Positions 1-64,000 of a stretch of 64,000 bases of DNA are shown piece by piece. The stretch's first letter is position 1. Each line of letters starts with the position of its first letter. The position numbers and the translations under genes were made by a program. The notes under the pieces are model-generated. The model did not search any database. It was given only the letters and a program-made list of their open reading frames with translations, and had not been told where the DNA came from. Location: NCBI RefSeq assembly GCF_000715495.1, contig NZ_JNLX01000196.1:1-64000 (forward strand). The letters are read 5' to 3'. Source of the stretch: Hymenobacter sp. IS2118. Lineage in GTDB: Bacteria; Bacteroidota; Bacteroidia; Cytophagales; Hymenobacteraceae.

Positions 1-1
1 T

Positions 2-751
2 GAAGCCGCCCCAGCGGGCATCGTCTATGCGCAGGCCGACGGGGCGATGCTGCTCACCGACGAGGGGTACAAGGAAGCCAAGTTGGGCCGCATTTTTGCC
101 GCGACGGCCTTGCAAACGAGCGTGGTCGAGGAGCGCGGCGGGCACATTGCCGCGTCGATTTTTGTGGGCCATCTGGGGACGGCAGCCGCGTTTGGGGACA
201 AATTTGCGGCGCAACTCGCCCCCTACAAAGACCAGGGGCGCGACCTGGTTTTTATCAGCGACGGGGCCATTTGGCTGCGCCAGTTCATCGAAAAAACCTG
301 TCCCCGGGCCACGCTGATTTTGGACTTCTACCATGCCATGGAACACATTGGCCAGGCCGGCAAGGCGTGTTGGGGGAGCGGAAAAGCGGCTTCCGGCTGG
401 TTTAAAGAACAACGCAAGCTACTGCTGGACAGTAAATTAGACCATGTCTTAGCCCATCTAAAGCAGCTCGCCATCGCCCCGGCCCTGTGCGAATCGGTCT
501 GTGCTTACCTCGAAGCCAACCGCGACCGGATGGATTACAAAGCCTACCGCAAACGCGGCTTGTTGATTGGCTCGGGTGCCATTGAGGCCGCCCACCGCAC
601 GGTGATGCAACGCCGCATGAAGCGGGCGGGCCAACGCTGGGGCAAAAACGGCGCCCAACGCGTCTTGACCCTGCGCGTCTGCGCCATGAGTAACCGATGG
701 CAACTGGTGCGACAGCAAATTGAACCCTTCAATCCCGCAAGAGAGGCCTAG
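2..751 (+). CDS. IS transposase, 5' end outside window (ISKra4-like)
   Basis: The reading frame is open from the first bases of the window, so the N-terminal part lies upstream. The visible 249 residues contain the catalytic-core pattern of ISKra4/UPF0236-type transposases: a DGA segment (FISDGAIWLR), then a LDFYHAMEHI block, and near the C terminus a GSGAIEAAHRTVMQRRMKR block carrying the last acidic residue, followed by WGKNGAQRVLTLR. These are transposases that cut and move a DNA element. The family name is my recognition from these blocks. No terminal inverted repeat could be confirmed because the left end is missing. The sequence after the stop (752-800) holds a GC-rich hairpin that could be near the right end. 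Whether the element is intact cannot be judged here. Confidence 0.75.
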   Translation, partial: EAAPAGIVYAQADGAMLLTDEGYKEAKLGRIFAATALQTSVVEERGGHIAASIFVGHLGTAAAFGDKFAAQLAPYKDQGRDLVFISDGAIWLRQFIEKTCPRATLILDFYHAMEHIGQAGKACWGSGKAASGWFKEQRKLLLDSKLDHVLAHLKQLAIAPALCESVCAYLEANRDRMDYKAYRKRGLLIGSGAIEAAHRTVMQRRMKRAGQRWGKNGAQRVLTLRVCAMSNRWQLVRQQIEPFNPAREA

Positions 752-894
752 CGACAATTTGAATTGCACCCCGCCGGGGGTTCGCCTTTTTAAAGGCAAC
801 GGCTGGCCGGGGACTACCTACGCGTGGGGCGAAGATAGGAGAGCGGGCCACCCACCCCAGAAAAATCCTCGACGGCCCTTGTTGCCTGGAGTTG

Positions 895-1062
895 GGAGCA
901 GTTGAGAACCTCGGGAGCACCCGGCGCGGGGTGCCAAAGGCCGTTGAGGGGCTCGACGGGACTTGTCACCGCGAGTCGGGTGCCGTTGAAGGCCGCGCCG
1001 GCCCCTGGCACCGGCAGACCAAGGGCGTGGAGCGCCGCGCCGGCTGCGGGCGCACTAAACTG
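895..1062 (+). repeat. Degenerate 42-bp tandem repeat, four units
   Basis: Four consecutive 42-base units begin at 895, 937, 979 and 1021. Read in the frame of the downstream gene, each unit encodes 14 residues starting GAVE, KAVE, GAVE and KGVE, and the DNA keeps a GCCGTTGAG-like core at the start of each. The rest of each unit is poorly conserved. The array lies in the 413-base gap between the transposase and the next gene, which otherwise shows no convincing gene or RNA. It could be a decayed tandem repeat at the end of the IS, or a chance resemblance in GC-rich DNA. Confidence 0.45.
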
Positions 1063-1164
1063 CAGAAGGTTACGGGGAATTTTGCCCCCTCGGAATTTCT
1101 CCGCACCTTAGCCCGGCCGTGTTCCTGCGGCATCTTTCACCCCATCCTGTTTCCTTTTTATCCC

Positions 1165-1884
1165 ATGACAGACCAGCCTACCACGCCCGCTTCGGCCGCC
1201 CCCCCTACCCCCACCGATGCGGTGGTGAACCCCAAACTGCTCATCCCCAAGAAAGACGGCCCGCTGGCCGAGGTGGGCCGGCTTGTGGCCGAGGCCTGGG
1301 GCAAGGAAACATGGTTTGCGCTGCGCTGGAAAACCCAGGCCGATTTTGCCAAGCTGGCGGCCGAGTTTGGCACGGCCATCACCGAAAAGCGCGGGGCCGC
1401 CGCCGCCCGCACTCCGCAAAGCCAGCGCTTGCAGGAGCTGGACGACCAGTTCGACGAGGGCCTGCGCATTCTGAAAAAATACCTCAACGAGGACAGCGGC
1501 TACGACAAAGCCCGCACCGATGCCCGCCTGCCCGGCTTCGGCCTGATAGCGCGCAAAAGCGGCGGCTATGCCCTGAGTGCCGACCGCAACGAGCGCCTCA
1601 AGGCCCTGCGCGACCTGCTGCTGCCCAGCGTGGCCGCCGCCCCCTTTGCCGCCCGCGACTACGGCACTGCCTACTGGCAAACCCGTTTCGATGAGTACAA
1701 AACCCTGCTGGGCCAGACCGACGGCCTGGCCGGCAAAGTGAGCAAGTCGGTGAGCCGGAAAGACGCCGCCAAGGGGGAGCTGCGCAAGGTGCTGCAAGCC
1801 GTGGTATACGCCCTGAAAGCCAATTTTCCGGACACATTCGAGGCGGAGCTGCGCAGCTGGGGCTTCCGGAAGGAGAGCTATTAG
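1165..1884 (+). CDS. Conserved-looking protein of unknown function
   Basis: This gene encodes 239 residues. The ATG at 1165 is chosen because the N-terminal extension upstream of it is repeat-derived and GC-biased, while from here the protein looks like a normal soluble one. It starts with a Pro/Ala/Thr-rich stretch (about residues 1-25), then a mostly helical Lys/Glu/Ala-rich body with an RTDARLPGFGLIARKSGGY segment near the middle and a C-terminal ELRSWGFRKESY. There is no signal peptide, membrane segment or catalytic motif that I recognise. A hairpin terminator follows about 25 bases after the stop, so it is probably monocistronic. Function is not assigned. Confidence 0.6.
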   Translation: MTDQPTTPASAAPPTPTDAVVNPKLLIPKKDGPLAEVGRLVAEAWGKETWFALRWKTQADFAKLAAEFGTAITEKRGAAAARTPQSQRLQELDDQFDEGLRILKKYLNEDSGYDKARTDARLPGFGLIARKSGGYALSADRNERLKALRDLLLPSVAAAPFAARDYGTAYWQTRFDEYKTLLGQTDGLAGKVSKSVSRKDAAKGELRKVLQAVVYALKANFPDTFEAELRSWGFRKESY

Positions 1885-1907
1885 GGCCCTTTGGGGGTGA
1901 GCTAAGG

Positions 1908-1950
1908 GAACGTCATGCTGGGCGCTGCGCGCAGCATGACGTTCTTTTCC
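1908..1950 (+). terminator. Intrinsic terminator / short palindromic repeat
   Basis: A 13-bp inverted repeat (1908-1920 with 1932-1944, core AACGTCATGCTG) is followed by TTCTTTTCC. It lies between two forward genes and probably ends the transcript of the upstream gene. The arm sequence also forms the outer end of the larger repeat at 45701-45796, so it doubles as a dispersed repeat. Confidence 0.6.
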
Positions 1951-1987
1951 TTTCCGCTCAACTGCAAACCGCCCGACCTTTGCGCCC

Positions 1988-3337
1988 ATGCACACCCTTG
2001 CCCAACTGCGCGGCGGCCAGCTCCACGGCCTCAAACGCCTTGATTTAAGCGCTGGCCTCACTGAATTTCCCCGCGAAATATTCGCCCTCGCCGATACGCT
2101 CGAAGTCCTCAACCTTTCGGGTAACGCCCTCACCTCCCTGCCCGACGACCTGGGCCGGCTGCACCGCTTGCAGGTGCTGTTTTGCTCCGATAATCAGTTT
2201 AGTGAAGTACCCGCCGTGCTGGGCCAGTGCCCCGCGCTGCAAATGGTGGGCTTCAAGGCCAACCGCATCCGCACGCTACCGGCCGCTGCCCTCACGCCCG
2301 CCCTGCGCTGGCTCATCCTCAGCGATAACCAGCTGGAAGAATTGCCCGCCGAAATCGGTAATTGCACGCGGCTACAGAAGCTGATGCTAGCCGGCAACCG
2401 CCTCACCGCGCTGCCCGAAACGCTGGCCAACTGTACCAGCCTGGAACTGCTGCGCATCGCCGCCAACCGCCTCACCGAGCTACCCACCTGGCTGCTCGCC
2501 TTGCCCAGGCTGGCCTGGCTGGCTTACGCGGGCAACCCGTTTTGCGCGCAGGCCGAAGTTGATGTTACTAATAATAAATCGATTACCGACATCCCTTGGA
2601 ATCGCCTCGCAATAGAGGAGCAGTTGGGCGAAGGAGCATCCGGCGTGATTTACCGGGCGCGCTGGCATCGCCACGAAGCGGCGCCCGAAGCTATGGCCGT
2701 TAAGCTATTTAAAGGCGCGCTGACTAGCGACGGCTTGCCGCAGAGCGAGATGGCGGCCTGCATCAGCGCGGGGGGCCACCCCCATTTGATTGGGGTAGCG
2801 GGCCGGGTGAGCCAGCATCCGACCCAGGCCCAGGGCCTGGTGCTGGAACTGATAAGCCCGTCTTTTGGCAACCTGGCCGGCCCGCCAAGCCTGGCCACCT
2901 GTACGCGTGACGTTTACGCGCCCGGCACTTCCTTCACAATTGAAACAGTCGTGCGCACTGCCCAGGGCATCGCGGCAGCCACCCAACACCTCCACGAGCG
3001 GGGGATTCTGCATGGCGACTTGTATGCACACAACGTGCTGGCCACGGCTACGGGCGAGGCTTTGCTGGGTGATTTTGGGGCGGCCAGCTTCTTCTCCTTT
3101 CCTGACCCTGAAACCAGCCCGGCCTGGCAGCAGCTGGAAGCACGGGCATTTTCGTGTCTGCTGGAGGAATTACTAGCGCACTGCGAGGTAAGCCCGGCGG
3201 CTCAGGCAACAGTTGCAGCGCTGCATGCCTTGAGGCAACGATGCGCGCAACCGAACGTTGCCGCGCGGCCGTTTTTCCGCGAAATCACAGCTGAGCTCGC
3301 ACGCATCGGGCAACTTATTGCCCCTATGCGAACCTGA
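1988..3337 (+). CDS. Leucine-rich-repeat protein kinase (eukaryote-like)
   Basis: This 449-residue protein joins two parts. Residues about 12-190 form some seven leucine-rich repeats with the LxxLxLSxNxLxxLP pattern. Residues about 205-445 form a Hanks-type kinase fold: a glycine loop LGEGASGVIY at 213-222, the ATP-anchoring Lys in AVKLF at 239, a catalytic loop HGDLYAHNV at 342-350 and a metal-binding GDFGA at 361-365. The catalytic loop departs from the usual HRDLKxxN (HGD, and Tyr-Ala-His before Asn) but keeps Asp and Asn, so activity is plausible. There is no signal peptide or membrane segment, so it is probably cytoplasmic. LRR domains bind proteins, so the likely role is phosphorylation of a protein recognised by the repeats. 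A GACCTTTG box seven bases before the ATG resembles the Bacteroidota -7 element and would give a near-leaderless mRNA. Confidence 0.85.
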   Translation: MHTLAQLRGGQLHGLKRLDLSAGLTEFPREIFALADTLEVLNLSGNALTSLPDDLGRLHRLQVLFCSDNQFSEVPAVLGQCPALQMVGFKANRIRTLPAAALTPALRWLILSDNQLEELPAEIGNCTRLQKLMLAGNRLTALPETLANCTSLELLRIAANRLTELPTWLLALPRLAWLAYAGNPFCAQAEVDVTNNKSITDIPWNRLAIEEQLGEGASGVIYRARWHRHEAAPEAMAVKLFKGALTSDGLPQSEMAACISAGGHPHLIGVAGRVSQHPTQAQGLVLELISPSFGNLAGPPSLATCTRDVYAPGTSFTIETVVRTAQGIAAATQHLHERGILHGDLYAHNVLATATGEALLGDFGAASFFSFPDPETSPAWQQLEARAFSCLLEELLAHCEVSPAAQATVAALHALRQRCAQPNVAARPFFREITAELARIGQLIAPMRT

Positions 3338-4687
3338 TTACGGTTTGGTGGGCGCTGGTTCGGGCGCGATGCGAGTAGGCGTTTGTTGGCCAGCCACAAT
3401 GCCGCGGGCACTTTGAGCAATAGCCTGGATTATGGCTGTCATGTTGGGCAGGTTCAGGCTTTCCACCTCGTCGTCCACGGAGTGGTACAGCTTGTCATCC
3501 GGAATCTGGTCGCTGCTGATGGTGTGGGCCGGCACGCCAAGCTTGGCCAACGTGGCGTTATCGGAGCGGTAGAACAGATTTTGCTCGGGGTATGGGTCGG
3601 GTTCAAACCGGAATTTGCTGCCCGTCAGATTGGCTTGCAGCAAGGCGCCAAAGTCAGATTTATCGAAGCCGGTAATGAAGGCCGTGCGGGGGCCAAACTT
3701 GGCCCCCTTGCCAATCATTTCGATGTTGAACATGGCAACTACCTGATTGGGGTCGAGCTGTTGCGAGAAGTGACGGGCGCCAAAACCGCCCACTTCCTCA
3801 GCCGCGAAAGCCGTAAAGATGAGCGGGCGGGCGTTGTCCTGACGCTGCTTAAAGTACTCGGCCAAGGCCACCACGGCGGTGGTGCCGCTGGCATCATCGT
3901 CGGCGCCGTTGGCAATGGAGTCGCCGGCTATGTTGGGCTTAATGATGCCCAAATGGTCGTAATGGCCCGAAAAAACCACTTTCTCCCGCGCCCGGGCCGA
4001 ATCCCGGCCGGGCAGCACGCCCACCACATTGCGCAGCTCCACCACGCGCTGCTGGGTTTTGCCCTGCACGATAAAAACTGGCTTTGCAGCCGCCGGAGCG
4101 GCCATAATCAGCACAGTTGAATACGTATTACCGGCCTCGGTGGCCCGCAGCCGGGCCTGACGGCTGGCGTTTTGCAGGCGCTTGAATACGTCGGCGTGGG
4201 CTGGATCGAGCAACACCAGCAGGTTTTGGCCTGGCCGCATGATGCGCCCCACGAATTCCATTGGCTTCTCCTCGGGCCCAATCGTCAGCACTTCAACGGC
4301 TGGCGTTTGGTTCGTCCAGTCCAACGCGGGCTGGTTCGAGAAAAGCAGGGCTTTATCGGCCGGTACGGCCGCCCCGTTCAGAGTTGCGCTCAGGGAAGTT
4401 ACCCGCGACTCATATACGGAAAACACTTGCTCGAAGCCGGTAGCACCCGGCATAGGCTGCAAGCCAATGCGCTGGAATTCAGCCGCCAAAAATTGTGCAG
4501 CTTTGACCCCGCCGGGCTGGCCGGTGCCCCGGCCCTGCATGTCATCGGCCGCCAAGGTAGTCACCACCCGCGCCACCGTAAGGGCCGAAACCTGCACAGA
4601 TTCGACACGTTTGGCGGCTTTACGATTCTGGGCAGTGGCTCCAAGCGCGGCCAGGGCCAAGGTGATAGTGAACAGGCAACGTTTCAT
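3338..4687 (-). CDS. Secreted M28-family metallopeptidase
   Basis: This is a 449-residue exported zinc peptidase of the M28 (aminopeptidase Y/S) family. The start at 4687 gives a clean signal peptide (MKRCLFTITLALAALGATAQ), whereas the longer frame adds a non-signal extension. The zinc ligands and catalytic residues appear in order: the His-x-Asp in VFSGHYDHLG, the bridging Asp in NGADDDASGT, the catalytic Glu pair in FAAEEVGGFGAR, and the final His in LYHSVDDEVE. It probably trims peptides in the periplasm or outside the cell. It converges with the forward kinase gene: its stop at 3338 directly abuts that gene's stop, with no intergenic space for a terminator. Confidence 0.88.
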   Translation of the reverse strand: MKRCLFTITLALAALGATAQNRKAAKRVESVQVSALTVARVVTTLAADDMQGRGTGQPGGVKAAQFLAAEFQRIGLQPMPGATGFEQVFSVYESRVTSLSATLNGAAVPADKALLFSNQPALDWTNQTPAVEVLTIGPEEKPMEFVGRIMRPGQNLLVLLDPAHADVFKRLQNASRQARLRATEAGNTYSTVLIMAAPAAAKPVFIVQGKTQQRVVELRNVVGVLPGRDSARAREKVVFSGHYDHLGIIKPNIAGDSIANGADDDASGTTAVVALAEYFKQRQDNARPLIFTAFAAEEVGGFGARHFSQQLDPNQVVAMFNIEMIGKGAKFGPRTAFITGFDKSDFGALLQANLTGSKFRFEPDPYPEQNLFYRSDNATLAKLGVPAHTISSDQIPDDKLYHSVDDEVESLNLPNMTAIIQAIAQSARGIVAGQQTPTRIAPEPAPTKP

Positions 4688-4903
4688 AGCGGGAAGCTGG
4701 GACGTGGAAAGAAGTGCGCCATTGAACGCCAAACCCAATTTTGGGCGGAGTGCAATTTGGCAGCGCAAACATAAGCCTGGCCCGGTAGCAGCAGCTTTCA
4801 AACCAATTCCGCAACCGGCACCTCACCCGCATTATCGAAAATCGACTCGTTCTCAGCACAGCCTGACTGGGGTTGGTGAGAATGGGTTCAATCGAAGTGC
4901 TAG

Positions 4904-4937
4904 TTGACAGCATTATTTGATTGGTTCAATAACTTTG
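4904..4937 (+). promoter_or_regulatory. Candidate promoter (TTGA / TAACTTTG)
   Basis: In the 336-base divergent gap between the M28 peptidase and the outer-membrane gene, TAACTTTG at 4930-4937 matches the Bacteroidota -7 consensus TAnnTTTG, and TTGA at 4904 lies 22 bases upstream as a possible -33 element. An AT-rich stretch (4938-4995) follows up to the coding region. The rest of the gap shows no gene. Confidence 0.4.
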
Positions 4938-5023
4938 CGTCAATTAAATATTATTATTTCAATAAAAACGGACAGAAAATATAATAATATGAACCATGCC
5001 GGAGCGGCGCGGGTCTAGGATTC

Positions 5024-5848
5024 ATGCGAAAGACCACTCTGTTGGCCGTTGGCGCTCTACTGAGCACCCCCGGCCTCACCCTGGCCCAGAACACGCCGGA
5101 AGAAAACAACCCCAATGTTGATGCCCCTTTCGTGCGAAACATTCGTGCCGACCGCCCCGGCCAAACCATCACCGCGCAGGTGCTGCGCCCCGGCCGCTTT
5201 CAGCTAGAAGCCGGCACCCAGCGCCTGACGCCCAAGCTGGGAGAGCATTTGTCCACTAGCGGCGCCACGCTGCGCGTCGGGTTCTTCAACAGCATGGAGC
5301 TGCGTATTACCCAACCTTATTTGAACCGCTACGTGCAGCCGCAGAACGAAGCCGGCACCTCACAAATTGGCGCGGGTTGGGCGCCGATGGTGGTGGGAGC
5401 AAAATTCATGATTTCGCCCAACTACGACACCCGCACCCAAGTGGCGCTGCTCGTAGAATCGGCCATGCCGGGCACCGGCAGCAAGGAATTAGCCGTGAAA
5501 GGCCTGGCGCCCAGTGGCCGGCTGCTGGTCAGCCAGCAGTTGGGCCAGCGCTACGGTTTGGAAGCCAACCTCGGTTTCAGCCAGCCCGGCCTGACGGTGG
5601 CCGACATTTCCAAAGGCCTGTTCCTGGGCTCTTTGGCCCTGAACGGCGCCATCACTGCTAAAACTGGCTTCTTCGTGGAAGCCTACGGTAGCGGGCGCGG
5701 CACCCTGAACAGCGGCACCACGGCCGGCCTGTACTGGCAGCCCCTGCCCCAGATTCGCCTCGATGTGAACGCCGGGCGCGTGCTGGGCGGCGCGGCCAGC
5801 GGCACCGGTCTGCTGGGCGCGGGCATGGTGGTGAAACTGGGCAAATAA
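5024..5848 (+). CDS. Outer-membrane MetA-like transporter-family protein
   Basis: This is a 274-residue exported protein. Residues 1-22 are a signal peptide ending LTLAQ. The mature part opens with NIRADRPGQTITAQVLRPG and continues as alternating beta strands with Gly/aromatic turns (ALNGAITAKTGFFVEAYGSG), the pattern of the Phenol_MetA_deg/transporter outer-membrane barrel family. These barrels are thought to carry small hydrophobic compounds across the outer membrane, but for most members the substrate is unknown. It stands alone, preceded by a candidate promoter and followed by a large inverted repeat. Confidence 0.7.
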   Translation: MRKTTLLAVGALLSTPGLTLAQNTPEENNPNVDAPFVRNIRADRPGQTITAQVLRPGRFQLEAGTQRLTPKLGEHLSTSGATLRVGFFNSMELRITQPYLNRYVQPQNEAGTSQIGAGWAPMVVGAKFMISPNYDTRTQVALLVESAMPGTGSKELAVKGLAPSGRLLVSQQLGQRYGLEANLGFSQPGLTVADISKGLFLGSLALNGAITAKTGFFVEAYGSGRGTLNSGTTAGLYWQPLPQIRLDVNAGRVLGGAASGTGLLGAGMVVKLGK

Positions 5849-5879
5849 GCTATCTGCATATTTACTACTGTTATGCAGA

Positions 5880-6016
5880 GCTGGCGCGCGTCTCCGACGC
5901 GTTGCCGATTGGCTTCGAGCCTCTGGCTCGGGTCGTATGGGATGTATGCAACGTTAGTGCACGTCCGAGCCGGAGGCTCGAAGCCAATCGGCAACGCGTC
6001 GGAGACGCGCGCCAGC
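5880..6016. repeat. 52-bp-arm inverted repeat, dispersed family copy 1
   Basis: The left arm 5880-5931 and right arm 5965-6016 are complementary over 52 bases with one mismatch, separated by a 33-base spacer. The arms begin GCTGGCGCGCGTCTCCGACG and end with GAGCCTCTGGCTCGG. Flanks carry TTATGCA and TGCGTAA-like strings, as in the copy at 62741-62877. A single arm is found at 20143-20195. It has the form of a REP/BIME-like or MITE-like element. Confidence 0.85.
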
Positions 6017-6130
6017 TTATGGATGCGTAATAGCAATTATTTATTGCTGCTCAATCAGATGGGTTCGTTGTGTGAGTGATTCTAGCTTGGCAGCTGATAA
6101 GAGCTCAAAAGTTAAATTAGCTTCCAGGCT

Positions 6131-6159
6131 GTCATGCCGAGCGCAGCCGAAGCATCGCG
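6131..6159. repeat. Dispersed GCCGAAGCATC repeat, half copy
   Basis: GTCATGCCGAGCGCAGCCGA followed by AGCATCGCG matches one arm of the full inverted repeat at 45701-45796 and the fragment at 49291-49329. The surrounding 6017-6202 stretch shows no gene. Confidence 0.65.
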
Positions 6160-6202
6160 AAATTGAATACAGTCACTTCTTGCACTTCTACTTGATGAGT
6201 GC

Positions 6203-6254
6203 AAAAAGCAAGTCCCGTTTCCTCCAATTAAGGAAGAAACGGGACTTGCTTTTT
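6203..6254 (-). terminator. Terminator of pyc (bidirectional form)
   Basis: A perfect 19-bp stem (6203-6221 with 6236-6254) has A5 at one end and T5 at the other. It lies 19 bases beyond the stop codon of the reverse pyruvate carboxylase gene and would end that transcript. Confidence 0.85.
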
Positions 6255-6272
6255 AGGCTTGTTACGGAAATA

Positions 6273-9200
6273 CTATGCCAAAGTCAGCACTAGGTCGTCG
6301 GCGCCCACGCGGCTGCCTTCGGTTAGGGTGATGCTCTCAATTACCACGTCCTTGGGCGCGGTGATGGTGGTTTCCATCTTCATGGCCTCGATGACGAAAA
6401 GCGGGGTGTTTTTGGTGGCTTTTTGGCCGGGTTTCACCAGAATTTTGCTCAGCATGCCTTGCAGCGGGGCGCCCACCTGGCGCGGGTTGGCCTTGTCGGC
6501 CTTGGCGTTGCTGATTTTGGTGCTGGTCACCGACTGGTCACGCACCTGCAGGTTGCGGGTCTGGCCGTTGAGGGTGAAGAAAATAGTGCGGCAGCCGTCC
6601 TCGTTCAACGTACCCACCGATTCGAGGCCCACGATAACCGACTTGCCTTTGGCGATTTCGATAATGGTTTCTTCGCCGGGTTTGAGGCCGTAGAAAAACA
6701 CCGAAGTCGGGGCCTTGCTCACGTTGCCGTACTTGACGCGGTGCGCCCAATACTCCTCAAACACCTTGGGATAGAGAAGAGAAGACAGCATATCGGTGAA
6801 CTTGGCGCCGGGGAATTTCACCTGGAAACCCTTCCACTCCTTCTTGAAATCGATGGGCGCCAAATGCTCGTTGGGCCGGTCTGTGAATGGAGCTTCGTTC
6901 TTGAGAATCAGCTTCTGGAGCTCGGCGGGCCAGCCGCCTTCGGGCTGGCCGATGTCGCCGCGGAACAGGTCGCGCACCGATTCGGGGAAGCTCAGGGTTT
7001 CGCCCTTTTCCATGACATCGGCGGGCGTGAGGCCGTTGGAGACCATGAACAGGGCCATGTCGCCGACCACTTTGCTGCTGGGCGTCACCTTCACAATGTC
7101 ACCGAACATGTCGTTCACATCGGCAAAGCGCTGCTTCACTTCCTCAAACTTGTCAAGCAAGCCCAGCGACGAGGCCTGCGGGCGCAGGTTGGAGTACTGC
7201 CCGCCCGGAATTTCGTGCTGAAACACCTCCGAGGTGCCCGCTTTCAGGCCCGACTCGAAGGGGTAATACATTTCGCGCACCGCCTCCCAATAGTTGCTGA
7301 ATTCATTGAGCGACTGCTGGTTGAACTCGCGGTGGCGCGGCGTTCCGCGCAGCATTTCCACCACCGAGTTGAAGTTGGGCTGCGAGGTGAGGCCGGACAG
7401 CGCGCCCATCGCCACGTCGATGACATTAACGCCGGCTTCCACGGCTTTCAGGTAGGTTGCGGCCTGCAACGACGACGTGTCGTGGGTGTGCAGATGGATG
7501 GGCAGCTTCACGGTGTCGCGCAGGCCGGCAATCAGCTCGGTGGCGGCGTAAGGCTTCAGCAGGCCGGCCATGTCCTTGATGCAGAGGATGTGCGCCCCGG
7601 CGTCTTCGAGTTGCTTGGCCAGCTTCAGGTAGTAGTCGAGCGTGTATTTGGTGCGGCTGGGGTCCAGAATGTCGCCGGTGTAGCAGATGCAGGCTTCGGC
7701 CAGCCGGTCGGTTTTGTTGCGCACGAACCCGATGCACGATTCCATGCCCTTGAGCCAGTTCAGTGAGTCGAAAATGCGGAAGATGTCCACGCCGGTTTCG
7801 GCCGCCTGCTGCACAAAACGTTCGGTGAGGTTATCCGGGTAGGCCTTGTAGCCCACGCCGTTGGCCCCGCGAATGAGCATTTGCAGCAAAATGTTCGGAA
7901 TGGCTTCACGGAGCTTGGCCAGCCGCTCCCAGGGGTCTTCGTGCAGGAAACGCAGGGCCACGTCGAACGTAGCGCCGCCCCAAACTTCGAGCGAAAAGGT
8001 CTGCGGATGCTGCTGGGCGTAGGCGCCGGCCACTTTCAGCATGTCCCAGGTGCGCATGCGGGTGGCCAGCAGGCTTTGGTGGGCGTCGCGCAGGGTGGTG
8101 TCGGTGTAGTGAATCAGGGGCTCGTCGCGTAGCCACTTCGAGAAGCCTTCCGGGCCCAGCTCGTGCAGCTTTTGCTTGGTGCCGGGCGCGGGGTCGGTGT
8201 GGTCGGAGTTGGGCAAAACGGGCCGGCGCGGGTTGTGGCGCGGGTCGAGCAGGTTTTTTACGTCCGGATTGCCGTTCACCACCACCTCGCCAATGTAGCC
8301 GAGCATGCGCGTGGCGCGGTCCTGCCGGGTTTCAAACTTGAAGAGCGAGGGCGTGTCCTTAATAAAATCAACATTGGCCTGGCCGGACTGGAAATCCTGA
8401 TTTCCAACGATGTTCTTCAGAAACTGAATGTTGGTTTGCACGCCGCGCACCCGGAACTCGTCGAGGCTGCGCAGCATTTTCTGGGCCGCCCCTTGCAGGG
8501 TGGGCGCGTGAGCCGACACCTTCACCAGCATCGAATCGAAGAAGGGCGACACCACCACGCCCTGGTACACCGAGCCCTCGTCGAGCCGGATGCCGAACCC
8601 GCCGGCCGCCCGGTAGGCCACGATGGTGCCGTAGTCGGGCTTGAAGTCGTTTTCGGGGTTTTCGGTGGTTACGCGGCATTGGATGGCGAAACCGGCGCGC
8701 AAGGGCTTAACATCCGGTCCGAGGCCAATTTCGGGGTCTTTCAGGTTGTAACCAGCGGCGATGTAAATCTGGGTTTTAATCAAATCCACGCCCGTAATCA
8801 TCTCCGTCACCGTGTGCTCGACCTGGATGCGGGGGTTTACTTCGATGAAGTAGATGCGGTCCTGCTCGGGGTTCACCAGGAATTCCACGGTGCCCACGTT
8901 GTCGTAGCCCACGGCGCGGCCAATGCGCAGCGCGTACTCGTAAAGCAGGTGGCGCTGGTGGTCGGGCAGGTTCATGGCGGGCGCCACTTCCACCACTTTC
9001 TGGAAACGGCGCTGCACCGAGCAGTCGCGCTCGTAGAGGTGCACGAGGTTGCCGTGCTGGTCGCCCACGAGCTGCACTTCGATGTGCTTGGGGCGCTCCA
9101 CGTACTTTTCCAGGAACACGGTGTCGTCGCCGAAGGCATTCAACGCCTCATTTCGGGCCTCAAAAAAGCCTTTTTCCAGCTGGTCGTTGTCGCGGATGAT

Positions 9201-9713
9201 GCGCATGCCCCGGCCGCCGCCGCCGCTGGCCGCTTTCAGCATCACGGGGTAGCCGATGCGGTTGGCTTCGGTTTTGGCGGTTTCGAAATCGACCAGCTCG
9301 GCCTCGCTGCTCTCAATTTGAGGCACCTGGCACTGCTTGGCCACTTCCTTGGCCCGCACCTTGTCGCCGAGGGCTTCCATGACCTCGGGCCGGGGGCCGA
9401 TGAAGACGATGCCTTCTTCGGCGCAGCGGCGCGAGAGCGTGGCATTCTCGCTCAGGAAGCCGTAGCCGGGGTGGATGGCGTTGGCGCCGTTGGCTTTAGC
9501 GATGCGAATCAGCCCTTCGATGTCGAGGTAGGGCTTCAGCGGGTCGTCGTCGCGGCCAATCTGGTAGGCCTCGTCCGCCTTGTAGCGGTGGAGCGAGTAC
9601 CGGTCCTCGTAGGTATAGACGGCAACGGTGGGAATGTTGAGCTCCGTAGCCGCTCGCATTACGCGAATGGCAATTTCGCCCCGATTGGCAACAAGAAGTT
9701 TGGTTATGTTCAT
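6273..9713 (-). CDS. pyc: Pyruvate carboxylase
   Basis: This 1146-residue single-chain biotin enzyme makes oxaloacetate from pyruvate and bicarbonate with ATP, refilling the TCA cycle. Domains in order: biotin carboxylase (about 1-460; LVANRGEIAIRVMRA start, ATP-grasp loop AASGGGGRGM, EVNPRIQVEHT), carboxyltransferase (about 530-800; TTLRDAHQSLLATR, the metal-site segment IHLHTHDTS), a conserved PYC_OADA region, and a biotinyl domain whose EAMKMET motif puts the biotin on Lys1112. Length and order match the 4 x ~1150-residue pyruvate carboxylases rather than the split two-subunit form. It is monocistronic, with its own terminator at 6203-6254. Confidence 0.97.
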   Translation of the reverse strand: MNITKLLVANRGEIAIRVMRAATELNIPTVAVYTYEDRYSLHRYKADEAYQIGRDDDPLKPYLDIEGLIRIAKANGANAIHPGYGFLSENATLSRRCAEEGIVFIGPRPEVMEALGDKVRAKEVAKQCQVPQIESSEAELVDFETAKTEANRIGYPVMLKAASGGGGRGMRIIRDNDQLEKGFFEARNEALNAFGDDTVFLEKYVERPKHIEVQLVGDQHGNLVHLYERDCSVQRRFQKVVEVAPAMNLPDHQRHLLYEYALRIGRAVGYDNVGTVEFLVNPEQDRIYFIEVNPRIQVEHTVTEMITGVDLIKTQIYIAAGYNLKDPEIGLGPDVKPLRAGFAIQCRVTTENPENDFKPDYGTIVAYRAAGGFGIRLDEGSVYQGVVVSPFFDSMLVKVSAHAPTLQGAAQKMLRSLDEFRVRGVQTNIQFLKNIVGNQDFQSGQANVDFIKDTPSLFKFETRQDRATRMLGYIGEVVVNGNPDVKNLLDPRHNPRRPVLPNSDHTDPAPGTKQKLHELGPEGFSKWLRDEPLIHYTDTTLRDAHQSLLATRMRTWDMLKVAGAYAQQHPQTFSLEVWGGATFDVALRFLHEDPWERLAKLREAIPNILLQMLIRGANGVGYKAYPDNLTERFVQQAAETGVDIFRIFDSLNWLKGMESCIGFVRNKTDRLAEACICYTGDILDPSRTKYTLDYYLKLAKQLEDAGAHILCIKDMAGLLKPYAATELIAGLRDTVKLPIHLHTHDTSSLQAATYLKAVEAGVNVIDVAMGALSGLTSQPNFNSVVEMLRGTPRHREFNQQSLNEFSNYWEAVREMYYPFESGLKAGTSEVFQHEIPGGQYSNLRPQASSLGLLDKFEEVKQRFADVNDMFGDIVKVTPSSKVVGDMALFMVSNGLTPADVMEKGETLSFPESVRDLFRGDIGQPEGGWPAELQKLILKNEAPFTDRPNEHLAPIDFKKEWKGFQVKFPGAKFTDMLSSLLYPKVFEEYWAHRVKYGNVSKAPTSVFFYGLKPGEETIIEIAKGKSVIVGLESVGTLNEDGCRTIFFTLNGQTRNLQVRDQSVTSTKISNAKADKANPRQVGAPLQGMLSKILVKPGQKATKNTPLFVIEAMKMETTITAPKDVVIESITLTEGSRVGADDLVLTLA

Positions 9714-10088
9714 AAAATGAGTGGTGGGATGGCCGCGCGTACGGCGAAATTACGCCACAGGCCGCGCATGGCACTTCCCCCAATCGTTTGCAGCCCGTCA
9801 TCAGAGAATTCAGGGCCCGACAACAGCTGCAGCTTCCGTAGTCAACCATTACAATATCAATTTTTTACACCTTGAACCTACATCTGAATCAGTCAAACCG
9901 CTAAGTTTCTGACTGTACTGCTGGGCTTGTTGAAGCATCTCGGCCGCAAGCACGGAAAAAGCCTGCTGTTGCAATCGACAGGCATCTCCATTTAATTTCT
10001 GATTCGTACGGTCCCTTCATTTACAAAACAAGCGTCCATAATTGGGGTTAGCAGAGCATTCCCCACGCAACCGCAACACTTCCTCCGC
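9714..10088. other. Divergent intergenic gap, no gene seen
   Basis: This 375-base region separates the starts of pyc and the SDR gene, so it must hold both promoters. On the reverse strand TAATTTCG at 9752-9745 resembles the -7 box and lies 32 bases from the pyc start. No clear -33 partner, operator or RNA gene was found. The short frames here have no coding character. Confidence 0.5.
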
Positions 10089-10805
10089 ATGGATTTCACC
10101 GACAAAAACATCCTCCTCATTGGCGCTTCTTCGGGCATTGGCCTGGCCACGGCGCAGCTGCTCAGCAAGCTTCAGGTCAATCTGTTCACGGCGTCGCGGC
10201 ACCTTTCGCCGGAGCTGGAAGAACTGGGCACCACGCACATAGCCTACGACGCGACCCAGCCCGTGGGCACGGCTTTCGACGGTCTGCCCGACGTATTGCA
10301 CGGCGTGGCCTACTTCCCCGGCAGCATCAAGCTGCGTCCCTTCGAGCGCATTCCCACCGAGGATTTTCAGGCCGATTTCGACCTCAACGTGCTGGGCGCG
10401 GTGCGGGTGCTGCAAGCCACCATCAAGCGTCTGAAAAAGGCCGAGGGCGGGGCTTCCGTGGTATTGTTCAGCACCGTGGCCGCCGATACGGGCATGAGCT
10501 TTCACGCCAGCATTGCTACGGCGAAGGCCGCCGTGGAAGGCCTCACGCGGGCCCTGGCGGCCGAATATGCGCCCAGCGGCGTGCGCGTGAACTGCATTGC
10601 GCCCTCGCTCACCAACACGCCGCTGGCCGCCGCGCTACTTAATACGCCCGAAAAAGTGGAAGCCGGCGGCAAGCGCCACCCCTTGCAGCGCATCGGCCAG
10701 CCCCAGGATTTGGCCTACACGGCGTCGTTCCTGCTCTCCGACCACAGTGCCTTCGTCACCGGGCAGGTGTTGGCCGTGGATGGCGGCATGGGCAAATTAA
10801 AATAG
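10089..10805 (+). CDS. Short-chain dehydrogenase-fold protein lacking the catalytic Tyr
   Basis: This 238-residue protein has a Rossmann SDR fold: nucleotide-binding GASSGIG at residues 12-18, the NVLG segment in place of NNAG/NAG helix motifs, the active-site Ser in VVLFSTVAA, and a C-terminal VTGQVLAVDGG. The YxxxK motif is altered. The Lys is present in SIATAK, but the position four residues before it is Ile instead of Tyr. Classical SDRs need that Tyr, so either another residue (a nearby His in FHAS) substitutes or the protein is not a standard oxidoreductase. It stands directly upstream of the photolyase gene, separated by a palindromic repeat. Substrate unknown. Confidence 0.8.
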   Translation: MDFTDKNILLIGASSGIGLATAQLLSKLQVNLFTASRHLSPELEELGTTHIAYDATQPVGTAFDGLPDVLHGVAYFPGSIKLRPFERIPTEDFQADFDLNVLGAVRVLQATIKRLKKAEGGASVVLFSTVAADTGMSFHASIATAKAAVEGLTRALAAEYAPSGVRVNCIAPSLTNTPLAAALLNTPEKVEAGGKRHPLQRIGQPQDLAYTASFLLSDHSAFVTGQVLAVDGGMGKLK

Positions 10806-10812
10806 GGTTTTA

Positions 10813-10887
10813 GTTGCTGGTTGTTAGTTATCAGTTGTTAGACCCATGAGTCGGCCTATCTGCAACTGATAACTAACAACCAGCAAC
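10813..10887. repeat. Perfect 25-bp-arm inverted repeat between SDR and photolyase
   Basis: Arms 10813-10837 and 10863-10887 are perfectly complementary (GTTGCTGGTTGTTAG... type). The right arm ends 16 bases before the photolyase ATG. The wording resembles the repeat at 55232-55308 (GTTGTCAGTT strings). There is no T-run, so it may act as an mRNA structure rather than a terminator. Confidence 0.8.
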
Positions 10888-10903
10888 TGACAATTACCGA
10901 AGC

Positions 10904-12229
10904 ATGAAAATCTGTCTCTTCTGGCACCGGCGCGACTTGCGCACCCACGACAATGCGGGCCTGGCAGCGGCGCTGGCCAGCGGCCTGCCCGTAGTGCCGC
11001 TGTTCATTTACGATAAGGAAATTCTGGACCATCTGCCCGAAAAAGCTGATGCCCGACTCACGTTCATTTACGATGAAGTGGAAAAGCTGGCGGCTGAAAC
11101 CGAGAAAGCCGGCGGCACTTTTCTGGCGCGCTACGGTGCGCCGCTGGCCGTACTGGAAACGCTGCTGAAGGAATTTGAAGTGGCGGCCGTGCACACCAAC
11201 GAGGACTACGAGCCCTACGCCACCAAGCGCGATGCGGCCGTGGGTAAGCTGTTGAAGAAGCACGACGTGGAGTTCCACTCCTATAAAGACCAGGTTGTCT
11301 TTGCCAAGGAGGAGATAATGACCAAATCGGGTACCGTTCCGAAGGTATTTGGGGCTTATCTGAAAACCTATACGGCGAAGCTGACCGACGAAATGCTGCT
11401 GCCCTACGGTTCAGCTGACGCTTTCAAAAAGGCACACCTGCACAGTTTTTCTAAAGAGAAAGCCGGTCCGCGCCCCACCCTGGAAAGCATGGGTTTCGCG
11501 CGCAAAGAGCAGTATTTCCCGCCGGTGAAGCTGCCCGCCGAAAGCATCGTGCGCAACTACCACAAAACCCGCAACACGCCCGCCGACGAGCACGGCACCA
11601 CCCGCGAGTCGCTGAACCTGCGCTTCGGCACGCTCAGCGTGCGCGAGGTAATGCGTCAGGCCAAAGGCTTGAACGCAAAGCTGCTGGCCGAAATTATCTG
11701 GCGCGACTTCTTCATGATGCTGCTTTGGCATTTCCCCAACACCGCCACGGAGAGCTACGACCCCAAGATGCGAGACGTCCCCTACCGCAACAACGAGGAC
11801 GAATTCCGGGCCTGGTGCGAGGGCCGCACCGGCTACCCGCTCGTGGACGCCGGCATGCGCGAGCTCAACGAAACCGGCTACCTGCCCAACCGCGTGCGCA
11901 TGACCGTAGCGGGCTTTTTGGTGAAGCATCTGTTCATCGATTGGCGCTGGGGCGAACAGTATTTTGCCGATAAGCTGCTCGATTATGAAATGGCCAACAA
12001 CGTGGGCAACTGGCAGTGGATGGCCGGTACCGGCGCTATTTCGGCACCCTGGTTCCGGGTCCACAGCCCGGAAAGCCAGCTGGCGCAGGTCGACCCGGAG
12101 CTGAAATACGTGAAGCGCTGGGTGCCGGAAGTGGGCACCAAAAGTTACCCCGCCCCCATCGTGGACCACAAGTTTGCCCGCGAACGGTCGGTGGAAGCCA
12201 TTCGGACGGCACGCATCGCCGCCTCGTAG
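10904..12229 (+). CDS. Deoxyribodipyrimidine photolyase / cryptochrome family
   Basis: This 441-residue flavoprotein uses blue light to split cyclobutane pyrimidine dimers in DNA. The N-terminal antenna-binding Rossmann domain starts KICLFWHRRDLRTHDN. The C-terminal FAD-binding half contains WRDFF, the GRTGYPLVDAGMREL block, NRVRM, and NNVGNWQWMAGTG, all class I photolyase signatures including the tryptophan region used in electron transfer. Length is typical of the class. A cryptochrome-like signalling role cannot be excluded from sequence alone. The upstream SDR gene is on the same strand and may share a transcript despite the hairpin between them. Confidence 0.92.
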   Translation: MKICLFWHRRDLRTHDNAGLAAALASGLPVVPLFIYDKEILDHLPEKADARLTFIYDEVEKLAAETEKAGGTFLARYGAPLAVLETLLKEFEVAAVHTNEDYEPYATKRDAAVGKLLKKHDVEFHSYKDQVVFAKEEIMTKSGTVPKVFGAYLKTYTAKLTDEMLLPYGSADAFKKAHLHSFSKEKAGPRPTLESMGFARKEQYFPPVKLPAESIVRNYHKTRNTPADEHGTTRESLNLRFGTLSVREVMRQAKGLNAKLLAEIIWRDFFMMLLWHFPNTATESYDPKMRDVPYRNNEDEFRAWCEGRTGYPLVDAGMRELNETGYLPNRVRMTVAGFLVKHLFIDWRWGEQYFADKLLDYEMANNVGNWQWMAGTGAISAPWFRVHSPESQLAQVDPELKYVKRWVPEVGTKSYPAPIVDHKFARERSVEAIRTARIAAS

Positions 12230-12245
12230 CGTGCGGGCCACTGTA

Positions 12246-12312
12246 GCATAAGCTTCAGCTTGTGCCGCGCCTGAGGGATTTCGCGCGACGATGCACAAGC
12301 TGAAGCTTATGC
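12246..12312. repeat. Perfect 20-bp-arm inverted repeat (GCATAAGCTTCAGCTTGTGC)
   Basis: Arms 12246-12265 and 12293-12312 are perfectly complementary. The core AAGCTTCAGCTT recurs, degenerate, at 12992-13065, so this is a small repeat family placed on either side of the TetR gene. No T-run follows. Confidence 0.8.
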
Positions 12313-12354
12313 CACAAACCAGAACCTGCGGGCCCTGAAACAGGTTATACCCGC

Positions 12355-12984
12355 ATGGAAAAAGACCGCATCAAACAGGCTTACCTCAGCTTCGTGCTCA
12401 ACGAAGGCCACCCGCCACAATCGGTGTTCAAGCTCACGCAGCAGTTGGGCATCGCCGAGCAGGAGTTCTACACGCATTACCCCAATTTCGAGGCCGTGGA
12501 CCGGGAGCTGTGGGCCGATTTTGGCCAGCAGGCCCGCACCACTGCCGCCGCCGAGCCTGTGTGGGAAGGCTACGGCAGCCGCGAAAAGCTGCTGGCGTTC
12601 TACTACACGCTGCTCGAAATCCTTAAGCAAAACCGCTCCTACGCTCTCATGAGCCTGCGCCGCTCGCTGCACCGCGTGCCGGCCCTCTCACCGCGCGTGC
12701 TCGATGACTTCCGCCAGGACTTTGAAGTGTTCGTGACTGACCTGCTCGCCGATGGCCGGGTGAGCGGCGAAATTGCCAACCGCCCGCTGTTGCAGGAGGG
12801 CTACCCGCGCTTCTTTTGGCAGCAGGTGCTGTTCGTGCTGGGCTTTTTTGCCAAAGACGACACCGTGAATTTCGAGCGAACCGACGCCGCCGTGGAAAAA
12901 GCCGTGACCCTGAGCTTCGACCTCGTGGGCCGCAACACCCTGGATTCGGCCTTCGATTTCGTACGCTTTCTGGTACGCCGATAG
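12355..12984 (+). CDS. TetR-family transcriptional regulator
   Basis: This 209-residue protein has a short N-terminal helix-turn-helix segment (about residues 1-45: KDRIKQAYLSFVLNEG, then SVFKLTQQLGIAEQEFYTHYPNFEAVDREL). That is the TetR pattern, with FYTHYPNFEAVDREL matching the usual FYxHFxxKexL. The all-helical remainder would be the ligand/dimer domain. It precedes an AarF-type kinase gene on the same strand with an 87-base gap, and this pairing suggests a two-gene unit in which the regulator may control its neighbour or membrane-lipid genes. Ligand unknown. Confidence 0.8.
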   Translation: MEKDRIKQAYLSFVLNEGHPPQSVFKLTQQLGIAEQEFYTHYPNFEAVDRELWADFGQQARTTAAAEPVWEGYGSREKLLAFYYTLLEILKQNRSYALMSLRRSLHRVPALSPRVLDDFRQDFEVFVTDLLADGRVSGEIANRPLLQEGYPRFFWQQVLFVLGFFAKDDTVNFERTDAAVEKAVTLSFDLVGRNTLDSAFDFVRFLVRR

Positions 12985-12991
12985 GGCGTGC

Positions 12992-13065
12992 GGTAAGCTT
13001 CAGCTTGCCGTTTATTAAACCATCCAATCTGATTTACGGCCCTGCGGTGCCAGCTAAAGCTTACC
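12992..13065. repeat. Degenerate copy of the AAGCTTCAGCTT inverted repeat
   Basis: GGTAAGCTTCAGCTT (12992-13006) faces AGCTAAAGCTTACC (13052-13065). It is an imperfect version of the element at 12246-12312, in the gap before the AarF gene, and ends six bases before that start codon. Confidence 0.6.
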
Positions 13066-13071
13066 TCACAA

Positions 13072-14400
13072 ATGTCCGAACAAACCTCGCTGCCCACTAC
13101 CAAAGTGGCCCGCGCCGCCCGATTTGCCAAAACCGGCATCAGCGTGGGCGCCAACTACGTGAAGCACTACGCCAAACGGGCCGTGGGTGCCACCTCGACC
13201 ACTGAGGACCTGCACGCGGCCAATGCGGCCGAGCTCTACGGCACCCTGAGCGAGATGAAGGGCTCGGTGCTGAAAGTGGCGCAGATGATGGCGATGGAGA
13301 AAAACCTGCTGCCCACCGCCTACGCCGACCAGTTTGCCAAAGCCCAATACCAAACCCCGCCCCTCTCGGGGCCGCTGGTCATAAAGTCCTTTCGCGATGC
13401 ATTTGGGCAGTCGCCAGCCACTTTGTTTGATGAGTTTGAGCCCAACGCCCGGCAGGCCGCCAGCATCGGCCAGGTGCACATGGCTCGTAAAAACGGCCTG
13501 CAACTAGCCGTGAAGGTGCAATACCCCGGTGTGGCCGCCAGTATCAAATCCGACATCAACCTCGTGAAACCCATTGCCCTGCGCGTAATGGGCCTGAGCG
13601 AAAGCCAGGTACGGCCGTACCTGGAAGAGGTGGAAGCCCGGCTACTCGAAGAAACGGATTATGCCCTGGAGCTGCGGCGCGGTCAGGAAATGGCCACAAG
13701 CTGCACCCACATTCCACACCTACAGTTTCCGGCCTACTACCCCGAGTTGTCGGCGGCCCGCATCCTGACGATGGACTGGCTGCCCGGCCAGCACCTAAAG
13801 GAGTTTCTGGCCACCAATCCCAGCCAGGAAGTGCGCGACCAGCTGGGCCAAACCCTCTGGGATTTTTACCAATTCCAGCTCAACACCCTGCACAAAGTGC
13901 ACGCCGACCCGCACCCCGGCAACTTCCTGCTTCGGGCCGATGACGGTGGCACGGTGGGCGTGCTTGATTTCGGCTGCGTGAAAGAAGTACCGGCCGATGT
14001 TCTGACCTTGTTCACGGCGCTGCTGGCCCCCGAAACCTTCGCCGAGGAGGGCCGGCTTGAAGCCCTGCTTGCCGAAGCCAACGTACTGCGGGCCGCCGAC
14101 CCTGCCGCGTTGCGGGCCCTGTACCTGCGCACGATGCGCGTGTCGCTGGAGCTGGTGGGCCGGCCCTTCCGCCAAGCCACCTTCGACTTTGGCGACCCGG
14201 CTTATATGAAGAGTCTCTACGCGCTGGGCGACGACCTGATGGCCGACCCGGAGCTGAAAAAGCAGCGCGAACCCCGCGGCTCGGCCCACTTCATCTACCT
14301 CAACCGCACCTACGTGGGGCTTTTCGCCTTGCTGACCGAGCTGCGGGCCAGTATAAACACCGGCTTCGCGGATGCTCCGGCCAAACAAAACGAGGAGTAA
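13072..14400 (+). CDS. AarF/UbiB/ABC1 atypical kinase-like protein
   Basis: This 442-residue protein is of the ABC1 family, the atypical kinases/ATPases that support ubiquinone or other isoprenoid-lipid metabolism. The family's KxGQ-type helix appears as KGSVLKVAQMM, followed by the Ala-rich QAASIGQVHMA loop, LAVKVQYPG with the ATP-site Lys, the catalytic HADPHPGNF and metal-binding LDFGCVKEV. The ExD/Asn region is complete. The KxGQ Gly is changed to Ala (KVAQ). No obvious transmembrane C terminus is present. The neighbouring TetR regulator on the same strand probably shares its transcript. Confidence 0.9.
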   Translation: MSEQTSLPTTKVARAARFAKTGISVGANYVKHYAKRAVGATSTTEDLHAANAAELYGTLSEMKGSVLKVAQMMAMEKNLLPTAYADQFAKAQYQTPPLSGPLVIKSFRDAFGQSPATLFDEFEPNARQAASIGQVHMARKNGLQLAVKVQYPGVAASIKSDINLVKPIALRVMGLSESQVRPYLEEVEARLLEETDYALELRRGQEMATSCTHIPHLQFPAYYPELSAARILTMDWLPGQHLKEFLATNPSQEVRDQLGQTLWDFYQFQLNTLHKVHADPHPGNFLLRADDGGTVGVLDFGCVKEVPADVLTLFTALLAPETFAEEGRLEALLAEANVLRAADPAALRALYLRTMRVSLELVGRPFRQATFDFGDPAYMKSLYALGDDLMADPELKKQREPRGSAHFIYLNRTYVGLFALLTELRASINTGFADAPAKQNEE

Positions 14401-14473
14401 GTCCCTTGATGAGCGCCGGGCCCGGCGCGTTAGCTGGTTGGCACGCTCATCATTTCCCCAATCCAATTTCTGA

Positions 14474-15346
14474 ATGAAAAAACTCCTCACCCTCGGGGTC
14501 GCGCTTTTGAGCCTGACCTTCTCTGCATCGGCCCAACAAATGGCCAGCTGCTGTGCCAAACCGGCCGGTAACCTTTCGGCTTCGGCCACGGAAGCCTTTG
14601 CGATGCTGGCGGCCGACAAGGATTTTTCGGGCGGCCACGACGCGCCTTTGCCGTTTGAGTTCAAAGGCGAAGGACAGAACATTGAATTCAAGACGGCTGA
14701 CGGCACGATGGGCCGCGGCTTCGAAATCAAAAGCGCCACGCCCAGCAACAAGTACCTGTTCGTGATTCACGAGTGGTGGGGCCTGAACGACTACATTAAA
14801 AAAGAAGCCGCCACGTTCGCCGCCGAAATGCCGGGCGTGAATGTCATCGCCGTGGATTTGTACGACGGCAAAGTGGCAACTACGCCCGAAGAGGCCGGTA
14901 AGTTTATGGGCGAGGTGAAATCGGAGCGCGCCGTGGCCATCCTCAAAGGCGCACAGGCCTACGCGGGCCCGAAGGCGCAATTTGCCAGCGTGGGCTGGTG
15001 CTTCGGCGGCGGCTGGAGCCTGCAGCAAGCCCTGATTGGCGGCAAGCAGAGCGTAGGCTGCGTGATGTACTACGGCATGCCCGAGAAGGACGTGGCCAAG
15101 CTCAAAACGTTGAATACGGACGTACTGGCCATTTTTGCCAGCCAGGATAAGTGGATTAATCCCGAAGTAGCTGCCCAGTTCAAAAAGGATATGGCCGCCG
15201 CCGGCGAAAAAGTAATAATCGAGAGCTACGACGCCGACCACGCCTTCGCCAACCCATCCAACCCAAAGTTCAACCAAGCATACGCTGCCAGCGCCCACGC
15301 CAAGGCCCTGACGTACCTGCGCACCAAGTTCAAGGTAAAAGCCTAG
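14474..15346 (+). CDS. Exported dienelactone hydrolase-family protein
   Basis: This 290-residue alpha/beta hydrolase has an N-terminal signal peptide (MKKLLTLGVALLSLTFSASAQ). The dienelactone hydrolase core starts at about residue 70: FVIHEWWGLNDYIKKEA, the nucleophile elbow GWCFGGGWS with Cys as in the Cys-Asp-His triad, an Asp in FASQDKW, and the His in YDADHAFANP. Family members cleave enol-lactones or related esters; the physiological substrate of exported versions is unknown. A strong terminator (15375-15407) follows, so it is monocistronic. Confidence 0.9.
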   Translation: MKKLLTLGVALLSLTFSASAQQMASCCAKPAGNLSASATEAFAMLAADKDFSGGHDAPLPFEFKGEGQNIEFKTADGTMGRGFEIKSATPSNKYLFVIHEWWGLNDYIKKEAATFAAEMPGVNVIAVDLYDGKVATTPEEAGKFMGEVKSERAVAILKGAQAYAGPKAQFASVGWCFGGGWSLQQALIGGKQSVGCVMYYGMPEKDVAKLKTLNTDVLAIFASQDKWINPEVAAQFKKDMAAAGEKVIIESYDADHAFANPSNPKFNQAYAASAHAKALTYLRTKFKVKA

Positions 15347-15374
15347 CGCTAGCACATTTGTACTGCAAAACTTC

Positions 15375-15407
15375 AAAAGCCATCCCCATCGGGATGGCTT
15401 TTTTTGG
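15375..15407 (+). terminator. Intrinsic terminator
   Basis: A 12-bp perfect stem (15375-15386 with 15391-15402, loop CATC) is followed by a T-run. It ends the dienelactone hydrolase transcript. Confidence 0.9.
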
Positions 15408-15453
15408 GTACTTTGCTCGCCGTTCACGCAATTTCACCAGCCCTTTTTCCGCT

Positions 15454-15924
15454 ATGGCGCCGCTAACCTCTTTGCTTGCCGAATACGGCGAAAGCCATCA
15501 GAACCCGACTAATAAGCTGGTGCATTGGGTGTGCGTGCCCCTCATCATGTTTTCGCTGCTGGGGCTGCTCTGGTCGGTACCGGTGCCCGGAGCCATTCAG
15601 AATATTAGCCCCTGGCTGAATTGGGGCACTTTGGTGATGGTGTTGGCGCTGGGGTACTACGTGCGACTGAGCGGCCGGCTGGCCTTGGGCATGGTGCTGG
15701 TGTGGGCCGCGATGGCGGCAGCGCTGCGCGTGGTGGCGGGCACGGCAGTACTGCCGCTGTGGGCTATTTGCCTCATCATTTTCGCCCTGGCATGGGTGGG
15801 CCAGTTCTGGGGGCATAAGGTGGAGGGCAAAAAACCCAGCTTCCTCAAAGACCTGCAGTTTCTGCTCATCGGGCCGCTGTGGCTCCTGCATTTCGTGTAC
15901 CGGCGGTTAGGCTGGGGGTATTGA
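15454..15924 (+). CDS. DUF962 / Mpo1-like integral membrane protein
   Basis: This 156-residue protein has about four membrane segments. The N terminus LLAEYGESHQNPTNKLVHWVCVPLIMFS matches the DUF962 family (yeast Mpo1 type) with its conserved His residues in ESHQNPTNKLVHW, and the C-terminal FWGHKVEGKKPSFLKDLQFLLIGPLWLL is the second family block. Mpo1 is an iron-dependent dioxygenase of 2-hydroxy fatty acids; applying that to this homologue is inference. The ATG at 15454 is preferred because the upstream in-frame sequence includes the preceding gene's terminator. Confidence 0.88.
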   Translation: MAPLTSLLAEYGESHQNPTNKLVHWVCVPLIMFSLLGLLWSVPVPGAIQNISPWLNWGTLVMVLALGYYVRLSGRLALGMVLVWAAMAAALRVVAGTAVLPLWAICLIIFALAWVGQFWGHKVEGKKPSFLKDLQFLLIGPLWLLHFVYRRLGWGY

Positions 15925-15940
15925 CGCTTCGCTTAATGAA

Positions 15941-15979
15941 GAATGAGGAAGTTTGGCCACAGCGGCCAATTCCTCATTC
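15941..15979. repeat. Palindromic hairpin between convergent genes
   Basis: GAATGAGGAA and TTCCTCATTC flank an inner TTGGCC/GGCCAA stem (15941-15979), between the stops of the DUF962 gene and the reverse DoxX gene. No T-run is present, so it could be an mRNA-end structure or a dispersed repeat. Confidence 0.6.
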
Positions 15980-16005
15980 CTCATTTCGAAACCGCTTTAG
16001 ATTTT

Positions 16006-17670
16006 TCAGCGCGTGAACTGGTAGTGGTTGCGCTCCAGAAAAGCAGTGTTAGCCGCGTAGCGCACTTCTTTTTTGACCAGAAATTGCCGCGGGCTCAGCA
16101 CTATGGTTTTGCGGATGGTGGCGGCGCGGCGGCCGTCCTGCCCCGCGCCTTCGAGCACCACATTCAGCACCTGACCGGGCAGCCAAACCTTACTGCGCAC
16201 GGCGTAATCGATATTGTCCCAGCGCACGCGGGTGCCGTCGGGGGCTACATATAAGGTGTCGGTACCAAAGACGTGGGTTTTGTTGGGCTCTTCGTAGTCG
16301 AAGCGCAGCAGGAGTTGGTCGGGGCGGCTCATTTCACCGCGCAGGGCGGTGTTCAGCTTCACGGTTTCCTGGGTGCCGTAGTTCCGATAAGTGAGCGTGC
16401 CGTGCCAGTCGGCCAGCGCATCGGACAGCTCGGCCCCGGTGAGGCGGGGCGGGGCCGCAGTTTTGCCGGTCTTTGGCAACTGCTCGGTGGCCATGCGCAG
16501 GTTGCCGAAATCACCGGTTACGGTGAGGTCCAGGCGGGCGATGGCAGCACTCGGATTCAGCAGCACGGCCGCTGAGCCCGCAGCAAAACGAAGCGCGCCG
16601 CCCTGGCCCGGCCGGAGCGTGGCCTTGCTTATCAAGCCGCCGCCGCTGAGCTGCTCCTTGATGTCCACTGATACCGTTCCTTTGTTTTTGGCCACCACTT
16701 TGAACGGCCCGCGCTGGCCGCCACCCAGCGAAAACTGCTTGCCGGGCTCAATCGTCAAATCGGAACGCAGGTCGCTGGGAAGTGTACCCGCCGTCGTCCC
16801 GACAGGCACGGGACCGGAAGCGGCCGGCAGCACGCTAGCTTGAGCCGCTGAGTAGCCCATACTCAGGCCCGCCGCATTGCTGATGTCGACGTCGATTTTC
16901 GCCTCGCGCTGGCCCAGGTTGACTATAACTGCTCGCGAACCCATGCCAAATACGGCTTTGGTTTGCTGGCCGGGCGGCAGCACGCCCACCGACACCACCT
17001 GCCCACCGGAGGTTACCTCCTTGATTTCGACTGCCACCGGGCCTACGTTATGCGCCGCCACCCGGAAGCCCAGCAGCTGCGTGCCGCCCAACTCAAACTG
17101 CTTGCCGACTTCAATGCTCACCTGCGAGCGCAGTCCGCTAAGCCCCAAAGACGAGCAAGCCATGAGCGGCATAGCCAGCAACAGCAGCGCGGCCACCCCC
17201 GCTGTGGCGGTGCCAATGGAAGCTTGCCGCCCCATCGGCCGCCAGGTCCGGCCCCGCAGCCACGCATCGGCCGACCACGACCCGGCGCCGGTAGCCAGCA
17301 GCATCACAAAGCCCCAAAAAAGCTCCTGCTGCACATACACCCCCGTAAAAAACTCCGGCTTGTCGTACCACCAAAACGAGATAACGAAGAACTGAAAGCT
17401 GAGCTGAACCGCCGCCAGGCGCGTTCCCAGGCCCAAAATCAGCATAATACCGCCGGCAAATTCGCCCCAGGCAGCCAGCCAGGCCCACATTTCGGGCGAG
17501 GGCCAGGTGAAGCCAAGGTTGGCAACCTGACTCGTAAACCAGTCGGACGGTTCCAGCTTGGGCAAGCCCGATTCGACCATGACCACGCCCAGGTGCAGGC
17601 GGAAAAGCAGCAGGCCGAGGGCGGCGGCGGGGCCGCGCCAGGCAGCCAGGGAGGAGGTTGGGTTCTTCAT
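16006..17670 (-). CDS. DoxX-like membrane domain fused to a duplicated exported domain
   Basis: This is a 554-residue chimera. Residues 1-140 form a DoxX-type four-helix membrane domain (RLHLGVVMVESGLPKL, GEFAGGIMLILGLGTRLAA). Residues 146-172 form a second hydrophobic segment ending LMAC, which looks like a lipoprotein signal with lipobox. Residues about 185-265 and 303-388 are two copies of one beta-rich domain (QFELGG...FRVAAHNVGPVAVEIKE versus QFSLGG...FKVVAKNKGTVSVDIKE). They are joined by a Pro/Thr/Ser linker and followed by a C-terminal domain (ADWHGTLTYRNYGTQETVKL to the end). An in-frame ATG at 17235 (Met146) could start a separate lipoprotein. I do not know the function of the exported part. 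Confidence 0.75.
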   Translation of the reverse strand: MKNPTSSLAAWRGPAAALGLLLFRLHLGVVMVESGLPKLEPSDWFTSQVANLGFTWPSPEMWAWLAAWGEFAGGIMLILGLGTRLAAVQLSFQFFVISFWWYDKPEFFTGVYVQQELFWGFVMLLATGAGSWSADAWLRGRTWRPMGRQASIGTATAGVAALLLLAMPLMACSSLGLSGLRSQVSIEVGKQFELGGTQLLGFRVAAHNVGPVAVEIKEVTSGGQVVSVGVLPPGQQTKAVFGMGSRAVIVNLGQREAKIDVDISNAAGLSMGYSAAQASVLPAASGPVPVGTTAGTLPSDLRSDLTIEPGKQFSLGGGQRGPFKVVAKNKGTVSVDIKEQLSGGGLISKATLRPGQGGALRFAAGSAAVLLNPSAAIARLDLTVTGDFGNLRMATEQLPKTGKTAAPPRLTGAELSDALADWHGTLTYRNYGTQETVKLNTALRGEMSRPDQLLLRFDYEEPNKTHVFGTDTLYVAPDGTRVRWDNIDYAVRSKVWLPGQVLNVVLEGAGQDGRRAATIRKTIVLSPRQFLVKKEVRYAANTAFLERNHYQFTR

Positions 17671-17764
17671 CGGGAGTTGGGTTTTGAGGTTCAGAATTGC
17701 TAACTCAAAAGTCCTCGTGCCCCGCCATGCCCGCGCTTCAACTTACGGCTTGGGCCGTCCCAGC

Positions 17765-19117
17765 TTATGATTTGGGTCGGTTTACCTCGCCGGGAGTGCG
17801 CCCGGTTATTTTCTTGAACACCCGATTGAACGTGGACTTGGAGTTGAACCCGCACTCTAACGCAATGCCTACCAGGGAGTAATGCAAGAGGCGCGGGTTC
17901 TGGAGCTTGCGCTCGGCCTCGGCAACCCGGTAGCGGTTCACGAAGTCGTTGAAGTTCTGGCCGCAGCCCGTGTTGATGACGTGCGAGAGCAAAGAAGTAT
18001 TGGTGCGCAGGCGTAGCGCCAGCTCGGCCAGGGTAAGCTCGGGCTCCAACCAGGGCTGCTCCTCATCCATCAGACGCAGCAGTTTTGCCCGCCACGGCTG
18101 TAGCTCCGGTGCCAGAGTAACGGTGGCAATTTCCGCTGCGTTCGGAACATTGCTGGGTGCCGCCGGCAAGCCTGCGCTCACGTTCAAATCTGCCGCTAAG
18201 GATTCTGCAGAGACATTGGTAGCAGCAAAATCGATTTCCTCCACCGCTCCGACGGATTCCTCCCCTTCCACTGGCATTTCGGCCGTTTTTACGCTGCTAA
18301 GAATTGTGCTTTCATCGGCTTCGGGCTCGAATCGCAAGGGCACCACTGCCGCGTAGTTAGCCTGCAGGCCCACCACGCTGAGGTAATAAATCAGCAGGCC
18401 ATTGGCCAGATACGCATACCAGGAATCATTGTAGCCCAGCGGTCCAATCAAAGAATCCAGCGCCCCGAAGCCCAGCCAGATAGCAAGGGCCAGCAGCGCC
18501 GCCAGCAGCAAATCGCGCAGGCCCCGGAATCGCAGCCGGGTGGTGTCAGAAAAGTTGTTGTCGAGGTAGCGGCGGTAGCGATGGTAGCGGCGCAGCGTGG
18601 CCACGCCATAAGCCAGCATGGAGGCGTACCCAATCACATCCGGCACCAGGTTCACGTCTTCCAGCGCCTGCATGGCCGCGCCTTTAGTGCCAAAATGATG
18701 CGGCATCGCCTGCCCCAGCAGCGCGTGCTGCCAGGCAACATCGTAGCCAGCCGCTGCCAGGTGAGCCCCTACCAGCAGCAGCCACGGCAGCAGGTGCCAC
18801 CAATGGCGCCGCAGCGAAAACTCCTGGTTGGTGAGGCTGCGGAAGTACAGATAGAACACCGGCCCCCAAGCCAGCCAGGGCCGCCACGGCACGTAGAACA
18901 TTGCCGTGGAATACGCGTCGTGACTGTCGTACCAGCCGGCAAAGCCCAACATCCACTGCGCCACCGGCAACACATTCAGCAGCAGCAGTAAACCCAGTAG
19001 GCCATCGGCCAGCGTACCGTTGCGAGCGGCCCGCAGCCCCAAATGCCCGGCCAGCGCCAGGCCGGGCACCACAAAAGGCAACAGCAACGCGCTTTGGGCT
19101 CTGAATTCGAACAGCAC
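17765..19117 (-). CDS. Membrane-anchored AraC-family regulator
   Basis: This 450-residue protein has about seven hydrophobic helices in residues 1-245, a Ser/Ala/Glu-rich linker (about 250-340) and a C-terminal AraC-type double helix-turn-helix (about 350-450: LTLAELALRLRTNTSLLSHVIN, then YSLVGIALECGFNSKSTFNRVFKKITGRTPGE). This membrane-sensor plus AraC layout is common in Bacteroidota and lets the regulator read a signal at the inner membrane. The frame begins with GTG at 19117; no in-frame ATG gives a full first helix. Targets are unknown. The neighbouring DoxX-fusion gene on the same strand, starting about 95 bases downstream, is a candidate. Confidence 0.88.
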   Translation of the reverse strand: MLFEFRAQSALLLPFVVPGLALAGHLGLRAARNGTLADGLLGLLLLLNVLPVAQWMLGFAGWYDSHDAYSTAMFYVPWRPWLAWGPVFYLYFRSLTNQEFSLRRHWWHLLPWLLLVGAHLAAAGYDVAWQHALLGQAMPHHFGTKGAAMQALEDVNLVPDVIGYASMLAYGVATLRRYHRYRRYLDNNFSDTTRLRFRGLRDLLLAALLALAIWLGFGALDSLIGPLGYNDSWYAYLANGLLIYYLSVVGLQANYAAVVPLRFEPEADESTILSSVKTAEMPVEGEESVGAVEEIDFAATNVSAESLAADLNVSAGLPAAPSNVPNAAEIATVTLAPELQPWRAKLLRLMDEEQPWLEPELTLAELALRLRTNTSLLSHVINTGCGQNFNDFVNRYRVAEAERKLQNPRLLHYSLVGIALECGFNSKSTFNRVFKKITGRTPGEVNRPKS

Positions 19118-19171
19118 GACGCGAAGCTACGACCCGCGGCGGCTTGCTACCTACTGCTTTTTTGGCTGATG

Positions 19172-19888
19172 CTACGCCACCGCGAGCAGGCCGGCCAGCT
19201 CGGCCACGCAGTCGGTGAGCTGCTCCCAGGCGGGCAGCACGTAGTACTGCTGCTGGTAGCGCGCGCCCGTCACCGGCGTACGCAATACGGTGGCCAAGTC
19301 GAAGGCTATCCGGGGCGTATTCTCGTTCACGCAGTGGTGGATTTCACCAGCCGACGACAGAAGGCCCGCGCCGTACAGGCGCGGCTGGCCCTCGTGCTGC
19401 ACCAGCCCAAACTCGGCCGTGAAAAAGTACAGCGCCCACAACTGCTCGCGGGCTGGCGAGCCCTCCGGCTGCGCCCGGTACGCCTGCCCCAGCATGTGCA
19501 GAAAATCGGCCAGTCCGCTATCCAGCAACATGGGCACGTGCCCGAACAAATCGTGGAACAGGTCGGGCTGCGGGCTGAAATCGAAGGCGTGCATGGGCCG
19601 GATGCGGGTCACAATCGGGAAGCGCCGCTCGGCCAGCAGCTCGAAAAACGCGGCGGGCTCAAACGGCCGGCCCACCGGCGCCAGCCGCCAGCCCGTTTCC
19701 TCAAAAACCGTGGTACTAAGCTCCCCAAGGTCCGGAATGGCCTCGCGCCGCAACCCGAGCCGGGCCAGGCCCTGGCTGAAAGCGGGCGCTGCCCGCCTGT
19801 GCAGCAAAGCCGTCTGGCGGTCAAACAAAATTTTCCAAATCAGCTGGTCCTGGCCAGAAACGTGCGCGGGGAGGTGGTTAGTAAACAT
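19172..19888 (-). CDS. phhA: Phenylalanine 4-monooxygenase
   Basis: This 238-residue pterin-dependent aromatic amino acid hydroxylase converts phenylalanine to tyrosine using O2 and tetrahydropterin. The iron ligands are visible: His112 and His117 in FHDLFGHVPML, and Glu159 in FFTAEFGLV. The substrate/pterin loops RIRPMHAFDFSPQPDLF and SSAGEIHHCV also fit. Length is that of single-domain bacterial enzymes without a regulatory ACT domain. The gene follows aroF and the trp operon on the same strand but is separated by a half repeat, a candidate promoter and an intrinsic terminator whose T-run ends only 12 bases before the ATG, suggesting attenuation. Confidence 0.95.
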   Translation of the reverse strand: MFTNHLPAHVSGQDQLIWKILFDRQTALLHRRAAPAFSQGLARLGLRREAIPDLGELSTTVFEETGWRLAPVGRPFEPAAFFELLAERRFPIVTRIRPMHAFDFSPQPDLFHDLFGHVPMLLDSGLADFLHMLGQAYRAQPEGSPAREQLWALYFFTAEFGLVQHEGQPRLYGAGLLSSAGEIHHCVNENTPRIAFDLATVLRTPVTGARYQQQYYVLPAWEQLTDCVAELAGLLAVA

Positions 19889-19900
19889 AGCGAATGGGCG

Positions 19901-19937
19901 AAAAAAAAGCCCGATATCCTGTTGGATTCGGGCTTTT
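19901..19937 (-). terminator. Intrinsic terminator immediately before phhA (possible attenuator)
   Basis: On the reverse strand a 10-bp stem (19937-19928 with 19914-19905), extended by an inner ATCC/GGAT pair, is followed by eight Us (19908-19901). The phhA start codon is 12 bases further on. A read-through switch would be needed for any promoter upstream of the hairpin. Confidence 0.8.
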
Positions 19938-19945
19938 GAAGGTTT

Positions 19946-20059
19946 CTAGCGAAGTACGGGCATCATGCCTTGTTCTTCCTTTTTGCCAATCGCAGCCCAG
20001 TCCCACCCTGTTTGGGGCAAGTCGCTAGGTTGGTAATATTGACGAGTTGGAGGCGCATG
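19946..20059 (-). other. Leader region before phhA with a coding-like short frame
   Basis: Between the candidate promoter and the terminator, one reverse frame reads RQYYQPSDLPQTGWDWAAIG and ends MMPVLR with a stop at 19946-19948. It is rich in aromatic residues but has no ATG near the predicted transcript start. A different frame has an ATG at 20058 and runs about 31 codons without Phe or Tyr. Either could be a leader peptide, or the first could be the remnant of a gene. Confidence 0.35.
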
Positions 20060-20066
20060 ATTGAGA

Positions 20067-20096
20067 CGAATATAAGAACCGATTTTGGTTATGCAA
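20067..20096 (-). promoter_or_regulatory. Candidate phhA-leader promoter
   Basis: On the reverse strand TTGC (20096-20093) and TATATTCG (20074-20067) are 18 bases apart, close to the Bacteroidota -33/-7 arrangement (TTTG and TAnnTTTG). A transcript would start near 20060 and carry a leader of about 170 bases before phhA. Confidence 0.45.
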
Positions 20097-20142
20097 CAAT
20101 TAGCTGGAAAATAACACTTGACCACTGTTACGCATCTAGCAG

Positions 20143-20195
20143 GCTGGCGCGCGTCTCTGACGCGCTGCCTCACTGGCTTCGAGCCTCTGGCTCGG
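20143..20195. repeat. Dispersed GCTGGCGCGCG repeat, single arm (copy 2)
   Basis: One arm of the element found complete at 5880-6016 and 62741-62877, including the preceding TGTTACGCA flank at 20125-20133. It ends 13 bases beyond the aroF stop codon. The second arm is absent. Confidence 0.75.
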
Positions 20196-20208
20196 GCGGA
20201 CCTTTTGG

Positions 20209-21213
20209 CTACTCCAGCTCGCCGCGCAGGGCAAACACCCGCCGCAGGTTGCGCACCAGCTTCGCCGACTCATCAAAATCCAGGGTTTGCTGGCCATCTG
20301 AAGCGGCTGTTTCGGGGGTTTCGTGGGTTTCGTACACGATGCCGTCGGCACCGGCCAGCACGCCGGCCAGGGCCATGGCCGGCACGTACTCCCGAATGCC
20401 AATGCCGTGCGAAGGGTCCACGATGACTGGTAAGTGGCTTTTCTCCTTCAGAATAGGTACCGCGTTCAGGTCCAGCGTATTGCGGCTGGCCGTTTCGAAG
20501 GTGCGAATGCCTCGCTCACATAAAATCAGCTTTTCGTTGCCGCCCGAAAAAACGTATTCCGCCGACGACAGCAGTTCCTCGATGGTACCCGAAATCCCAC
20601 GCTTAATCATCACCGGCTTGTCCACGCCTCCCAGGGCGTCGAGTAGGTTGAAATTCTGGGTATTGCGGGCGCCCACCTGAAACACGTCCACGAAATCGTG
20701 CATCTCTTCTACCTGCGACACCTGCATTACTTCGGTCATTATTTTGATGCCGCGCGCCCGCGCCATGCTGTGAAACAGCCGCAAGCCGTCCATGCCTAGG
20801 CCACGGAACGAGTAGGGCGACGAGCGGGGCTTGAAAACGCCACCGCGCATCAGGCGCACGCCGTTTGCCGTTAAGTGGTCCATCACCTTCTCCATCTGGG
20901 CTTCGCTCTCGATGCTGCACGGGCCGGCGCACAGGGCCAGCGTGCCTTCGCCAATGGTTACGCCGTCGCCCAGGTCGAGCACCGTGGGCTTCACGCGCCA
21001 CTTGCGGCTTACCAGCTTGTAGTCGTCCGACACGCGGTGCACATCGCGCACGCCCGGCAGCTGGCCAATGGTGCGAATGTCGATTTCCTTCTTCCCAATG
21101 GCCACCAGGTAGTGCGCGTGTTGGGTCGTCACCTCGGTGGCTTTATAGCCTTGCTGCTTCAGGTGCTCACTAATGGCGGGCACCACGGCCGCGTTTTCAA
21201 GTTGAATTATCAC
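20209..21213 (-). CDS. aroF: 3-deoxy-7-phosphoheptulonate (DAHP) synthase, type I-beta
   Basis: This 334-residue enzyme catalyses the first step of the shikimate pathway, joining phosphoenolpyruvate and erythrose 4-phosphate. Residues 1-70 are a ferredoxin-like regulatory domain of the Thermotoga DAHPS type, which in that enzyme binds Tyr/Phe. The TIM-barrel core shows LCAGPCSIES, GVRLMRGGVFKPRSSPYSFRG, QVGARNTQNF, KRGISGTIEE and VIVDPSHGIGIRE. It is the last gene of the trp operon, 109 bases after trpA, which couples precursor supply to tryptophan synthesis. Feedback by aromatic amino acids is inferred from the N-terminal domain. Confidence 0.95.
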   Translation of the reverse strand: MIIQLENAAVVPAISEHLKQQGYKATEVTTQHAHYLVAIGKKEIDIRTIGQLPGVRDVHRVSDDYKLVSRKWRVKPTVLDLGDGVTIGEGTLALCAGPCSIESEAQMEKVMDHLTANGVRLMRGGVFKPRSSPYSFRGLGMDGLRLFHSMARARGIKIMTEVMQVSQVEEMHDFVDVFQVGARNTQNFNLLDALGGVDKPVMIKRGISGTIEELLSSAEYVFSGGNEKLILCERGIRTFETASRNTLDLNAVPILKEKSHLPVIVDPSHGIGIREYVPAMALAGVLAGADGIVYETHETPETAASDGQQTLDFDESAKLVRNLRRVFALRGELE

Positions 21214-21248
21214 GGATTTAGTCGGATTGGGCGGATTTCACGGATTGA
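21211..21248. repeat. CACGGATT-type dispersed repeat (copy A)
   Basis: CACGGATTTAGTCGGATTGG, then GCGGATTTCACGGATTG, lies between aroF and trpA. Related strings occur at 44152-44190 and 58763-58825. The left end touches the aroF start codon. Confidence 0.6.
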
Positions 21249-21322
21249 TTGCTTCTTCTTTATAGCAGCAAATCGATTTTTTTGGGCAAGCATTTCTGCC
21301 TGGGTTGGTATGGAAGGCTTTT

Positions 21323-22102
21323 TTATGCCTTGATGCCTTGCACGAACCGGGTGGCCGTGGCGGGTGCATCGTCGGTATCGCCGAGGGCTCGGATGAGAGC
21401 CGAGCCGATAATGGCGCCATCGGCGTGCGCACAAGCATGGTCGAAGCCGGATTTATCAGCGATGCCAAAGCCAATCAGGCGCGGGTTTTTTAGGTTCATA
21501 GCCGCGATGCGCTGGAAATACTCCTGCTGGGCTTCCACGTCGGGGAGCGTGGTACCACCCGTGGTACCGGGGCCGGATACGAGGTAAAGGAAAGCGTCCG
21601 ACAGGGCATCGAGCCGCCGGATACGCGCCTCCGACGTCTGTGGCGTAACGAGAAACACGGCCTTCACCCCGTATTGCTGGAAGAGCGGATGGTACATTTC
21701 CTCGTACTCGTCCAAGGGCAAGTCGGGCAAAATCAGGCCATCAATGCCCACTTCCGCCGCCTGCTTCAGGAAGGCTTCCATGCCAAACTGCAGCACGGGA
21801 TTCAGGTAGCCCATGAGCAAAACCGGCGTTTCGGGCACGGCGGCCCGCAACTCCTGCAATTGCCCAAACAGCACCGGCAGGTTCATGCCATTAGCGAGGG
21901 CCGCCGAGCTGCTGCGCTGAATAACCGGCCCATCGGCCAGCGGGTCTGAAAACGGCATGCCAATTTCGAGAATGTCGGCGCCGGCCGCCACCAGCGCCTG
22001 GGCCAGCGGCAGGGTATCGTGCAGGCTGGGGTAGCCGGCTGTGAAGTACATGTTGAGCAGGTTTTGCTTGCTCGCAAAGGCGTCTTTGATTCGGTTGTTC
22101 AT
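21323..22102 (-). CDS. trpA: Tryptophan synthase alpha subunit
   Basis: This 259-residue TIM barrel cleaves indole-3-glycerol phosphate to indole, which passes to TrpB. The ATG at 22102 (MNNRIKDAFASKQNLLNMYFTAGYPS) is chosen because the longer frame upstream consists of a direct repeat. The catalytic Glu lies in ILEIGMPFSDPLADGPVIQ (with the Asp), the second acidic residue in DGLILPDLPLDEY, and the phosphate loop is in YLVSGPGTTGG and GFGIADKSGF. It is the seventh structural gene of the reverse trp operon. Confidence 0.96.
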   Translation of the reverse strand: MNNRIKDAFASKQNLLNMYFTAGYPSLHDTLPLAQALVAAGADILEIGMPFSDPLADGPVIQRSSSAALANGMNLPVLFGQLQELRAAVPETPVLLMGYLNPVLQFGMEAFLKQAAEVGIDGLILPDLPLDEYEEMYHPLFQQYGVKAVFLVTPQTSEARIRRLDALSDAFLYLVSGPGTTGGTTLPDVEAQQEYFQRIAAMNLKNPRLIGFGIADKSGFDHACAHADGAIIGSALIRALGDTDDAPATATRFVQGIKA

Positions 22103-22113
22103 GGAAATTTTCT

Positions 22114-22154
22114 CGCGGAGGTTCGCAGAGGAAAAGCGCGGAGGTTCGCAGAGG
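22114..22154. repeat. Direct repeat CGCGGAGGTTCGCAGAGG x2 before trpA
   Basis: Two exact 18-base copies at 22114-22131 and 22137-22154 lie between trpB and trpA, five bases apart. The right copy continues into GTCGGTC. Not found elsewhere in this window. Confidence 0.8.
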
Positions 22155-22195
22155 TCGGTCAATGCAGACCACTGCGTCATCCTCGGCGGGAAATG

Positions 22196-23392
22196 TTAGG
22201 TGAGTTTGTCCATGTTTTTGAGGTACGTCTCCAGGTCTTTGTCGCCGCGACCCGAGAGGTTCACTACCACCACATCATCAGGTCCCGCGCCCAACTGGCC
22301 CAGCGCCGCCAGCGCGTGCGCCGTTTCCAGCGCTGGAATAATGCCTTCGAGGCGGCTGCACTCGCTCACGGCTTTCAGGGCGTCATCGTCGGTGATGGAA
22401 ATAAATTCAGCCCGGCCCGAAGCGTCCAGGTGCGCGTGCAGCGGGCCGATGCCCGGATAATCCAGGCCGGCGCTCAGCGAATAGGGCTCCGTAATCTGGC
22501 CGTGCTCATCCTGCATCAGCAGCGTGCGGCTGCCGTGAATAATGCCCGGCGTGCCCAGCACCGACGTAGCCGCCGAATGTCCGGAATTGATGCCATGGCC
22601 CGCCGCTTCCACCGCCACCAGCCGTACCGAAGGCTCGTCCAGAAAGTGGTAAAACGCGCCGGCCGCATTGGAGCCGCCGCCCACGCAGGCCACCACGAAA
22701 TCGGGCAGCTCGGTACCGGTTTTTTCCAGTAGCTGGTAACGCATTTCCTCACTGATAACGGCTTGCAGTCGCGCCACCAAATCCGGGTACGGGTGCGGGC
22801 CCACCACCGAGCCGATGATGTAGTGCGTATCCACGGGGTTGGCAATCCAGTCGCGGATGGCTTCGTTGGTGGCGTCTTTCAGGGTTTGGCTACCGCTTTC
22901 GGCGCGGCGCACTTCGGCGCCCAGCAGGCGCATGCGGGCCACGTTAGGCGCCTGCCGCTCAATGTCCACGGCACCCATATATACTACGCACGGCAGTCCC
23001 ATCAGAGCGCATACGGTGGCCGTGGCCACGCCGTGCTGCCCGGCCCCGGTTTCGGCAATGATGCGCGTCTTACCCAGCCGCTGCGCCAGCAGAATCTGAC
23101 CCACGGTGTTGTTGATTTTATGCGCGCCGGTGTGGCAGAGGTCCTCGCGCTTGAGGAAAATCCGGGTGCCGTAGCGTTCCGACAAGCGCTTGGCTTCGAA
23201 CAGCGGCGTGGGCCGGCCCACATAGTCGCGCAGCAGGTGCTGCAAGTCGATTTGAAAATCCGGGTCGGCCAGGATTTCCAGATAGCGGGTGCGCAGCTCT
23301 TCCACGTTGGGGTAGAGCATTTCGGGAATGAAGGCGCCGCCGAATTCGCCGTAGTAGCCGCGGGCCGTGGGTTGTTGGTAAGATGGTGTCAT
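22196..23392 (-). CDS. trpB: Tryptophan synthase beta subunit
   Basis: This 398-residue PLP enzyme condenses indole and serine to tryptophan. Seen here: the N-terminal [15 protein letters not shown], the PLP Lys in [13 protein letters not shown], the substrate carboxylate loop [11 protein letters not shown], and the phosphate-binding [10 protein letters not shown]. Length is normal for TrpB1. The stop of trpF lies 29 bases upstream of its start, so the two are cotranscribed. Confidence 0.98.
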
Positions 23393-23421
23393 GGCAATTA
23401 TCGATGACGTTTGGTTAATTT

Positions 23422-24150
23422 TTAACGAGTCTCAGTAGGCCGCAACGCGGCCAGCATCTGCCCTAGCCGGCCGGCGTCTTTCACACCGGGCGCGGTTTCG
23501 AAGGTGCTGTTCAGGTCCACGCCCACCAAGCCGGGCAGCCGCAGGGCAACCAGCTCGGCAGCGTGTTCCAGGCCCAGCCCGCCGGCCAGAAAATACGGTA
23601 CGGGCAGATTGTAGGTCTTTAACAAATCCCAGTCGAAAACGGCTCCGTTGCCGCCGGGCGCAGCCCCTTTGGTATCGAAAAGAAAGAAGTCACAATGCGG
23701 CACATACGGCAGTAGCGCGGCAAAATCCACGGCCTTGCCCACCGAAAAAGCTTTCATCACGAGCAAGCCGGCCTCGCTTAGTTCCTCGCATTGCGTTGGG
23801 GATTCCTGGCCGTGCAGCTGCACGGCCCCCAGCCCAAACCGTGCGGCGGTGGCCCGAATCGTCTCGGTGGTTTCATTCACGAAAACCCCCACCCGCCAGA
23901 TGCTCGCGGGCAGCGCACGCACCAGTTCCGGGGCCAGCGCCTCGCCCACAAAGCGCGGCGAAGCAGGTGCGAAAATGAAGCCCAGAAAGTCGGGTAGCAG
24001 CGCCGCCACGCCGGCCAGCGCCGCCGCATCGCGCATGCCGCACACCTTCACCAACAGCCGCGAAGGTCCCGCTGCCGAGGCCAGACCAGCGGGCACGGGC
24101 AACCCGGCCGCCAAGGCAATATCAACAGGCAAATGGCGCGGCGTTTTCAT
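23422..24150 (-). CDS. trpF: Phosphoribosylanthranilate isomerase
   Basis: This 242-residue enzyme performs the Amadori rearrangement of phosphoribosylanthranilate, the third step of tryptophan synthesis. The catalytic Cys is in [10 protein letters not shown] (about residue 37) and the catalytic Asp in [18 protein letters not shown] and [16 protein letters not shown] form the phosphate site and C terminus. It carries about 30 extra N-terminal residues ([20 protein letters not shown]...) compared with compact TrpF proteins, so an internal start nearer the Cys motif is possible, though no in-frame ATG lies before it. Confidence 0.94.
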
Positions 24151-24188
24151 CTTTAGAGCGGTTTCGAGGTAGGGGCATTTTTCAGAGG

Positions 24189-24263
24189 GAATTAAAAATG
24201 AGGAATTAAAAATTGACAGTTTGACGGTCCGATTTTTAATTTTTAATTCTTCATTTTTAATTC
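24189..24263. repeat. AT-rich inverted repeat between trpC and trpF
   Basis: Arms 24189-24214 and 24238-24263 pair over 26 bases with one mismatch; both are AATTAAAAAT-type sequence. Similar strings occur at 60690-60811. It could fold in the operon mRNA. Confidence 0.75.
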
Positions 24264-24299
24264 TGTTAATGGCGTGGCGTTTTCATCTTTCGAAGCGGG

Positions 24300-25118
24300 T
24301 TAGGCGAGGAGGGCTGTTTTGGGCAGGGCCGCGATTTCCTGCACCAGCGCGGCACAGGCGCGTTCGGGGCGGGCGTTACGCATGAAAGCTTCGCCCAGCA
24401 GGAAGCCGCGGTAGCCCACCTCCCGCAGCTGCCCAATGGACGCCGCAGTGGAGATTCCGCTCTCCGAAACTTTCACAAATTCATTCGGAATAGCGGCGGC
24501 CAGCTCCAACGAGGTATCCAGGCTCAGACTGAAATCGTGCAGGTTGCGGTTGTTGACGCCCACCAAATCCACTGCCTCGGCGTGTACCGAGCGGGCTAGC
24601 TCTTCGCCGTCGTGCACTTCCAGCAGCACTTCCAGGCCCAGCGAACGCGCCAGGCTGCCCAGGGTTTTAATTTCTTCGGGCGTGAGCACAGCGGCAATGA
24701 GCAGCACAGCGTCGGCCCCAATGCTCTTGGCTTCGAGAATCTGATACTCATCCACCACAAAATCTTTGCGGATAATGGGGCAGAAGTTGAAACGGCGCGC
24801 GGTGGTCAAATCCTCATTTTTACCGCCAAAAAACTCGGCATCAGTAAGGATAGAAAGTGCCGCTGCGCCGGCTTGCATGTAGCCCAGCGTGGTGCGCTCC
24901 ACGGGTGCGTACTGATTAATCCAGCCCTTGGAAGGCGACTTGCGCTTGAATTCCGCGATGAGGCCGCTGCCATTTTCCCGCAGCAAATACTGCCGCAACG
25001 ACAGGGGCTGCGACTTAAAATACAGGCTACTTTCGAGCAACTTCACGGGCACCAGCTCGCGGCGGGCAGCCACTTCTTTGCGCTTGTGCGCAGTGATGGT
25101 TTGGAGGATGGTGGACAT
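24300..25118 (-). CDS. trpC: Indole-3-glycerol phosphate synthase
   Basis: This 272-residue TIM barrel closes the indole ring. Seen here: the N-terminal IAEFKRKSPSKG with the catalytic Lys, ILTDAEFFGG, PIIRKDFVVDEYQI with the second Lys, LLEVHDGEELARS with the Glu, VGVNNRNLHDF and the C-terminal SESGI and GFLLGEAFM. It is monofunctional, not fused to trpF. Its start codon is flanked by an AT-rich inverted-repeat region separating it from trpD. Confidence 0.97.
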   Translation of the reverse strand: MSTILQTITAHKRKEVAARRELVPVKLLESSLYFKSQPLSLRQYLLRENGSGLIAEFKRKSPSKGWINQYAPVERTTLGYMQAGAAALSILTDAEFFGGKNEDLTTARRFNFCPIIRKDFVVDEYQILEAKSIGADAVLLIAAVLTPEEIKTLGSLARSLGLEVLLEVHDGEELARSVHAEAVDLVGVNNRNLHDFSLSLDTSLELAAAIPNEFVKVSESGISTAASIGQLREVGYRGFLLGEAFMRNARPERACAALVQEIAALPKTALLA

Positions 25119-25254
25119 TTTATTTAATTAATAATTACGAATTAATAATTATTAATTAGCAAGAACAAGTACCTGTTTTTCAACAGGCAATAATCAGCGA
25201 GAGCAAGCGTCGCATCTCGCTGATTATTAATTACTAATTGCTAATTGCTAATTA
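25119..25254. repeat. Nested inverted repeats between trpD and trpC
   Basis: The 136-base gap is built of AATTAATAATT-type strings at both ends that pair with each other, around an inner perfect 14-bp stem (25189-25202 with 25215-25228, core AATCAGCGAGA). It is unusually AT-rich for this genome and could pause polymerase or be a processing site in the trp mRNA. Confidence 0.7.
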
Positions 25255-26250
25255 TTAATTAATTGAAAGCATGGTTTCGAATGCCCGCCGGGCCGCGCCC
25301 GAATCTAAGGATTCGCGGCTTTGGGCCAGGGCATCGTCCCAGCTCAGGCCAGGGCGGGCGCATTGCAGCGCCAGGGCAGCGTTGGCGGTTACGACGTTGC
25401 GCTGGGCGGAGGTGGCGCTCCCGTCCAGCACCTGCTTGAAGATGGCGGCTGAAGCGGCCACGGTGCTGCCGCCGGCCAGGTCGTCGGCCGTGCAAGCGGT
25501 CAGGCCCAGCGTTTCGGCCGTCACCATTTGTTCGCCGGTGTGGGAGGAAACCACTTTGGCGGGGCCGGTCAGGGCCAGCTCGTCGTAGCCGTCCAGGGCG
25601 TGCACCACGGCGTAGCGCGTGCCGGTGGGCTGCATCAGGTAGTGGTAGAGCCGTTGCAGCTCCAGGCTGAACACGCCGAGCAGCTGAGCGGCCGGCCGGG
25701 CCGGATTCACCAGCGGCCCCAGGATGTTGAAGAACGTGCGGACGCCCAATTCCCGGCGCACCGGGCCGGCGTGCCGCATGGCCGGATGGAAGGCCGGCGC
25801 GTGCAAAAAGCAGATGCCCGCCCGCTCCAGCTGCCGCCGCAGCTGGTCGGTAGTGGCCTCAAAGTCATACCCAAAATGGGCCAGCACATTCGAAGCCCCG
25901 CACACCGACGACACGCCAAAATTGCCGTGCTTGGCCACCTGCACGCCCGCCCCGGCCACCACAAAGCAGGCCAGCGTGGAAATGTTGATGGTGTCCTTGC
26001 CGTCCCCGCCCGTCCCCACAATGTCGAGCACTTCGGTGGTACCCAGCTGCGGGTCGCGGCTCAAATCCAGCAGTGCCTGCCGGAAGCCCGCCAGCTCCGC
26101 CACCGTAATGGGCCGCATGCGGTACACCGCCAGAAAGGCGGCCGTTTCGGCGGGGTTGGCCCCGCCCTCGCCCAGCTGCCGCATGGCCGCGTGCGCCTCG
26201 GCGTGCGTCAGGGGCTGGTGGTCAAACAGTTTATTGAGAATGTGTTTCAT
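25255..26250 (-). CDS. trpD: Anthranilate phosphoribosyltransferase
   Basis: This 331-residue enzyme transfers the phosphoribosyl group of PRPP to anthranilate. The family signature DIVGTGGDGKDTINIST (PRPP/anthranilate loop), KHGNFGVSSVCGASNVL and the LGPLVNPARP block are all present. It is not fused to the glutamine amidotransferase, which is a separate gene (trpG) immediately upstream in the operon. Confidence 0.97.
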   Translation of the reverse strand: MKHILNKLFDHQPLTHAEAHAAMRQLGEGGANPAETAAFLAVYRMRPITVAELAGFRQALLDLSRDPQLGTTEVLDIVGTGGDGKDTINISTLACFVVAGAGVQVAKHGNFGVSSVCGASNVLAHFGYDFEATTDQLRRQLERAGICFLHAPAFHPAMRHAGPVRRELGVRTFFNILGPLVNPARPAAQLLGVFSLELQRLYHYLMQPTGTRYAVVHALDGYDELALTGPAKVVSSHTGEQMVTAETLGLTACTADDLAGGSTVAASAAIFKQVLDGSATSAQRNVVTANAALALQCARPGLSWDDALAQSRESLDSGAARRAFETMLSIN

Positions 26251-26254
26251 CTTT

Positions 26255-26366
26255 TAGCTGTTAGCTAGTAGCTGTTAGCCATTAGCTTCCTTTGTTACGG
26301 CTACTCGCGAATTGTTAAAGTCTGTTAGAGAAAAGCTAACAGCTAATGGCTGTCAGCTAATAGCTA
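26255..26366. repeat. TTAGCTGTTAGC inverted repeat between trpG and trpD
   Basis: Arms 26255-26288 and 26333-26366 are imperfectly complementary over about 34 bases made of iterated TTAGCTGTTAGC units. The right arm overlaps the trpG stop codon. A single related string lies at 40045-40070. Confidence 0.7.
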
Positions 26367-26933
26367 CTTCAACCAGTTTTCCAGCATTTTGTGGCCGTGC
26401 TCGGTCAGAATACTTTCGGGGTGGAACTGCACGCCGCGCACGTCGAACTGCCGGTGGCGGAAGGCCAGGACCTCGCCATTGGCGTCGCGGGCGGTGGTTT
26501 CCAGCTCGGCGGGCATGGTTTCGGGGCGCACGGCCCAGGAGTGGTAGCGGCCCACCTGAAAGCGGGGCGGCAGCCCGGCAAACAGGCGCTCATCGGGCGC
26601 CGTTACTTCCGCTTCGTTGGCCACGCCGTGCAGCACGGCGGGCATGTTGTAGAGCGTGGCCCCGAAGCTCTCGGCCAGACCCTGATGGCCCAGGCACACG
26701 CCCAAAATGCGTTTGGTTGGCGCGTACTGCTTGATAATCTGTGGCATCAGGCCCGCCTCGGCCGGGATACCGGGGCCGGGCGAAAGCATGATGGCATCAT
26801 ATGCCTCCACGGCGGCCAGGGGCAGCTGGTCGTTGCGGGTCACGGTCAGGTTGGCGCCGTGGCCCAGCTCGCGCAGCAGATGCACCAGGTTGTAGGTGAA
26901 GGAATCGTAGTTATCGAGAACGAGAATTTTCAT
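26364..26933 (-). CDS. trpG: Anthranilate synthase component II (glutamine amidotransferase)
   Basis: This 189-residue class I amidotransferase supplies ammonia to TrpE. The triad is visible as Cys80 in GVCLGHQGLAESFG, and His171/Glu173 in VQFHPESIL. The SPGPGIPAEAG oxyanion loop is intact. It is the size of the stand-alone trpG/pabA type and begins 23 bases after trpE, so it may also serve folate synthesis, as the dual-use PabA does; that is inference. Confidence 0.96.
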   Translation of the reverse strand: MKILVLDNYDSFTYNLVHLLRELGHGANLTVTRNDQLPLAAVEAYDAIMLSPGPGIPAEAGLMPQIIKQYAPTKRILGVCLGHQGLAESFGATLYNMPAVLHGVANEAEVTAPDERLFAGLPPRFQVGRYHSWAVRPETMPAELETTARDANGEVLAFRHRQFDVRGVQFHPESILTEHGHKMLENWLK

Positions 26934-26956
26934 GACTTTAAGGTCGAGCTTACTAA

Positions 26957-28381
26957 CTACTTAACATCATTAGCGGCAACAAGCGCTGCCCGGAGCGCGC
27001 CCAGCTTGTGGTGCACCTCCTCCAGCTCCGACTGCACGCTGGATGCGGCCACCACGCCGGCGCCCGCCTGGAAATACAGCTGGTTGCCCGTGCTCAAAAA
27101 CGAGCGTATCATGATGGCGTGGTTGAAGTTGCCATCGAAGCCCAGGTGGCCGATGCAGCCGCCGTAGTAGCCGCGGGCCGTGGGCTCCAGCCCGTCGATG
27201 AGCTGCAAAGCGCGGTGCTTGGGGGCGCCCGAGAGCGTGCCGGCCGGGAAGGTGTCGGCCACCACTTGCAGGGTGTCGGTACCGGCGTCAAGCTCGGCCG
27301 TGACGTGGCTGACGAGGTGAATGACGTGGGAGTAGAACTGGATTTCGCGCAGGGTACGCACTTTTACCTGGGTGCCGTGGCGGGCCAGGTCGTTGCGGGC
27401 CAGGTCCACGAGCATCACGTGCTCGGCGTTTTCCTTGGGGTCGGCGGCGAGGCGCTGGGCGGCGGCGGCATCGGCGGCATCATCGCCGGTGCGGCGATAG
27501 GTGCCGGCAATGGGGTACAGGCTGGCTTCGCGGCCCTGCACCAATACCTGCGCTTCGGGCGAGGAGCCGAAAATTTTATAGTCGCCGTAGTCGAAATAAA
27601 ACAGATAAGGCGAGGGATTGATGGAACGCAGCGCCCGGTACACGTTGAATTCATCGCCGGAAAACTCCTGCTGGAACCGGCGCGAGAGCACAATCTGAAA
27701 TACGTCGCCGCGCAGGCAGTGGGCCTGGCCCTTGGTGAGGCGCGCCAAGAACTCGGCATCGGTCTGGTTGCTGGCCTCCTCTCCTACCGTGGCAAAGTTG
27801 AAAACCGGCACACTGGGGTTGCGCACGAGGTTTTCGAGCCGTTCCAGGCCACCGGGTTGGGCTTCCTGCCCGGCCACGCCGTGCTCAAACAGAAACAGCT
27901 CCTGCCGGAAGTGGTTGAAGGCAATGACGTAGCGGTACACGCCGTAGCGGATAAGGGGCACGTCGCCGGCCGGCACTTTTTCGGCATCGAAAGTCACGTC
28001 TTCAAAGCTCTGCACGGCCTCGTAGCCCATGTAGCCGAAGAGCCCAGTGTTGATGAACGGCATTTTGGCCGCGGAGGCATCGGGCACAAAGGCGGCGGCG
28101 AAGGCCCGCAGCTCGGCCAGCGCCTGGCGCGGTTCGGGCAGCTGCTGGCTCGTGGTGCGGCCGTCGGGAAACGACTGACGCAGTTCGCCGCCACGCCGCA
28201 ACTCAAACGTGGCCAGCGGCTCGCAGGCCAGGTAGCTGAAGGCGTTTTGCTGGCCGTGATAGTCGGCACTTTCCAGCAGCAGGCAATTAGAGAACTGGTC
28301 GCGAAGGCGCAGGTACAGGCCCACCGGCGTCACGGTGTCGGCAAGCAGGCGGCGGTGGGCAGTGGTGAGTTGGTACGACAC
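26957..28381 (-). CDS. trpE: Anthranilate synthase component I
   Basis: This 474-residue chorismate-utilising enzyme catalyses the first committed step to tryptophan. An N-terminal LLES element (residues 35-38, SNCLLLESADYHG) is the tryptophan feedback-binding motif of TrpE. The C-terminal chorismate-binding block includes IVLSRRFQQEF, PIAGTYRRTGDDA, ENAEHVMLVDLARNDL and TFPAGTLSGAPKHRA. The frame opens with GTG at 28381; no upstream ATG is in frame. It is the first structural gene of the operon, 57 bases downstream of the leader terminator. Confidence 0.97.
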   Translation of the reverse strand: MSYQLTTAHRRLLADTVTPVGLYLRLRDQFSNCLLLESADYHGQQNAFSYLACEPLATFELRRGGELRQSFPDGRTTSQQLPEPRQALAELRAFAAAFVPDASAAKMPFINTGLFGYMGYEAVQSFEDVTFDAEKVPAGDVPLIRYGVYRYVIAFNHFRQELFLFEHGVAGQEAQPGGLERLENLVRNPSVPVFNFATVGEEASNQTDAEFLARLTKGQAHCLRGDVFQIVLSRRFQQEFSGDEFNVYRALRSINPSPYLFYFDYGDYKIFGSSPEAQVLVQGREASLYPIAGTYRRTGDDAADAAAAQRLAADPKENAEHVMLVDLARNDLARHGTQVKVRTLREIQFYSHVIHLVSHVTAELDAGTDTLQVVADTFPAGTLSGAPKHRALQLIDGLEPTARGYYGGCIGHLGFDGNFNHAIMIRSFLSTGNQLYFQAGAGVVAASSVQSELEEVHHKLGALRAALVAANDVK

Positions 28382-28437
28382 GGAACGGGTGAGTTGGCAG
28401 GCGAGGCAGGCGTTGAACCTGCGTTGGAGTAAAATGC

Positions 28438-28465
28438 AAAAAGCCCGGCTGGCGGCCGGGCTTTT
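28438..28465 (-). terminator. trp attenuator terminator
   Basis: A perfect 11-bp GC-rich stem (28465-28455 with 28449-28439 on the reverse strand, loop of five) is followed by U5. It lies 31 bases after the trpL stop and 57 bases before trpE, where an attenuator terminator belongs. Confidence 0.93.
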
Positions 28466-28477
28466 GTGGTCAAAAGC
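28460..28477 (-). promoter_or_regulatory. Candidate trp anti-terminator stem
   Basis: GCTTTTG (28477-28471 on the reverse strand) pairs perfectly with CAAAAGC (28466-28460) across a four-base loop. It uses six bases of the terminator's 5' arm, so the two structures exclude each other. Confidence 0.55.
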
Positions 28478-28496
28478 AAAATCAAAGGTGACTTCG

Positions 28497-28568
28497 CTAG
28501 GCGCACAGGCAGGCCGGTCCGATGTTTCGGAGCTGCCACCACCAAGCCTGGGAAGTACGATGTATCAT
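28497..28568 (-). CDS. trpL: trp operon leader peptide with three consecutive Trp codons
   Basis: An ATG at 28568 opens a 23-codon frame reading MIHRTSQAWWWQLRN and ending CLCA before a TAG at 28497. Three adjacent TGG codons lie at positions 9-11. The frame starts about 25 bases after the predicted transcript start (-7 box at 28607-28600) and is followed by an anti-terminator-like stem and a terminator before trpE. This is the arrangement of ribosome-mediated attenuation: ribosome stalling at the Trp codons when charged tRNA-Trp is scarce would let transcription continue. It is too short for routine gene calling. Confidence 0.92.
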   Translation of the reverse strand: MIHRTSQAWWWQLRNIGPACLCA

Positions 28569-28599
28569 GATTGGATAAGCGCTTTTCTGAAACGCGACG

Positions 28600-28607
28600 C
28601 AAAGATA
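28600..28607 (-). promoter_or_regulatory. trp operon promoter, -7 box TATCTTTG
   Basis: On the reverse strand TATCTTTG is an exact match to the TAnnTTTG consensus. TTGC lies 22 bases upstream as a loose -33 element. The predicted start near 28593 leaves about 25 bases before the trpL ATG. Confidence 0.7.
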
Positions 28608-28761
28608 TGGCGCCTTTTTTGAAAAAGCAGCAACCGCATTCAAAAAATCATGCAATAGTGGCAGCATATGTTCAGTATCGTCAACAGTATCACAAACTAA
28701 GCGTTTTACTTTTTACATTGATAGCCATAAGCTTTCAGCTACAGGCCGCGCGCTAATTCGA

Positions 28762-29949
28762 TTACTTACTGGCCTGCCCCTTGCCCGGCATCGCGCGAAA
28801 CAGAAACTGATAAGCTGCCGGAAACTCCCGCTGCCAGAACCACTCCCGGTGCTGGCCGTCGACAGGGGCGTGCAACGACAGGTTGGCGGCCGGTACGCCC
28901 TGGGCGCGCAGCTTGTTGCGCCAAGCCGCCATGAGCGGCAGCATGGTTTCGGATTCCTGGGGGCCGCACACGAAGTAAAAGCGGGTGCTGCGGGCGGCGG
29001 GGTGCGTTTTGGCAAAAGCGAGCAGCGAGTCGTTGCAAACCCAGAAGGCCGGCGAAAAAGCGCCCACCCGGCCAAAAACCCGTGGGTATTTCAGCGCAGC
29101 ATACACCGAAATCAGTCCGCCCAGACTGGACCCGGCAATGCCGGTGTGCGCGGCGTCGGGCCGGGTGCGGTAGCGGGCGTCGACGTAGGGCTTGAGGGTG
29201 CGGGCCAAAAAATCGATGTAGGCCCCACCCTGACCGCCGGCTTTGATTTCGGCATTGCGCCAGGGAATGTATTCATCGGAACGGTGCTGGCTGTCGTTGT
29301 CCACGGCCACCACAATGCAACTCGTAGGGTCCTGGCCCAAGGCGTGGAGGCGGTCCAGGGTTTCGTCCACGCCCCACTCGCCGCTGTAGCTGGTGGCTTC
29401 GTCGAACACGTTCTGGCCGTCGTGCATGTAGAGCACGGGGTAGCGCCGCCGGGGCTGCTGGGCATAGTCGGCGGGCAGGTACACCAGCACGCGGCGCGTG
29501 CGGCCCAGCTCCGGAATCTGAAACTGCTCATTCAGCACCTGCACCTGCGGCGAGGCCGTGTGCTTTTTGGTCGCCGCCGGGCCGGGCTGGCTCCAGGCCA
29601 GAATCTCGTGGGTGACGACGGCCGCCTGGTGCAGGTCGGCTTTGCGGTTGGCAATGGGCGCGTTGGCGGGGCCGGCTTCGGCGGTTTCCCAGCTGCCACG
29701 AGTGAACTTGTATTCCACGGCCCCCAGGCTGGCAGGCAGGGTAATCTGATAGGTTCCGTCATCGCCTTTGGTGAGGCGATAGGCGGGATTGCGCGGGTTC
29801 CAGACGTTGAAGGAGCCCGCTACGAAGAGCGTATCATTCGCGGCAGTAGTGGTTGGAACACGGGTTACTTTTAAAACCGTCTGGGCGGCAATTGGTACTG
29901 CAAGCGCGGAAAACCCCATCAAGCCCAAAATCAACAACACGCGCATCAT
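28762..29949 (-). CDS. Exported alpha/beta-hydrolase esterase with N-terminal CBM48-like domain
   Basis: The start at 29949 gives 395 residues with a signal peptide (MMRVLLILGLMGFSALAVPIAAQ). Residues about 25-100 resemble a glycogen-binding/CBM48-type beta sandwich (DTLFVAGSFNVWNPRNPAYRL, YQITLPASLGAVEYKFTRGSW). The rest is an esterase D/enterochelin-esterase-like hydrolase: YPVLYMHDGQNVFD, the nucleophile Ser in GIAGSSLGG, and a His near the end in DGQHREWFW. Such proteins hydrolyse esters on sugars or siderophores; here the CBM-like domain and the nearby glucan locus favour a carbohydrate ester, as inference. Next to trpL but transcribed in the same direction from its own upstream region. 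Confidence 0.82.
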   Translation of the reverse strand: MMRVLLILGLMGFSALAVPIAAQTVLKVTRVPTTTAANDTLFVAGSFNVWNPRNPAYRLTKGDDGTYQITLPASLGAVEYKFTRGSWETAEAGPANAPIANRKADLHQAAVVTHEILAWSQPGPAATKKHTASPQVQVLNEQFQIPELGRTRRVLVYLPADYAQQPRRRYPVLYMHDGQNVFDEATSYSGEWGVDETLDRLHALGQDPTSCIVVAVDNDSQHRSDEYIPWRNAEIKAGGQGGAYIDFLARTLKPYVDARYRTRPDAAHTGIAGSSLGGLISVYAALKYPRVFGRVGAFSPAFWVCNDSLLAFAKTHPAARSTRFYFVCGPQESETMLPLMAAWRNKLRAQGVPAANLSLHAPVDGQHREWFWQREFPAAYQFLFRAMPGKGQASK

Positions 29950-30050
29950 ACTATAAATCAAATCAGTAACCGTCGTATTCAATTGCACAATCGTGCCCAC
30001 TTATCAAAAGAGCTTGTGGCTTGCCGCTTGTAGTTTGAAGCCTTATTCCC

Positions 30051-30743
30051 CTACCGAATAGTTTCGCCGCTGCCCGCGCCGAGCTCGGCCGAATCCATTT
30101 TGCGCAGCGTGTACACGGCGCGCACCGAATCGAGGCCCGGCAGGCCGTTGGCCTGGAAGTCGAGCAGCGCCCCGTTTTTCTGCGGACCTTTCACGAAATG
30201 GCGGTATTCCTCGGCCGACTCGCGCACCACGTAGAGGATGCCCGAGGACGGCACCCGTAGTCGGGAGTAGAAGCTGCGGCCATCGCCGGCGGGGCGGCGG
30301 GCGTCCTCCGCCACGGCGCTGGTGCCCAGCAGGCGGTACTTGGGGTCGTCGCTGCCCGGCAGCGGGCGGTTGCCGAGCCCGTCCACGAACACCTCGCGCC
30401 GGTTCATGAGCTGCTCCAGGTCCAGGGTTTTGAGCAAGCCCAGGTTTTCCTCGGCCATGATGAGCTGCTGTACCGATTTGCCGGGCGCGGCCTGTTCGTA
30501 GTACACCAGCACCGGTTTCTTCAACTTAAGCTTGCCCACAAACACTTCCGGTGCTACCTCGTCCTCGCCCCCGATGGAGCGGCGGCCGGCCGGGTAGGCC
30601 GCAGGCTGCTTGCCCTTGGTGCCCGCACCCGATTTGCTGTTTTTAGCTGGCGAAGGCTTGCGCGAGCCCGACCGCGACTGGGCCACTGCGCTGGTCAATG
30701 TGGCCAGCAGCAGCCACATCACGAGCAGAAAGTTCTTTTTCAT
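30051..30743 (-). CDS. Exported protein of unknown function
   Basis: From the ATG at 30743 it has 230 residues with a signal peptide (MKKNFLLVMWLLLATLTSAVAQ), a basic Ser/Lys/Gly-rich low-complexity stretch (about 23-60), and a folded part with VFVGKLKLKKPVLVYYEQAAPG, a Leu-rich helix near residue 100, and YSRLRVPSSGILYVVRESAEEYRHF. I do not recognise a family. It precedes the esterase gene on the same strand with a gap of about 100 bases, so they may be cotranscribed. Confidence 0.7.
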   Translation of the reverse strand: MKKNFLLVMWLLLATLTSAVAQSRSGSRKPSPAKNSKSGAGTKGKQPAAYPAGRRSIGGEDEVAPEVFVGKLKLKKPVLVYYEQAAPGKSVQQLIMAEENLGLLKTLDLEQLMNRREVFVDGLGNRPLPGSDDPKYRLLGTSAVAEDARRPAGDGRSFYSRLRVPSSGILYVVRESAEEYRHFVKGPQKNGALLDFQANGLPGLDSVRAVYTLRKMDSAELGAGSGETIR

Positions 30744-31354
30744 TATCTTAGGGAAAGCCAAATGTAAAAAGGACTACGTAGCCTTACAAGGCCATCTCCT
30801 AACCAGCCGGGCGCCACCAGTACTAGCCGCAATCGGGGCCGATGGCGATGCTCTTAAGCTAAGCTACCGCCGAAAATTAGCAAAGTCATTCGCCCAAAAC
30901 CTACGCTTGGCCAAAAACATGCTGGGTCCAATGCATTTTGACAGCTTTAATTACACTGATTTAGAGCGAGAATACGCATCAACTGGCCTTACCTTTTAGC
31001 AGGCTCCGGCACATGTCGCAAACGTTTGCAGGTCAGTTTATTACAAAGTCGTAAGCAACGTTTGCAGCTCTCCCAATCGATTGAAGGAGAATGGCAGGCT
31101 CATATTATTCCATTATTACTGTTTAATTAATTAGATATCAATTGTTTAACCACCTAATTCTTGATTGCATCCAACCCTATGCAAAGGCCTATGTCCTTTC
31201 GACAATTGTTAACAATCGAGTCGATGACAGCAGCTTTATCGACCACAAAAACCCGCCTAGCAGGCTCTTACATGCTATTTATTAGATAACTTGCACACTG
31301 TTTCCCAATCGATTTTTTTCTTTTCCCACCATTCCCAATTTTCCCACCAAATTC
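30744..31354. promoter_or_regulatory. Long divergent regulatory gap upstream of susC
   Basis: This 611-base gap holds no convincing gene (the short frames lack coding character). From about 31000 it contains several perfect palindromes: GCAAACGTTTGC (31018-31029), CAATCGATTG (31074-31083) and ATTGTTAACAAT (31205-31216), then an AT-rich stretch and a loose -7 candidate TAACTTGC near 31285. This cluster suggests control of the glucan operon by one or more dimeric regulators. Confidence 0.5.
31018..31029. promoter_or_regulatory. Operator-like palindrome GCAAACGTTTGC
   Basis: This is a perfect 12-bp palindrome with a central CG, the form bound by LacI/GalR-family repressors. A half-matching GCAACGTTTGC lies at 31055-31065, and an 11/12 match (GCATACGTTTGC) lies upstream of the GH13 gene at 43118-43129. 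No LacI-family gene is in the window. Confidence 0.55.
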
Positions 31355-34300
31355 TTGTTTCCTATGAAGCACCCCTATCTAGCGAAACTGCTGTTTCTGC
31401 TATTATTCGCGGCGTTCGGTTTTCCTTCGGGGGCTTATGCCCAGACTGGCTCCGTGAGCGGCCGGGTTACCGATAGTAAGAACGAAGGCATTCCTGGTGC
31501 CACGGTCCTGATTGAAGGCACTACACTGGGCAGCTCGTCCAATGTGGATGGCACCTACAGCATCCAGAACGTGCCGGCCGGGGCCAAAACCCTGGTTATC
31601 TCGTTTGTGGGCTATAACACCGTACGCCGCCCCATCACCGTGGTGGCCGGCCAGAATACGGAAACGGCTGCCAGCCTGGCTGAGAACGCCACCGCGCTTG
31701 CCGAAGCCGTGGTCGTGGGCTACGGTACCCAGCGCCGCCAGGATATTACCGGCGCAGTGGCAACCGTCGACGCCAAGCAGTTCGTGCAGGGCCAGGTAAC
31801 CAACCCCGACCAACTTATTCAGGGCAAAGTGGCCGGCGTGAGCATTACCACGAGCGGTGGCGCGCCGGGCGCACCTTCGACCGTTCGCATCCGCGGTAAT
31901 TCTTCGCTAAACGCCAACAGCGACCCGCTGTACGTTATCGACGGGGTGCCCGTGGATAAAGGCGGCATCAACGGCGCTTCGAATCCGCTGTCGCTCATCA
32001 ACCCCAGCGACATCGAAACCTTCACCGTGCTGAAGGACGCCTCGGCCACGGCTATCTACGGCAACCGGGCTTCGGGTGGCGTTATCCTCATCACCACCAA
32101 AAAGGGCCTGCAAGGCGAAAAGCTGCGCGTGGAGCTGAACTCGCAAACCGGCATCTCGACCACCGCTCGTCGCTACGAAACGTTATCGGCGGGGGAATTT
32201 CGCAGATTGGTAACCGAAAATGGTGCTCCTTCGCAGCTAGCCACCCTCGGCACGGCCAACACCAACTGGCAGGATGAGGTTTTCCGCAACGGTGCCACCT
32301 TCGATAACACCGTGAGCCTGCTTGGAAGCGTGGCCAAGGTGCCGTTCCGGGTATCGTACGGCAACCTCTACCAGGAAGGCATTGTCATCACCAACAAGCT
32401 GAAGCGTAACACGGGCTCTATCAGCCTGAGCCCCAAACTGCTTGATGACCGGCTGCGCATCGACGTCAACGCCAAGGGTAGTGTGCTGGAAAATCGCTTC
32501 GCGAATTACGACCAGATTGCCAACGCGGCCTTCTTCGACCCCACGCAGCCGGTGCGTGCCACTGAGGCGCGATTTGCCCGCTACGGCGGCTATTATCAGT
32601 TCCTGGGCCCCACGGGCGGACCGTTGGGCAATGCCCCAGGCAATCCGATTGCGGCCCTTAACAACCTGAACGACATCAGCACGGTGAAACGCCTTATCGG
32701 CAACGTGCAGTTTGACTATAAGGTACACGGCGTAGAAGGCCTGCGAGCCAACCTTAACCTGGGCCTCGACCTTACCCGCAGCAAGGGCAGCAAAGACACC
32801 TCGCCGGCCGCCTTTGGTGGTTACAACGCCGATGCGCCCAATACGCCCGGCCTGAACGGCTCGTACTCCCAGGAAGAGCAGGAAAAAGATATGAACCTGC
32901 TCGAAGCCTACCTGGCTTACGGCAAGCAGTTTGGCGGCACCAAGTTTGACATTCAGGGTGGTTACGCCTATCAGACCTTTACGGACCAGGGCCCGAACTT
33001 CCTGCCTTTCCGCTCGGACCGCAAGACCTTGGTTAATAAAGACGCCAAGCTGGCGGTGCCCGGCTTCTACAATAAATACGTGCTGATTTCGTACTTCAGC
33101 CGGGCCACGGCCAACGTGCAGGACAAATACCTGCTGACGGCGACCTTGCGTAATGACCGCACCTCACGCTTCCGCGATGGCAACAATAGCGGCTGGTTTC
33201 CGGCCCTGGGCCTGGCCTGGCGCGTGAAGAATGAAGAATTCCTGAAGGACAACAACACCATCTCGGAGTTGAAGCTGCGCGCCGGCTACGGCCGCACTGG
33301 CCAGCAGGATATCGGCGGCGCTTACGATACGCAGCCACGCTACGCATTGGGCACGTCGGAGTCGCAGTACCTGTTCGGCAATGCTGCCACCGGCTTTATC
33401 ACCGGTCCGCTGGGCTACAACGCGGTTTTAACTTGGGAAACCACCAATACCTACAATGCCGGCCTGGACCTGGGCTTCTTCGACAACCGCCTCACGGCGA
33501 CCGTTGACGTGTACCAGCGCACTGCCAGCGACCTGTTGCAGGAAGTAAACGTGCCGGCTGGCTCGAACCTCGTGAACCGCCTCAACGCCAACCAGGGTGC
33601 GCTACGCAACCGCGGCATCGAGTTGGGCCTGAACTACGGCGTGGTGCGTTCGGAAGAACTGAACTGGGACGTGAACTTGAACGGAGCTTACAATGTTAAC
33701 AAAATCACCAGCTTGGGCTTACAGGATGCCACTTTCCCCGGCGTGCAGGTGGGCGGCATTGGTGGTGGCACCGGCAACCAGATTCAGATTCGTAGCGTGG
33801 GCTTCCCAACTGATGCTTTCTATGTGTACCAGCAGGTGTACGGCCCCGATGGCCGGCCCGTGGAGGGCGCGTACGTGGACCGCAACAACAACGGCTCGAC
33901 CACGGATGACTTTTACCGCTACAAGCAGCCCGCGCCGCTCGTGACGCTGGGCTTCAGCTCGAACGTGACCTACAAGAAGCTGGCGCTGGCCTTCACGCTG
34001 CGCAGCAACCTGGGCAACTACGTGTACAACGCCAACGCCGCCGACCGTGCCAACTTTGGCAATGCCCAAGCCTCGACGCTGTTCGTGAGCAACTTGTCCC
34101 CCGACGTGAGCAATACGAACTTTGCCCGTCCGCAGCTGTTCTCGGACTACTATGTTCAGAACGCTTCTTTCCTGCGCTGCCAGAACATCTCGCTGGGCTA
34201 CAACGTGGGCAAAGTATTCGGTGCTTCGTCGCTGCGCGTTACTGGCAACGTGCAAAACCCGTTCATTATCACCAAGTATGATGGGGTGGAGCCCGAAATC

Positions 34301-34372
34301 AACGGTGGAATTGACCGTAATTTCTACCCTGTCGCCCGTACCTACACTTTGGGCATCGCCCTCGGCATTTAA
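31355..34372 (+). CDS. SusC/RagA-family TonB-dependent outer-membrane transporter
   Basis: This 1005-residue outer-membrane protein imports oligosaccharides in a complex with the SusD-like lipoprotein encoded next. The signal peptide (about 1-28) ends SGAYAQT. Residues 30-115 are a carboxypeptidase-regulatory-like domain (SGRVTDSKNEGIPGATVLIE). A plug domain follows (EAVVVGYGTQRRQDITGAV, PLYVIDGVPV, ASATAIYGNRASGGVILITTKKG), then a long beta barrel to the C terminus. It is the first gene of a susC-susD-susE set; the glucan-acting enzyme genes downstream suggest a starch-like substrate. TonB-dependent, so uptake is energised from the inner membrane. Confidence 0.97.
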   Translation: MFPMKHPYLAKLLFLLLFAAFGFPSGAYAQTGSVSGRVTDSKNEGIPGATVLIEGTTLGSSSNVDGTYSIQNVPAGAKTLVISFVGYNTVRRPITVVAGQNTETAASLAENATALAEAVVVGYGTQRRQDITGAVATVDAKQFVQGQVTNPDQLIQGKVAGVSITTSGGAPGAPSTVRIRGNSSLNANSDPLYVIDGVPVDKGGINGASNPLSLINPSDIETFTVLKDASATAIYGNRASGGVILITTKKGLQGEKLRVELNSQTGISTTARRYETLSAGEFRRLVTENGAPSQLATLGTANTNWQDEVFRNGATFDNTVSLLGSVAKVPFRVSYGNLYQEGIVITNKLKRNTGSISLSPKLLDDRLRIDVNAKGSVLENRFANYDQIANAAFFDPTQPVRATEARFARYGGYYQFLGPTGGPLGNAPGNPIAALNNLNDISTVKRLIGNVQFDYKVHGVEGLRANLNLGLDLTRSKGSKDTSPAAFGGYNADAPNTPGLNGSYSQEEQEKDMNLLEAYLAYGKQFGGTKFDIQGGYAYQTFTDQGPNFLPFRSDRKTLVNKDAKLAVPGFYNKYVLISYFSRATANVQDKYLLTATLRNDRTSRFRDGNNSGWFPALGLAWRVKNEEFLKDNNTISELKLRAGYGRTGQQDIGGAYDTQPRYALGTSESQYLFGNAATGFITGPLGYNAVLTWETTNTYNAGLDLGFFDNRLTATVDVYQRTASDLLQEVNVPAGSNLVNRLNANQGALRNRGIELGLNYGVVRSEELNWDVNLNGAYNVNKITSLGLQDATFPGVQVGGIGGGTGNQIQIRSVGFPTDAFYVYQQVYGPDGRPVEGAYVDRNNNGSTTDDFYRYKQPAPLVTLGFSSNVTYKKLALAFTLRSNLGNYVYNANAADRANFGNAQASTLFVSNLSPDVSNTNFARPQLFSDYYVQNASFLRCQNISLGYNVGKVFGASSLRVTGNVQNPFIITKYDGVEPEINGGIDRNFYPVARTYTLGIALGI

Positions 34373-34384
34373 TTCCCACCAATC

Positions 34385-36037
34385 ATGAAGAATAACTCCT
34401 TTTCCCGTGGGTTAATTACCCTCGCACTGGGTACGGCCCTGACCGGACTTGCTACCTCTTGTAACAAAGACCTTGAACAAACCCCAAAATTTGAGCCCAC
34501 GCCCGACAAGGTATACGTGAGCCTGGCTGCTTACAAAAGCGTACTGGGCAAGCTATATGGCGGTTTTGCCCTTACCAGTCTGGGTGGTGCTGATGGCGGC
34601 AGCGACATTCTGGGCATCGATGGCGGTACCGGCAACTACCTGCGCCAGCTGTGGAGCGCTCAGGAGCTGACCACTGATGAAGCTGTAGTAGCCTGGAACG
34701 ACCCCGGCATCCAGGACTGGCACAACATGAACTGGGACGCCAACAACCCACTGTTGCGTGGCCTATACAACCGAGCCTATTACGAAATCAGCCTTTGCAA
34801 CGAGCTTATCCGGGAGTCATCGGATGACAAGCTAGCCAGCCGCCTGCCGGCGAACGACGTGGCGGAAGCCAAGCGCTTCCGGGCCGAGGCCCGCTTTCTG
34901 CGGGCTGTGTCCTATATGCACGTCATCGACTTGTTCGGTGGTGGCCCGTTTGTGACCGAAGCCAACGCTGTAGGGGTAGCGGCGCCGCCCTACAATACCC
35001 GGCAGCAACTCTACACCTACGTCGAAAGTGAGCTGCTAGCGCTCAAGGCGGAACTAGCTCCGACCCGCAGCAACGAGTTTGGCCGCGTAGACCAGGCTGC
35101 GGCCAGCGGCCTGCTGGCCCGCCTGTACCTGAACGCAGGGGTGTACACTGGCACGCCGCAGTATGGCAAGGCGGCTACCGAAGCACAGGCAGTAATAAAT
35201 GGCGGTTATACGCTGGTGACGCAAGCAAGCTCGGCCTCCTCGGCTTATGGTCGCAACTTTTTGGCCGACAATAACCTGGCTCCGGCCGCCAATGAAATCA
35301 TCTGGTCGATTCTGCTGGATGCCACCCGCACTACTACCTACGGAGGCACCACCTTCTTGGTGAATGGCTCGACCAATGGAGCATCGGCCGGTTGGCAGCG
35401 ATACGTAGGTCAGACTACGGGCTGGGGCGGCATGCGCACCACGCGGGCGCTGTTTAACAAGTTTTTCTTGTTAGGCGCCGACACCACGGTTGACCGGCGC
35501 GGCCGCTTCTGGACGGCTGGCCAGACCTTGGAAATCAACGACCAGAGCCAGTTTACGCAGGGGTTGGGTGTAACTAAGTACCGCAACATCAATTCAGACG
35601 GTTCAGTCATCGTGGGTTCGCGGAACTTCTCCAGCGTCGACTTTCCCATGCTGCGCCTGTCGGACATGATGCTCATCTATGCCGAAGCGGCTGCCCGCGG
35701 CGCCGCCGCCCGGCCTACTGCCCTTGAGTACGTGAACAAGATTCGCCGTCGGGCGTTTGGCCTCGACATCAATGCCTCCAGCGCGGCAGCTGACATCACC
35801 GATGCGCAGATGACTACGGACTTTATCCTTGACGAACGCGCCCGCGAGCTGCATTGGGAAGCCCAGCGCCGCACCGACCTCGTTCGGCACGGCAAATTCA
35901 CTAGTGCTGCTTACCTGTGGCCCTGGAAAGGCGGTGTTGCCCCTGGCCGGAGCGTGGATGAATTTCGGAACCTGTTTCCATTGCCCACCTCTGACTTAAC
36001 AGCTAACCCCAATCTGAAGCAAAACCCAGGTTACTAA
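34385..36037 (+). CDS. SusD/RagB-family outer-membrane glycan-binding lipoprotein
   Basis: This 550-residue protein begins 12 bases after susC and forms the lid on the transporter barrel. A lipoprotein signal ends TGLATSC, so Cys at about residue 26 is lipidated. The helical TPR-like body shows AKRFRAEARFLRAVSYMHVIDLFGGGPFV, the classical SusD N-terminal block, and PMLRLSDMMLIYAEAAARG with a C-terminal ELHWEAQRRTDLVRHGKF, the RagB/SusD C-terminal block. It binds the target polysaccharide at the cell surface. A hairpin terminator follows the stop. Confidence 0.97.
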   Translation: MKNNSFSRGLITLALGTALTGLATSCNKDLEQTPKFEPTPDKVYVSLAAYKSVLGKLYGGFALTSLGGADGGSDILGIDGGTGNYLRQLWSAQELTTDEAVVAWNDPGIQDWHNMNWDANNPLLRGLYNRAYYEISLCNELIRESSDDKLASRLPANDVAEAKRFRAEARFLRAVSYMHVIDLFGGGPFVTEANAVGVAAPPYNTRQQLYTYVESELLALKAELAPTRSNEFGRVDQAAASGLLARLYLNAGVYTGTPQYGKAATEAQAVINGGYTLVTQASSASSAYGRNFLADNNLAPAANEIIWSILLDATRTTTYGGTTFLVNGSTNGASAGWQRYVGQTTGWGGMRTTRALFNKFFLLGADTTVDRRGRFWTAGQTLEINDQSQFTQGLGVTKYRNINSDGSVIVGSRNFSSVDFPMLRLSDMMLIYAEAAARGAAARPTALEYVNKIRRRAFGLDINASSAAADITDAQMTTDFILDERARELHWEAQRRTDLVRHGKFTSAAYLWPWKGGVAPGRSVDEFRNLFPLPTSDLTANPNLKQNPGY

Positions 36038-36049
36038 CCGGTTTTTGAT

Positions 36050-36084
36050 GGGGTGAGCCATTGCTGAGTGGCTCACCCCTCTTT
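36050..36084 (+). terminator. Terminator between susD and susE-like gene
   Basis: A perfect 11-bp stem (36050-36060 with 36069-36079) is followed by TCTTTTG. It could reduce transcription into the downstream lipoprotein gene. Confidence 0.7.
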
Positions 36085-36239
36085 TGCTTTACAAATTTTA
36101 ATGACCAGAAATAATTTTTCTCACATGCTTGGGTCTTGCGTAATTTCGGATGCCCTCACCGACACTTTTATTAAAACGGTGCTGTTGCACGGAGAAATAT
36201 ACCCGGTTCTGGTTCTCACCATTCTTTAAATCATTAATC

Positions 36240-37067
36240 ATGAAAAATTGGCTTACCCAAGTGGTGGCAGGCTTGTTTGCCGTAGCTACGCTCGCATCTT
36301 GTGAAAAGGATGAAGAGAAGGCAACTATCACCCCTTCCAATGCTATTACCCTGAGTACGTCTACTAGTGCAGCCGTGCTGGTGCAGGCTAATGCCGAGCA
36401 AACGGCAGCTACTTATACCTGGACCCCGGTCACCAAGTTCACTATGAGCGGAGCAGGTAAGATGGCGGCACCTACCCCCAGCTACCAAATCCAGTTTTCT
36501 AAATCCGAGAAAATTTTCGGCTATCCGGCTAAGATTGCGGCCGGTACCGGCAGTACCAAATCCATCACTGTGGCAGAGCTAAACGAAGCCCTGCTGATTG
36601 GCTTGGGCCTGACGCCCGGTGTCCCGGTGACCGTATATGCGCGGGTTGCCGCCGTAATTGGTACTGATGAACAGACCTTTGTTTCGAAACCAGTAGCTCT
36701 TACCGTAACCCCTTACAAAGTTTGCCTGGCTCCCAACACCGACAGCTGGGGCCTAGTAGGCCCCGCCGGCAACGGCTGGCCTGGTCCTACCGATACCGAT
36801 ATCCCATTGGTTTGGGATTGCGACGCCAAAGCTTATGTGCTGACCACCACGCTCAATGTTGGAGACTTTAAGTTCCGTTTGAACAAAAAATGGGATACTA
36901 ACCTGGGTGCCCTCATCAAGCCCATCACGCCTGGTGCTACTACCATCGAATTGAAGCCAGGCGGCGAGGACATGACCGTTAAAACCGCTGGGGTTTATAC
37001 CATCAAGCTCGAAGTAACCGGCTCGGGTGCTGGCACAACTGCGGCTAAGCTGACTGTTACTCCGTAG
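36240..37067 (+). CDS. SusE-like outer-membrane starch-binding lipoprotein
   Basis: This 275-residue lipoprotein has a signal ending VATLASC (Cys about residue 21). Residues about 25-120 are an immunoglobulin-like SusE N-terminal domain (ITPSNAITLSTSTSAAVLVQ). Residues about 190-270 resemble the starch-binding modules of SusE/SusF (SWGLVGPAGNGWPG, IPLVWDCDAKAYVLTTTLNVGDFKFRLN, GVYTIKLEV). It helps hold glucan chains at the cell surface. The ATG at 36240 is used because the upstream extension lacks a signal sequence. A strong terminator follows, ending the susCDE unit. Confidence 0.88.
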   Translation: MKNWLTQVVAGLFAVATLASCEKDEEKATITPSNAITLSTSTSAAVLVQANAEQTAATYTWTPVTKFTMSGAGKMAAPTPSYQIQFSKSEKIFGYPAKIAAGTGSTKSITVAELNEALLIGLGLTPGVPVTVYARVAAVIGTDEQTFVSKPVALTVTPYKVCLAPNTDSWGLVGPAGNGWPGPTDTDIPLVWDCDAKAYVLTTTLNVGDFKFRLNKKWDTNLGALIKPITPGATTIELKPGGEDMTVKTAGVYTIKLEVTGSGAGTTAAKLTVTP

Positions 37068-37082
37068 CTTTTCCAAAACCAC

Positions 37083-37123
37083 AAAAAAAGAAGCCGCTGG
37101 TCACCTCAGCGGCTTCTTTTTTT
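37083..37123 (+). terminator. Intrinsic terminator after susE-like gene
   Basis: A 17-bp stem with A7 on one side and T7 on the other (37083-37099 with 37107-37123) ends the susCDE unit. Confidence 0.92.
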
Positions 37124-37457
37124 GCTTCAGCCAGACATAATTATTTCAAAGCTCGGTTATCAAAGCAGTATTTACTCAGCCATAAAATCAAAGTATTGAG
37201 CTCATAACATCCTGACTTCTGGATGATAAAACGTGGCAGAAAAGCACCCACAATGTGCTTTCCGAAGCATTGTCACTGTATGCAATAGCAGACATCAGCG
37301 AAGCGTCTAAATTATTTTTTTAGTAAATGCTATCTGCACATTCTCGTGGTATTAATCGGCTTTCGGACGAGTATAATAGTATTCCAAATGAAGGTTCAAC
37401 TCATGCTTTTAGTCTCTCATCGGCATTATAGTTGATTACTCAGGACTTACACACTTC

Positions 37458-37619
37458 AAGCCCCAGCGGGGCGATATGTCGGTAGTAAAGTGTTTTATGT
37501 AAAGCACGAAGCCCCAGCGGGGCGACACTCACCAGGATTCGCAAAGAGTATCGCCCCGCTGGGGCTTTATCACTCATTACGAATGAATTACTACCGATAT
37601 GCCGCCCCGCTGGGGCTCG
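37458..37619. repeat. Nested inverted repeats with GCCCCAGCGGGGC cores
   Basis: Four copies of a GCCCCAGCGGGGCG core are arranged as two nested pairs: outer arms 37458-37488 and 37588-37619 (sharing ATATGTCGGTAGTAA-type tails) and inner arms 37509-37530 and 37546-37567. The rest of the 37124-37709 gap shows no gene. It resembles clustered REP/BIME elements. Confidence 0.8.
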
Positions 37620-37709
37620 CAAACGGCGCATTTTCGTAAGTCTTATTACTTGTTGTAAGCACTAGCTGACCAGATTCCCTTCTCTTATAGAATCCATTTC
37701 TTATTGGGT

Positions 37710-37769
37710 TTAATGGCCAAACAAAAAGCCCCGACGCAATTGCGTCGGGGCTTTTTGTTTGGCCATTAA
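37710..37769. terminator. 60-bp perfect palindrome, terminator of T9SS cargo gene
   Basis: Positions 37710-37739 and 37740-37769 are exact reverse complements with no spacer. The inner part has the A5-GCCCCGACGC / GCGTCGGGGC-T5 form of a bidirectional terminator and lies just beyond the stop of the reverse T9SS gene. The outer arms (TTAATGGCC...) extend it unusually far. Confidence 0.88.
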
Positions 37770-37775
37770 TTATGC

Positions 37776-38945
37776 TTACAGCAACACCACTTTGCGGGTA
37801 GCTACTTTGTCGCCAACCTGCACGCGGACCATGTAGGTACCGGCTGCTACATCAGCAGTGCTCACCGATTTGGTTTTAACACCTGCCGACTCCAAGCCGT
37901 TGGAAAGGACTTGCACTTGACGACCCACCAGGTCAGTCAGGACAATGTTGACGTTTTCGGAACGGCTGCCTACGTTGTAGGCCACCGTAGCTACACCCTG
38001 CGCCGGGTTGGGATATACGCCCATGGCAATGGCAGCGGCATCGGCCGCGCGGGTGCCGAGCACACCGGTAGCGCCCAAGGTAATAGTAGCCGCCTGACGG
38101 TCAGCGATTTTTGTGAAGTCGGCGGCGCCAGCGCTACCGACGTTACCGTTGCCTGCAACAGGTACGGAAGTCTGCGGGATGTAATCTGAAGAAAGGAAAT
38201 CGCCTTTTCCGCTGTTTTGCAGTACGAAGAAAGTGAGCATGGGTGTACCGGTGGCCAGGCCCGTAGCCGTACGGTCCAACTCAATTTCCCAGCCAAAGGA
38301 ACCTACGCCACCGTAAGAAGCACTCGTGTTGGGCGTGGTGCTGCCAGGGTTAGTGAGTACTTTGCCATCGCTCGAGTTGCGGTAAGCTACCCGCGTACCA
38401 GCCAGGGCGGCGAAATCGCCAACTGTCGCGGCAGCCGACAAGGTCTGTGGCGTGCCGTTGCCCGCTACTACACCCGCAGTAGAGGTAAGTTTCATCGAAG
38501 AACCTGCCGTGGCGGAAGTGTACGAAGCACCTTCAATCTGGAAGTCAGTTCCTTCTGAACGCAGGGCCAGGGCTAAATCGGTGGCAAGGTCAAGCTTAGC
38601 TACCATGCCTTCAAACGACGTACCGCCCATGCCAGCGGGCAGAGCCGTGCCCACGGGCACGCCGGCCCGGCCTGGCAAGTCGAGGAAAAGCTGGAAGGCA
38701 TTACCGTTGTCTTGAACCGTGCCGCCAACAAAGAAATAAACTTTTGTGGGCGTAGTGGCTGCGTACAGGCTGAGCAAACCCCAATCGCCGAAGCCGCGGG
38801 GGTTGGTGTACTTGCCAATCAACACGTAATTGCCGGCCGTAATTTCGGGCGCGGTCAGTTGGCCGTCGAGGACAACCTGGGCTTGCGCATTAAGTGCTCC
38901 AGCGGCTAAAACGCTGGCAGCGGCGAGGGTAAATAGTTTTTTCAT
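37776..38945 (-). CDS. T9SS-exported protein with C-terminal sorting domain
   Basis: This is a 389-residue exported protein. The signal peptide (about 1-22) ends GALNAQAQ. The central part (about 25-290) begins VVLDGQLTAPEITAGNYVLIGK and includes GDWGLLSLYAATTPTKVYFFVGG, a beta-rich domain I cannot assign; it resembles secreted sugar-surface proteins only by context. The last 80 or so residues (MGVYPNPAQGVATVAYNV to MVRVQVGDKVATRKVVLL) are a type A T9SS sorting domain, so the protein crosses the outer membrane and the tail is cleaved or attached at the surface. It lies within the glucan locus on the reverse strand. Confidence 0.85.
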   Translation of the reverse strand: MKKLFTLAAASVLAAGALNAQAQVVLDGQLTAPEITAGNYVLIGKYTNPRGFGDWGLLSLYAATTPTKVYFFVGGTVQDNGNAFQLFLDLPGRAGVPVGTALPAGMGGTSFEGMVAKLDLATDLALALRSEGTDFQIEGASYTSATAGSSMKLTSTAGVVAGNGTPQTLSAAATVGDFAALAGTRVAYRNSSDGKVLTNPGSTTPNTSASYGGVGSFGWEIELDRTATGLATGTPMLTFFVLQNSGKGDFLSSDYIPQTSVPVAGNGNVGSAGAADFTKIADRQAATITLGATGVLGTRAADAAAIAMGVYPNPAQGVATVAYNVGSRSENVNIVLTDLVGRQVQVLSNGLESAGVKTKSVSTADVAAGTYMVRVQVGDKVATRKVVLL

Positions 38946-39149
38946 GGGAACCTGAAAAGTGAAAATGGTGAGAATTTTAAAAGAAAGCCATGACCCACTG
39001 AATTATGGGCTGCAGGGTGTTTTAACGAAGTAAATATACACGCGTGAGCACCAAAAAAGCAACTCCAAACGAGAATACCGGGCTTGTTTTTATCTTATTT
39101 AGAAATCACTGCTTAATCTTCACGCACGGGCGAATAGCCGGCTGGTTGT

Positions 39150-39157
39150 TACTTTCG
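39150..39157 (+). promoter_or_regulatory. Candidate -7 box TACTTTCG for the BadF-type kinase
   Basis: A seven-of-eight match to TAnnTTTG, 28 bases before the ATG at 39185. The rest of the 239-base gap shows no other clear site. Confidence 0.35.
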
Positions 39158-39184
39158 CCATCACTCCCCATACCAACCGATATT

Positions 39185-40033
39185 ATGATTCTAATTGCCG
39201 ACGGCGGCTCGACCAAATGCAGCTGGTGCCAGCTCGATGGGAACAACAACCGCGTGTATTTCAACACCGAAGGGTACAACCCTGATTTTGTGGATACGGC
39301 GGCCATTGTGGTCTCGCTTAGCCAGCACTTGCCCGATACACTTCCGCGTGATGAAGTGCGGGAAATTCACTTCTACGGTGCCGGCGTTTCGTCGCCCCAA
39401 AAAGCGGAGGTAATTGCCGCCGCCCTGCGCCAGCTATTTCCCCAGGCCACGGTCACGGTCACGGAAGATTTGTTGGCCGCTGCCCGCGCTTTGCTGGGCC
39501 GTAAGCCCGGTTTTGCCGCTATTCTCGGCACGGGCACCAACTCCTGCCTCTACGACGGCAAAAAAATCACCTACAACGTCGATTCGCTCGGCTACTTTCT
39601 GGGCGACGAAGGCTCGGGCTCGTATTTCGGCAAGCGCCTGCTGCGCGACTACCTCCGCGGTCTGTTGCCCGAAGGCCTAGAGGAGGCATTTCGCGAAACC
39701 TACAGCCTGGGCTCGCGCAACAGCATTCTCGACCGCATCTACAATCAGCCGCTGCCCAACCGCTACCTGGCCCACTTCGCCAAGTTTGCCTACGACCATA
39801 ACAACGTGAGCTACTGCCGCGAAATAGTGCTCGAAGGCTTCGAAACCTTCTTCCAGAACCTCGTGCTGCACTACCCGAACTATCAGGATTACACCTTCAA
39901 CTGCATCGGTTCGGTAGGCTACAACTTCCGTGACGTGCTGACCCAGGTGGCCCGCACGCACGGCATGGAAGTAGGCAAGATTATCCGCTCCCCCATCGAC
40001 GACCTGGTGACGTACCACGAAGAAGGCCGCTAA
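39185..40033 (+). CDS. BadF/BadG/BcrA-family ATPase, probable sugar kinase
   Basis: This 282-residue protein of the ASKHA fold starts MILIADGGSTKCSW, the phosphate-1 loop of the family, and has AAILGTGTNSCLYDG (phosphate-2/adenosine region) and LGYFLGDEGSGSYFGKRLLRDYL, typical of N-acetylglucosamine kinase-like BadF members. It would phosphorylate an amino sugar or hexose taken up by the cell. The ATG at 39185 is used because it places the DGGSTK loop at the N terminus as in relatives. Lying between the T9SS gene and the GH13 gene, it probably belongs to the glucan locus; the exact sugar is not shown. Confidence 0.85.
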   Translation: MILIADGGSTKCSWCQLDGNNNRVYFNTEGYNPDFVDTAAIVVSLSQHLPDTLPRDEVREIHFYGAGVSSPQKAEVIAAALRQLFPQATVTVTEDLLAAARALLGRKPGFAAILGTGTNSCLYDGKKITYNVDSLGYFLGDEGSGSYFGKRLLRDYLRGLLPEGLEEAFRETYSLGSRNSILDRIYNQPLPNRYLAHFAKFAYDHNNVSYCREIVLEGFETFFQNLVLHYPNYQDYTFNCIGSVGYNFRDVLTQVARTHGMEVGKIIRSPIDDLVTYHEEGR

Positions 40034-40130
40034 TTGGTAAGCTTTTAGCTGATAGCCGTTAGCTTTTTTCACGCATTCACAAACGAGTATGACCAATGGA
40101 TTGCGTGTTTAATTTGAAATAGTCACTCAA

Positions 40131-40190
40131 CCAGCCGGCCATAAAAAACCCCGCCTGATAATTCAGGCGGGGTTTTTTATGGCCGGCTGG
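40131..40190. terminator. Bidirectional terminator with 28-bp perfect stem
   Basis: Arms 40131-40158 and 40163-40190 are perfectly complementary (loop TAAT). A6/T6 tracts inside the stem surround a CCCCGCCTGA core. It serves both convergent genes: the forward kinase and the reverse GH13 enzyme. Confidence 0.92.
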
Positions 40191-40205
40191 CGGGCTTTTG
40201 AGGCC

Positions 40206-43010
40206 TTATTCCACTACCAGACGAAGCATTTGCTGACGGCTTTCGGCCCGCAGCTCTACCAGGTACACCCCCGGCGCCAGCTTGCCTAATGGCAGCTCGC
40301 GGCTGTGTGCACCGGCCGACTGGCGAACCACTGGCAAGGTTAGCACCGTTTGGCCCAACACATTGCGCACCGACAGCTGCACGGCCCCGCCCGTTGGCAG
40401 GCTGTAGTACACGGTGGCAGTGCCCCTGGCCGGGTTAGGCGCCGCGCTGAAGCGGAAGATGTCCTGCTGCTGGCTGCCGCGCGCGGCCAGCGTGACGCGG
40501 CGAATGCGCGTTTTGGTGTACACCGCGTAATCGCCGGCGTTCAGGGTGAGCAAGGCGTTGGGGTTAGTCACCGTGATGCTGTCGCCGGTAAGGTAGTTGT
40601 ACCACTTGCCAGCTTGCTGGAAGCGGGGGTTCACCTCGTCGCCAAAAATGCCAAAATTGCCAACAATCGTCACATTAAGCTCGGGGCTGGTGAGTTGCAT
40701 AACCTTGGACTGGCCGCCCAGCTGGTAGGTAAAAGTAGCGTTGCTGTAGCCGGGCAGCTTACGCAGGGCAATCAGGTTAGCATAAGTGTCGCGCAGGCGC
40801 GCCCGGTCGGCTTCCTGGGTGTAATTCCAACGAATGGGCTTGGCCCCGGTACGGCCGTTGAGGTTGATATCGACTTCATAGCCCAACTCGCCAAACTGCC
40901 AAATCATCTTCGGGCCCGGAATAGGCAGGAAGAAAGCGGCGTTCATGCCGGCCCGGGCCAGAGCCGTGGGCAGGTTACGCACGTTGTAACCCGTTGTGCT
41001 GTTGGACAGGCCCGCAGTGAGCGCCTCGTACACCATGCGCGACTCGTCGTGGCTCTCCATGTATGAAACGAGGTTGGGCTGCTGATAGCCGCGGGCCCCA
41101 TGATAAGCGCCCGAAAGGTTGGCGCTGCTGGCCGCTCCCTTTATGGCATTCGAGTAAGCGCCGTGCATGTTGCCCCACGGCATCATGCCGGCATTGGCCA
41201 GCACAACTTCTTCGCTGTTGTCGGCAAAGTGCTCCAGGATGACATACGTATTGGGGCTGTTGGCCTGCATGTGGTTGTTGTAGTCGTTCCAGATGTTGAT
41301 GCGCGACTGGTCGTAGCGGCCCCAGGCACCCACGTCGTTGCCGGAGTTCACCTGCGTAAAGCCCTTGCTCAGGTCGAAACGGTAGCCATCGACCCGAAAT
41401 TCATTCACCCAGAAGTCCATCACCTTTTTGCTGAAGGCGCGCGTGAAGGTGCTTTCGTGGTTCATGTCGTAGCCGACGTTGAAGGGGTGACGTGCCACGC
41501 GGTTGAACCACGGGTTGTCGGCTGTTGGTTCGCCGCCGTTGGCGTACAGCTGCACCATGGGGCTCTGGCCGAAGGAGTGGTTCAGCACCATGTCGATAAC
41601 CACGGCCATGCCGCGACGGTGGGCTTCGTCGATGAAAGCCTTGAAGGCGTCCTTGGTGCCGTAGTACTTGTCCACGGCAAAGTAGAAGCTCGGGTTGTAG
41701 CCCCAGCTGTCGTTGCCCTCAAACTCGTTCACCGGCATCAGCTCGATGCAGTTCACGCCGAGACGGGAGAGGTAGTTCAGCGTGTCGCGCAGGGTCTGAA
41801 AGTCGTGGCGGGCAATGAAATCGCGCAAGTGCAGCTCATAAATCACGAGGTCGGCCTTAGCGGGGCGCGTGAAGTTGGTAGTCTGCCACTGATAAGCCGG
41901 CTGGTTGGTTTGGAACGTGGACATGATGCCCGTGGTCTGGCCCGCCGGATAGGGCTTCAGGTTGGGGTAGGTGACGGCGGGAATGAACCGGTCGTTGTTA
42001 GGGTCCAGCACCTTTTCGGTGAAGGGGTCGGCCACGCGGATGGTACCATCAACGAGGTACTGGTAGGCGTATTCCTGGCCGGGGGTGAGGCCGTTGAGCT
42101 GCACCCACCACATGTTGCCATCGGGCGTTTTGTTCATAAAGCCCGCAGCGTCAGCCTGAAAGCTATTGAACTCGCCCACGGCGTACACAAACTGCTTGTT
42201 GGGAGCCGTGAGGGCCAGAATAACCGAGGTGCCACCGGGCAGGTAGGTGATGCCTTCCTTGGCCCCGGTGGGCAGCGCAGCCACGGTCACGATGGGCCGC
42301 ACAATCAGAATAACCTCGTCGAACACGGCCGTGGCGCCGGTGCCGGCGGTCAGCCTCAGCACGTTGCGGCCGGCCAGCGTGGGCGTGGCACTGCCGCTGA
42401 TGGTAGTGGCGTTGGCCGCCTGCGCAATCTGGGTACCGTTCAGGGTCAAAACAAGGTTGGTGGCCTGCGCGCTTTCGCCCGTCACGGCCAGCGCGACGCC
42501 GGCAGCTACGAACTGTGGATTAGCCGAGCGGGTGGGAGTGGTGATGCGGACGGCCGCGCCGCCCTGGTAAACGTCGACAAAAATGTCGCCGCCGTCGCTG
42601 GCGCGGCCCACTGTCGAGCCGTCGGCATTCTTGAAAATCATGCCCAGCCGCAGAATGGTTTCGTTGGCCGGCACGGGGTAAAAAGTGCGGGGCGTGAACG
42701 TGATGCGGTAAAGGTTGGGGTTGGTCGCGTCGCGGGTCATCAGCGCGGCAGGGTCGGCCTGGCCAAAGCTGGGGCTCTTCACGTTGCGCCAGGTAGTGTT
42801 GTTGGCGCTCAGGTTGGTAACGGTACCGGTCCAGATGTAGACCGGGCCAGTAAAGTCCTTAAGGGCGGCGTTGCCCTGCGTCGCATCGAAGGTGATGGTA
42901 ACGGGGGTGGTTTCAGTAAAAAAAACCGGCTGGGTGGTCACAACCTGCGCCTGGGTGGTCCACGCTACCAGGGTTAGGAGCAGAACCGTAATTCGTCGAA
43001 ATATTTGCAT
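40206..43010 (-). CDS. T9SS-exported GH13 alpha-amylase-family enzyme
   Basis: This 934-residue secreted enzyme hydrolyses alpha-glucans. The ATG at 43010 gives a signal peptide (MQIFRRITVLLLTLVAWTTQAQ). Domains in order: two beta-sandwich modules (about 22-280), a CBM48-like domain (about 285-380, VYAVGEFNSFQADAAGF), the GH13 barrel (about 395-760) and a T9SS sorting tail (last ~85 residues, APNPARGTATVYYSLPTGG). Barrel motifs are GMAVVIDMVLNHSF, GYRFDLSKG with the nucleophile Asp546, ILEHFAD with acid/base Glu593, and ESHDESRM with Asp655. An operator-like palindrome at 43118-43129 overlaps its predicted -33 region and matches the one upstream of susC. Confidence 0.94.
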   Translation of the reverse strand: MQIFRRITVLLLTLVAWTTQAQVVTTQPVFFTETTPVTITFDATQGNAALKDFTGPVYIWTGTVTNLSANNTTWRNVKSPSFGQADPAALMTRDATNPNLYRITFTPRTFYPVPANETILRLGMIFKNADGSTVGRASDGGDIFVDVYQGGAAVRITTPTRSANPQFVAAGVALAVTGESAQATNLVLTLNGTQIAQAANATTISGSATPTLAGRNVLRLTAGTGATAVFDEVILIVRPIVTVAALPTGAKEGITYLPGGTSVILALTAPNKQFVYAVGEFNSFQADAAGFMNKTPDGNMWWVQLNGLTPGQEYAYQYLVDGTIRVADPFTEKVLDPNNDRFIPAVTYPNLKPYPAGQTTGIMSTFQTNQPAYQWQTTNFTRPAKADLVIYELHLRDFIARHDFQTLRDTLNYLSRLGVNCIELMPVNEFEGNDSWGYNPSFYFAVDKYYGTKDAFKAFIDEAHRRGMAVVIDMVLNHSFGQSPMVQLYANGGEPTADNPWFNRVARHPFNVGYDMNHESTFTRAFSKKVMDFWVNEFRVDGYRFDLSKGFTQVNSGNDVGAWGRYDQSRINIWNDYNNHMQANSPNTYVILEHFADNSEEVVLANAGMMPWGNMHGAYSNAIKGAASSANLSGAYHGARGYQQPNLVSYMESHDESRMVYEALTAGLSNSTTGYNVRNLPTALARAGMNAAFFLPIPGPKMIWQFGELGYEVDINLNGRTGAKPIRWNYTQEADRARLRDTYANLIALRKLPGYSNATFTYQLGGQSKVMQLTSPELNVTIVGNFGIFGDEVNPRFQQAGKWYNYLTGDSITVTNPNALLTLNAGDYAVYTKTRIRRVTLAARGSQQQDIFRFSAAPNPARGTATVYYSLPTGGAVQLSVRNVLGQTVLTLPVVRQSAGAHSRELPLGKLAPGVYLVELRAESRQQMLRLVVE

Positions 43011-43117
43011 TGGGGAATTTTTTAGTGGGAATGTGAGATGGAATAGTAAAATGGACAAGGGATGGGAAAGTGACCAAAAAAGGCCTAACTGCCTGACAAT
43101 ATACGGCGACTTAACCC

Positions 43118-43129
43118 GCATACGTTTGC
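43118..43129. promoter_or_regulatory. Operator-like site GCATACGTTTGC upstream of the GH13 gene
   Basis: Differs at one base from the perfect palindrome at 31018-31029. On the reverse strand it lies 14 bases upstream of TATATTGT (43103-43096), a loose -7 box, and would cover the -33 position, consistent with repression. It also lies close to the start of the forward DUF2279 gene. Confidence 0.5.
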
Positions 43130-43163
43130 TGCCAACGTACTTTTATGGTCAATTTGTGCCCGC

Positions 43164-44150
43164 ATGATGCCTTTTTTTCCCCAATCGTTTGCGCTCCAAA
43201 ATCGGTGCTCAAAAGCAGCATTTATAGCTGCTTTGCTCCTGTCGGCGCCCATTGGCAGCGCGGCCCAGGCGCCGCCGCCGATGGGCGCCGACAGCCTGAC
43301 CCGCCCCCTGGCCCTGGCCGGGACGGTGCCCGATAGCGCGGCGCAGCGCCAACGCCGCCTGCGCTGGCTGATAGGCGGCTCGGCCGTGGGCTATGGCGTT
43401 ATTTACACCGGCCTTACCACCTCGTGGTACACCGGCGAGCGGGGCCCGCTGCGCTGGTTCGACGACCTGTCGGAATGGAAGCAGCTCGATAAGGCCGGGC
43501 ACTTCTGGGGCGCGTTCCAGATTAGCCGCGGTGCCGTTGACATGCTGCGCTGGGCCGGGCTAAGCGAGAAAAAATCAATTTGGTACGGCTCCTTCGTAGG
43601 GTTTGCCATCCAGAGCCCGCTGGAGCTGCTTGACGGCCGCGACCCGGCCTACGGCGCTTCGGCCACGGACCTGGTGGCCAACTTTCTGGGCTCCTCGGCG
43701 CTGCTGGCCCAGCAGCTGGCGTGGCACGACGTGCGCATCATGCCCAAATGGTCGTTTCACCTCACCCGCTACGCCGCCCAGCGCCCCAACGTGCTGGGCA
43801 GCACCGTGCCCGAACGCTGGCTCAAGGACTACAACGGCCAAACCTATTGGCTTTGCACCGACGTGGGCGCCTTCCTAAAACCCGGCAACCGTTGGCCGCG
43901 CTGGCTGCAGCCCGCCGTGGGCTACGGCGGCCAGGACCTGGTGTACAACGACGCCGCCGCCAACGCCGCGGCCGGCCTACGCCCCTACCGGCAGTACTAT
44001 CTGTCGCTCGATGTGGACCTGCGCCGCATTCCCACCCGCAGCCCGCTGCTGAAAAAAGTATTCTACACGCTCAGTATTTTCCACCTCCCGGCCCCGGCGC
44101 TGGAGTACAACGGCCGCAACGGCTTCCGCTTCCACAGCCTCTACCTGTAG
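43164..44150 (+). CDS. DUF2279-family exported protein
   Basis: This 328-residue protein has an N-terminal hydrophobic export signal (about 1-35) and a DUF2279 core: LDKAGHFWGAFQISRGAVDMLRW, then SIWYGSFVGFAIQSPLELLDGRDPAYGASATDLVANFLGS (family glycine/aspartate pattern). The C-terminal part (YYLSLDVDLRRIPTRSPLLKKVFYTLSIFHLPAP) is beta-rich and may be membrane-associated. DUF2279 proteins are envelope proteins of unknown role in Bacteroidota. It diverges from the GH13 gene across a short region with an operator-like site, so co-regulation is possible but not shown. Confidence 0.8.
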   Translation: MMPFFPQSFALQNRCSKAAFIAALLLSAPIGSAAQAPPPMGADSLTRPLALAGTVPDSAAQRQRRLRWLIGGSAVGYGVIYTGLTTSWYTGERGPLRWFDDLSEWKQLDKAGHFWGAFQISRGAVDMLRWAGLSEKKSIWYGSFVGFAIQSPLELLDGRDPAYGASATDLVANFLGSSALLAQQLAWHDVRIMPKWSFHLTRYAAQRPNVLGSTVPERWLKDYNGQTYWLCTDVGAFLKPGNRWPRWLQPAVGYGGQDLVYNDAAANAAAGLRPYRQYYLSLDVDLRRIPTRSPLLKKVFYTLSIFHLPAPALEYNGRNGFRFHSLYL

Positions 44151-44151
44151 C

Positions 44152-44190
44152 CACGGATTGGCTCGGATTTTAGCAGATTTCACAGATTCT
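44152..44190. repeat. CACGGATT-type dispersed repeat (copy B)
   Basis: CACGGATTGGCTCGGATTTT, then AGCAGATTTCACAGATTC, directly follows the DUF2279 stop. Related to 21211-21248 and 58763-58825. The remaining 44191-44435 gap carries a promoter candidate but no gene. Confidence 0.6.
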
Positions 44191-44314
44191 GTAGCTGACT
44201 TTTTTGGTTGCGAACAACTATCTGATGGGGAGCTTGGTTGAATTTTCGGAGCAGTCAGGGGTCCGGGCGCAGGCTTTAAATGGCCACAAAGTATCTGCCG
44301 CCCCCTCAAAAACG

Positions 44315-44322
44315 TACTTTTG
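44315..44322 (+). promoter_or_regulatory. -7 box TACTTTTG upstream of the DUF2027/Smr gene
   Basis: Exact match to TAnnTTTG, about 114 bases before the ATG at 44436. No good -33 element identified. Confidence 0.45.
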
Positions 44323-44435
44323 CAAACCCCTTCCTTAGGGCAGGGTCAACTGAGAGCAAAACGGAACATTTCCGGCGGGCCGATAATCGTCCACAAAAGC
44401 CGTGAAATCCGTCTAAATTCGAAAAATCCGTGGTT

Positions 44436-45650
44436 ATGAATGTAGGAGATAGAGTCCGGCTGCTGACCGGCACCGAAGAAGGCATCGTTACGCGCCTGCT
44501 CGACAGCGAGCTGGTGGAAGTAGCCATCGACAATGATTTTACCATTCCCGTGCTGCGCCGCGAAGTGGTGGTGGTGGCCCAGGAAGAAGGTAAGAACTTC
44601 GACCGCACGGCCATTGAGTACAGCGCGGGCCAAATGCCGGGCAAAAGCGCCAACGCCAGCAAAAAAGACCGCAGCAAACGGCCATCAGCACCCGTAGCGG
44701 CTAAAGCCGTGCAGCCATCGCTGCAGGAAGCCCTGGCCGCGGTGGCGTCGAGTGGCGCGGGCGTGGCCAAAATAGGCGGCCCGGCGGCGGGTGCGCCCAA
44801 GCAGGCGGCGGCGGCCAAGGGGTTGTTTCTGGCGCTGGTGCACCAGTCGCCCGAGCTGCTGGGCGTCACGCTCATCAACAACACCGAGGCCGACGTGCTC
44901 TTCACCTACGGCGAGGAAACCAGCGCCCGCCCCTACCGCGCCTTGGCAGCCGACAAGCTGGCGCCCAAGTCCAGCACCAAGCCCCTCTCCTTCCTGCACA
45001 TGAAGGACTTCGAGACGTGGCCGGCCGTTATTATCCAGCTCCTGCCCACCCGCCTGAATGGCGACGCCGCCTACGAGCTGCTCACCAAGCGGCAGGGCTT
45101 CAAAGCCAGCACGTTTTATTCGAGCAGCCGCCCCGCGCCCGTCATCGGCAAAGATGCCTACCTGTTTCAGCTCGATGAGCGCGCCGCGGCGGCCATCACG
45201 CCCGAGAAGCTGGTGCAGGAAGCCCCAGCCCCCACACCAGAGCCCACCAAACCGGCCGGCGTTGACATCGCGGCCCTGAAAGCCCAGCTCAGCGGCGACG
45301 CGCCGGCCAAGCCGGCGGCCGTGATTGCAGCGGCCACGCCCGCGCCCACAGCGCCCGTAGTGGCCCCGCCCCACGAGTTTGACCTGCACCTGGAGGCCCT
45401 GCGGCCCGACAACAAGGAGGAAATGAGCAGCACGGCCATCCTGCGCATTCAGCTCGATGCGTTTGAGGATGCGCTGGTGCGGGCGCTGGCCACCAACATG
45501 CACGAAATCGTGTTCATTCACGGCATGGGCAACGGGGTGCTGCGCAAGGAAATTCACCGTCAGCTGAGCCGCAACAAGGACATCAAGTTCTTCGAGGATG
45601 CCCGCAAGGAGAAGTTCGGCTTCGGCGCCACGCTGGTGCGACTGAAGTAG
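44436..45650 (+). CDS. DUF2027 and Smr domain protein
   Basis: This 404-residue protein has an N-terminal DUF2027 region (about 1-230: MNVGDRVRLLTGTEEGIVTRL, then LVHQSPELLGVTLINNTEADVLFTY), a Pro/Ala-rich linker (about 270-310) and a C-terminal Smr domain (about 315-404: EFDLHLEAL, then IVFIHGMGNGVLRKEIHRQLS). Smr domains are nicking nucleases or nucleic-acid binders related to the C terminus of MutS2. The HGMGNGVLR loop is the family signature, with the usual G-x-G. This domain pair recurs in Bacteroidota; its role in DNA or RNA metabolism is inferred. Confidence 0.88.
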   Translation: MNVGDRVRLLTGTEEGIVTRLLDSELVEVAIDNDFTIPVLRREVVVVAQEEGKNFDRTAIEYSAGQMPGKSANASKKDRSKRPSAPVAAKAVQPSLQEALAAVASSGAGVAKIGGPAAGAPKQAAAAKGLFLALVHQSPELLGVTLINNTEADVLFTYGEETSARPYRALAADKLAPKSSTKPLSFLHMKDFETWPAVIIQLLPTRLNGDAAYELLTKRQGFKASTFYSSSRPAPVIGKDAYLFQLDERAAAAITPEKLVQEAPAPTPEPTKPAGVDIAALKAQLSGDAPAKPAAVIAAATPAPTAPVVAPPHEFDLHLEALRPDNKEEMSSTAILRIQLDAFEDALVRALATNMHEIVFIHGMGNGVLRKEIHRQLSRNKDIKFFEDARKEKFGFGATLVRLK

Positions 45651-45700
45651 CTTTTGTTGCCCTGCTCCGGTAATACTCCCAACAGAACGTCATATTGAAT

Positions 45701-45796
45701 GAACGTCATGCTGAGCGTAGCCGAAGCATCTCTACTGCGCAAGTAATTCATTTACTATTGCGGTAGAGATGCTTCGGCAAGCTCAACATGACGTTC
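45701..45796. repeat. Full inverted repeat of the GCCGAAGCATC family
   Basis: Arms 45701-45735 and 45763-45796 are complementary over about 34 bases with a few changes; the arm reads GAACGTCATGCTGAGCG...GCCGAAGCATCTCTAC. Fragments of the same arm occur at 1908-1944, 6131-6159 and 49291-49329. The element sits 42 bases before the M1 peptidase start and ends in TTCTTTTATTTT, so it may also terminate the Smr transcript. Confidence 0.85.
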
Positions 45797-45837
45797 TTTT
45801 ATTTTCTCCCTCATTCACTTCGGCTTCTTTCTTACTC

Positions 45838-47703
45838 ATGCGTCACCTGTTCTCATTCGTTTGCCTTCTGCTCACCCTGCCGGCGTTGGCGCAGCAACCG
45901 CTGCCGGTGCCGCGCAACCTGCAGGCCACCTTCGCCAAAGGCACCCGCGCCGAGAGCGGCCTGCCCGGCCCCAACTACTGGCAAAACACGGCTGACTACG
46001 ACCTAAACGTGAGCTTCGACCCCACCACGCGGCGCGTGGCGGGCACGCTGGCCATCAACTACCAGAACAACAGCCCCGATTCGCTGCGCCAGCTTTGGTT
46101 TAAGCTCTACCCCAACCTCTATAAAAAGGGCGCGCCCCGCAACCGGGCCATCTCCCCGGAAGACATCGGCGAGGGCGTGGCTATTTCGGCCCTCACCATC
46201 AACGGAGAAGTGTTTGATGTGAAGAAGCTGGCCATTGACGCCACCAACCTCACGGTGCCGCTGCGCCGCGCCATTGGCGCGCGCCAGGCGGCCACGGTAA
46301 AAGTGGCGTACTCTTACACGCTGAACAAAGGGTCGCACATCCGCACGGGCGAAGTTGAGCCGGGCGCCGCGTTTCTGGCGTATTTCTTCCCCCGCATTGC
46401 GGTGTACGACGACATCGACGGCTGGAACAAGCAGCCCTACACCGGCGACCAGGAGTTTTACAACGACTTCTGCAATTTCCGGGCGGCCATCACGGTGCCC
46501 AAAAACTTTGTGGTGTGGGCTACCGGCGACCTTAAAAACGCCGACCAGGTGCTCACCAAAAAGTACGCCCAGCGCCTGCAGGATGCCGAGCGCCAGGACG
46601 CCGTAGCTTTCGTTATCAGCGCTGACGACGCCAAGCGGCGCGACATTACCGCGCCCAACGCCCAGAACACCTGGCGCTTTGAGGCCCGCAACGTGACGGA
46701 TTTCGTGTTTGCCACCGCCGACCATTACGTGTGGCAAAGCACCAGCCTGGTGGTGGACCCCGCCACCAAGCGCCGCACCCGCGTGGACGTGGCCTACAAC
46801 CCCAAGCACAAGGATTTCGAGGAAGTCATCGACTTCAGCCGCAAAACGGTGGAGGCCATGAGCTACACCTTCCCGAAGTGGCCCTTCCCCTACGCGCATG
46901 AAACCGTGTTCGACGGCCTCGACCAGATGGAGTACCCCATGATGGTGAACGACAACCCCACCGAAACCCGCAAAGACGCCATTGAGCTAACCGACCACGA
47001 AATCTTCCACACGATGTTTCCCTTCTACATGGGCATCAACGAAACCAAGTACGGCTGGATGGACGAGGGCTGGGCCACCATCGGCGAGTGGCTGATTTCG
47101 CCCCTCATCGACCCCACCATAGTGGACGACTACGGCGTGGCCCGCTACGGCACCCACGCCGCCACCGAAAACGACGCACCCATTGTCACGCTCAGCACCC
47201 AGCAGAGCGGTGTGCCCTTCTTCCTCAACTCCTACCCCAAGCCCGGCATGGGCTACCTGTACGTGAAGGATTTGCTGGGCGACGAGCTGTTTACCAAGGC
47301 CCTGCACACCTACATCCGCAACTGGAACGGCAAGCACCCCATGCCCTACGACTTCTTCAACAGCATGAACGCCGGGGCGGGCCGCAACCTCAACTGGTTC
47401 TGGCAGCGCTGGTTCTTCGACGACGGCTACCCGGATTTGGCCATCGCCACCGTCACCAAAACCGCTGCCGGCTACGACATCATCGTGCAAGCCAAAGGTA
47501 GCAAACCCGTCCCGGTAGACCTAACTGTGACCTTCGCCGACAAGACCACCCAGCAGATTCACCGCACCATCGGCGTCTGGGAGTCGGGCGCCACGTCCGT
47601 CACGGTGCCTGTGGCCACAAACCAGCTGGTGAAGCAGGTGACGCTGGGTAGCACGCTGGTTTCGGATAGCTATGCGAAGGACGATGTGTGGACAGGCAAA
47701 TAG
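45838..47703 (+). CDS. Exported M1-family metallopeptidase
   Basis: This 621-residue zinc aminopeptidase-like protein has a signal peptide (MRHLFSFVCLLLTLPALAQ). The M1 zinc site is complete: His387, Glu388 and His391 in HEIFH, and Glu410 18 residues after the second His in MDEGW. The N-terminal beta saddle (NVSFDPTTRRVAGTLAINYQNNSPDSL) is typical. The exopeptidase GxMEN-type motif appears only as GLDQMEYPMM, so substrate choice may differ from classical aminopeptidases. The ATG at 45838 gives the signal peptide; the upstream frame lies inside the repeat at 45701-45796. Confidence 0.92.
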   Translation: MRHLFSFVCLLLTLPALAQQPLPVPRNLQATFAKGTRAESGLPGPNYWQNTADYDLNVSFDPTTRRVAGTLAINYQNNSPDSLRQLWFKLYPNLYKKGAPRNRAISPEDIGEGVAISALTINGEVFDVKKLAIDATNLTVPLRRAIGARQAATVKVAYSYTLNKGSHIRTGEVEPGAAFLAYFFPRIAVYDDIDGWNKQPYTGDQEFYNDFCNFRAAITVPKNFVVWATGDLKNADQVLTKKYAQRLQDAERQDAVAFVISADDAKRRDITAPNAQNTWRFEARNVTDFVFATADHYVWQSTSLVVDPATKRRTRVDVAYNPKHKDFEEVIDFSRKTVEAMSYTFPKWPFPYAHETVFDGLDQMEYPMMVNDNPTETRKDAIELTDHEIFHTMFPFYMGINETKYGWMDEGWATIGEWLISPLIDPTIVDDYGVARYGTHAATENDAPIVTLSTQQSGVPFFLNSYPKPGMGYLYVKDLLGDELFTKALHTYIRNWNGKHPMPYDFFNSMNAGAGRNLNWFWQRWFFDDGYPDLAIATVTKTAAGYDIIVQAKGSKPVPVDLTVTFADKTTQQIHRTIGVWESGATSVTVPVATNQLVKQVTLGSTLVSDSYAKDDVWTGK

Positions 47704-47764
47704 AACCGCAAAGCACTGTACATTTTTTATATAAAATACATAGGTTACTGAGAAAGTGCTACCC

Positions 47765-47772
47765 TACCTTTG
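47765..47772 (+). promoter_or_regulatory. -7 box TACCTTTG upstream of lipoprotein gene
   Basis: Exact TAnnTTTG match, 41 bases before the ATG at 47814, in an AT-rich 110-base gap. Confidence 0.6.
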
Positions 47773-47813
47773 TCTCTAACTACTTAACCTCAAACAATAA
47801 AAAAAAACCGTTC

Positions 47814-48566
47814 ATGAAACACCTCTCTTACATTCTGTTTTTGGTCTTTTCCATCTCTACCAGTCTACTTTTTTCTGCTTGCGACAGCTCAAAGAGCGAC
47901 CCTACGCCCACTACGGGCATTATCAGCGGTCAGGTACAGCCCGTCAATTCGGTTGCAACCGTAACGGCTACCGATGCCTCGAACAAAGATTTCACGGCCA
48001 AGCCTTCCAGCACTGGGGCCTACTCTATTGACGGACTGGCTGCTGGCACCTACACCCTGAGCTTCACCCCGGCAACAGGCTATTCGGCCCCCGCAACGCA
48101 GTCGCTCACCGTCACGGCCGGCAAAACGGTTACAGCGGCGGCAGTTACACTCACGCAGGGCGGTAGCGGCCGCTTTACCGTAGGCAGCACGACTACGACA
48201 CCCACCCTTATCTTGGGCAATCTGTTGAGTGGCAATCTTTCCATCACCCTTGCCAGCACAACTGGCCGTTCGGTCGTGTTCAACCTGGATGGCTATACTA
48301 GCACGGCACGCACTTACTCGCTAGCTAATCAGCTGTTTACCGCCACACAACTCATATATAGTGAGCAGGTAGGCACTACTGCCCAGCAGTGGACCACGGC
48401 AGGTTTTCTGAGCAACAACCTGGGCAGCGGTAGCGTTGTCGTGACTTCGGTTGGCTCCAATCCCCGGCGCGTTTCGGGCACGTTCACCGCAACGGCCTAC
48501 CCCGCTACCAGCGCCACCACGGGCACCCGGACCATCACCGGCTCGTTCACCAACGTCCCCTACTAG
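47814..48566 (+). CDS. Putative surface lipoprotein with carboxypeptidase-regulatory-like domain
   Basis: From the ATG at 47814 it has 250 residues. The signal ends SLLFSAC, a good lipobox (Cys about residue 23). Residues about 35-115 read IISGQVQPVNSVATVTATD, then TGAYSIDGLAAGTYTLSFTPATGY: a carboxypeptidase-regulatory-like beta sandwich. The remainder (about 120-250) is Thr/Ser/Gly-rich with a repeating S-G-x-F pattern (GRFTVGSTTTT, VSGTFTATAYP, ITGSFTNVPY), similar in style to DUF6252-type Bacteroidota lipoproteins. No enzyme motif. It has its own promoter and ends before rnpB. Confidence 0.72.
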   Translation: MKHLSYILFLVFSISTSLLFSACDSSKSDPTPTTGIISGQVQPVNSVATVTATDASNKDFTAKPSSTGAYSIDGLAAGTYTLSFTPATGYSAPATQSLTVTAGKTVTAAAVTLTQGGSGRFTVGSTTTTPTLILGNLLSGNLSITLASTTGRSVVFNLDGYTSTARTYSLANQLFTATQLIYSEQVGTTAQQWTTAGFLSNNLGSGSVVVTSVGSNPRRVSGTFTATAYPATSATTGTRTITGSFTNVPY

Positions 48567-48727
48567 GGCTGGACACTCCGCCTTCACTTATACCACCTCA
48601 GCTGGCTCAGTCGGCTGAGGCACTTTTTTGCATACCCACGAAGGCGAGCCCCAAAAAAGAGGGGCTAGGAGGTGAGGTTGGCAGCTGGGCACGATTGTAG
48701 AATTAAATAGGTGCAGGCACTTAGGTG

Positions 48728-48735
48728 TACCTTTG
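48728..48735 (+). promoter_or_regulatory. rnpB promoter -7 box TACCTTTG
   Basis: Exact TAnnTTTG match ending seven bases before the predicted RNA 5' end at 48742, the expected spacing. No clear -33 element. Confidence 0.75.
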
Positions 48736-48741
48736 CCCGCA

Positions 48742-49220
48742 GTGATGGGTCGCCCCACCGCGGCGGCCAACGCAAGAAGGCCGACGAGGAAAGTCCGGGC
48801 AACGCAGAGCACCCTGCTTCCTAACGGGAAGGACTGGCAAGTATAATGCGAACCAGGACAGCCAGTGCCACAGAAAAGTACCGCCGGTTTTAAAGGGCAG
48901 GCGGGTAAGCGGATGAGGGGGTAGGAGTTTTTAACTCAAGCCCTCCTACCCCCTCACCCGCTTACCCTAGAAACCGGTAAGGGTGAAAAGGTGCGGTAAG
49001 AGCGCACCAGCGGGCGGGTGACCGTTCCGGCTGGGTAAACCTCAGGGGTTGAAAGACCAAATAAGCTGGTACGCCGGCGCTTCTTCGGAAGCATCGGCAC
49101 CGGGCGGCTCGTTCGGCGCCAGCGGGTAGGTTGATGGAGCCTTTCGGCAACGACTGGCCTAGATAAATGGTGGGGCAACTGCCTCGGCAGTGGACAAAAC
49201 CCGGCTTACAGACCCATCAC
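48742..49220 (+). ncRNA. rnpB: RNase P RNA, bacterial type A
   Basis: The catalytic RNA that matures tRNA 5' ends. The 5' GTGATGGGTC (48742-48751) pairs with 3' GACCCATCAC (49211-49220) as helix P1. Conserved elements are GAGGAAAGTCCGGGC (from 48788), ACAG...GTACCGCC (48870-48885), AAGGGTGAAAAGGTG then GGTAAGAGCGCACC (about 48979-49006), AGATAAATGG (near 49160), and ACAAAACCCGGCTTACAGACC near the 3' end. It is about 479 bases long, more than typical type A RNAs, because of a 25-bp hairpin at 48903-48966 in the P12 position. The small reading frames inside are not genes. A terminator follows at 49228-49261. Confidence 0.96.
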
Positions 49221-49227
49221 CTGACCT

Positions 49228-49261
49228 AAAAACGGCCGCCCTGGAAGGGGCGGCCGTTTTT
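49228..49261 (+). terminator. rnpB terminator
   Basis: A perfect 13-bp stem (49228-49240 with 49249-49261) with A5 and T5 ends lies seven bases after the RNase P RNA 3' end. Confidence 0.92.
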
Positions 49262-49290
49262 GATTTTGGCTTAATTATAAAACAAGAAAC

Positions 49291-49380
49291 CGTTATGCTC
49301 ATCTGGCGTCCGCGCAGCCGAAGCATCCCTCCCGCGCCGTCTGGCTCCCCTCTCCTGAGGGAGAGGGGCCGGGGGTGAGG
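49291..49380. repeat. Two dispersed repeat fragments side by side
   Basis: 49291-49329 resembles the GCCGAAGCATC family (GCGCAGCCGAAGCATCCCTC). 49346-49380 is a small hairpin CCCCTCTCCTGAGGGAGAGG plus CCGGGGGTGAGG, a motif widely repeated in bacterial genomes. Both lie between rnpB and the reverse cytochrome gene; no gene in this gap. Confidence 0.6.
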
Positions 49381-49407
49381 TTTCGTCCGCACGAAGCAGT
49401 AGAGCGG

Positions 49408-49863
49408 CTACTTCTTATTCGCCGCCCGCACGGCTTTCACCTCAGCGGCTTTCACGGCGGTGGCTTTGTTGCCGAAGCTGTTGCGCACGTAGGTCAGCAC
49501 GTCGGCAATTTGCTGGTCGGTGAGGTAGTCGAAGGCGGGCATCACATTGGCGTACCGCTCCCCGTCGATTTCCACGCCCTGCATGCCGTTGAGCAGCACT
49601 TTTACGAGCGGGGTTTTGTCGCCCAGCACCCAAGTTGTCTTGGTGAGGGGCGCATTCATGCGGTCTACGCCGCCGCCGTCGGCCTGGTGGCAGCTCAGGC
49701 AATTCTGCACGTACAAGGTCTTGCCCAGCGCCAGGGAGGCGGCGGGAATAGCAGCGGCAGCCGGTTTAGCCACGGGCTTGGCTTTGGAAATTGGTTTCTT
49801 TTGGGCGGCGGCGGGCGTGGCAGCCCACACCAGCGCGCCCAAAACGAACATCATTTGCTTCAT
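49408..49863 (-). CDS. Exported monohaem c-type cytochrome
   Basis: From the ATG at 49863, it has 151 residues, a signal peptide (about 1-20, ending PAAAQ), a Lys/Pro/Ala-rich linker, and one haem site CLSCH (Cys55, Cys58, His59). The distal Met is probably in ANVMPAFDYLTDQQIADVLTYVRN, the standard class I cytochrome C-terminal helix. It would accept electrons in the periplasm. It starts eight bases after the PQQ dehydrogenase stop on the same strand, so it is probably that enzyme's electron acceptor. Confidence 0.9.
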   Translation of the reverse strand: MKQMMFVLGALVWAATPAAAQKKPISKAKPVAKPAAAAIPAASLALGKTLYVQNCLSCHQADGGGVDRMNAPLTKTTWVLGDKTPLVKVLLNGMQGVEIDGERYANVMPAFDYLTDQQIADVLTYVRNSFGNKATAVKAAEVKAVRAANKK

Positions 49864-49871
49864 CAAAGGAG

Positions 49872-51155
49872 TTATTTCTTAGCGTACACGATGCGGTAGA
49901 TGGAGCCAGCCTTGTCGTCGGTGACGTAGAGCGAGCCGTCGGTGCCCTGGGCCAGGCCGCAGGGCTTGTGGTCGGGGCGGCCGGCGTTGGCTTTTTCGGG
50001 TGTGCCGGCGAAGTTGTCGGCAAACACCTCATACGGCCCGGAAGGCTTGCCGTTTTCGAACGGCTGGAACACCACGTAATAGCCCTTCTGAGGCTCAGGC
50101 GCACGGTTCCAGGAGCCGTGGAAGGCGATGAACGCGCCGTTGCGGTACTTTTCCGGGAACATGGTGCCGGTGTAGAACAGCAGGGCGTTGGGAGCGGTGT
50201 GGGCGGGGTAGGCCATGGCCGGCGCCAGGTAGCTGCCGGTCGATACCTTTTTGCCGTCGCCGCCGTATTCGGGCGACACCATTATTTTGTTCTTGGCGGG
50301 GTCGAAGTAGGTGTAGGGCCAGCCGGCATTATCGCCCTTGTTGAGGGCGTAGAGGCACTCGGCCGGCAGCTCCGCCGATTCCTTAGTGTCGTAGAGTTCG
50401 GGGAAGTTGTCGTGCAGCTGGTCGCGGCCGTGCTGCATCACAAACAGCTGGTTGCTCTTGGCGTTCCAATCCAGGCCCACCACGTTGCGCAGGCCGGTGG
50501 CGTAGCGCGTACCGTCGCCGTAGGTCTGGTTCAGCTTGTCGGCCCGGAACTGCCAGATGCCGCCGGCCGAATCCAGGATGGGGCAATTGGGCCGGCCCAT
50601 GGAGCCCTTTTGCCGGTCTTTCACCTGGCAGGAGTTGGCGTAGGCCCCCACGTTCACGTAAATGTTGCCCGCCTGGTCCAGGGTGATGGACTTGCTCTCG
50701 TGCTGCTGCCGGTTGAGCAGGCCCGTGATGACTTTTTCGGGCTGGGTGGGGTTGGTCACTTCGCCCTTGGCGTTGAGCTTGTAGCGAAACACCTCCTCAT
50801 CGGAAGAAGCGTACAGGTAATCCTTGGTGCTGTAGATGCCCGTGCCGCCGTAGTTGCCGAAGCCGGCCACCACGGTGGCTTTGCCGGTACCGCCCTCACG
50901 CAGCTGCAAAATGCCCTGGCCTTCTTTGGTGGGCCGGTTTAGCTTCACGAAGATGGTGCCCTGGGGCGTCACGGTGATGTGCCGGGCGCGGGTGCCGGTG
51001 TCGGCCACTTTTAGGGCGCCGAAGCCAGCGGGCAGCGTGAGCCCGGCGTTGTCGGCATCGGCCACTATTTTATCCTCGTTTTTCAGAGCGGCTAAGGACA
51101 GGCTGCCGGCTACGGCCGTTGCGAGCAGCAGGTACCGGCTAGTGGTGCTTTTCAT
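49872..51155 (-). CDS. PQQ-dependent sugar dehydrogenase-like protein
   Basis: This 427-residue exported six-bladed propeller belongs to the soluble glucose/sorbosone dehydrogenase family, which oxidises aldoses or sugar alcohols with pyrroloquinoline quinone. A signal peptide opens at 51155 (MKSTTSRYLLLATAVAGSLSLAA). Family blocks include GLRNVVGLDWNAKSNQLFVMQHGRDQL, with the catalytic-type His, and AFHGSWNRAPEPQKGYYVVF. The neighbouring cytochrome c gene supports a periplasmic oxidation chain. No PQQ biosynthesis genes are in the window. Longer upstream starts would add sequence lacking a signal. Confidence 0.88.
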   Translation of the reverse strand: MKSTTSRYLLLATAVAGSLSLAALKNEDKIVADADNAGLTLPAGFGALKVADTGTRARHITVTPQGTIFVKLNRPTKEGQGILQLREGGTGKATVVAGFGNYGGTGIYSTKDYLYASSDEEVFRYKLNAKGEVTNPTQPEKVITGLLNRQQHESKSITLDQAGNIYVNVGAYANSCQVKDRQKGSMGRPNCPILDSAGGIWQFRADKLNQTYGDGTRYATGLRNVVGLDWNAKSNQLFVMQHGRDQLHDNFPELYDTKESAELPAECLYALNKGDNAGWPYTYFDPAKNKIMVSPEYGGDGKKVSTGSYLAPAMAYPAHTAPNALLFYTGTMFPEKYRNGAFIAFHGSWNRAPEPQKGYYVVFQPFENGKPSGPYEVFADNFAGTPEKANAGRPDHKPCGLAQGTDGSLYVTDDKAGSIYRIVYAKK

Positions 51156-51415
51156 AGATGAAATTGATTCGATTTGTACGGAAGAGGGGAAACCACAAAG
51201 GGGCGAAAACAGTGCGCCGCCGCGTCTCATTTGAAACTGATTTTTGCTGGCTGCCACAACATTGTGGCGGCCCCACTGCGTCACTTACGCGCAAAAGCGT
51301 AACCGGGGCACCAAGCAGATGGTTGGCGAAGATAATAACTGCCCGCGCCGGCCACCGCGCGCCGGGGTCGGGCTGCTATACATTACTTTCGGGCCGACTT
51401 ACCATCTCCGTTTCT

Positions 51416-52579
51416 ATGCCCCGCATCCTCATCATCGACGACGAACGCGCCATTCGGCACACGCTAAAGGAAATCCTCGAATTCGAAAGCTACACCGTGG
51501 ACCAGGCCGAAGACGGCCCCGCCGGCCTCGACATGCTGATTCAGCAGCGGTACGACGTGGTGCTCTGCGACATCAAAATGCCTAAAATGGACGGCCTCGA
51601 AGTCCTCACCCGCGCCCAGGCCATGGGCACCGACGCGGCCTTCATCATGGTATCGGCCCACGGCAGCATCGACACGGCCGTGGAAGCCACCAAAAAAGGC
51701 GCCTACGACTTCCTCTCCAAGCCGCCAGACCTCAACCGCCTGCTCGTGACCGTGCGCAACGCCCTGGACCGCACCAAGCTGGTGAGCGAAACCAAAACCC
51801 TCAAAAAGAAGCTTTCCGTTGCCAAAGGTTCGTCCATGGTGGGCTCTTCGGCGGCCCTGGGCGCCGTGCGCAAAGCCATTGAAAAAGTGGCCCCCACCGA
51901 CGCCCGCGTGCTCATCACCGGCCCCAACGGCGCCGGCAAGGAGATGGTAGCCCGCCAGCTGCACGAGCTCAGCAACCGCGCCCAGGGCCCCATGGTGGAG
52001 GTAAACTGCGCCGCCATTCCTTCGGAGCTGATTGAAAGTGAGCTGTTCGGCCACGAAAAAGGCTCCTTCACCTCGGCCGTGAAGCAGCGCATCGGCAAGT
52101 TTGAGCAGGCCGACGGCGGCACGCTGTTCCTCGATGAAATCGGCGACATGAGCCTCTCGGCCCAAGCCAAAGTGTTGCGGGCGCTGCAGGAAAGCAAAAT
52201 CACCCGCGTAGGCGGCGAAAAGGAAATCTCGGTGAACGTGCGCGTCCTCGCCGCCACCAACAAAGACCTGATGCAGGAAATTGCGGACAAAAACTTCCGC
52301 GAAGACCTCTACCACCGCCTCTCGGTCATCCTCATCCAGGTCCCTTCGCTGAACGACCGCCGCGACGACGTGCCCGAGCTGATTGAGAAATTCCTGAACG
52401 ACATCGCCGCCGACTACGGCAACAAGCCCAAGAAGATTGACGCCGCCGCCCTCACCTACCTCAAAGGCCTGGACTGGCGCGGCAACATCCGCGAGCTACG
52501 CAACGTGGTGGAACGCCTCGTGATTATGAGCGACGACGTAATTTCCGAAGGCGACGCGAAGGCGTTCGCGGGGAAGTAG
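51416..52579 (+). CDS. NtrC-type response regulator without DNA-binding domain
   Basis: This 387-residue protein has a receiver domain (about 1-120; RILIIDDERAIRHTL, phospho-acceptor Asp52 in LCDIKMPKMDG, Lys in LSKPPD) and a sigma-54-type AAA+ domain (about 140-372; Walker A GPNGAGKE at 169-176, Walker B GGTLFLDEIGDM, and DWRGNIRELRNVVER). The sigma-54-contacting GAFTGA loop is replaced by GSFTSA (216-221), and the protein ends 15 residues after the AAA+ domain with no Fis-type helix-turn-helix. It may act on sigma-54 holoenzyme from solution or have another target. A strong terminator follows. No histidine kinase gene is adjacent. Confidence 0.9.
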   Translation: MPRILIIDDERAIRHTLKEILEFESYTVDQAEDGPAGLDMLIQQRYDVVLCDIKMPKMDGLEVLTRAQAMGTDAAFIMVSAHGSIDTAVEATKKGAYDFLSKPPDLNRLLVTVRNALDRTKLVSETKTLKKKLSVAKGSSMVGSSAALGAVRKAIEKVAPTDARVLITGPNGAGKEMVARQLHELSNRAQGPMVEVNCAAIPSELIESELFGHEKGSFTSAVKQRIGKFEQADGGTLFLDEIGDMSLSAQAKVLRALQESKITRVGGEKEISVNVRVLAATNKDLMQEIADKNFREDLYHRLSVILIQVPSLNDRRDDVPELIEKFLNDIAADYGNKPKKIDAAALTYLKGLDWRGNIRELRNVVERLVIMSDDVISEGDAKAFAGK

Positions 52580-52598
52580 CGAAGGTACCACGCAGCAC

Positions 52599-52640
52599 AA
52601 AAAGGAGCGCCAGCATCGATTGATGCTGGCGCTCCTTTTT
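52599..52640 (+). terminator. Intrinsic terminator
   Basis: A perfect 19-bp stem (52599-52617 with 52622-52640), A5/T5-ended with a four-base loop, ends the regulator transcript. The following 52641-52869 has no gene and becomes AT-rich from about 52720. Confidence 0.93.
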
Positions 52641-52869
52641 GCCACAATATGATTTCAGCTTACGTGCAGGGCTTGTGGCAGGTGGGGAATTTGAAACTCG
52701 TCTGCCTGAACGTCAGCCGATATAAATTACTGCTGTTAAGTTACTTACAAATGTTCAAAAGATTTCCGTCAGCCGAAACAAAATTACAATAAAATCACTA
52801 AAGCTCAATTACTTACGTCAGCTCCGCTTGCCACAAACCCATGTTAGTGGCAGTTTTTTTTATCTTGTT

Positions 52870-53337
52870 TTAATTTTTAAATCTCGCAATTAGTTTGTCA
52901 ATTCTCCTCTTATTCTGTTGTTGTAGTAAGGAAGGATATAAATTCATAAGTATATTTGTTACTAATATTACAAATGCAAACACATATTCTTGATTGTGAA
53001 GTTTAATGATGATAAAAATACAAGGAAATAGAAACGCAAATAAGTGGGCTATTTCTGATTTTGTCATTTCATCTCTTAAAAATTTTAAATCCATAAGATT
53101 AACTCTTCCATTTATTTTTATTGTCTGGTTGAAAAACTTAAAAAAAGTATTTTTTACAATCCATTTTATAACTCCAACTCCTATAATTTCATTAATATTT
53201 TCGTTTTTTATAAAGTTAAGATTTGATATTTTTATGTTGTAGAAATCTGTTTTTTTAATCAAGGCAATCATTATCAGTCCAACCATAAATGAAATAAATC
53301 CTAATGAAATGCCGAATTTCAAATATTTTAATATCAT
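52870..53337 (-). CDS. CrtO-like membrane acyltransferase in an AT-rich islet
   Basis: This 155-residue membrane protein has two N-terminal hydrophobic segments (about 1-28), a charged middle (about 30-75), then HLFAFLFPCIFIIIKL and VFAFVILVTNILMNL, ending LYPSLLQQQNKRRIDK. The charged MDLKFLRDEMTKSEIAHLF followed by N-x-YP-x-x-x-Q-x-x-N-x-x-R resembles the CrtO-type glycosyl-4,4'-diaponeurosporenoate acyltransferase family. That match is by eye, and activity is not implied. The gene and its flanks (about 52720-53400) are strikingly AT-rich, with AAA/ATA/TTT codons unlike the GC-rich neighbours, a strong sign of recent transfer. It could instead be an unrelated small membrane protein. Confidence 0.6.
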   Translation of the reverse strand: MILKYLKFGISLGFISFMVGLIMIALIKKTDFYNIKISNLNFIKNENINEIIGVGVIKWIVKNTFFKFFNQTIKINGRVNLMDLKFLRDEMTKSEIAHLFAFLFPCIFIIIKLHNQEYVFAFVILVTNILMNLYPSLLQQQNKRRIDKLIARFKN

Positions 53338-53513
53338 TTTGGTTTTATAATTTAAGATTATTTTTGGTTTTACTTTCTAGGGGTTTTCTTGTTAAAATCA
53401 CCGCTAACACCCAGATATCCGCCACCACTCGCTTATGCAGTAGCGGGTATCCGACTACCGCTGGTCGTGTTTGCGCTACAAGCTACCACCGCGCGAATAA
53501 TTTCCCACGCTGC

Positions 53514-54512
53514 TCACACCAGCTGATTGCACCCCCGCACGTCCGAATTATCCATCCGGCCCAGCACTTCAAAGCTGCCATCCGGGTGCATGCGCGCCAG
53601 GTCCTTCGTTTCAATAAAAGCGCAGGAATCAATGTTGGCCAGGTCAATTACATTGATGGCACCATCGTTCCGGCCTCCAATCGTAAACGGGTCCGACGGG
53701 TCGCGCAGCAGCACGCGCAGCGCCACCGGACTGCGAAACCGACCGTCGCCCAAGGAGTAAGCCTGCCCCAGCAGCTCGGTCATGCCATATTCGGAATGGA
53801 TGCCGGCCGGACCAAATGACAGTTGCAATTCCTGGTGCAGTTCTTCCCGAATCATCTCGCGGCGCCGGCCCTTCATGCCGCCGGTTTCCAGCACGGTGAG
53901 GCCCTGCAGCTCCGGCGCGGGGCCCATTTCGGCTGTAAAGTCCAGCAGGGCGTAGCTCACGCCGATGAGCATGACGCGGCGGCCGTGCACTTGCTTGGCT
54001 TCGGCCAGGGCGGCGCGCAGGGCGGCGTGGTCGTGCAGGAAAAAAGCGGGCTGGGTTTGGCCCGACTGCCGGGCGAAATAATCCACCATGGCCACCAGCG
54101 AGGACTGTCCCTGCTCCAGATACGACGGCAGCAGCGCCAGAAACGTCCAGCCGCTGAGCGGGCCGTAGCTGCTCTCGAAAATGCGGGCGGCGTTTTCGCG
54201 GTATAGGGCGGGGTCGCGCACCAGGTGGCGGCTGCGCTGCTGCAAGGTGGTGCCGCTACTCAGGAATACTTCCTGCTCCTCCCACTCAGCGGGCGCAGTG
54301 CGCACCTCGTGGGTCTTGAAAAAAGCTATGGGCAGGAACGGAATATCCGCCATGCGCGTCACCGATACCGGGTTGCGCCCGAGTGCCTGCAAGTACTCGG
54401 CATAGGGGGGGCAGTGCACGGCCTGGTGCCGAAACAGCGCCAAAGCCGCCGCCTCGAACGTGCCGGCCGTAACCTGCGGCAGGGAACGCAAGAAATCAGC
54501 GCGAAAACTCAT
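53514..54512 (-). CDS. LuxE/PaaK-like acyl-activating enzyme
   Basis: This 332-residue soluble protein resembles acyl-protein synthetase LuxE and phenylacetate-CoA ligase: SSGTTLQQRSRHLVRDP is the ATP-binding SSGTT loop, VLETGGMKGRRREM the GGWK-type block, SEYGMTELLGQAYS the YGxTE motif, and FIETKDLARMHPDGSFEVLGRMDNSDVRGCNQLV the C-terminal adenylate-forming region. Such enzymes activate a carboxylate as an acyl-adenylate and pass it to a thiol. The acyl substrate is unknown. It diverges from the downstream lipoprotein gene and follows the AT-rich islet, but its base composition is that of the host. Confidence 0.82.
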   Translation of the reverse strand: MSFRADFLRSLPQVTAGTFEAAALALFRHQAVHCPPYAEYLQALGRNPVSVTRMADIPFLPIAFFKTHEVRTAPAEWEEQEVFLSSGTTLQQRSRHLVRDPALYRENAARIFESSYGPLSGWTFLALLPSYLEQGQSSLVAMVDYFARQSGQTQPAFFLHDHAALRAALAEAKQVHGRRVMLIGVSYALLDFTAEMGPAPELQGLTVLETGGMKGRRREMIREELHQELQLSFGPAGIHSEYGMTELLGQAYSLGDGRFRSPVALRVLLRDPSDPFTIGGRNDGAINVIDLANIDSCAFIETKDLARMHPDGSFEVLGRMDNSDVRGCNQLV

Positions 54513-54628
54513 GACCGGGCCCCAAGGTTAACAACGCCGGGCGAACCAACCGGGGCCGCTATTCGTTGGAAAAAATGTACTTTGGGGCCGCTTCGGCCGT
54601 TGTGCTCAAGTCTATTCACTGCTCTTCT

Positions 54629-55213
54629 ATGAATCTGTTTCGTACCCTGCGCGGAGTTGCCCTGGTTTGCCTCGCGGCAGCAGCTCTGCCAAGCTGCCTC
54701 ACCCCGCCGAATTATCCCGACGAGCCGGAAATCGATTTCAATAGCCTCACCAAAATTTCCGTGCCCTCGGCGGGTGGCCAGCTGGCCGTGGACACGTTGG
54801 TATTCGCCGTCAATTTCAAAGATGGTGATGGTGACCTCGGGCTCTCGGGCAGTGACATTACCAGTGCTCCTTTCAACTCCACCACGGGCGGGCCCAACAA
54901 CCGTGGCTATCGGTTCAATTACTTCATTCAGCCGTTCAAGAAAAACGTCCTCAACGGCGTTTTTGAACCCTACATCACCCCCGGCGGCTTCCTTGGCGAG
55001 TACGATGGCCGCTACCCACGCCTCGACAGTGAAAAGGAAGAAGATGCCAAGGCTGCTCCGCTCCGCGGCACGCTACGCTACAAGCTGCCGGTGTTTCTGG
55101 ATGGTTCCGTTTTCGCGGCCGGCAATGTCTTCCGCTTCGAAATCAGCATCATGGACCGGCAGCTGCACCAGAGCAACAAAATAGTAACCAGCGAGGTGAA
55201 GCTGGGCCGGTAA
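54629..55213 (+). CDS. Lipoprotein of unknown function
   Basis: From the ATG at 54629 it has 194 residues and a lipoprotein signal ending AALPSC (Cys about residue 25). The mature part includes FAVNFKDGDGDLGLSG (an acidic Asp/Gly loop that may bind calcium), RFNYFIQPFKKN, and FRFEISIMDRQLHQSNKIVTSEVKLG. The DGDGDLG string with surrounding beta strands is common in Bacteroidota surface lipoproteins. No family name is certain. It is separated from the reverse E1 gene by a perfect hairpin. Confidence 0.72.
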   Translation: MNLFRTLRGVALVCLAAAALPSCLTPPNYPDEPEIDFNSLTKISVPSAGGQLAVDTLVFAVNFKDGDGDLGLSGSDITSAPFNSTTGGPNNRGYRFNYFIQPFKKNVLNGVFEPYITPGGFLGEYDGRYPRLDSEKEEDAKAAPLRGTLRYKLPVFLDGSVFAAGNVFRFEISIMDRQLHQSNKIVTSEVKLGR

Positions 55214-55231
55214 ATTCAGCCGTTCTGGCTT

Positions 55232-55308
55232 AGTTGTCGGTTGCGGGTTGTCAGTTATTAGCCCTGCGGCCACGCACCCTAACAACTGACAACCCGCAAC
55301 CGACAACT
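55232..55308. repeat. Perfect 25-bp-arm inverted repeat between convergent genes
   Basis: Arms 55232-55256 and 55284-55308 (AGTTGTCGGTTGCGGGTTGT type) are exact complements. It lies between the stops of the lipoprotein and E1 genes and has a TCTTTTATTTTTA tail on the plus strand, so it may terminate the lipoprotein transcript. The wording is related to the repeat at 10813-10887. Confidence 0.8.
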
Positions 55309-55326
55309 CTTTTATTTTTACACCGC

Positions 55327-57747
55327 TTAGTAAATTTCGGGGAACCGCGCCGGCTCGGCCTCGCTCATCATCTCGTAGAGGGTGTCGAACACGTCTTCGG
55401 CGTTGGGCTTGCTGAAGTAGTCGCCGTCGGAGCTGTAGGCCGGGCGGTGGGGCTGCGCGGCCAGGCAGCGCGGCTGCGAATCCAGAAAGCGGTAGGCCTG
55501 CTGCTCGTCTACTACTTGCTGCATCATGAAGGCGGTGCCGCCGCCGGGCACGTCCTCGTCGGCAAAAAGCACGCGGTTGGTCTTGCGGATGCTGTCCACA
55601 ATCTGGTGCTCGATGTCGAACGGTAGCAGGGTTTGCACGTCGATGACTTCAACCGAAATTCCGACTTCAGCCAATTGTTTGGCCGCTTCCATCACAATGC
55701 GGCACATCGAGCCGTAGGTTACCACCGTTACGTCGGTGCCGGCTTGTAGCACTTCGGGCCGGCCCAGGGGCAGCGTGAATTCGCCCACATTGCTTGGAAT
55801 CCGCTCTTTCAAACGGTAGCCGTTCAGGCACTCAATCACCAAAGCGGGCTCGTCGCTACGCAGCAGGGTGTTGTAGAAGCCTGCGGCTTGGGTCATGTTG
55901 CGGGGCACACATACGTGCATGCCGCGCAGGCTGCCCAGTATCATGCCCATCGGCGAGCCGGAGTGCCAGATGCCTTCGAGACGGTGCCCGCGGGTACGCA
56001 CAATCAGGGGCGCTTTCTGGCCGCCTTTGGTGCGGTATTGCAGGCAGGCGAGGTCGTCGCTCAAAATCTGCACGGCGTAGAGCAGGTAGTCGAGGTACTG
56101 AATTTCGGTGATGGGGCGCAGGCCGCGCAGGGCGGCGCCTATCCCCTGCCCTATAATGGTGCACTCGCGGATGCCGGTGTCGGTCACGCGCAGCTCGCCA
56201 AACTTTTCCTGCAAGCCGGCAAAGGCCTGGTTTACGTCGCCAATCTTGCCCACGTCCTCGCCAATGGCAAAAATGCTGGGGTCGCGCTCAAAGTTGGCAT
56301 CGAAGCAGGCCTGCAGCACTTCGCGGGCATCCACGGTGGGCGAGTCGGCGGCAAATACGGCGGGCACTTCCTCAATATTGCCAACGGCGTATTCGCTCTG
56401 ACTGAACAGGTTGGAGTTGTACCGGTCGGCATTTTCGGCCAGCAGCTGCTCCAGGTGGCGCTGCACGCTGCGGCGGCCGAAGCTCTTTTTTTCGTTGCGC
56501 ACCTGGCGCAGGGCCCGGCGCAGGGTCCGCACAATGTCGGCCCGGATGGGCGTGGGGTTGGTTTTGAGCTGCTCCACCAGCTCGTGCATGGTGTTTTCGG
56601 TGCCGGTGTCGGCCACCAGCTGGTCGAGCAGTTTCACGGCTTCGTCGCGCTCGGCTTTAATGGTATCGAAGAAAGCCGACCAGGCCGCCGTGCGGGCCGT
56701 TTTGATAACGCCAGCCGCCGTTTTTTCGATTTCGTCCAGCTTGATTTCGGTGGCGTGGCCTTCAGCCAGCAGCCACTCGCGCAGCTTGTGCAGGCAGTCG
56801 TGGGCCTCTTCCCAGCCCAGCCGGTCCTTGCTTTTGTAGCGCTCGTGCGAGCCGCTGGTGCTATGGCCCTGGGGCTGCGTGAGCTCGGTAACGTGGATGA
56901 GCACGGGCACGTGCTGCTCGCGGCACACGGCGGCGGCGCGCTGGTAGGTATCCACGAGGCCGGCATAATCCCAGCCGCGCACCACGTAAATCTCGAAGCC
57001 CTGCTCGCCTTCGCCCTCACGCTGCAAGCCGGCCATGATGGCCGAAATACTCTGCTTGGTGGTCTGGTATTCGGCGGGCACCGAAATGCCGTAATGGTCG
57101 TCCCACACGCTCACCAGCATGGGCACCTGCAGCACGCCCGCCGCGTTCAGCGCCTCAAAAAACATGCCTTCGGAGGTGCTGGCGTTGCCAATGGTGCCAA
57201 ACGCCACCTCGTTGCCGTTGGTGGAAAGGTTGGTAAACTGGTGCAGCTCGGGGTTTTGGCGGAAGAGCTTGGAGGCGTAGGCCATGCCCAGCAGGCGCGG
57301 CATTTGCGCCCCGGTGGGCGACACGTCGGCCGAGGAATTTTTGGTTTGGGTGAGGTCGGTGAGGTTGCCGTCCTCGTCCAGCATGCGGGTGGCGAAGTGG
57401 CCGTTCATGGCGCGGCCGGCGGTGGCAGGCTCGGCTTCGGGGTCGGGGTTGGCGTAGAGCTGGGCGAAGTATTGCTGCCAGGTGAGCTGGCCGATGGCCA
57501 CCATAAAAGTCTGGTCGCGGTAGTAGCCGGACCGGAAGTCGCCCTTTTGGAAGGCGCGGGCCATGGCTAGCTGCGGCACTTCCTTACCATCGCCAAAGAT
57601 GCCAAACTTGGCTTTGCCCATGAACACCTCCTTGCGGCCGGCCAGGGAAGCCAGGCGGCTTTCCCAAGCCAGGCGGTAATCGTCAAGAAAATCGTCCTTG
57701 GAAAGAGCGGTGGATAGCATGGGCACGGCGGTTTCGGCAACGGGCAT
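55327..57747 (-). CDS. Fused alpha/beta E1 of a 2-oxoacid dehydrogenase complex
   Basis: This 806-residue thiamine-diphosphate enzyme decarboxylates a 2-oxoacid and acylates the lipoyl E2 partner. Residues about 1-400 match E1 alpha (GYYRDQTFM, TIGNASTSEGMFFEALNAA, SVWDDHYGISVP). Residues about 470-806 match E1 beta (AIGEDVGKIGDVNQAFAGL, TGIRECTIIGQGIGAALRGLRPITEIQYLDY, GSPMGMILGS, VIDVQTLLPFD, LFADEDVPGGGTAFM). The fusion replaces the usual two-gene bkdA/pdhA form. The substrate could be branched-chain 2-oxoacids or pyruvate. Starts at 57747 or an internal Met ten residues later are both possible. E2 and E3 genes are not in the window. Confidence 0.92.
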   Translation of the reverse strand: MPVAETAVPMLSTALSKDDFLDDYRLAWESRLASLAGRKEVFMGKAKFGIFGDGKEVPQLAMARAFQKGDFRSGYYRDQTFMVAIGQLTWQQYFAQLYANPDPEAEPATAGRAMNGHFATRMLDEDGNLTDLTQTKNSSADVSPTGAQMPRLLGMAYASKLFRQNPELHQFTNLSTNGNEVAFGTIGNASTSEGMFFEALNAAGVLQVPMLVSVWDDHYGISVPAEYQTTKQSISAIMAGLQREGEGEQGFEIYVVRGWDYAGLVDTYQRAAAVCREQHVPVLIHVTELTQPQGHSTSGSHERYKSKDRLGWEEAHDCLHKLREWLLAEGHATEIKLDEIEKTAAGVIKTARTAAWSAFFDTIKAERDEAVKLLDQLVADTGTENTMHELVEQLKTNPTPIRADIVRTLRRALRQVRNEKKSFGRRSVQRHLEQLLAENADRYNSNLFSQSEYAVGNIEEVPAVFAADSPTVDAREVLQACFDANFERDPSIFAIGEDVGKIGDVNQAFAGLQEKFGELRVTDTGIRECTIIGQGIGAALRGLRPITEIQYLDYLLYAVQILSDDLACLQYRTKGGQKAPLIVRTRGHRLEGIWHSGSPMGMILGSLRGMHVCVPRNMTQAAGFYNTLLRSDEPALVIECLNGYRLKERIPSNVGEFTLPLGRPEVLQAGTDVTVVTYGSMCRIVMEAAKQLAEVGISVEVIDVQTLLPFDIEHQIVDSIRKTNRVLFADEDVPGGGTAFMMQQVVDEQQAYRFLDSQPRCLAAQPHRPAYSSDGDYFSKPNAEDVFDTLYEMMSEAEPARFPEIY

Positions 57748-57988
57748 AGCGAATGTAAAAGGGAGGGTGGGATGTAAAGCAGGAAGAACGGGGCGGCCGG
57801 GGCCGGGGCACAAAAATACGGAATTGCGGCCGGGTAGGTGGCGCGGGGAATTCGGGCGCGGGCTTCCGACGTATATTTGAGGGGTAATGACTTGGCCCGC
57901 CGCTTACTCCAACTTGTGGCCAATACCATTCGGCAGCCGATATTGTTACGCCTCAGCCGGCCGCACCGGCAAGTCAACTCCTAAGATT

Positions 57989-58759
57989 ATGAAACAGCTT
58001 CTTACTATTTGCCTACTGATGGTGGCCGCCAGCGCCAGCGCCCAGGGCGTGATGAAATTTGAATCGGAAAACCACGACTTTGGCAATGTGGCCGAAGGCA
58101 CAATGGCCACCTACGAATTCAAATTCAAGAACACCGGCAACCAGCCAGTTATTATTGCCAACGTGCAGGCCAGCTGCGGCTGCACCACCCCCGACTGGAC
58201 CAAAACCCCGGTGCTGCCCGGCAAAATGGGCGTTATCCGGGCCATCTACAGCAGCGCCGGCCGGCCCGGCGTATTCAGCAAAACCGTGACGGTGACCAGC
58301 AACGCCAGCGAGCCCAGCAAGGTGCTCAGCATTAAGGGCTCGGTGCTCACGAAGGCCGAAATCAAGCCCACGCTCACGGCGGCGCAGCTGGCGCAGTCGC
58401 CCCGGCTGGTGCTGAGCAAAAGCGTGCACGATTTCGGCAAGTTTGAGGCCGGGCAGCAGCCCACGGCCCGCTTCACGGTGAAAAACACCGGCAAGAGTCC
58501 CCTCCTGCTCGGCGCCCTCACGTCCAACTGTTTCTGCGTGGGCTACAAAGAAACGCCCGCCCCCATTGCCCCCGGCCAGACGGCAATCATCGACCTGCTC
58601 TACACCCAGCGGCAGCTCGGAGCGGCCAGCGACGTGGTTACCATCACCTCCAACGACCTGAACGGCGATACCAAGCTCACGCTCAAGGCCAGTATCGTGC
58701 GCGACCTCAGCGGCAGCAGCATGGTGAAGGAAAGCACCAGCGCCGTACCGTTCAAGTAA
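57989..58759 (+). CDS. Exported protein with two DUF1573 domains
   Basis: This 256-residue protein has a signal peptide (MKQLLTICLLMVAASASAQ). Two tandem DUF1573 domains follow. The first (about 20-125) is FESENHDFGNVAEGTMATYEFKFKNTGNQPVIIANVQASCGCTTPDW; the second (about 135-240) is LVLSKSVHDFGKFEAGQQPTARFTVKNTGKSPLLL with CFCVGY in place of the CGC triplet. These beta sandwiches occur in exported proteins across Bacteroidota, and their role is unknown. The ATG at 57989 provides the signal; the upstream frame does not. A terminator lies at 58848-58877. Confidence 0.9.
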   Translation: MKQLLTICLLMVAASASAQGVMKFESENHDFGNVAEGTMATYEFKFKNTGNQPVIIANVQASCGCTTPDWTKTPVLPGKMGVIRAIYSSAGRPGVFSKTVTVTSNASEPSKVLSIKGSVLTKAEIKPTLTAAQLAQSPRLVLSKSVHDFGKFEAGQQPTARFTVKNTGKSPLLLGALTSNCFCVGYKETPAPIAPGQTAIIDLLYTQRQLGAASDVVTITSNDLNGDTKLTLKASIVRDLSGSSMVKESTSAVPFK

Positions 58760-58762
58760 GGA

Positions 58763-58825
58763 CCACGGATTGGCTACGCCGAACTTCGTTTCATTCGGAT
58801 TTTTCGGATTGCGCGGATTTTGTAG
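58763..58825. repeat. CACGGATT-type dispersed repeat (copy C)
   Basis: CACGGATTGGCTACGCCG then CATTCGGATTTTTCGGATTG and CGCGGATTTTGTAG. It is related to 21211-21248 and 44152-44190, here after a DUF1573 gene stop. Confidence 0.6.
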
Positions 58826-58847
58826 TTGGGATGGTATTTTTTTTGAG

Positions 58848-58877
58848 GCCCTGCCATTATGGCGGGGCTTCTTTTTT
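58848..58877 (+). terminator. Intrinsic terminator after DUF1573 gene
   Basis: An 8-bp stem with one G-U pair (58848-58855 with 58861-58868, loop ATTAT), followed by TTCTTTTTT. Confidence 0.8.
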
Positions 58878-58923
58878 GGATTAATGTTGGTACATTGATA
58901 TTTAACAAACCAATCCCTCCGCC

Positions 58924-59445
58924 ATGAAAAATACCCCTTCTGAGTCTTCTACCGCAGTTGCTGCTGCTTACACCGTCCCGGCCCAGACGCGCATCGGCCA
59001 CGTGCACTTGCAGGTAACGGACCTTGAGAAAGCCTTGGCGTTTTACCGCGACCTGCTTGGCTTCACGGTGATGCAGCGGTTTGGGAATCAGGTGGCGTTT
59101 ATCTCGGCTGGCGGCTACCACCACCACATCGGGCTCAATACCTGGAACAGCCTGGGCGGGGCGCCCGCCCGCAAGCACGGCGCCGGCCTTTTTCACACCG
59201 CTATTCTGTACCCCACGCGGGCCGATTTGGCGCGGGCGGTCCGGCAGCTGGTGGCGGCTAATTATCCCCTCACCGGCTCGGCCGACCACGGCGTTTCGGA
59301 AGCCGTGTACTTGGACGACCCCGACGGCAACGGCGTGGAGCTGTACTGGGACCGGGCGCCGGAGCTGTGGCCCCTCACGTCCAGCGGCGAAATTCAGATG
59401 TATACCCGCTCCCTGGATATGAACGGGCTGCTGGCCGAGCAATAA
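58924..59445 (+). CDS. VOC-family (glyoxalase/extradiol dioxygenase-like) protein
   Basis: This 173-residue protein of the vicinal oxygen chelate fold has two beta-alpha-beta-beta-beta modules: IGHVHLQVTDLEKALAFYRDLLGFTV with the first metal His, YHHHIGLNTWNS with the second, and SEAVYLDDPDGNGVELYWDR with the Glu. The metal site is that of a catechol-2,3-dioxygenase-like protein, but single-domain VOC proteins may be dioxygenases, isomerases or resistance proteins. A Thr/Ser/Ala-rich N terminus precedes the fold (about residues 1-20). Substrate unknown. Confidence 0.88.
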   Translation: MKNTPSESSTAVAAAYTVPAQTRIGHVHLQVTDLEKALAFYRDLLGFTVMQRFGNQVAFISAGGYHHHIGLNTWNSLGGAPARKHGAGLFHTAILYPTRADLARAVRQLVAANYPLTGSADHGVSEAVYLDDPDGNGVELYWDRAPELWPLTSSGEIQMYTRSLDMNGLLAEQ

Positions 59446-59503
59446 TACGAAGCCCGTACGGGCAACATTAGGGCCTTGGGCGTGACAGGGAACGGCGGCG
59501 CCT

Positions 59504-59511
59504 TATCTTTG
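59504..59511 (+). promoter_or_regulatory. ald promoter -7 box TATCTTTG
   Basis: Exact TAnnTTTG match identical to the trp operon box. Predicted start near 59518 leaves a leader of about 44 bases before ald. Confidence 0.65.
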
Positions 59512-59561
59512 CGGCACGAATTCTCACCTCCTGATTTTACTCCACTCCCACCCCTTCGCAC

Positions 59562-60689
59562 ATGATAATCGGCGTTCCTAAGGAAATCAAAAACAACGAA
59601 AACCGCGTGGGCCTCACGCCCGCCGGCGTAGCCGAATTGCGCAAGCACGGCCACACGCTGCTGGTGCAAACCACCGCTGGCGAAGGCAGTGGCTTCAGCG
59701 ACGAAGAATACCAAACGGCAGGCGCCACCATGCTCGGCACCATTGCCGAAGTGTACGAGCAGGCCGAGATGATTGTGAAGGTGAAGGAGCCCATTGCTGA
59801 GGAATATCCGCTCATCAAGGAAAACCAGCTGCTCTTCACCTACTTCCACTTTGCCAGCGGCGAGGAGCTGACCCACGCCATGATAGCGCGCAAAGCCGTG
59901 TGCCTGGCCTACGAAACCGTGGAGCTAAGCAACCGCGCCCTGCCCCTGCTCATTCCAATGAGCGAAGTGGCCGGCCGCATGGCCCCGCAGGAAGGCGCCA
60001 AGTACCTGGAGAAGCCCTTGAAAGGCCGCGGCATTCTGCTGGGCGGCGTGCCCGGTGTGAAGCCCGCCAACGTGCTGGTGTTGGGTGGCGGCGTAGTAGG
60101 TACGCAGGCCGCTAAAATTGCCGCCGGCCTCGGCGCGCAGGTCACCATCATGGATATCAGCCTGAACCGTTTGCGCGAGCTCGACGACTTCATGCCCAAA
60201 AACGTGGTGACGCAGTACTCGAACGAGTACAACATCCGCGAAGCCATCAAAACGTCCGACCTGATTGTAGGCGCGGTGCTGATTCCCGGCGCTAAGGCTC
60301 CGCACCTCATCACCCGCGACATGCTGAAGACCATGCGTCCCGGCACCGTGGTCGTGGACGTGGCCGTGGACCAGGGCGGCTGCATCGAAACCTGCCACCC
60401 CACTACCCACGAAAACCCGACCTTCATCATCGACGACGTGGTTCATTACTGCGTGGCCAACATGCCGGGTGCCGTGCCCTACACCAGCACCCTGGCCCTC
60501 ACCAACGCCACCCTGCCCTACGCCGTGAAACTGGCCAACCAGGGCTGGCAGGAAGCCTGCCGCCGCGACGAGGCCCTGCGCCTCGGCCTGAACGTGGTGC
60601 ACGGCGAAGTGGTGTACAAAGGTGTAGCCGACGCCTGGGGCCTGCCCCTGGTGAACGTGGAAACCGTACTGGAGCTAGCGGCCGTGTAA
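59562..60689 (+). CDS. ald: Alanine dehydrogenase
   Basis: This 375-residue NAD-dependent enzyme interconverts alanine and pyruvate plus ammonia. Substrate/catalytic residues sit at the canonical positions: Lys75 in VKVKEP and His96 in FTYFHFASG. The Rossmann motif is VLGGGVVGTQAAKIAAGLGA (about 173-192), and the C-terminal half has VVVDVAVDQGGCIET. Length and motifs match bacterial Ald. It stands alone, with its own promoter box and a terminator at 60719-60755. Confidence 0.97.
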   Translation: MIIGVPKEIKNNENRVGLTPAGVAELRKHGHTLLVQTTAGEGSGFSDEEYQTAGATMLGTIAEVYEQAEMIVKVKEPIAEEYPLIKENQLLFTYFHFASGEELTHAMIARKAVCLAYETVELSNRALPLLIPMSEVAGRMAPQEGAKYLEKPLKGRGILLGGVPGVKPANVLVLGGGVVGTQAAKIAAGLGAQVTIMDISLNRLRELDDFMPKNVVTQYSNEYNIREAIKTSDLIVGAVLIPGAKAPHLITRDMLKTMRPGTVVVDVAVDQGGCIETCHPTTHENPTFIIDDVVHYCVANMPGAVPYTSTLALTNATLPYAVKLANQGWQEACRRDEALRLGLNVVHGEVVYKGVADAWGLPLVNVETVLELAAV

Positions 60690-60811
60690 ATTAAAAACTG
60701 AGAATTAAGAATTAAAAGTGCCTTCCCGCTTTGCTGTCGGGGAGGCATTTTGGCTTTTTCTCATCGATGACCTTGTAATTTTTAATTCGCAATTTTTAAT
60801 TTCCTTCGCCC
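60690..60811. repeat. Terminator and AATTAAAAATT repeats between ald and LtaS-like gene
   Basis: A 10-bp stem (60719-60728 with 60738-60747, one G-U) followed by TTTT ends ald. On both sides lie AATTAAGAATTAAAA and AATTTTTAATTCGC strings, complementary to each other, like the repeat at 24189-24263. Confidence 0.65.
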
Positions 60812-62722
60812 TTGCTCCCTTCGCCCGCCATTCGCTTGCTACTGCGCCGCTTTGCCTTGCTGCTGGGCGCGTATTCGCTGCTGCGGCTGGGGTTTTATGT
60901 ATTCAATATTCAGACATTTGGGGGCATTGGTTTCGGCGCGATAGCGCTGGCTTTTGGCTATGGGCTGCGCTTTGATATTTCGGCGCTGCTGTGGCTGAAC
61001 CTGCCGCTGGTGCTGCTCTCGCTGCTGGTGCCCGTGACGGCCCGGCGGGGACAACGCGGGCTACGCGGGCTGTACGTGCTGACCAACCTGGTGGGGTTCG
61101 TGCTGAACGTTATCGACTGGGAATACTTCAAGTTCATTGGCCGGCGGCTCAGCAACGAGTTTACCACCGTAGGGGCTGATATTCAGCGGCAGGCCGGGCA
61201 AATTGTGGGGCATTACTGGTACCTGCTGCTGCCGCTGGCGGGCCTGGCGTACCTGCTGTGGCGCCTGTGCCCCATGCCGACCCGGCCGGAGCTGGCGGCC
61301 GCCCCAACCGGCCGGCGCAACTGGACGCAACGCGGCGTCGAAGTCGTGCTGGTGGCCGGGCTGGTAGTATTGGGTATACGCGGCGGCTTGCAGCTCAAGC
61401 CGTTGCGGGCGGGCGCCGCTTTTGAGCAGCAGCCCGCCGTGCTGGGCCATCTGGTTCTCAATAGCACCTTCACCGTACTCAAGTCGCTGAATGGGGCCAG
61501 GGTGAAGCGCGTGAGCTACTTCGCCACCGAAGCGGCTTTACGGCCCGCGCTGGGCCGGGCACCGCTGCCGGCCCGCCCCGCCCGCCCCAACCCGCCGAAC
61601 GTGGTGGTGCTGCTGCTGGAAAGCTTCGCCTCGGAATACACCGGCGTAGAAAATGGCGGCGTGGGTGGCTACACGCCGTTTTTCGACTCGCTGGCCACGG
61701 CGCCGGGCGCCCTGCTCATGCGGGAGCATTACGCCAACGGCCGCCGCTCCATTGAGGCGCTGCCGGCAGTACTTTCCGGCCTGCCTTCGCTGCTGGACGG
61801 GGACTTTATCACCTCCAGCTTCCAGACCGCCGAGCTGCACGGACTGGGCGAGATTCTGGGGCGCCACGGCTACGCTACCGCCATGTACCACGCCGGCACC
61901 AACGGCACCATGGGCTTCGATATGTTCTCTGGCATCGCGGGCATGCAGCGCTACTACGGCCTGAGCGAGTACCCCGGCGCGGCCGACAGCCCGGACTACG
62001 ACGGGCACTGGGGTATTTTTGATGAGCCTTATTTGCAGTATTTCAACCGGCAGCTGGGCCGGACCCGGCAGCCGTTTTTTGCCACCCTTTTCACCCTCAG
62101 CGCCCACGACCCGTTCACGGTGCCGACACAGTACCAGGGGAAGTTACCGGCGGGCACGCTGCCCATTCACCCCACCGTGGCGTATTCGGACCTGGCCCTG
62201 CGGCGCTTTTTTGCGGCGGCCCGGCTTGCGCCCTGGTTCCAAAATACCATCTTTATTCTGACGGCCGACCATACTTCCCAAACGGACCGACCGAACTACA
62301 AAAACCCGCTGGGCTACCACAAAATACCCTTGCTGGTTTTCCAACCGGGTCAATCCCTGCCCACCGCCAACCCTCACCGCATTACGCAGCAAGCCGACAT
62401 TCCCGCGCTGGTACTTGATGCTCTGGGCCTGCAAGCCGAGCAAAAAGACCTGCTGCCCTTCGGCTCCTCCGTGTTCGATTCGACCAGCACAGGCCGCGCT
62501 GTTTTTCGCGATGGCAGCTCGTATTATCTGGTTCATGCCGATTTCGTCACCGAGTTAAGGGATGACAACACCGTGCGGCTCTACCCCTACCAAACCCATT
62601 TTATTCCTGCCACTCCCCTGGCCAATCCAGACCCGAAACTGGTTCAGCAATACGGCGATGAGCTGCGGGCCATCGTGCAGTTCTATGTAAACGGACTGCT
62701 GGATAATCGGCTTTACAAGTAA
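60812..62722 (+). CDS. LtaS-type membrane phosphoglycerol-transferase/sulfatase-fold protein
   Basis: This 636-residue protein has five or so N-terminal membrane helices (about 1-200) and an extracytoplasmic alkaline-phosphatase-superfamily domain (about 260-620): NVVVLLLESFASEY supplies the metal-binding Glu, GRRSIEALPAVLSGLPSLL the nucleophile region (Ser instead of Thr), FATLFTLSAHDPF and FILTADHTSQ the later ligands with Asp-His. Relatives build lipoteichoic acid in Gram-positives; in Bacteroidota the head group and target are not known. No ATG opens the frame, and the start is taken as TTG at 60812. The Ser in place of the usual Thr nucleophile is worth noting but may be tolerated. Confidence 0.85.
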   Translation: MLPSPAIRLLLRRFALLLGAYSLLRLGFYVFNIQTFGGIGFGAIALAFGYGLRFDISALLWLNLPLVLLSLLVPVTARRGQRGLRGLYVLTNLVGFVLNVIDWEYFKFIGRRLSNEFTTVGADIQRQAGQIVGHYWYLLLPLAGLAYLLWRLCPMPTRPELAAAPTGRRNWTQRGVEVVLVAGLVVLGIRGGLQLKPLRAGAAFEQQPAVLGHLVLNSTFTVLKSLNGARVKRVSYFATEAALRPALGRAPLPARPARPNPPNVVVLLLESFASEYTGVENGGVGGYTPFFDSLATAPGALLMREHYANGRRSIEALPAVLSGLPSLLDGDFITSSFQTAELHGLGEILGRHGYATAMYHAGTNGTMGFDMFSGIAGMQRYYGLSEYPGAADSPDYDGHWGIFDEPYLQYFNRQLGRTRQPFFATLFTLSAHDPFTVPTQYQGKLPAGTLPIHPTVAYSDLALRRFFAAARLAPWFQNTIFILTADHTSQTDRPNYKNPLGYHKIPLLVFQPGQSLPTANPHRITQQADIPALVLDALGLQAEQKDLLPFGSSVFDSTSTGRAVFRDGSSYYLVHADFVTELRDDNTVRLYPYQTHFIPATPLANPDPKLVQQYGDELRAIVQFYVNGLLDNRLYK

Positions 62723-62740
62723 CTGTTGTTACGCAGCGGA

Positions 62741-62877
62741 GCTGGCGCGCGTGTCTGACGCGCTGCCTCCTGGCCCCGAGCCTCTGGCTCGCACGCGGCC
62801 ATGACGTTGTAGACGACCTCCTGATTCGAGCCGGAGGCTCGGAACCAATCAGCAACGCGTCAGAGACGCGCGCCAGC
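62741..62877. repeat. Dispersed GCTGGCGCGCG inverted repeat (copy 3)
   Basis: Arms 62741-62791 and 62827-62877 pair over about 51 bases with several changes, around a 35-base spacer. Outer TGTTACGCAG/CTGCGTAAC ends match those around 5870 and 20125. It lies between the LtaS-like and HsdR-N genes. Confidence 0.85.
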
Positions 62878-62902
62878 CCATCTGCGTAACGTCAGTAAGA
62901 TG

Positions 62903-63361
62903 CTACCCCACGGCGGCCGCGTAGGATGGAATTTCTTCCAGCCGCTCGTTAGTGCGCAACTCGAAGTCCACGCGCCAGCAGTAGTGCACCAGGCCGTTGG
63001 TGAGCAGTAGCAGCGGCGCCCCGATGGTTTGGTTATAGGTGGTGGCCTGACGGGCCACGGCGGCCGTGATGGGCACCGACGGCGCCTTGCATTCGACCAG
63101 CAGCAGGGGCTGGCCGTCGGGGCCCAGGGCCAACAGGTCGGTACGCTTGCGGCGCTGGTTATAGCGCAGGCCGCGCTCCAGGGCCAGCAGGCCGCGCGGG
63201 TAGCCCAGGTGGTCGGCCAGGTAGTGTACTACGTGCTGGCGCACCCACTCCTCGGGCGTGAGCACGACGTGCTTACGCCGCAGGCCGTCCCAGATGAGGG
63301 GCTGATTTGTGGCCGATTGCGTAAGTTTGGCGCTGAAAGGCGGCAGGTCCAGGGCTTGCAT
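62903..63361 (-). CDS. Stand-alone HsdR N-terminal (PD-(D/E)xK) domain protein
   Basis: From the ATG at 63361 it is 152 residues. It matches the N-terminal nuclease-like domain of type I restriction HsdR: LTPEEWVRQHVVHYLADHLGYP, ERGLRYNQRRKRTDLLAL with the Asp of a PD-(D/E)xK core, LLLVECKAPSVPI with Glu-x-Lys, and QATTYNQTIGAPLLLLTNGLVHYCW. Only the nuclease-like domain is present; there is no helicase, and no hsdM/hsdS is nearby. Such single-domain proteins are common and may be house-keeping nucleases. The upstream extension overlaps a repeat region. Confidence 0.85.
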   Translation of the reverse strand: MQALDLPPFSAKLTQSATNQPLIWDGLRRKHVVLTPEEWVRQHVVHYLADHLGYPRGLLALERGLRYNQRRKRTDLLALGPDGQPLLLVECKAPSVPITAAVARQATTYNQTIGAPLLLLTNGLVHYCWRVDFELRTNERLEEIPSYAAAVG

Positions 63362-63386
63362 CACCTCCAAAGGTACGGGCTGTGCC

Positions 63387-63473
63387 GAGTGACTGAGTGC
63401 CTGAGCGACTGAGTGACTTGGAATGGTTCGACTCTTTTCATTTCCACACTCAGTCACTCAGGCATTCAGTCAC
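63387..63473. repeat. GTGACTGAGTG-type inverted repeat between divergent genes
   Basis: Left part 63387-63415 and right part 63447-63473 are complementary with a few changes, built of iterated GACTGAGTG units. It lies between the divergent starts of the HsdR-N and AMP nucleosidase genes and ends seven bases before the latter. Confidence 0.75.
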
Positions 63474-63479
63474 GCTTCC

Positions 63480-64000
63480 ATGAAGACCAAAGAAGAAATT
63501 GTAAATAACTGGCTGCCCCGCTACACGGGCGTGCCGCTGGACGAGTTTGGGCAGTACATTCTGCTCACCAACTTCAGCAACTACGTGTACATGTTTGCCG
63601 AGCAGTTCGGTACCGAAGTGCGCGGCAAGGACAAGCCCATGCAAACGGCCACGGCCAACGGCATCACCATCATCAATTTCGGCATGGGCTCGCCGATGGC
63701 GGCTACGGTGATGGATTTGCTCTCCGCCGTGAAGCCCAAAGCGGCCCTGTTTCTGGGCAAGTGCGGCGGCCTGAAAAAAACCAAGCTCGGCGATTTGGTG
63801 CTGCCCATCGCGGCCATTCGCGGCGAGGGAACTTCCGACGACTACCTGCCCAAGGAGATTCCGGCTCTGCCCTCCTTCCGCCTGCAACGCGCGGTTTCTT
63901 CGATGATTAAGAAACACGAGATGGACTACTACACCGGCACCGTGTACACCACCAACCGCCGGGTGTGGGAGCACGATGCCGAGTTCAAGGACTACCTGCT
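63480..64000 (+). CDS. amn: AMP nucleosidase, 3' end outside window
   Basis: The 173 residues visible (ATG at 63480, no stop before the end) match the N-terminal two-thirds of Bacteroidota AMP nucleosidase, which splits AMP into adenine and ribose 5-phosphate. The blocks are NNWLPRYTGVPLDEFGQYILLTNFSNYV, ANGITIINFGMGSPMAATVMDLL, ALFLGKCGGLKKTKLGDLVLPIAAIRGEGTSDDYLP and YTGTVYTTNRRVWE, the phosphorylase-type fold with its GKCGGLK loop. The C-terminal catalytic part lies beyond the window, so completeness cannot be judged. Confidence 0.9.
   Translation, partial: MKTKEEIVNNWLPRYTGVPLDEFGQYILLTNFSNYVYMFAEQFGTEVRGKDKPMQTATANGITIINFGMGSPMAATVMDLLSAVKPKAALFLGKCGGLKKTKLGDLVLPIAAIRGEGTSDDYLPKEIPALPSFRLQRAVSSMIKKHEMDYYTGTVYTTNRRVWEHDAEFKDYL

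Follow-up and report, generated by a model that had tools for sequence, protein, structure and literature searches.

The window, the whole 64,000-nucleotide stretch of Hymenobacter sp. IS2118 DNA that was analysed, contains a tryptophan operon. NCBIfam models match above their cut-offs for trpG (a subfamily model), trpD, trpC, trpB, trpA and the DAHP synthase gene, and below them for trpE and trpF; the best match of trpE, to TIGR00564, scores 390 bits, under the cut-off of 517.7. Between an open reading frame that ends at 28762 and trpE, which has its GTG start at 28381, all elements of an attenuator are present on the minus strand (positions 28438-28607), with the end of the terminator about 57 nucleotides upstream of the trpE start. 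The features are the following, with the regions of the attenuator numbered in the usual way:

28600-28607, minus strand: -7 box TATCTTTG, of the Bacteroidota sigma-A type (TAnnTTTG)
28497-28568, minus strand: leader peptide frame MIHRTSQAWWWQLRNIGPACLCA, 23 codons, ATG at 28568 and stop codon TAG at 28499-28497
28500-28543, minus strand: 1:2 hairpin, -18.8 kcal/mol, from the fold and the pairs in the alignment of the window's clade
28504-28521, minus strand: antiterminator region 2, CGGaCCGGcCUgccUGUG, from the fold, with no broken pairs in 26 distinct sequences of the window's clade
28475-28498, minus strand: P2 hairpin, 10 base pairs, nested within the 2:3 antiterminator, from the fold and the alignment
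28453-28468, minus strand: region 3, CACA..AG.CCGGCCG, partner of region 2 and common to the terminator 5' arm, from the fold
28438-28465, minus strand: intrinsic terminator (3:4), AAAAGCCCGGC CGCCA GCCGGGCUUUU followed by U5, -18.7 kcal/mol
28460-28477, minus strand: stem named in the preliminary description, GCTTTTG (28477-28471) with CAAAAGC (28466-28460), present and not conserved
26957-28381, minus strand: trpE (anthranilate synthase component I), the first structural gene
20209-26933, minus strand (as trpE): trpG, trpD, trpC, trpF, trpB, trpA and DAHP synthase, in this order after trpE

PMC9723704 is the source of the TAnnTTTG consensus and of its position between -12 and -5, and transcription would be expected to start near 28595. 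The leader frame contains three TGG codons, codons 9 to 11, at 28544-28536 on the minus strand. The 1:2 hairpin is made up of region 1 (28543-28527), which lies over the Trp codons, and region 2 (28522-28500), while the 5' arm of the P2 hairpin begins within the leader stop codon. The terminator has an 11-base-pair stem (28465-28439) and a run of five U (28442-28438). A short frame rich in codons for the product of the operon, with three TGG among 23 codons and presumably translated, is located between promoter and first gene, and an intrinsic terminator (28465-28438) between this frame and trpE. The preliminary description had listed, upstream of trpE and in this order, a -7 box, an ATG frame of 23 codons with TGG at each of residues 9-11, a stem and an 11-base-pair terminator with U5. 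All of these are read there; the strand, which it did not state, is established here as minus.

Chance is excluded as the source of the Trp leader. The gene trpE was found in 118 of 120 Hymenobacter genomes, and 115 upstream regions were taken, making 116 with the window; the regions left out are that of the window's own genome, covered by the window, and two partial matches. To count as a leader, an ATG frame had to contain TGGTGG and be no longer than 45 codons. Such a Trp-Trp leader is present in 115 of the 116 regions, the conservation of the TGG run in relatives being a check that the preliminary description had proposed, and 100 of the 116 contain TGGTGGTGG, with three Trp. Dinucleotide shuffles of the same regions gave a Trp-Trp leader in 20 of 5800 cases and a three-Trp leader in none of the 5800; the antisense strand of these regions contains a Trp-Trp frame in 3/116 and a three-Trp frame in 0/116, and other 330-nucleotide stretches of L001-L080 in 37 and 4 of 2776, respectively. 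When the definition also took Trp residues one or two apart, a Trp-rich leader was found at 79 of 80 trpE loci from Bacteroidota, the best-scoring ones in a genome collection and ten of them from Hymenobacter; since L083-L197 and L001-L010 overlap partly, with some contigs of equal length, the Hymenobacter and 80-locus counts are not independent. The only Hymenobacter region of the 116 where the Trp-Trp leader is absent is L114 (genome G097), and the sole exception among the 80 loci is L042 (Pontibacter pamirensis), upstream of 3001. Both have relatives with a leader, and their attenuator may be lost or placed elsewhere. The leader of the window folds better than its own shuffles (z -2.77, none of 200 shuffles as good). 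A second short frame with TGGTGGTGG in the window, at 59126 on the minus strand, is antisense to a 173-residue open reading frame and is taken as chance.

The promoter box and the terminator are also conserved. Of the 115 Hymenobacter leaders, 98 have a consensus -7 box 28-51 nucleotides upstream of their ATG (1.5% in shuffled segments), the exact consensus being absent in all 17 leaders of the group called g3 below. Outside the genus, the box is present in 38 of 65 leaders and absent in the other 27. By script, a terminator was found downstream of 114/115 Hymenobacter leaders, a count in which L124 was scored from a different Trp-Trp frame than its leader; the remaining one, L144, has a terminator with one mismatch, recognised by eye. 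In the set L011-L080, a terminator follows 65 of 69 leaders by script and three more by eye, and one is masked. In a blind scan the window terminator is unremarkable, with four terminator-like sites in 3 kb and 3.5 expected; it stands out by its place and its conservation, not by its scan score. In 27 of the 65 non-Hymenobacter leaders (for example L031, L041 and L079), the UGA stop codon lies within GUGA and the terminator 5' arm and loop hold UCAC. With the stop codon in GUGA facing UCAC, a terminating ribosome would therefore sit on the antiterminator itself.

For the folds of the window leader, the RNA as far as 12 nucleotides beyond the first base of the codon holding the ribosome was treated as blocked, and the remainder was folded. 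When the ribosome occupies the third Trp codon and the terminator 3' arm is as yet unmade, CGG.CCGG.CU...UGUG (28521-28504) pairs with CACA..AG.CCGGCCG (28468-28453), enclosing P2; the CCGG pairs of this 2:3 helix have a probability of 0.93-0.95. Moving the ribosome to the stop codon yields the terminator (-19.3 kcal/mol). When the terminator 3' arm is present, the probability of 2:3 is 0.0001 even with a stalled ribosome, and because the terminator wins at equilibrium once this arm exists, antitermination must be kinetic. Folding, which the preliminary description had proposed as a check, thus reveals mutually exclusive 1:2, 2:3 and 3:4 structures. Region 2 is common to 1:2 and 2:3 and region 3 is common to 2:3 and 3:4, and the arrangement is therefore the classical one. 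By computation, the antiterminator is exclusive with the terminator and favoured on stalling, its pairing not being significant for the window alone.

The pairings were compared in three groups of Hymenobacter leaders: g1, the window's clade (the window and L083-L108; 27 sequences, of which 26 are distinct); g2, the larger part of the remaining genus (69 sequences in the alignment, 70 in the shuffle test and 65 in the codon count); and g3 (L180-L196, 17 sequences). L114, L144 and L179 were omitted from the group alignments, as were duplicate rows, and L109-L113 were kept separate from g2. Among the 26 distinct g1 sequences, no 2:3 pair is broken; one cell is a gap, and a single sequence has a two-sided change at one pair. 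The structure was predicted on the same alignment that was used to score the pairs, which leans the result towards this structure; there is almost no two-sided covariation in g1. In P2, several pairs change and stay paired in these 26 sequences, with one two-sided change and one broken cell. When P2 segments are compared with shuffles, the mean z is -1.8 in g1, -1.0 in g2 and +1.1 in g3. P2 is supported in g1, weakly in g2 and not in g3.

In g2, the codons of region 2 are frozen at silent sites (GGA in 65/65, CGG in 65/65 and TCC in 63/65), and for the Ala codon before the Trp run all four codons are used. The carboxy-terminal part of the peptide is conserved within g1 and within g2. In g3 the peptide differs (MSFFATVSQSWWHSTFPRG and similar) and the terminator differs too; here region 2 (GG.UGAGCA...GGC) is complementary to the arm and loop of the group's own terminator (GCC...UGCUCACC), and in all 17 leaders this match exceeds that of shuffles. 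These 17 genomes of the Hymenobacter genus have a divergent trpE, with 62-64% identity, and many of their leaders read MSFxATVSQSWWHSTFPxG. They may form a separate lineage, or their operon may have been acquired.

Against shuffled region 2, the 2:3 duplex reaches p <= 0.05 in 0/27 g1 and 0/70 g2 leaders, with z -0.03 and p 0.435 for the window, and in 14 of the 65 leaders outside the genus. Tests of this pairing have little power due to the GC-rich sequence. After this single-sequence test, a permutation test was run on 26 of 179 leaders, hand-picked as one or a few per lineage: their own region 2-region 3 pairings sum to -320 kcal/mol, and none of 20000 permutations is as low (mean -244, standard deviation 12). 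With region 2 reversed, the sum for the 26 leaders is -239 kcal/mol. When all 26 candidate partners of a region 2 are ranked, the true one comes first for five leaders and within the first three for 13, and for the window it is 13th. Complementarity between regions 2 and 3 thus characterises the leaders as a set, and for the window by itself it is based on fold and conservation, not on significance.

The leader of the window most likely controls the trp operon by ribosome-mediated transcription attenuation, following the classical three-way logic. The elements, their conservation and the mutually exclusive folds are observed by computation, and comparison of the sequences argues for ribosome-mediated attenuation. 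What we infer beyond this is where transcription starts, that the leader is translated and the ribosome stalls on it, that polymerase and ribosome are coupled, and that tryptophan affects read-through. RNA polymerase would start near 28595 and a ribosome would begin the leader peptide. When charged tRNA-Trp is scarce, the ribosome would stall on codons 9-11 and cover region 1, so that region 2 (28521-28504) would be available to region 3 (28468-28453) and the two would pair, enclosing P2, before the terminator 3' arm exists; the 2:3 helix would then block the terminator, and trpE and the genes after it would be transcribed. When tryptophan is plentiful, the ribosome would reach the stop codon and cover this codon and the P2 5' arm, disturbing 2:3, so that the terminator (28465-28438) would form and transcription would end about 57 nucleotides before trpE. 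If the leader is not translated, 1:2 and 3:4 would form, again leading to termination.

The preliminary description had also proposed attenuation by a ribosome on the Trp codons, and this part is supported by the conserved Trp codons, terminator and promoter box and the exclusive folds. Its antiterminator is not supported, nor is its inference that a 2:3 pairing is missing. In its account the role of antiterminator falls to the short GCTTTTG/CAAAAGC stem (28477-28460), in place of the classical 2:3 pairing. In the window this stem indeed has all its pairs and, as had been described, shares bases with the terminator 5' arm; it is worth -5.8 kcal/mol alone, and it forms once the ribosome has reached the stop codon, as long as the terminator 3' arm is unmade. 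However, this is the high-tryptophan state, which should terminate, so the stem forms the wrong way round for antitermination, while with the ribosome on the last Trp codon its pair probability in the window is at most 0.001. Nor would a stem of -5.8 kcal/mol be likely to hold off a terminator of -18.7 kcal/mol. Its conservation, which had been suggested as a check, is poor: all seven pairs are present in one of the 27 g1 sequences, the window itself, and at least six in nine of the 27. The 2:3 pairing, on the other hand, is seen in the stalled fold with its CCGG pairs at 0.93-0.95 and is unbroken in the 26 distinct g1 sequences. The short stem is rejected as antiterminator for its poor conservation and the wrong state, and a switch that does without 2:3 pairing is very unlikely.

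We also consider it unlikely, if somewhat less so, that the leader is translated and conserved for another purpose, such as aiding trpE translation or supplying a trans-acting peptide, and that the terminator is constitutive. There is precedent for such a peptide in peTrpL of Sinorhizobium meliloti, a leader peptide with a trans function (PMC7298713), and reinitiation at leaders has been proposed (PMC4833913); the carboxy-terminal part of the peptide is moreover kept within g1 and g2. But the silent sites of these carboxy-terminal codons are frozen, which speaks for the RNA and not for the peptide, and g3 and other families keep the Trp run without the remaining peptide. The leader stop codon is also 115 nucleotides away from trpE, against a peak distance of 11-14 base pairs given for Bacteroidetes in PMC4833913. 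The least probable of the alternatives, with only the slimmest of chances, is a leader that binds a metabolite or protein (a T-box, a TRAP-like system or a new riboswitch) and so controls the terminator, the frame with the three Trp codons being incidental. The leader is structured, as its z of -2.77 against shuffles indicates, but no Rfam family reaches its gathering score there, and none of 13 weak Rfam matches up to E 10 is a T-box; the gathering scan and the matches up to E 10 thus give no T-box assignment for the window leader. The Trp run, which is what the leaders share across families, would be unexpected for an incidental frame.

Around other amino-acid operons of the window's genome, nothing like a his or ilv leader was found within about 1.5 kb on each side, little sequence being covered. 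In the hisG stretch, one 32-codon frame contains a Trp pair, at a long distance from the gene; in the ilvD stretch, two nested frames contain three Phe codons, likewise distant from the gene. No frame with a His run was found. Upstream of ilvD (L228:1256-1350), inverted, imperfect repeat copies are arranged around CGCAGAGGT/ACCTCTGCG and are REP-like. The window also contains a class A RNase P RNA at 48742-49224 on the plus strand (Rfam RF00010, 251.4 bits).

In Xanthocytophaga flavus, a tRNA-Trp gene with anticodon CCA is located between the attenuator terminator and trpE (L012:2894-2967). A tRNA-Trp gene is present at the same place in genomes G121 (L221:412-485) and G122 (L220:625-699), preceded by a Trp leader with its terminator and followed by trpE, so that all three genomes of the Xanthocytophaga genus have this extra, divergent tRNA-Trp at the trp operon. 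It has 87% identity in the most distant Xanthocytophaga genome, and each of the three genomes has a second tRNA-Trp gene elsewhere, with 74-75% identity. ARAGORN predicts a cloverleaf with discriminator G and an encoded CCA for the trp-operon gene, and among 60 of the 80 loci L001-L080 it finds a tRNA in L012 only. When this tRNA was searched for at the level of the order, in 390 genomes sampled from a larger group, there were 16 matches at E <= 1e-7, three of which are from the Xanthocytophaga genus; the five inspected of the 13 others have no trpE within 3-4 kb, with tRNA-Thr near in all five and tRNA-Gly in three. The phrase 'tRNATrp gene' is absent among the matches listed in the literature search. 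A tRNA-Trp behind a tryptophan attenuator would, if expressed, be a new twist on trp control.

A broader reading can be put forward tentatively: one ancestral leader-peptide attenuator of trpE may run through much of the Bacteroidota, its regions 2 and 3 rewritten in each lineage and yet complementary, and in Xanthocytophaga a second, divergent tRNA-Trp may have been captured as the first gene behind it. If so, the kinship would be visible in the Trp run and the logic, and not to one covariance model, and part of the tRNA-Trp supply of Xanthocytophaga would itself be under tryptophan attenuation.

The literature search for Cytophagales with leader peptide and attenuation found no report, subscription papers being mostly outside its scope. 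Bacteroidota leaders may already be listed by Lopatovskaya and co-workers (2010), a study cited in PMC4833913. For another member of the Bacteroidota, Flavobacterium psychrophilum, PMC9723704 draws on mapped starts and on structured 5' regions and describes strong clues that amino-acid biosynthesis operons are preceded by leader-peptide attenuators. The kind of regulation is that proposed for the window; unlike here, the main text of that paper contains no word beginning with 'trp', and its passages considered here describe no 2:3 pairing.

The Rfam family RF01692 (Bacteroid-trp) is the Bacteroidete tryptophan peptide leader RNA of Weinberg et al. 2010 (PMC2864571). It does not match the window at its gathering score of 49 bits, nor up to E 10 in 28340-28760, and none of the three Hymenobacter loci among 20 relatives tested is matched. 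Five of the 20 are matched at the same place (L016, L029, L044, L070 and L079), all of which we take to be Flavobacteriaceae. The window does answer to the family's description, a leader with adjacent Trp codons upstream of Bacteroidota trp genes. The Hymenobacter leaders are like RF01692 in their location 5' of trpE, their phylum and their ATG leader with a UGGUGG run, and the alignment of L029 likewise has the Trp-codon arm paired downstream (1:2) and an unpaired tail that is the terminator 5' arm. They differ from it in sequence and terminator, and the RF01692 model draws no 2:3 antiterminator. They are probably related to this family and work like it; since its score is not reached, they are not placed there.

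In E. coli, the trpL leader has 14 codons with two Trp. The corresponding Rfam family, RF00513 (Trp_leader), is aligned to the window by cmscan with 18.7 bits (E 0.28), below its gathering score of 41. The window shares with trpL the adjacent Trp codons, the 1:2, 2:3 and 3:4 alternatives and a GCCCG..CGGGC terminator with a U run, while its leader is longer, with 23 codons and three Trp, and has an extra hairpin, P2, over the stop codon and within the 2:3 helix. The attenuator is of a known kind, and the Hymenobacter leaders, reached by neither RF01692 nor RF00513, are new. They extend this kind of regulation to Hymenobacter and to other Bacteroidota loci that the Rfam model missed here, and, with the earlier antiterminator corrected, they offer a defined 2:3 switch for which changing a few bases would serve as a test.
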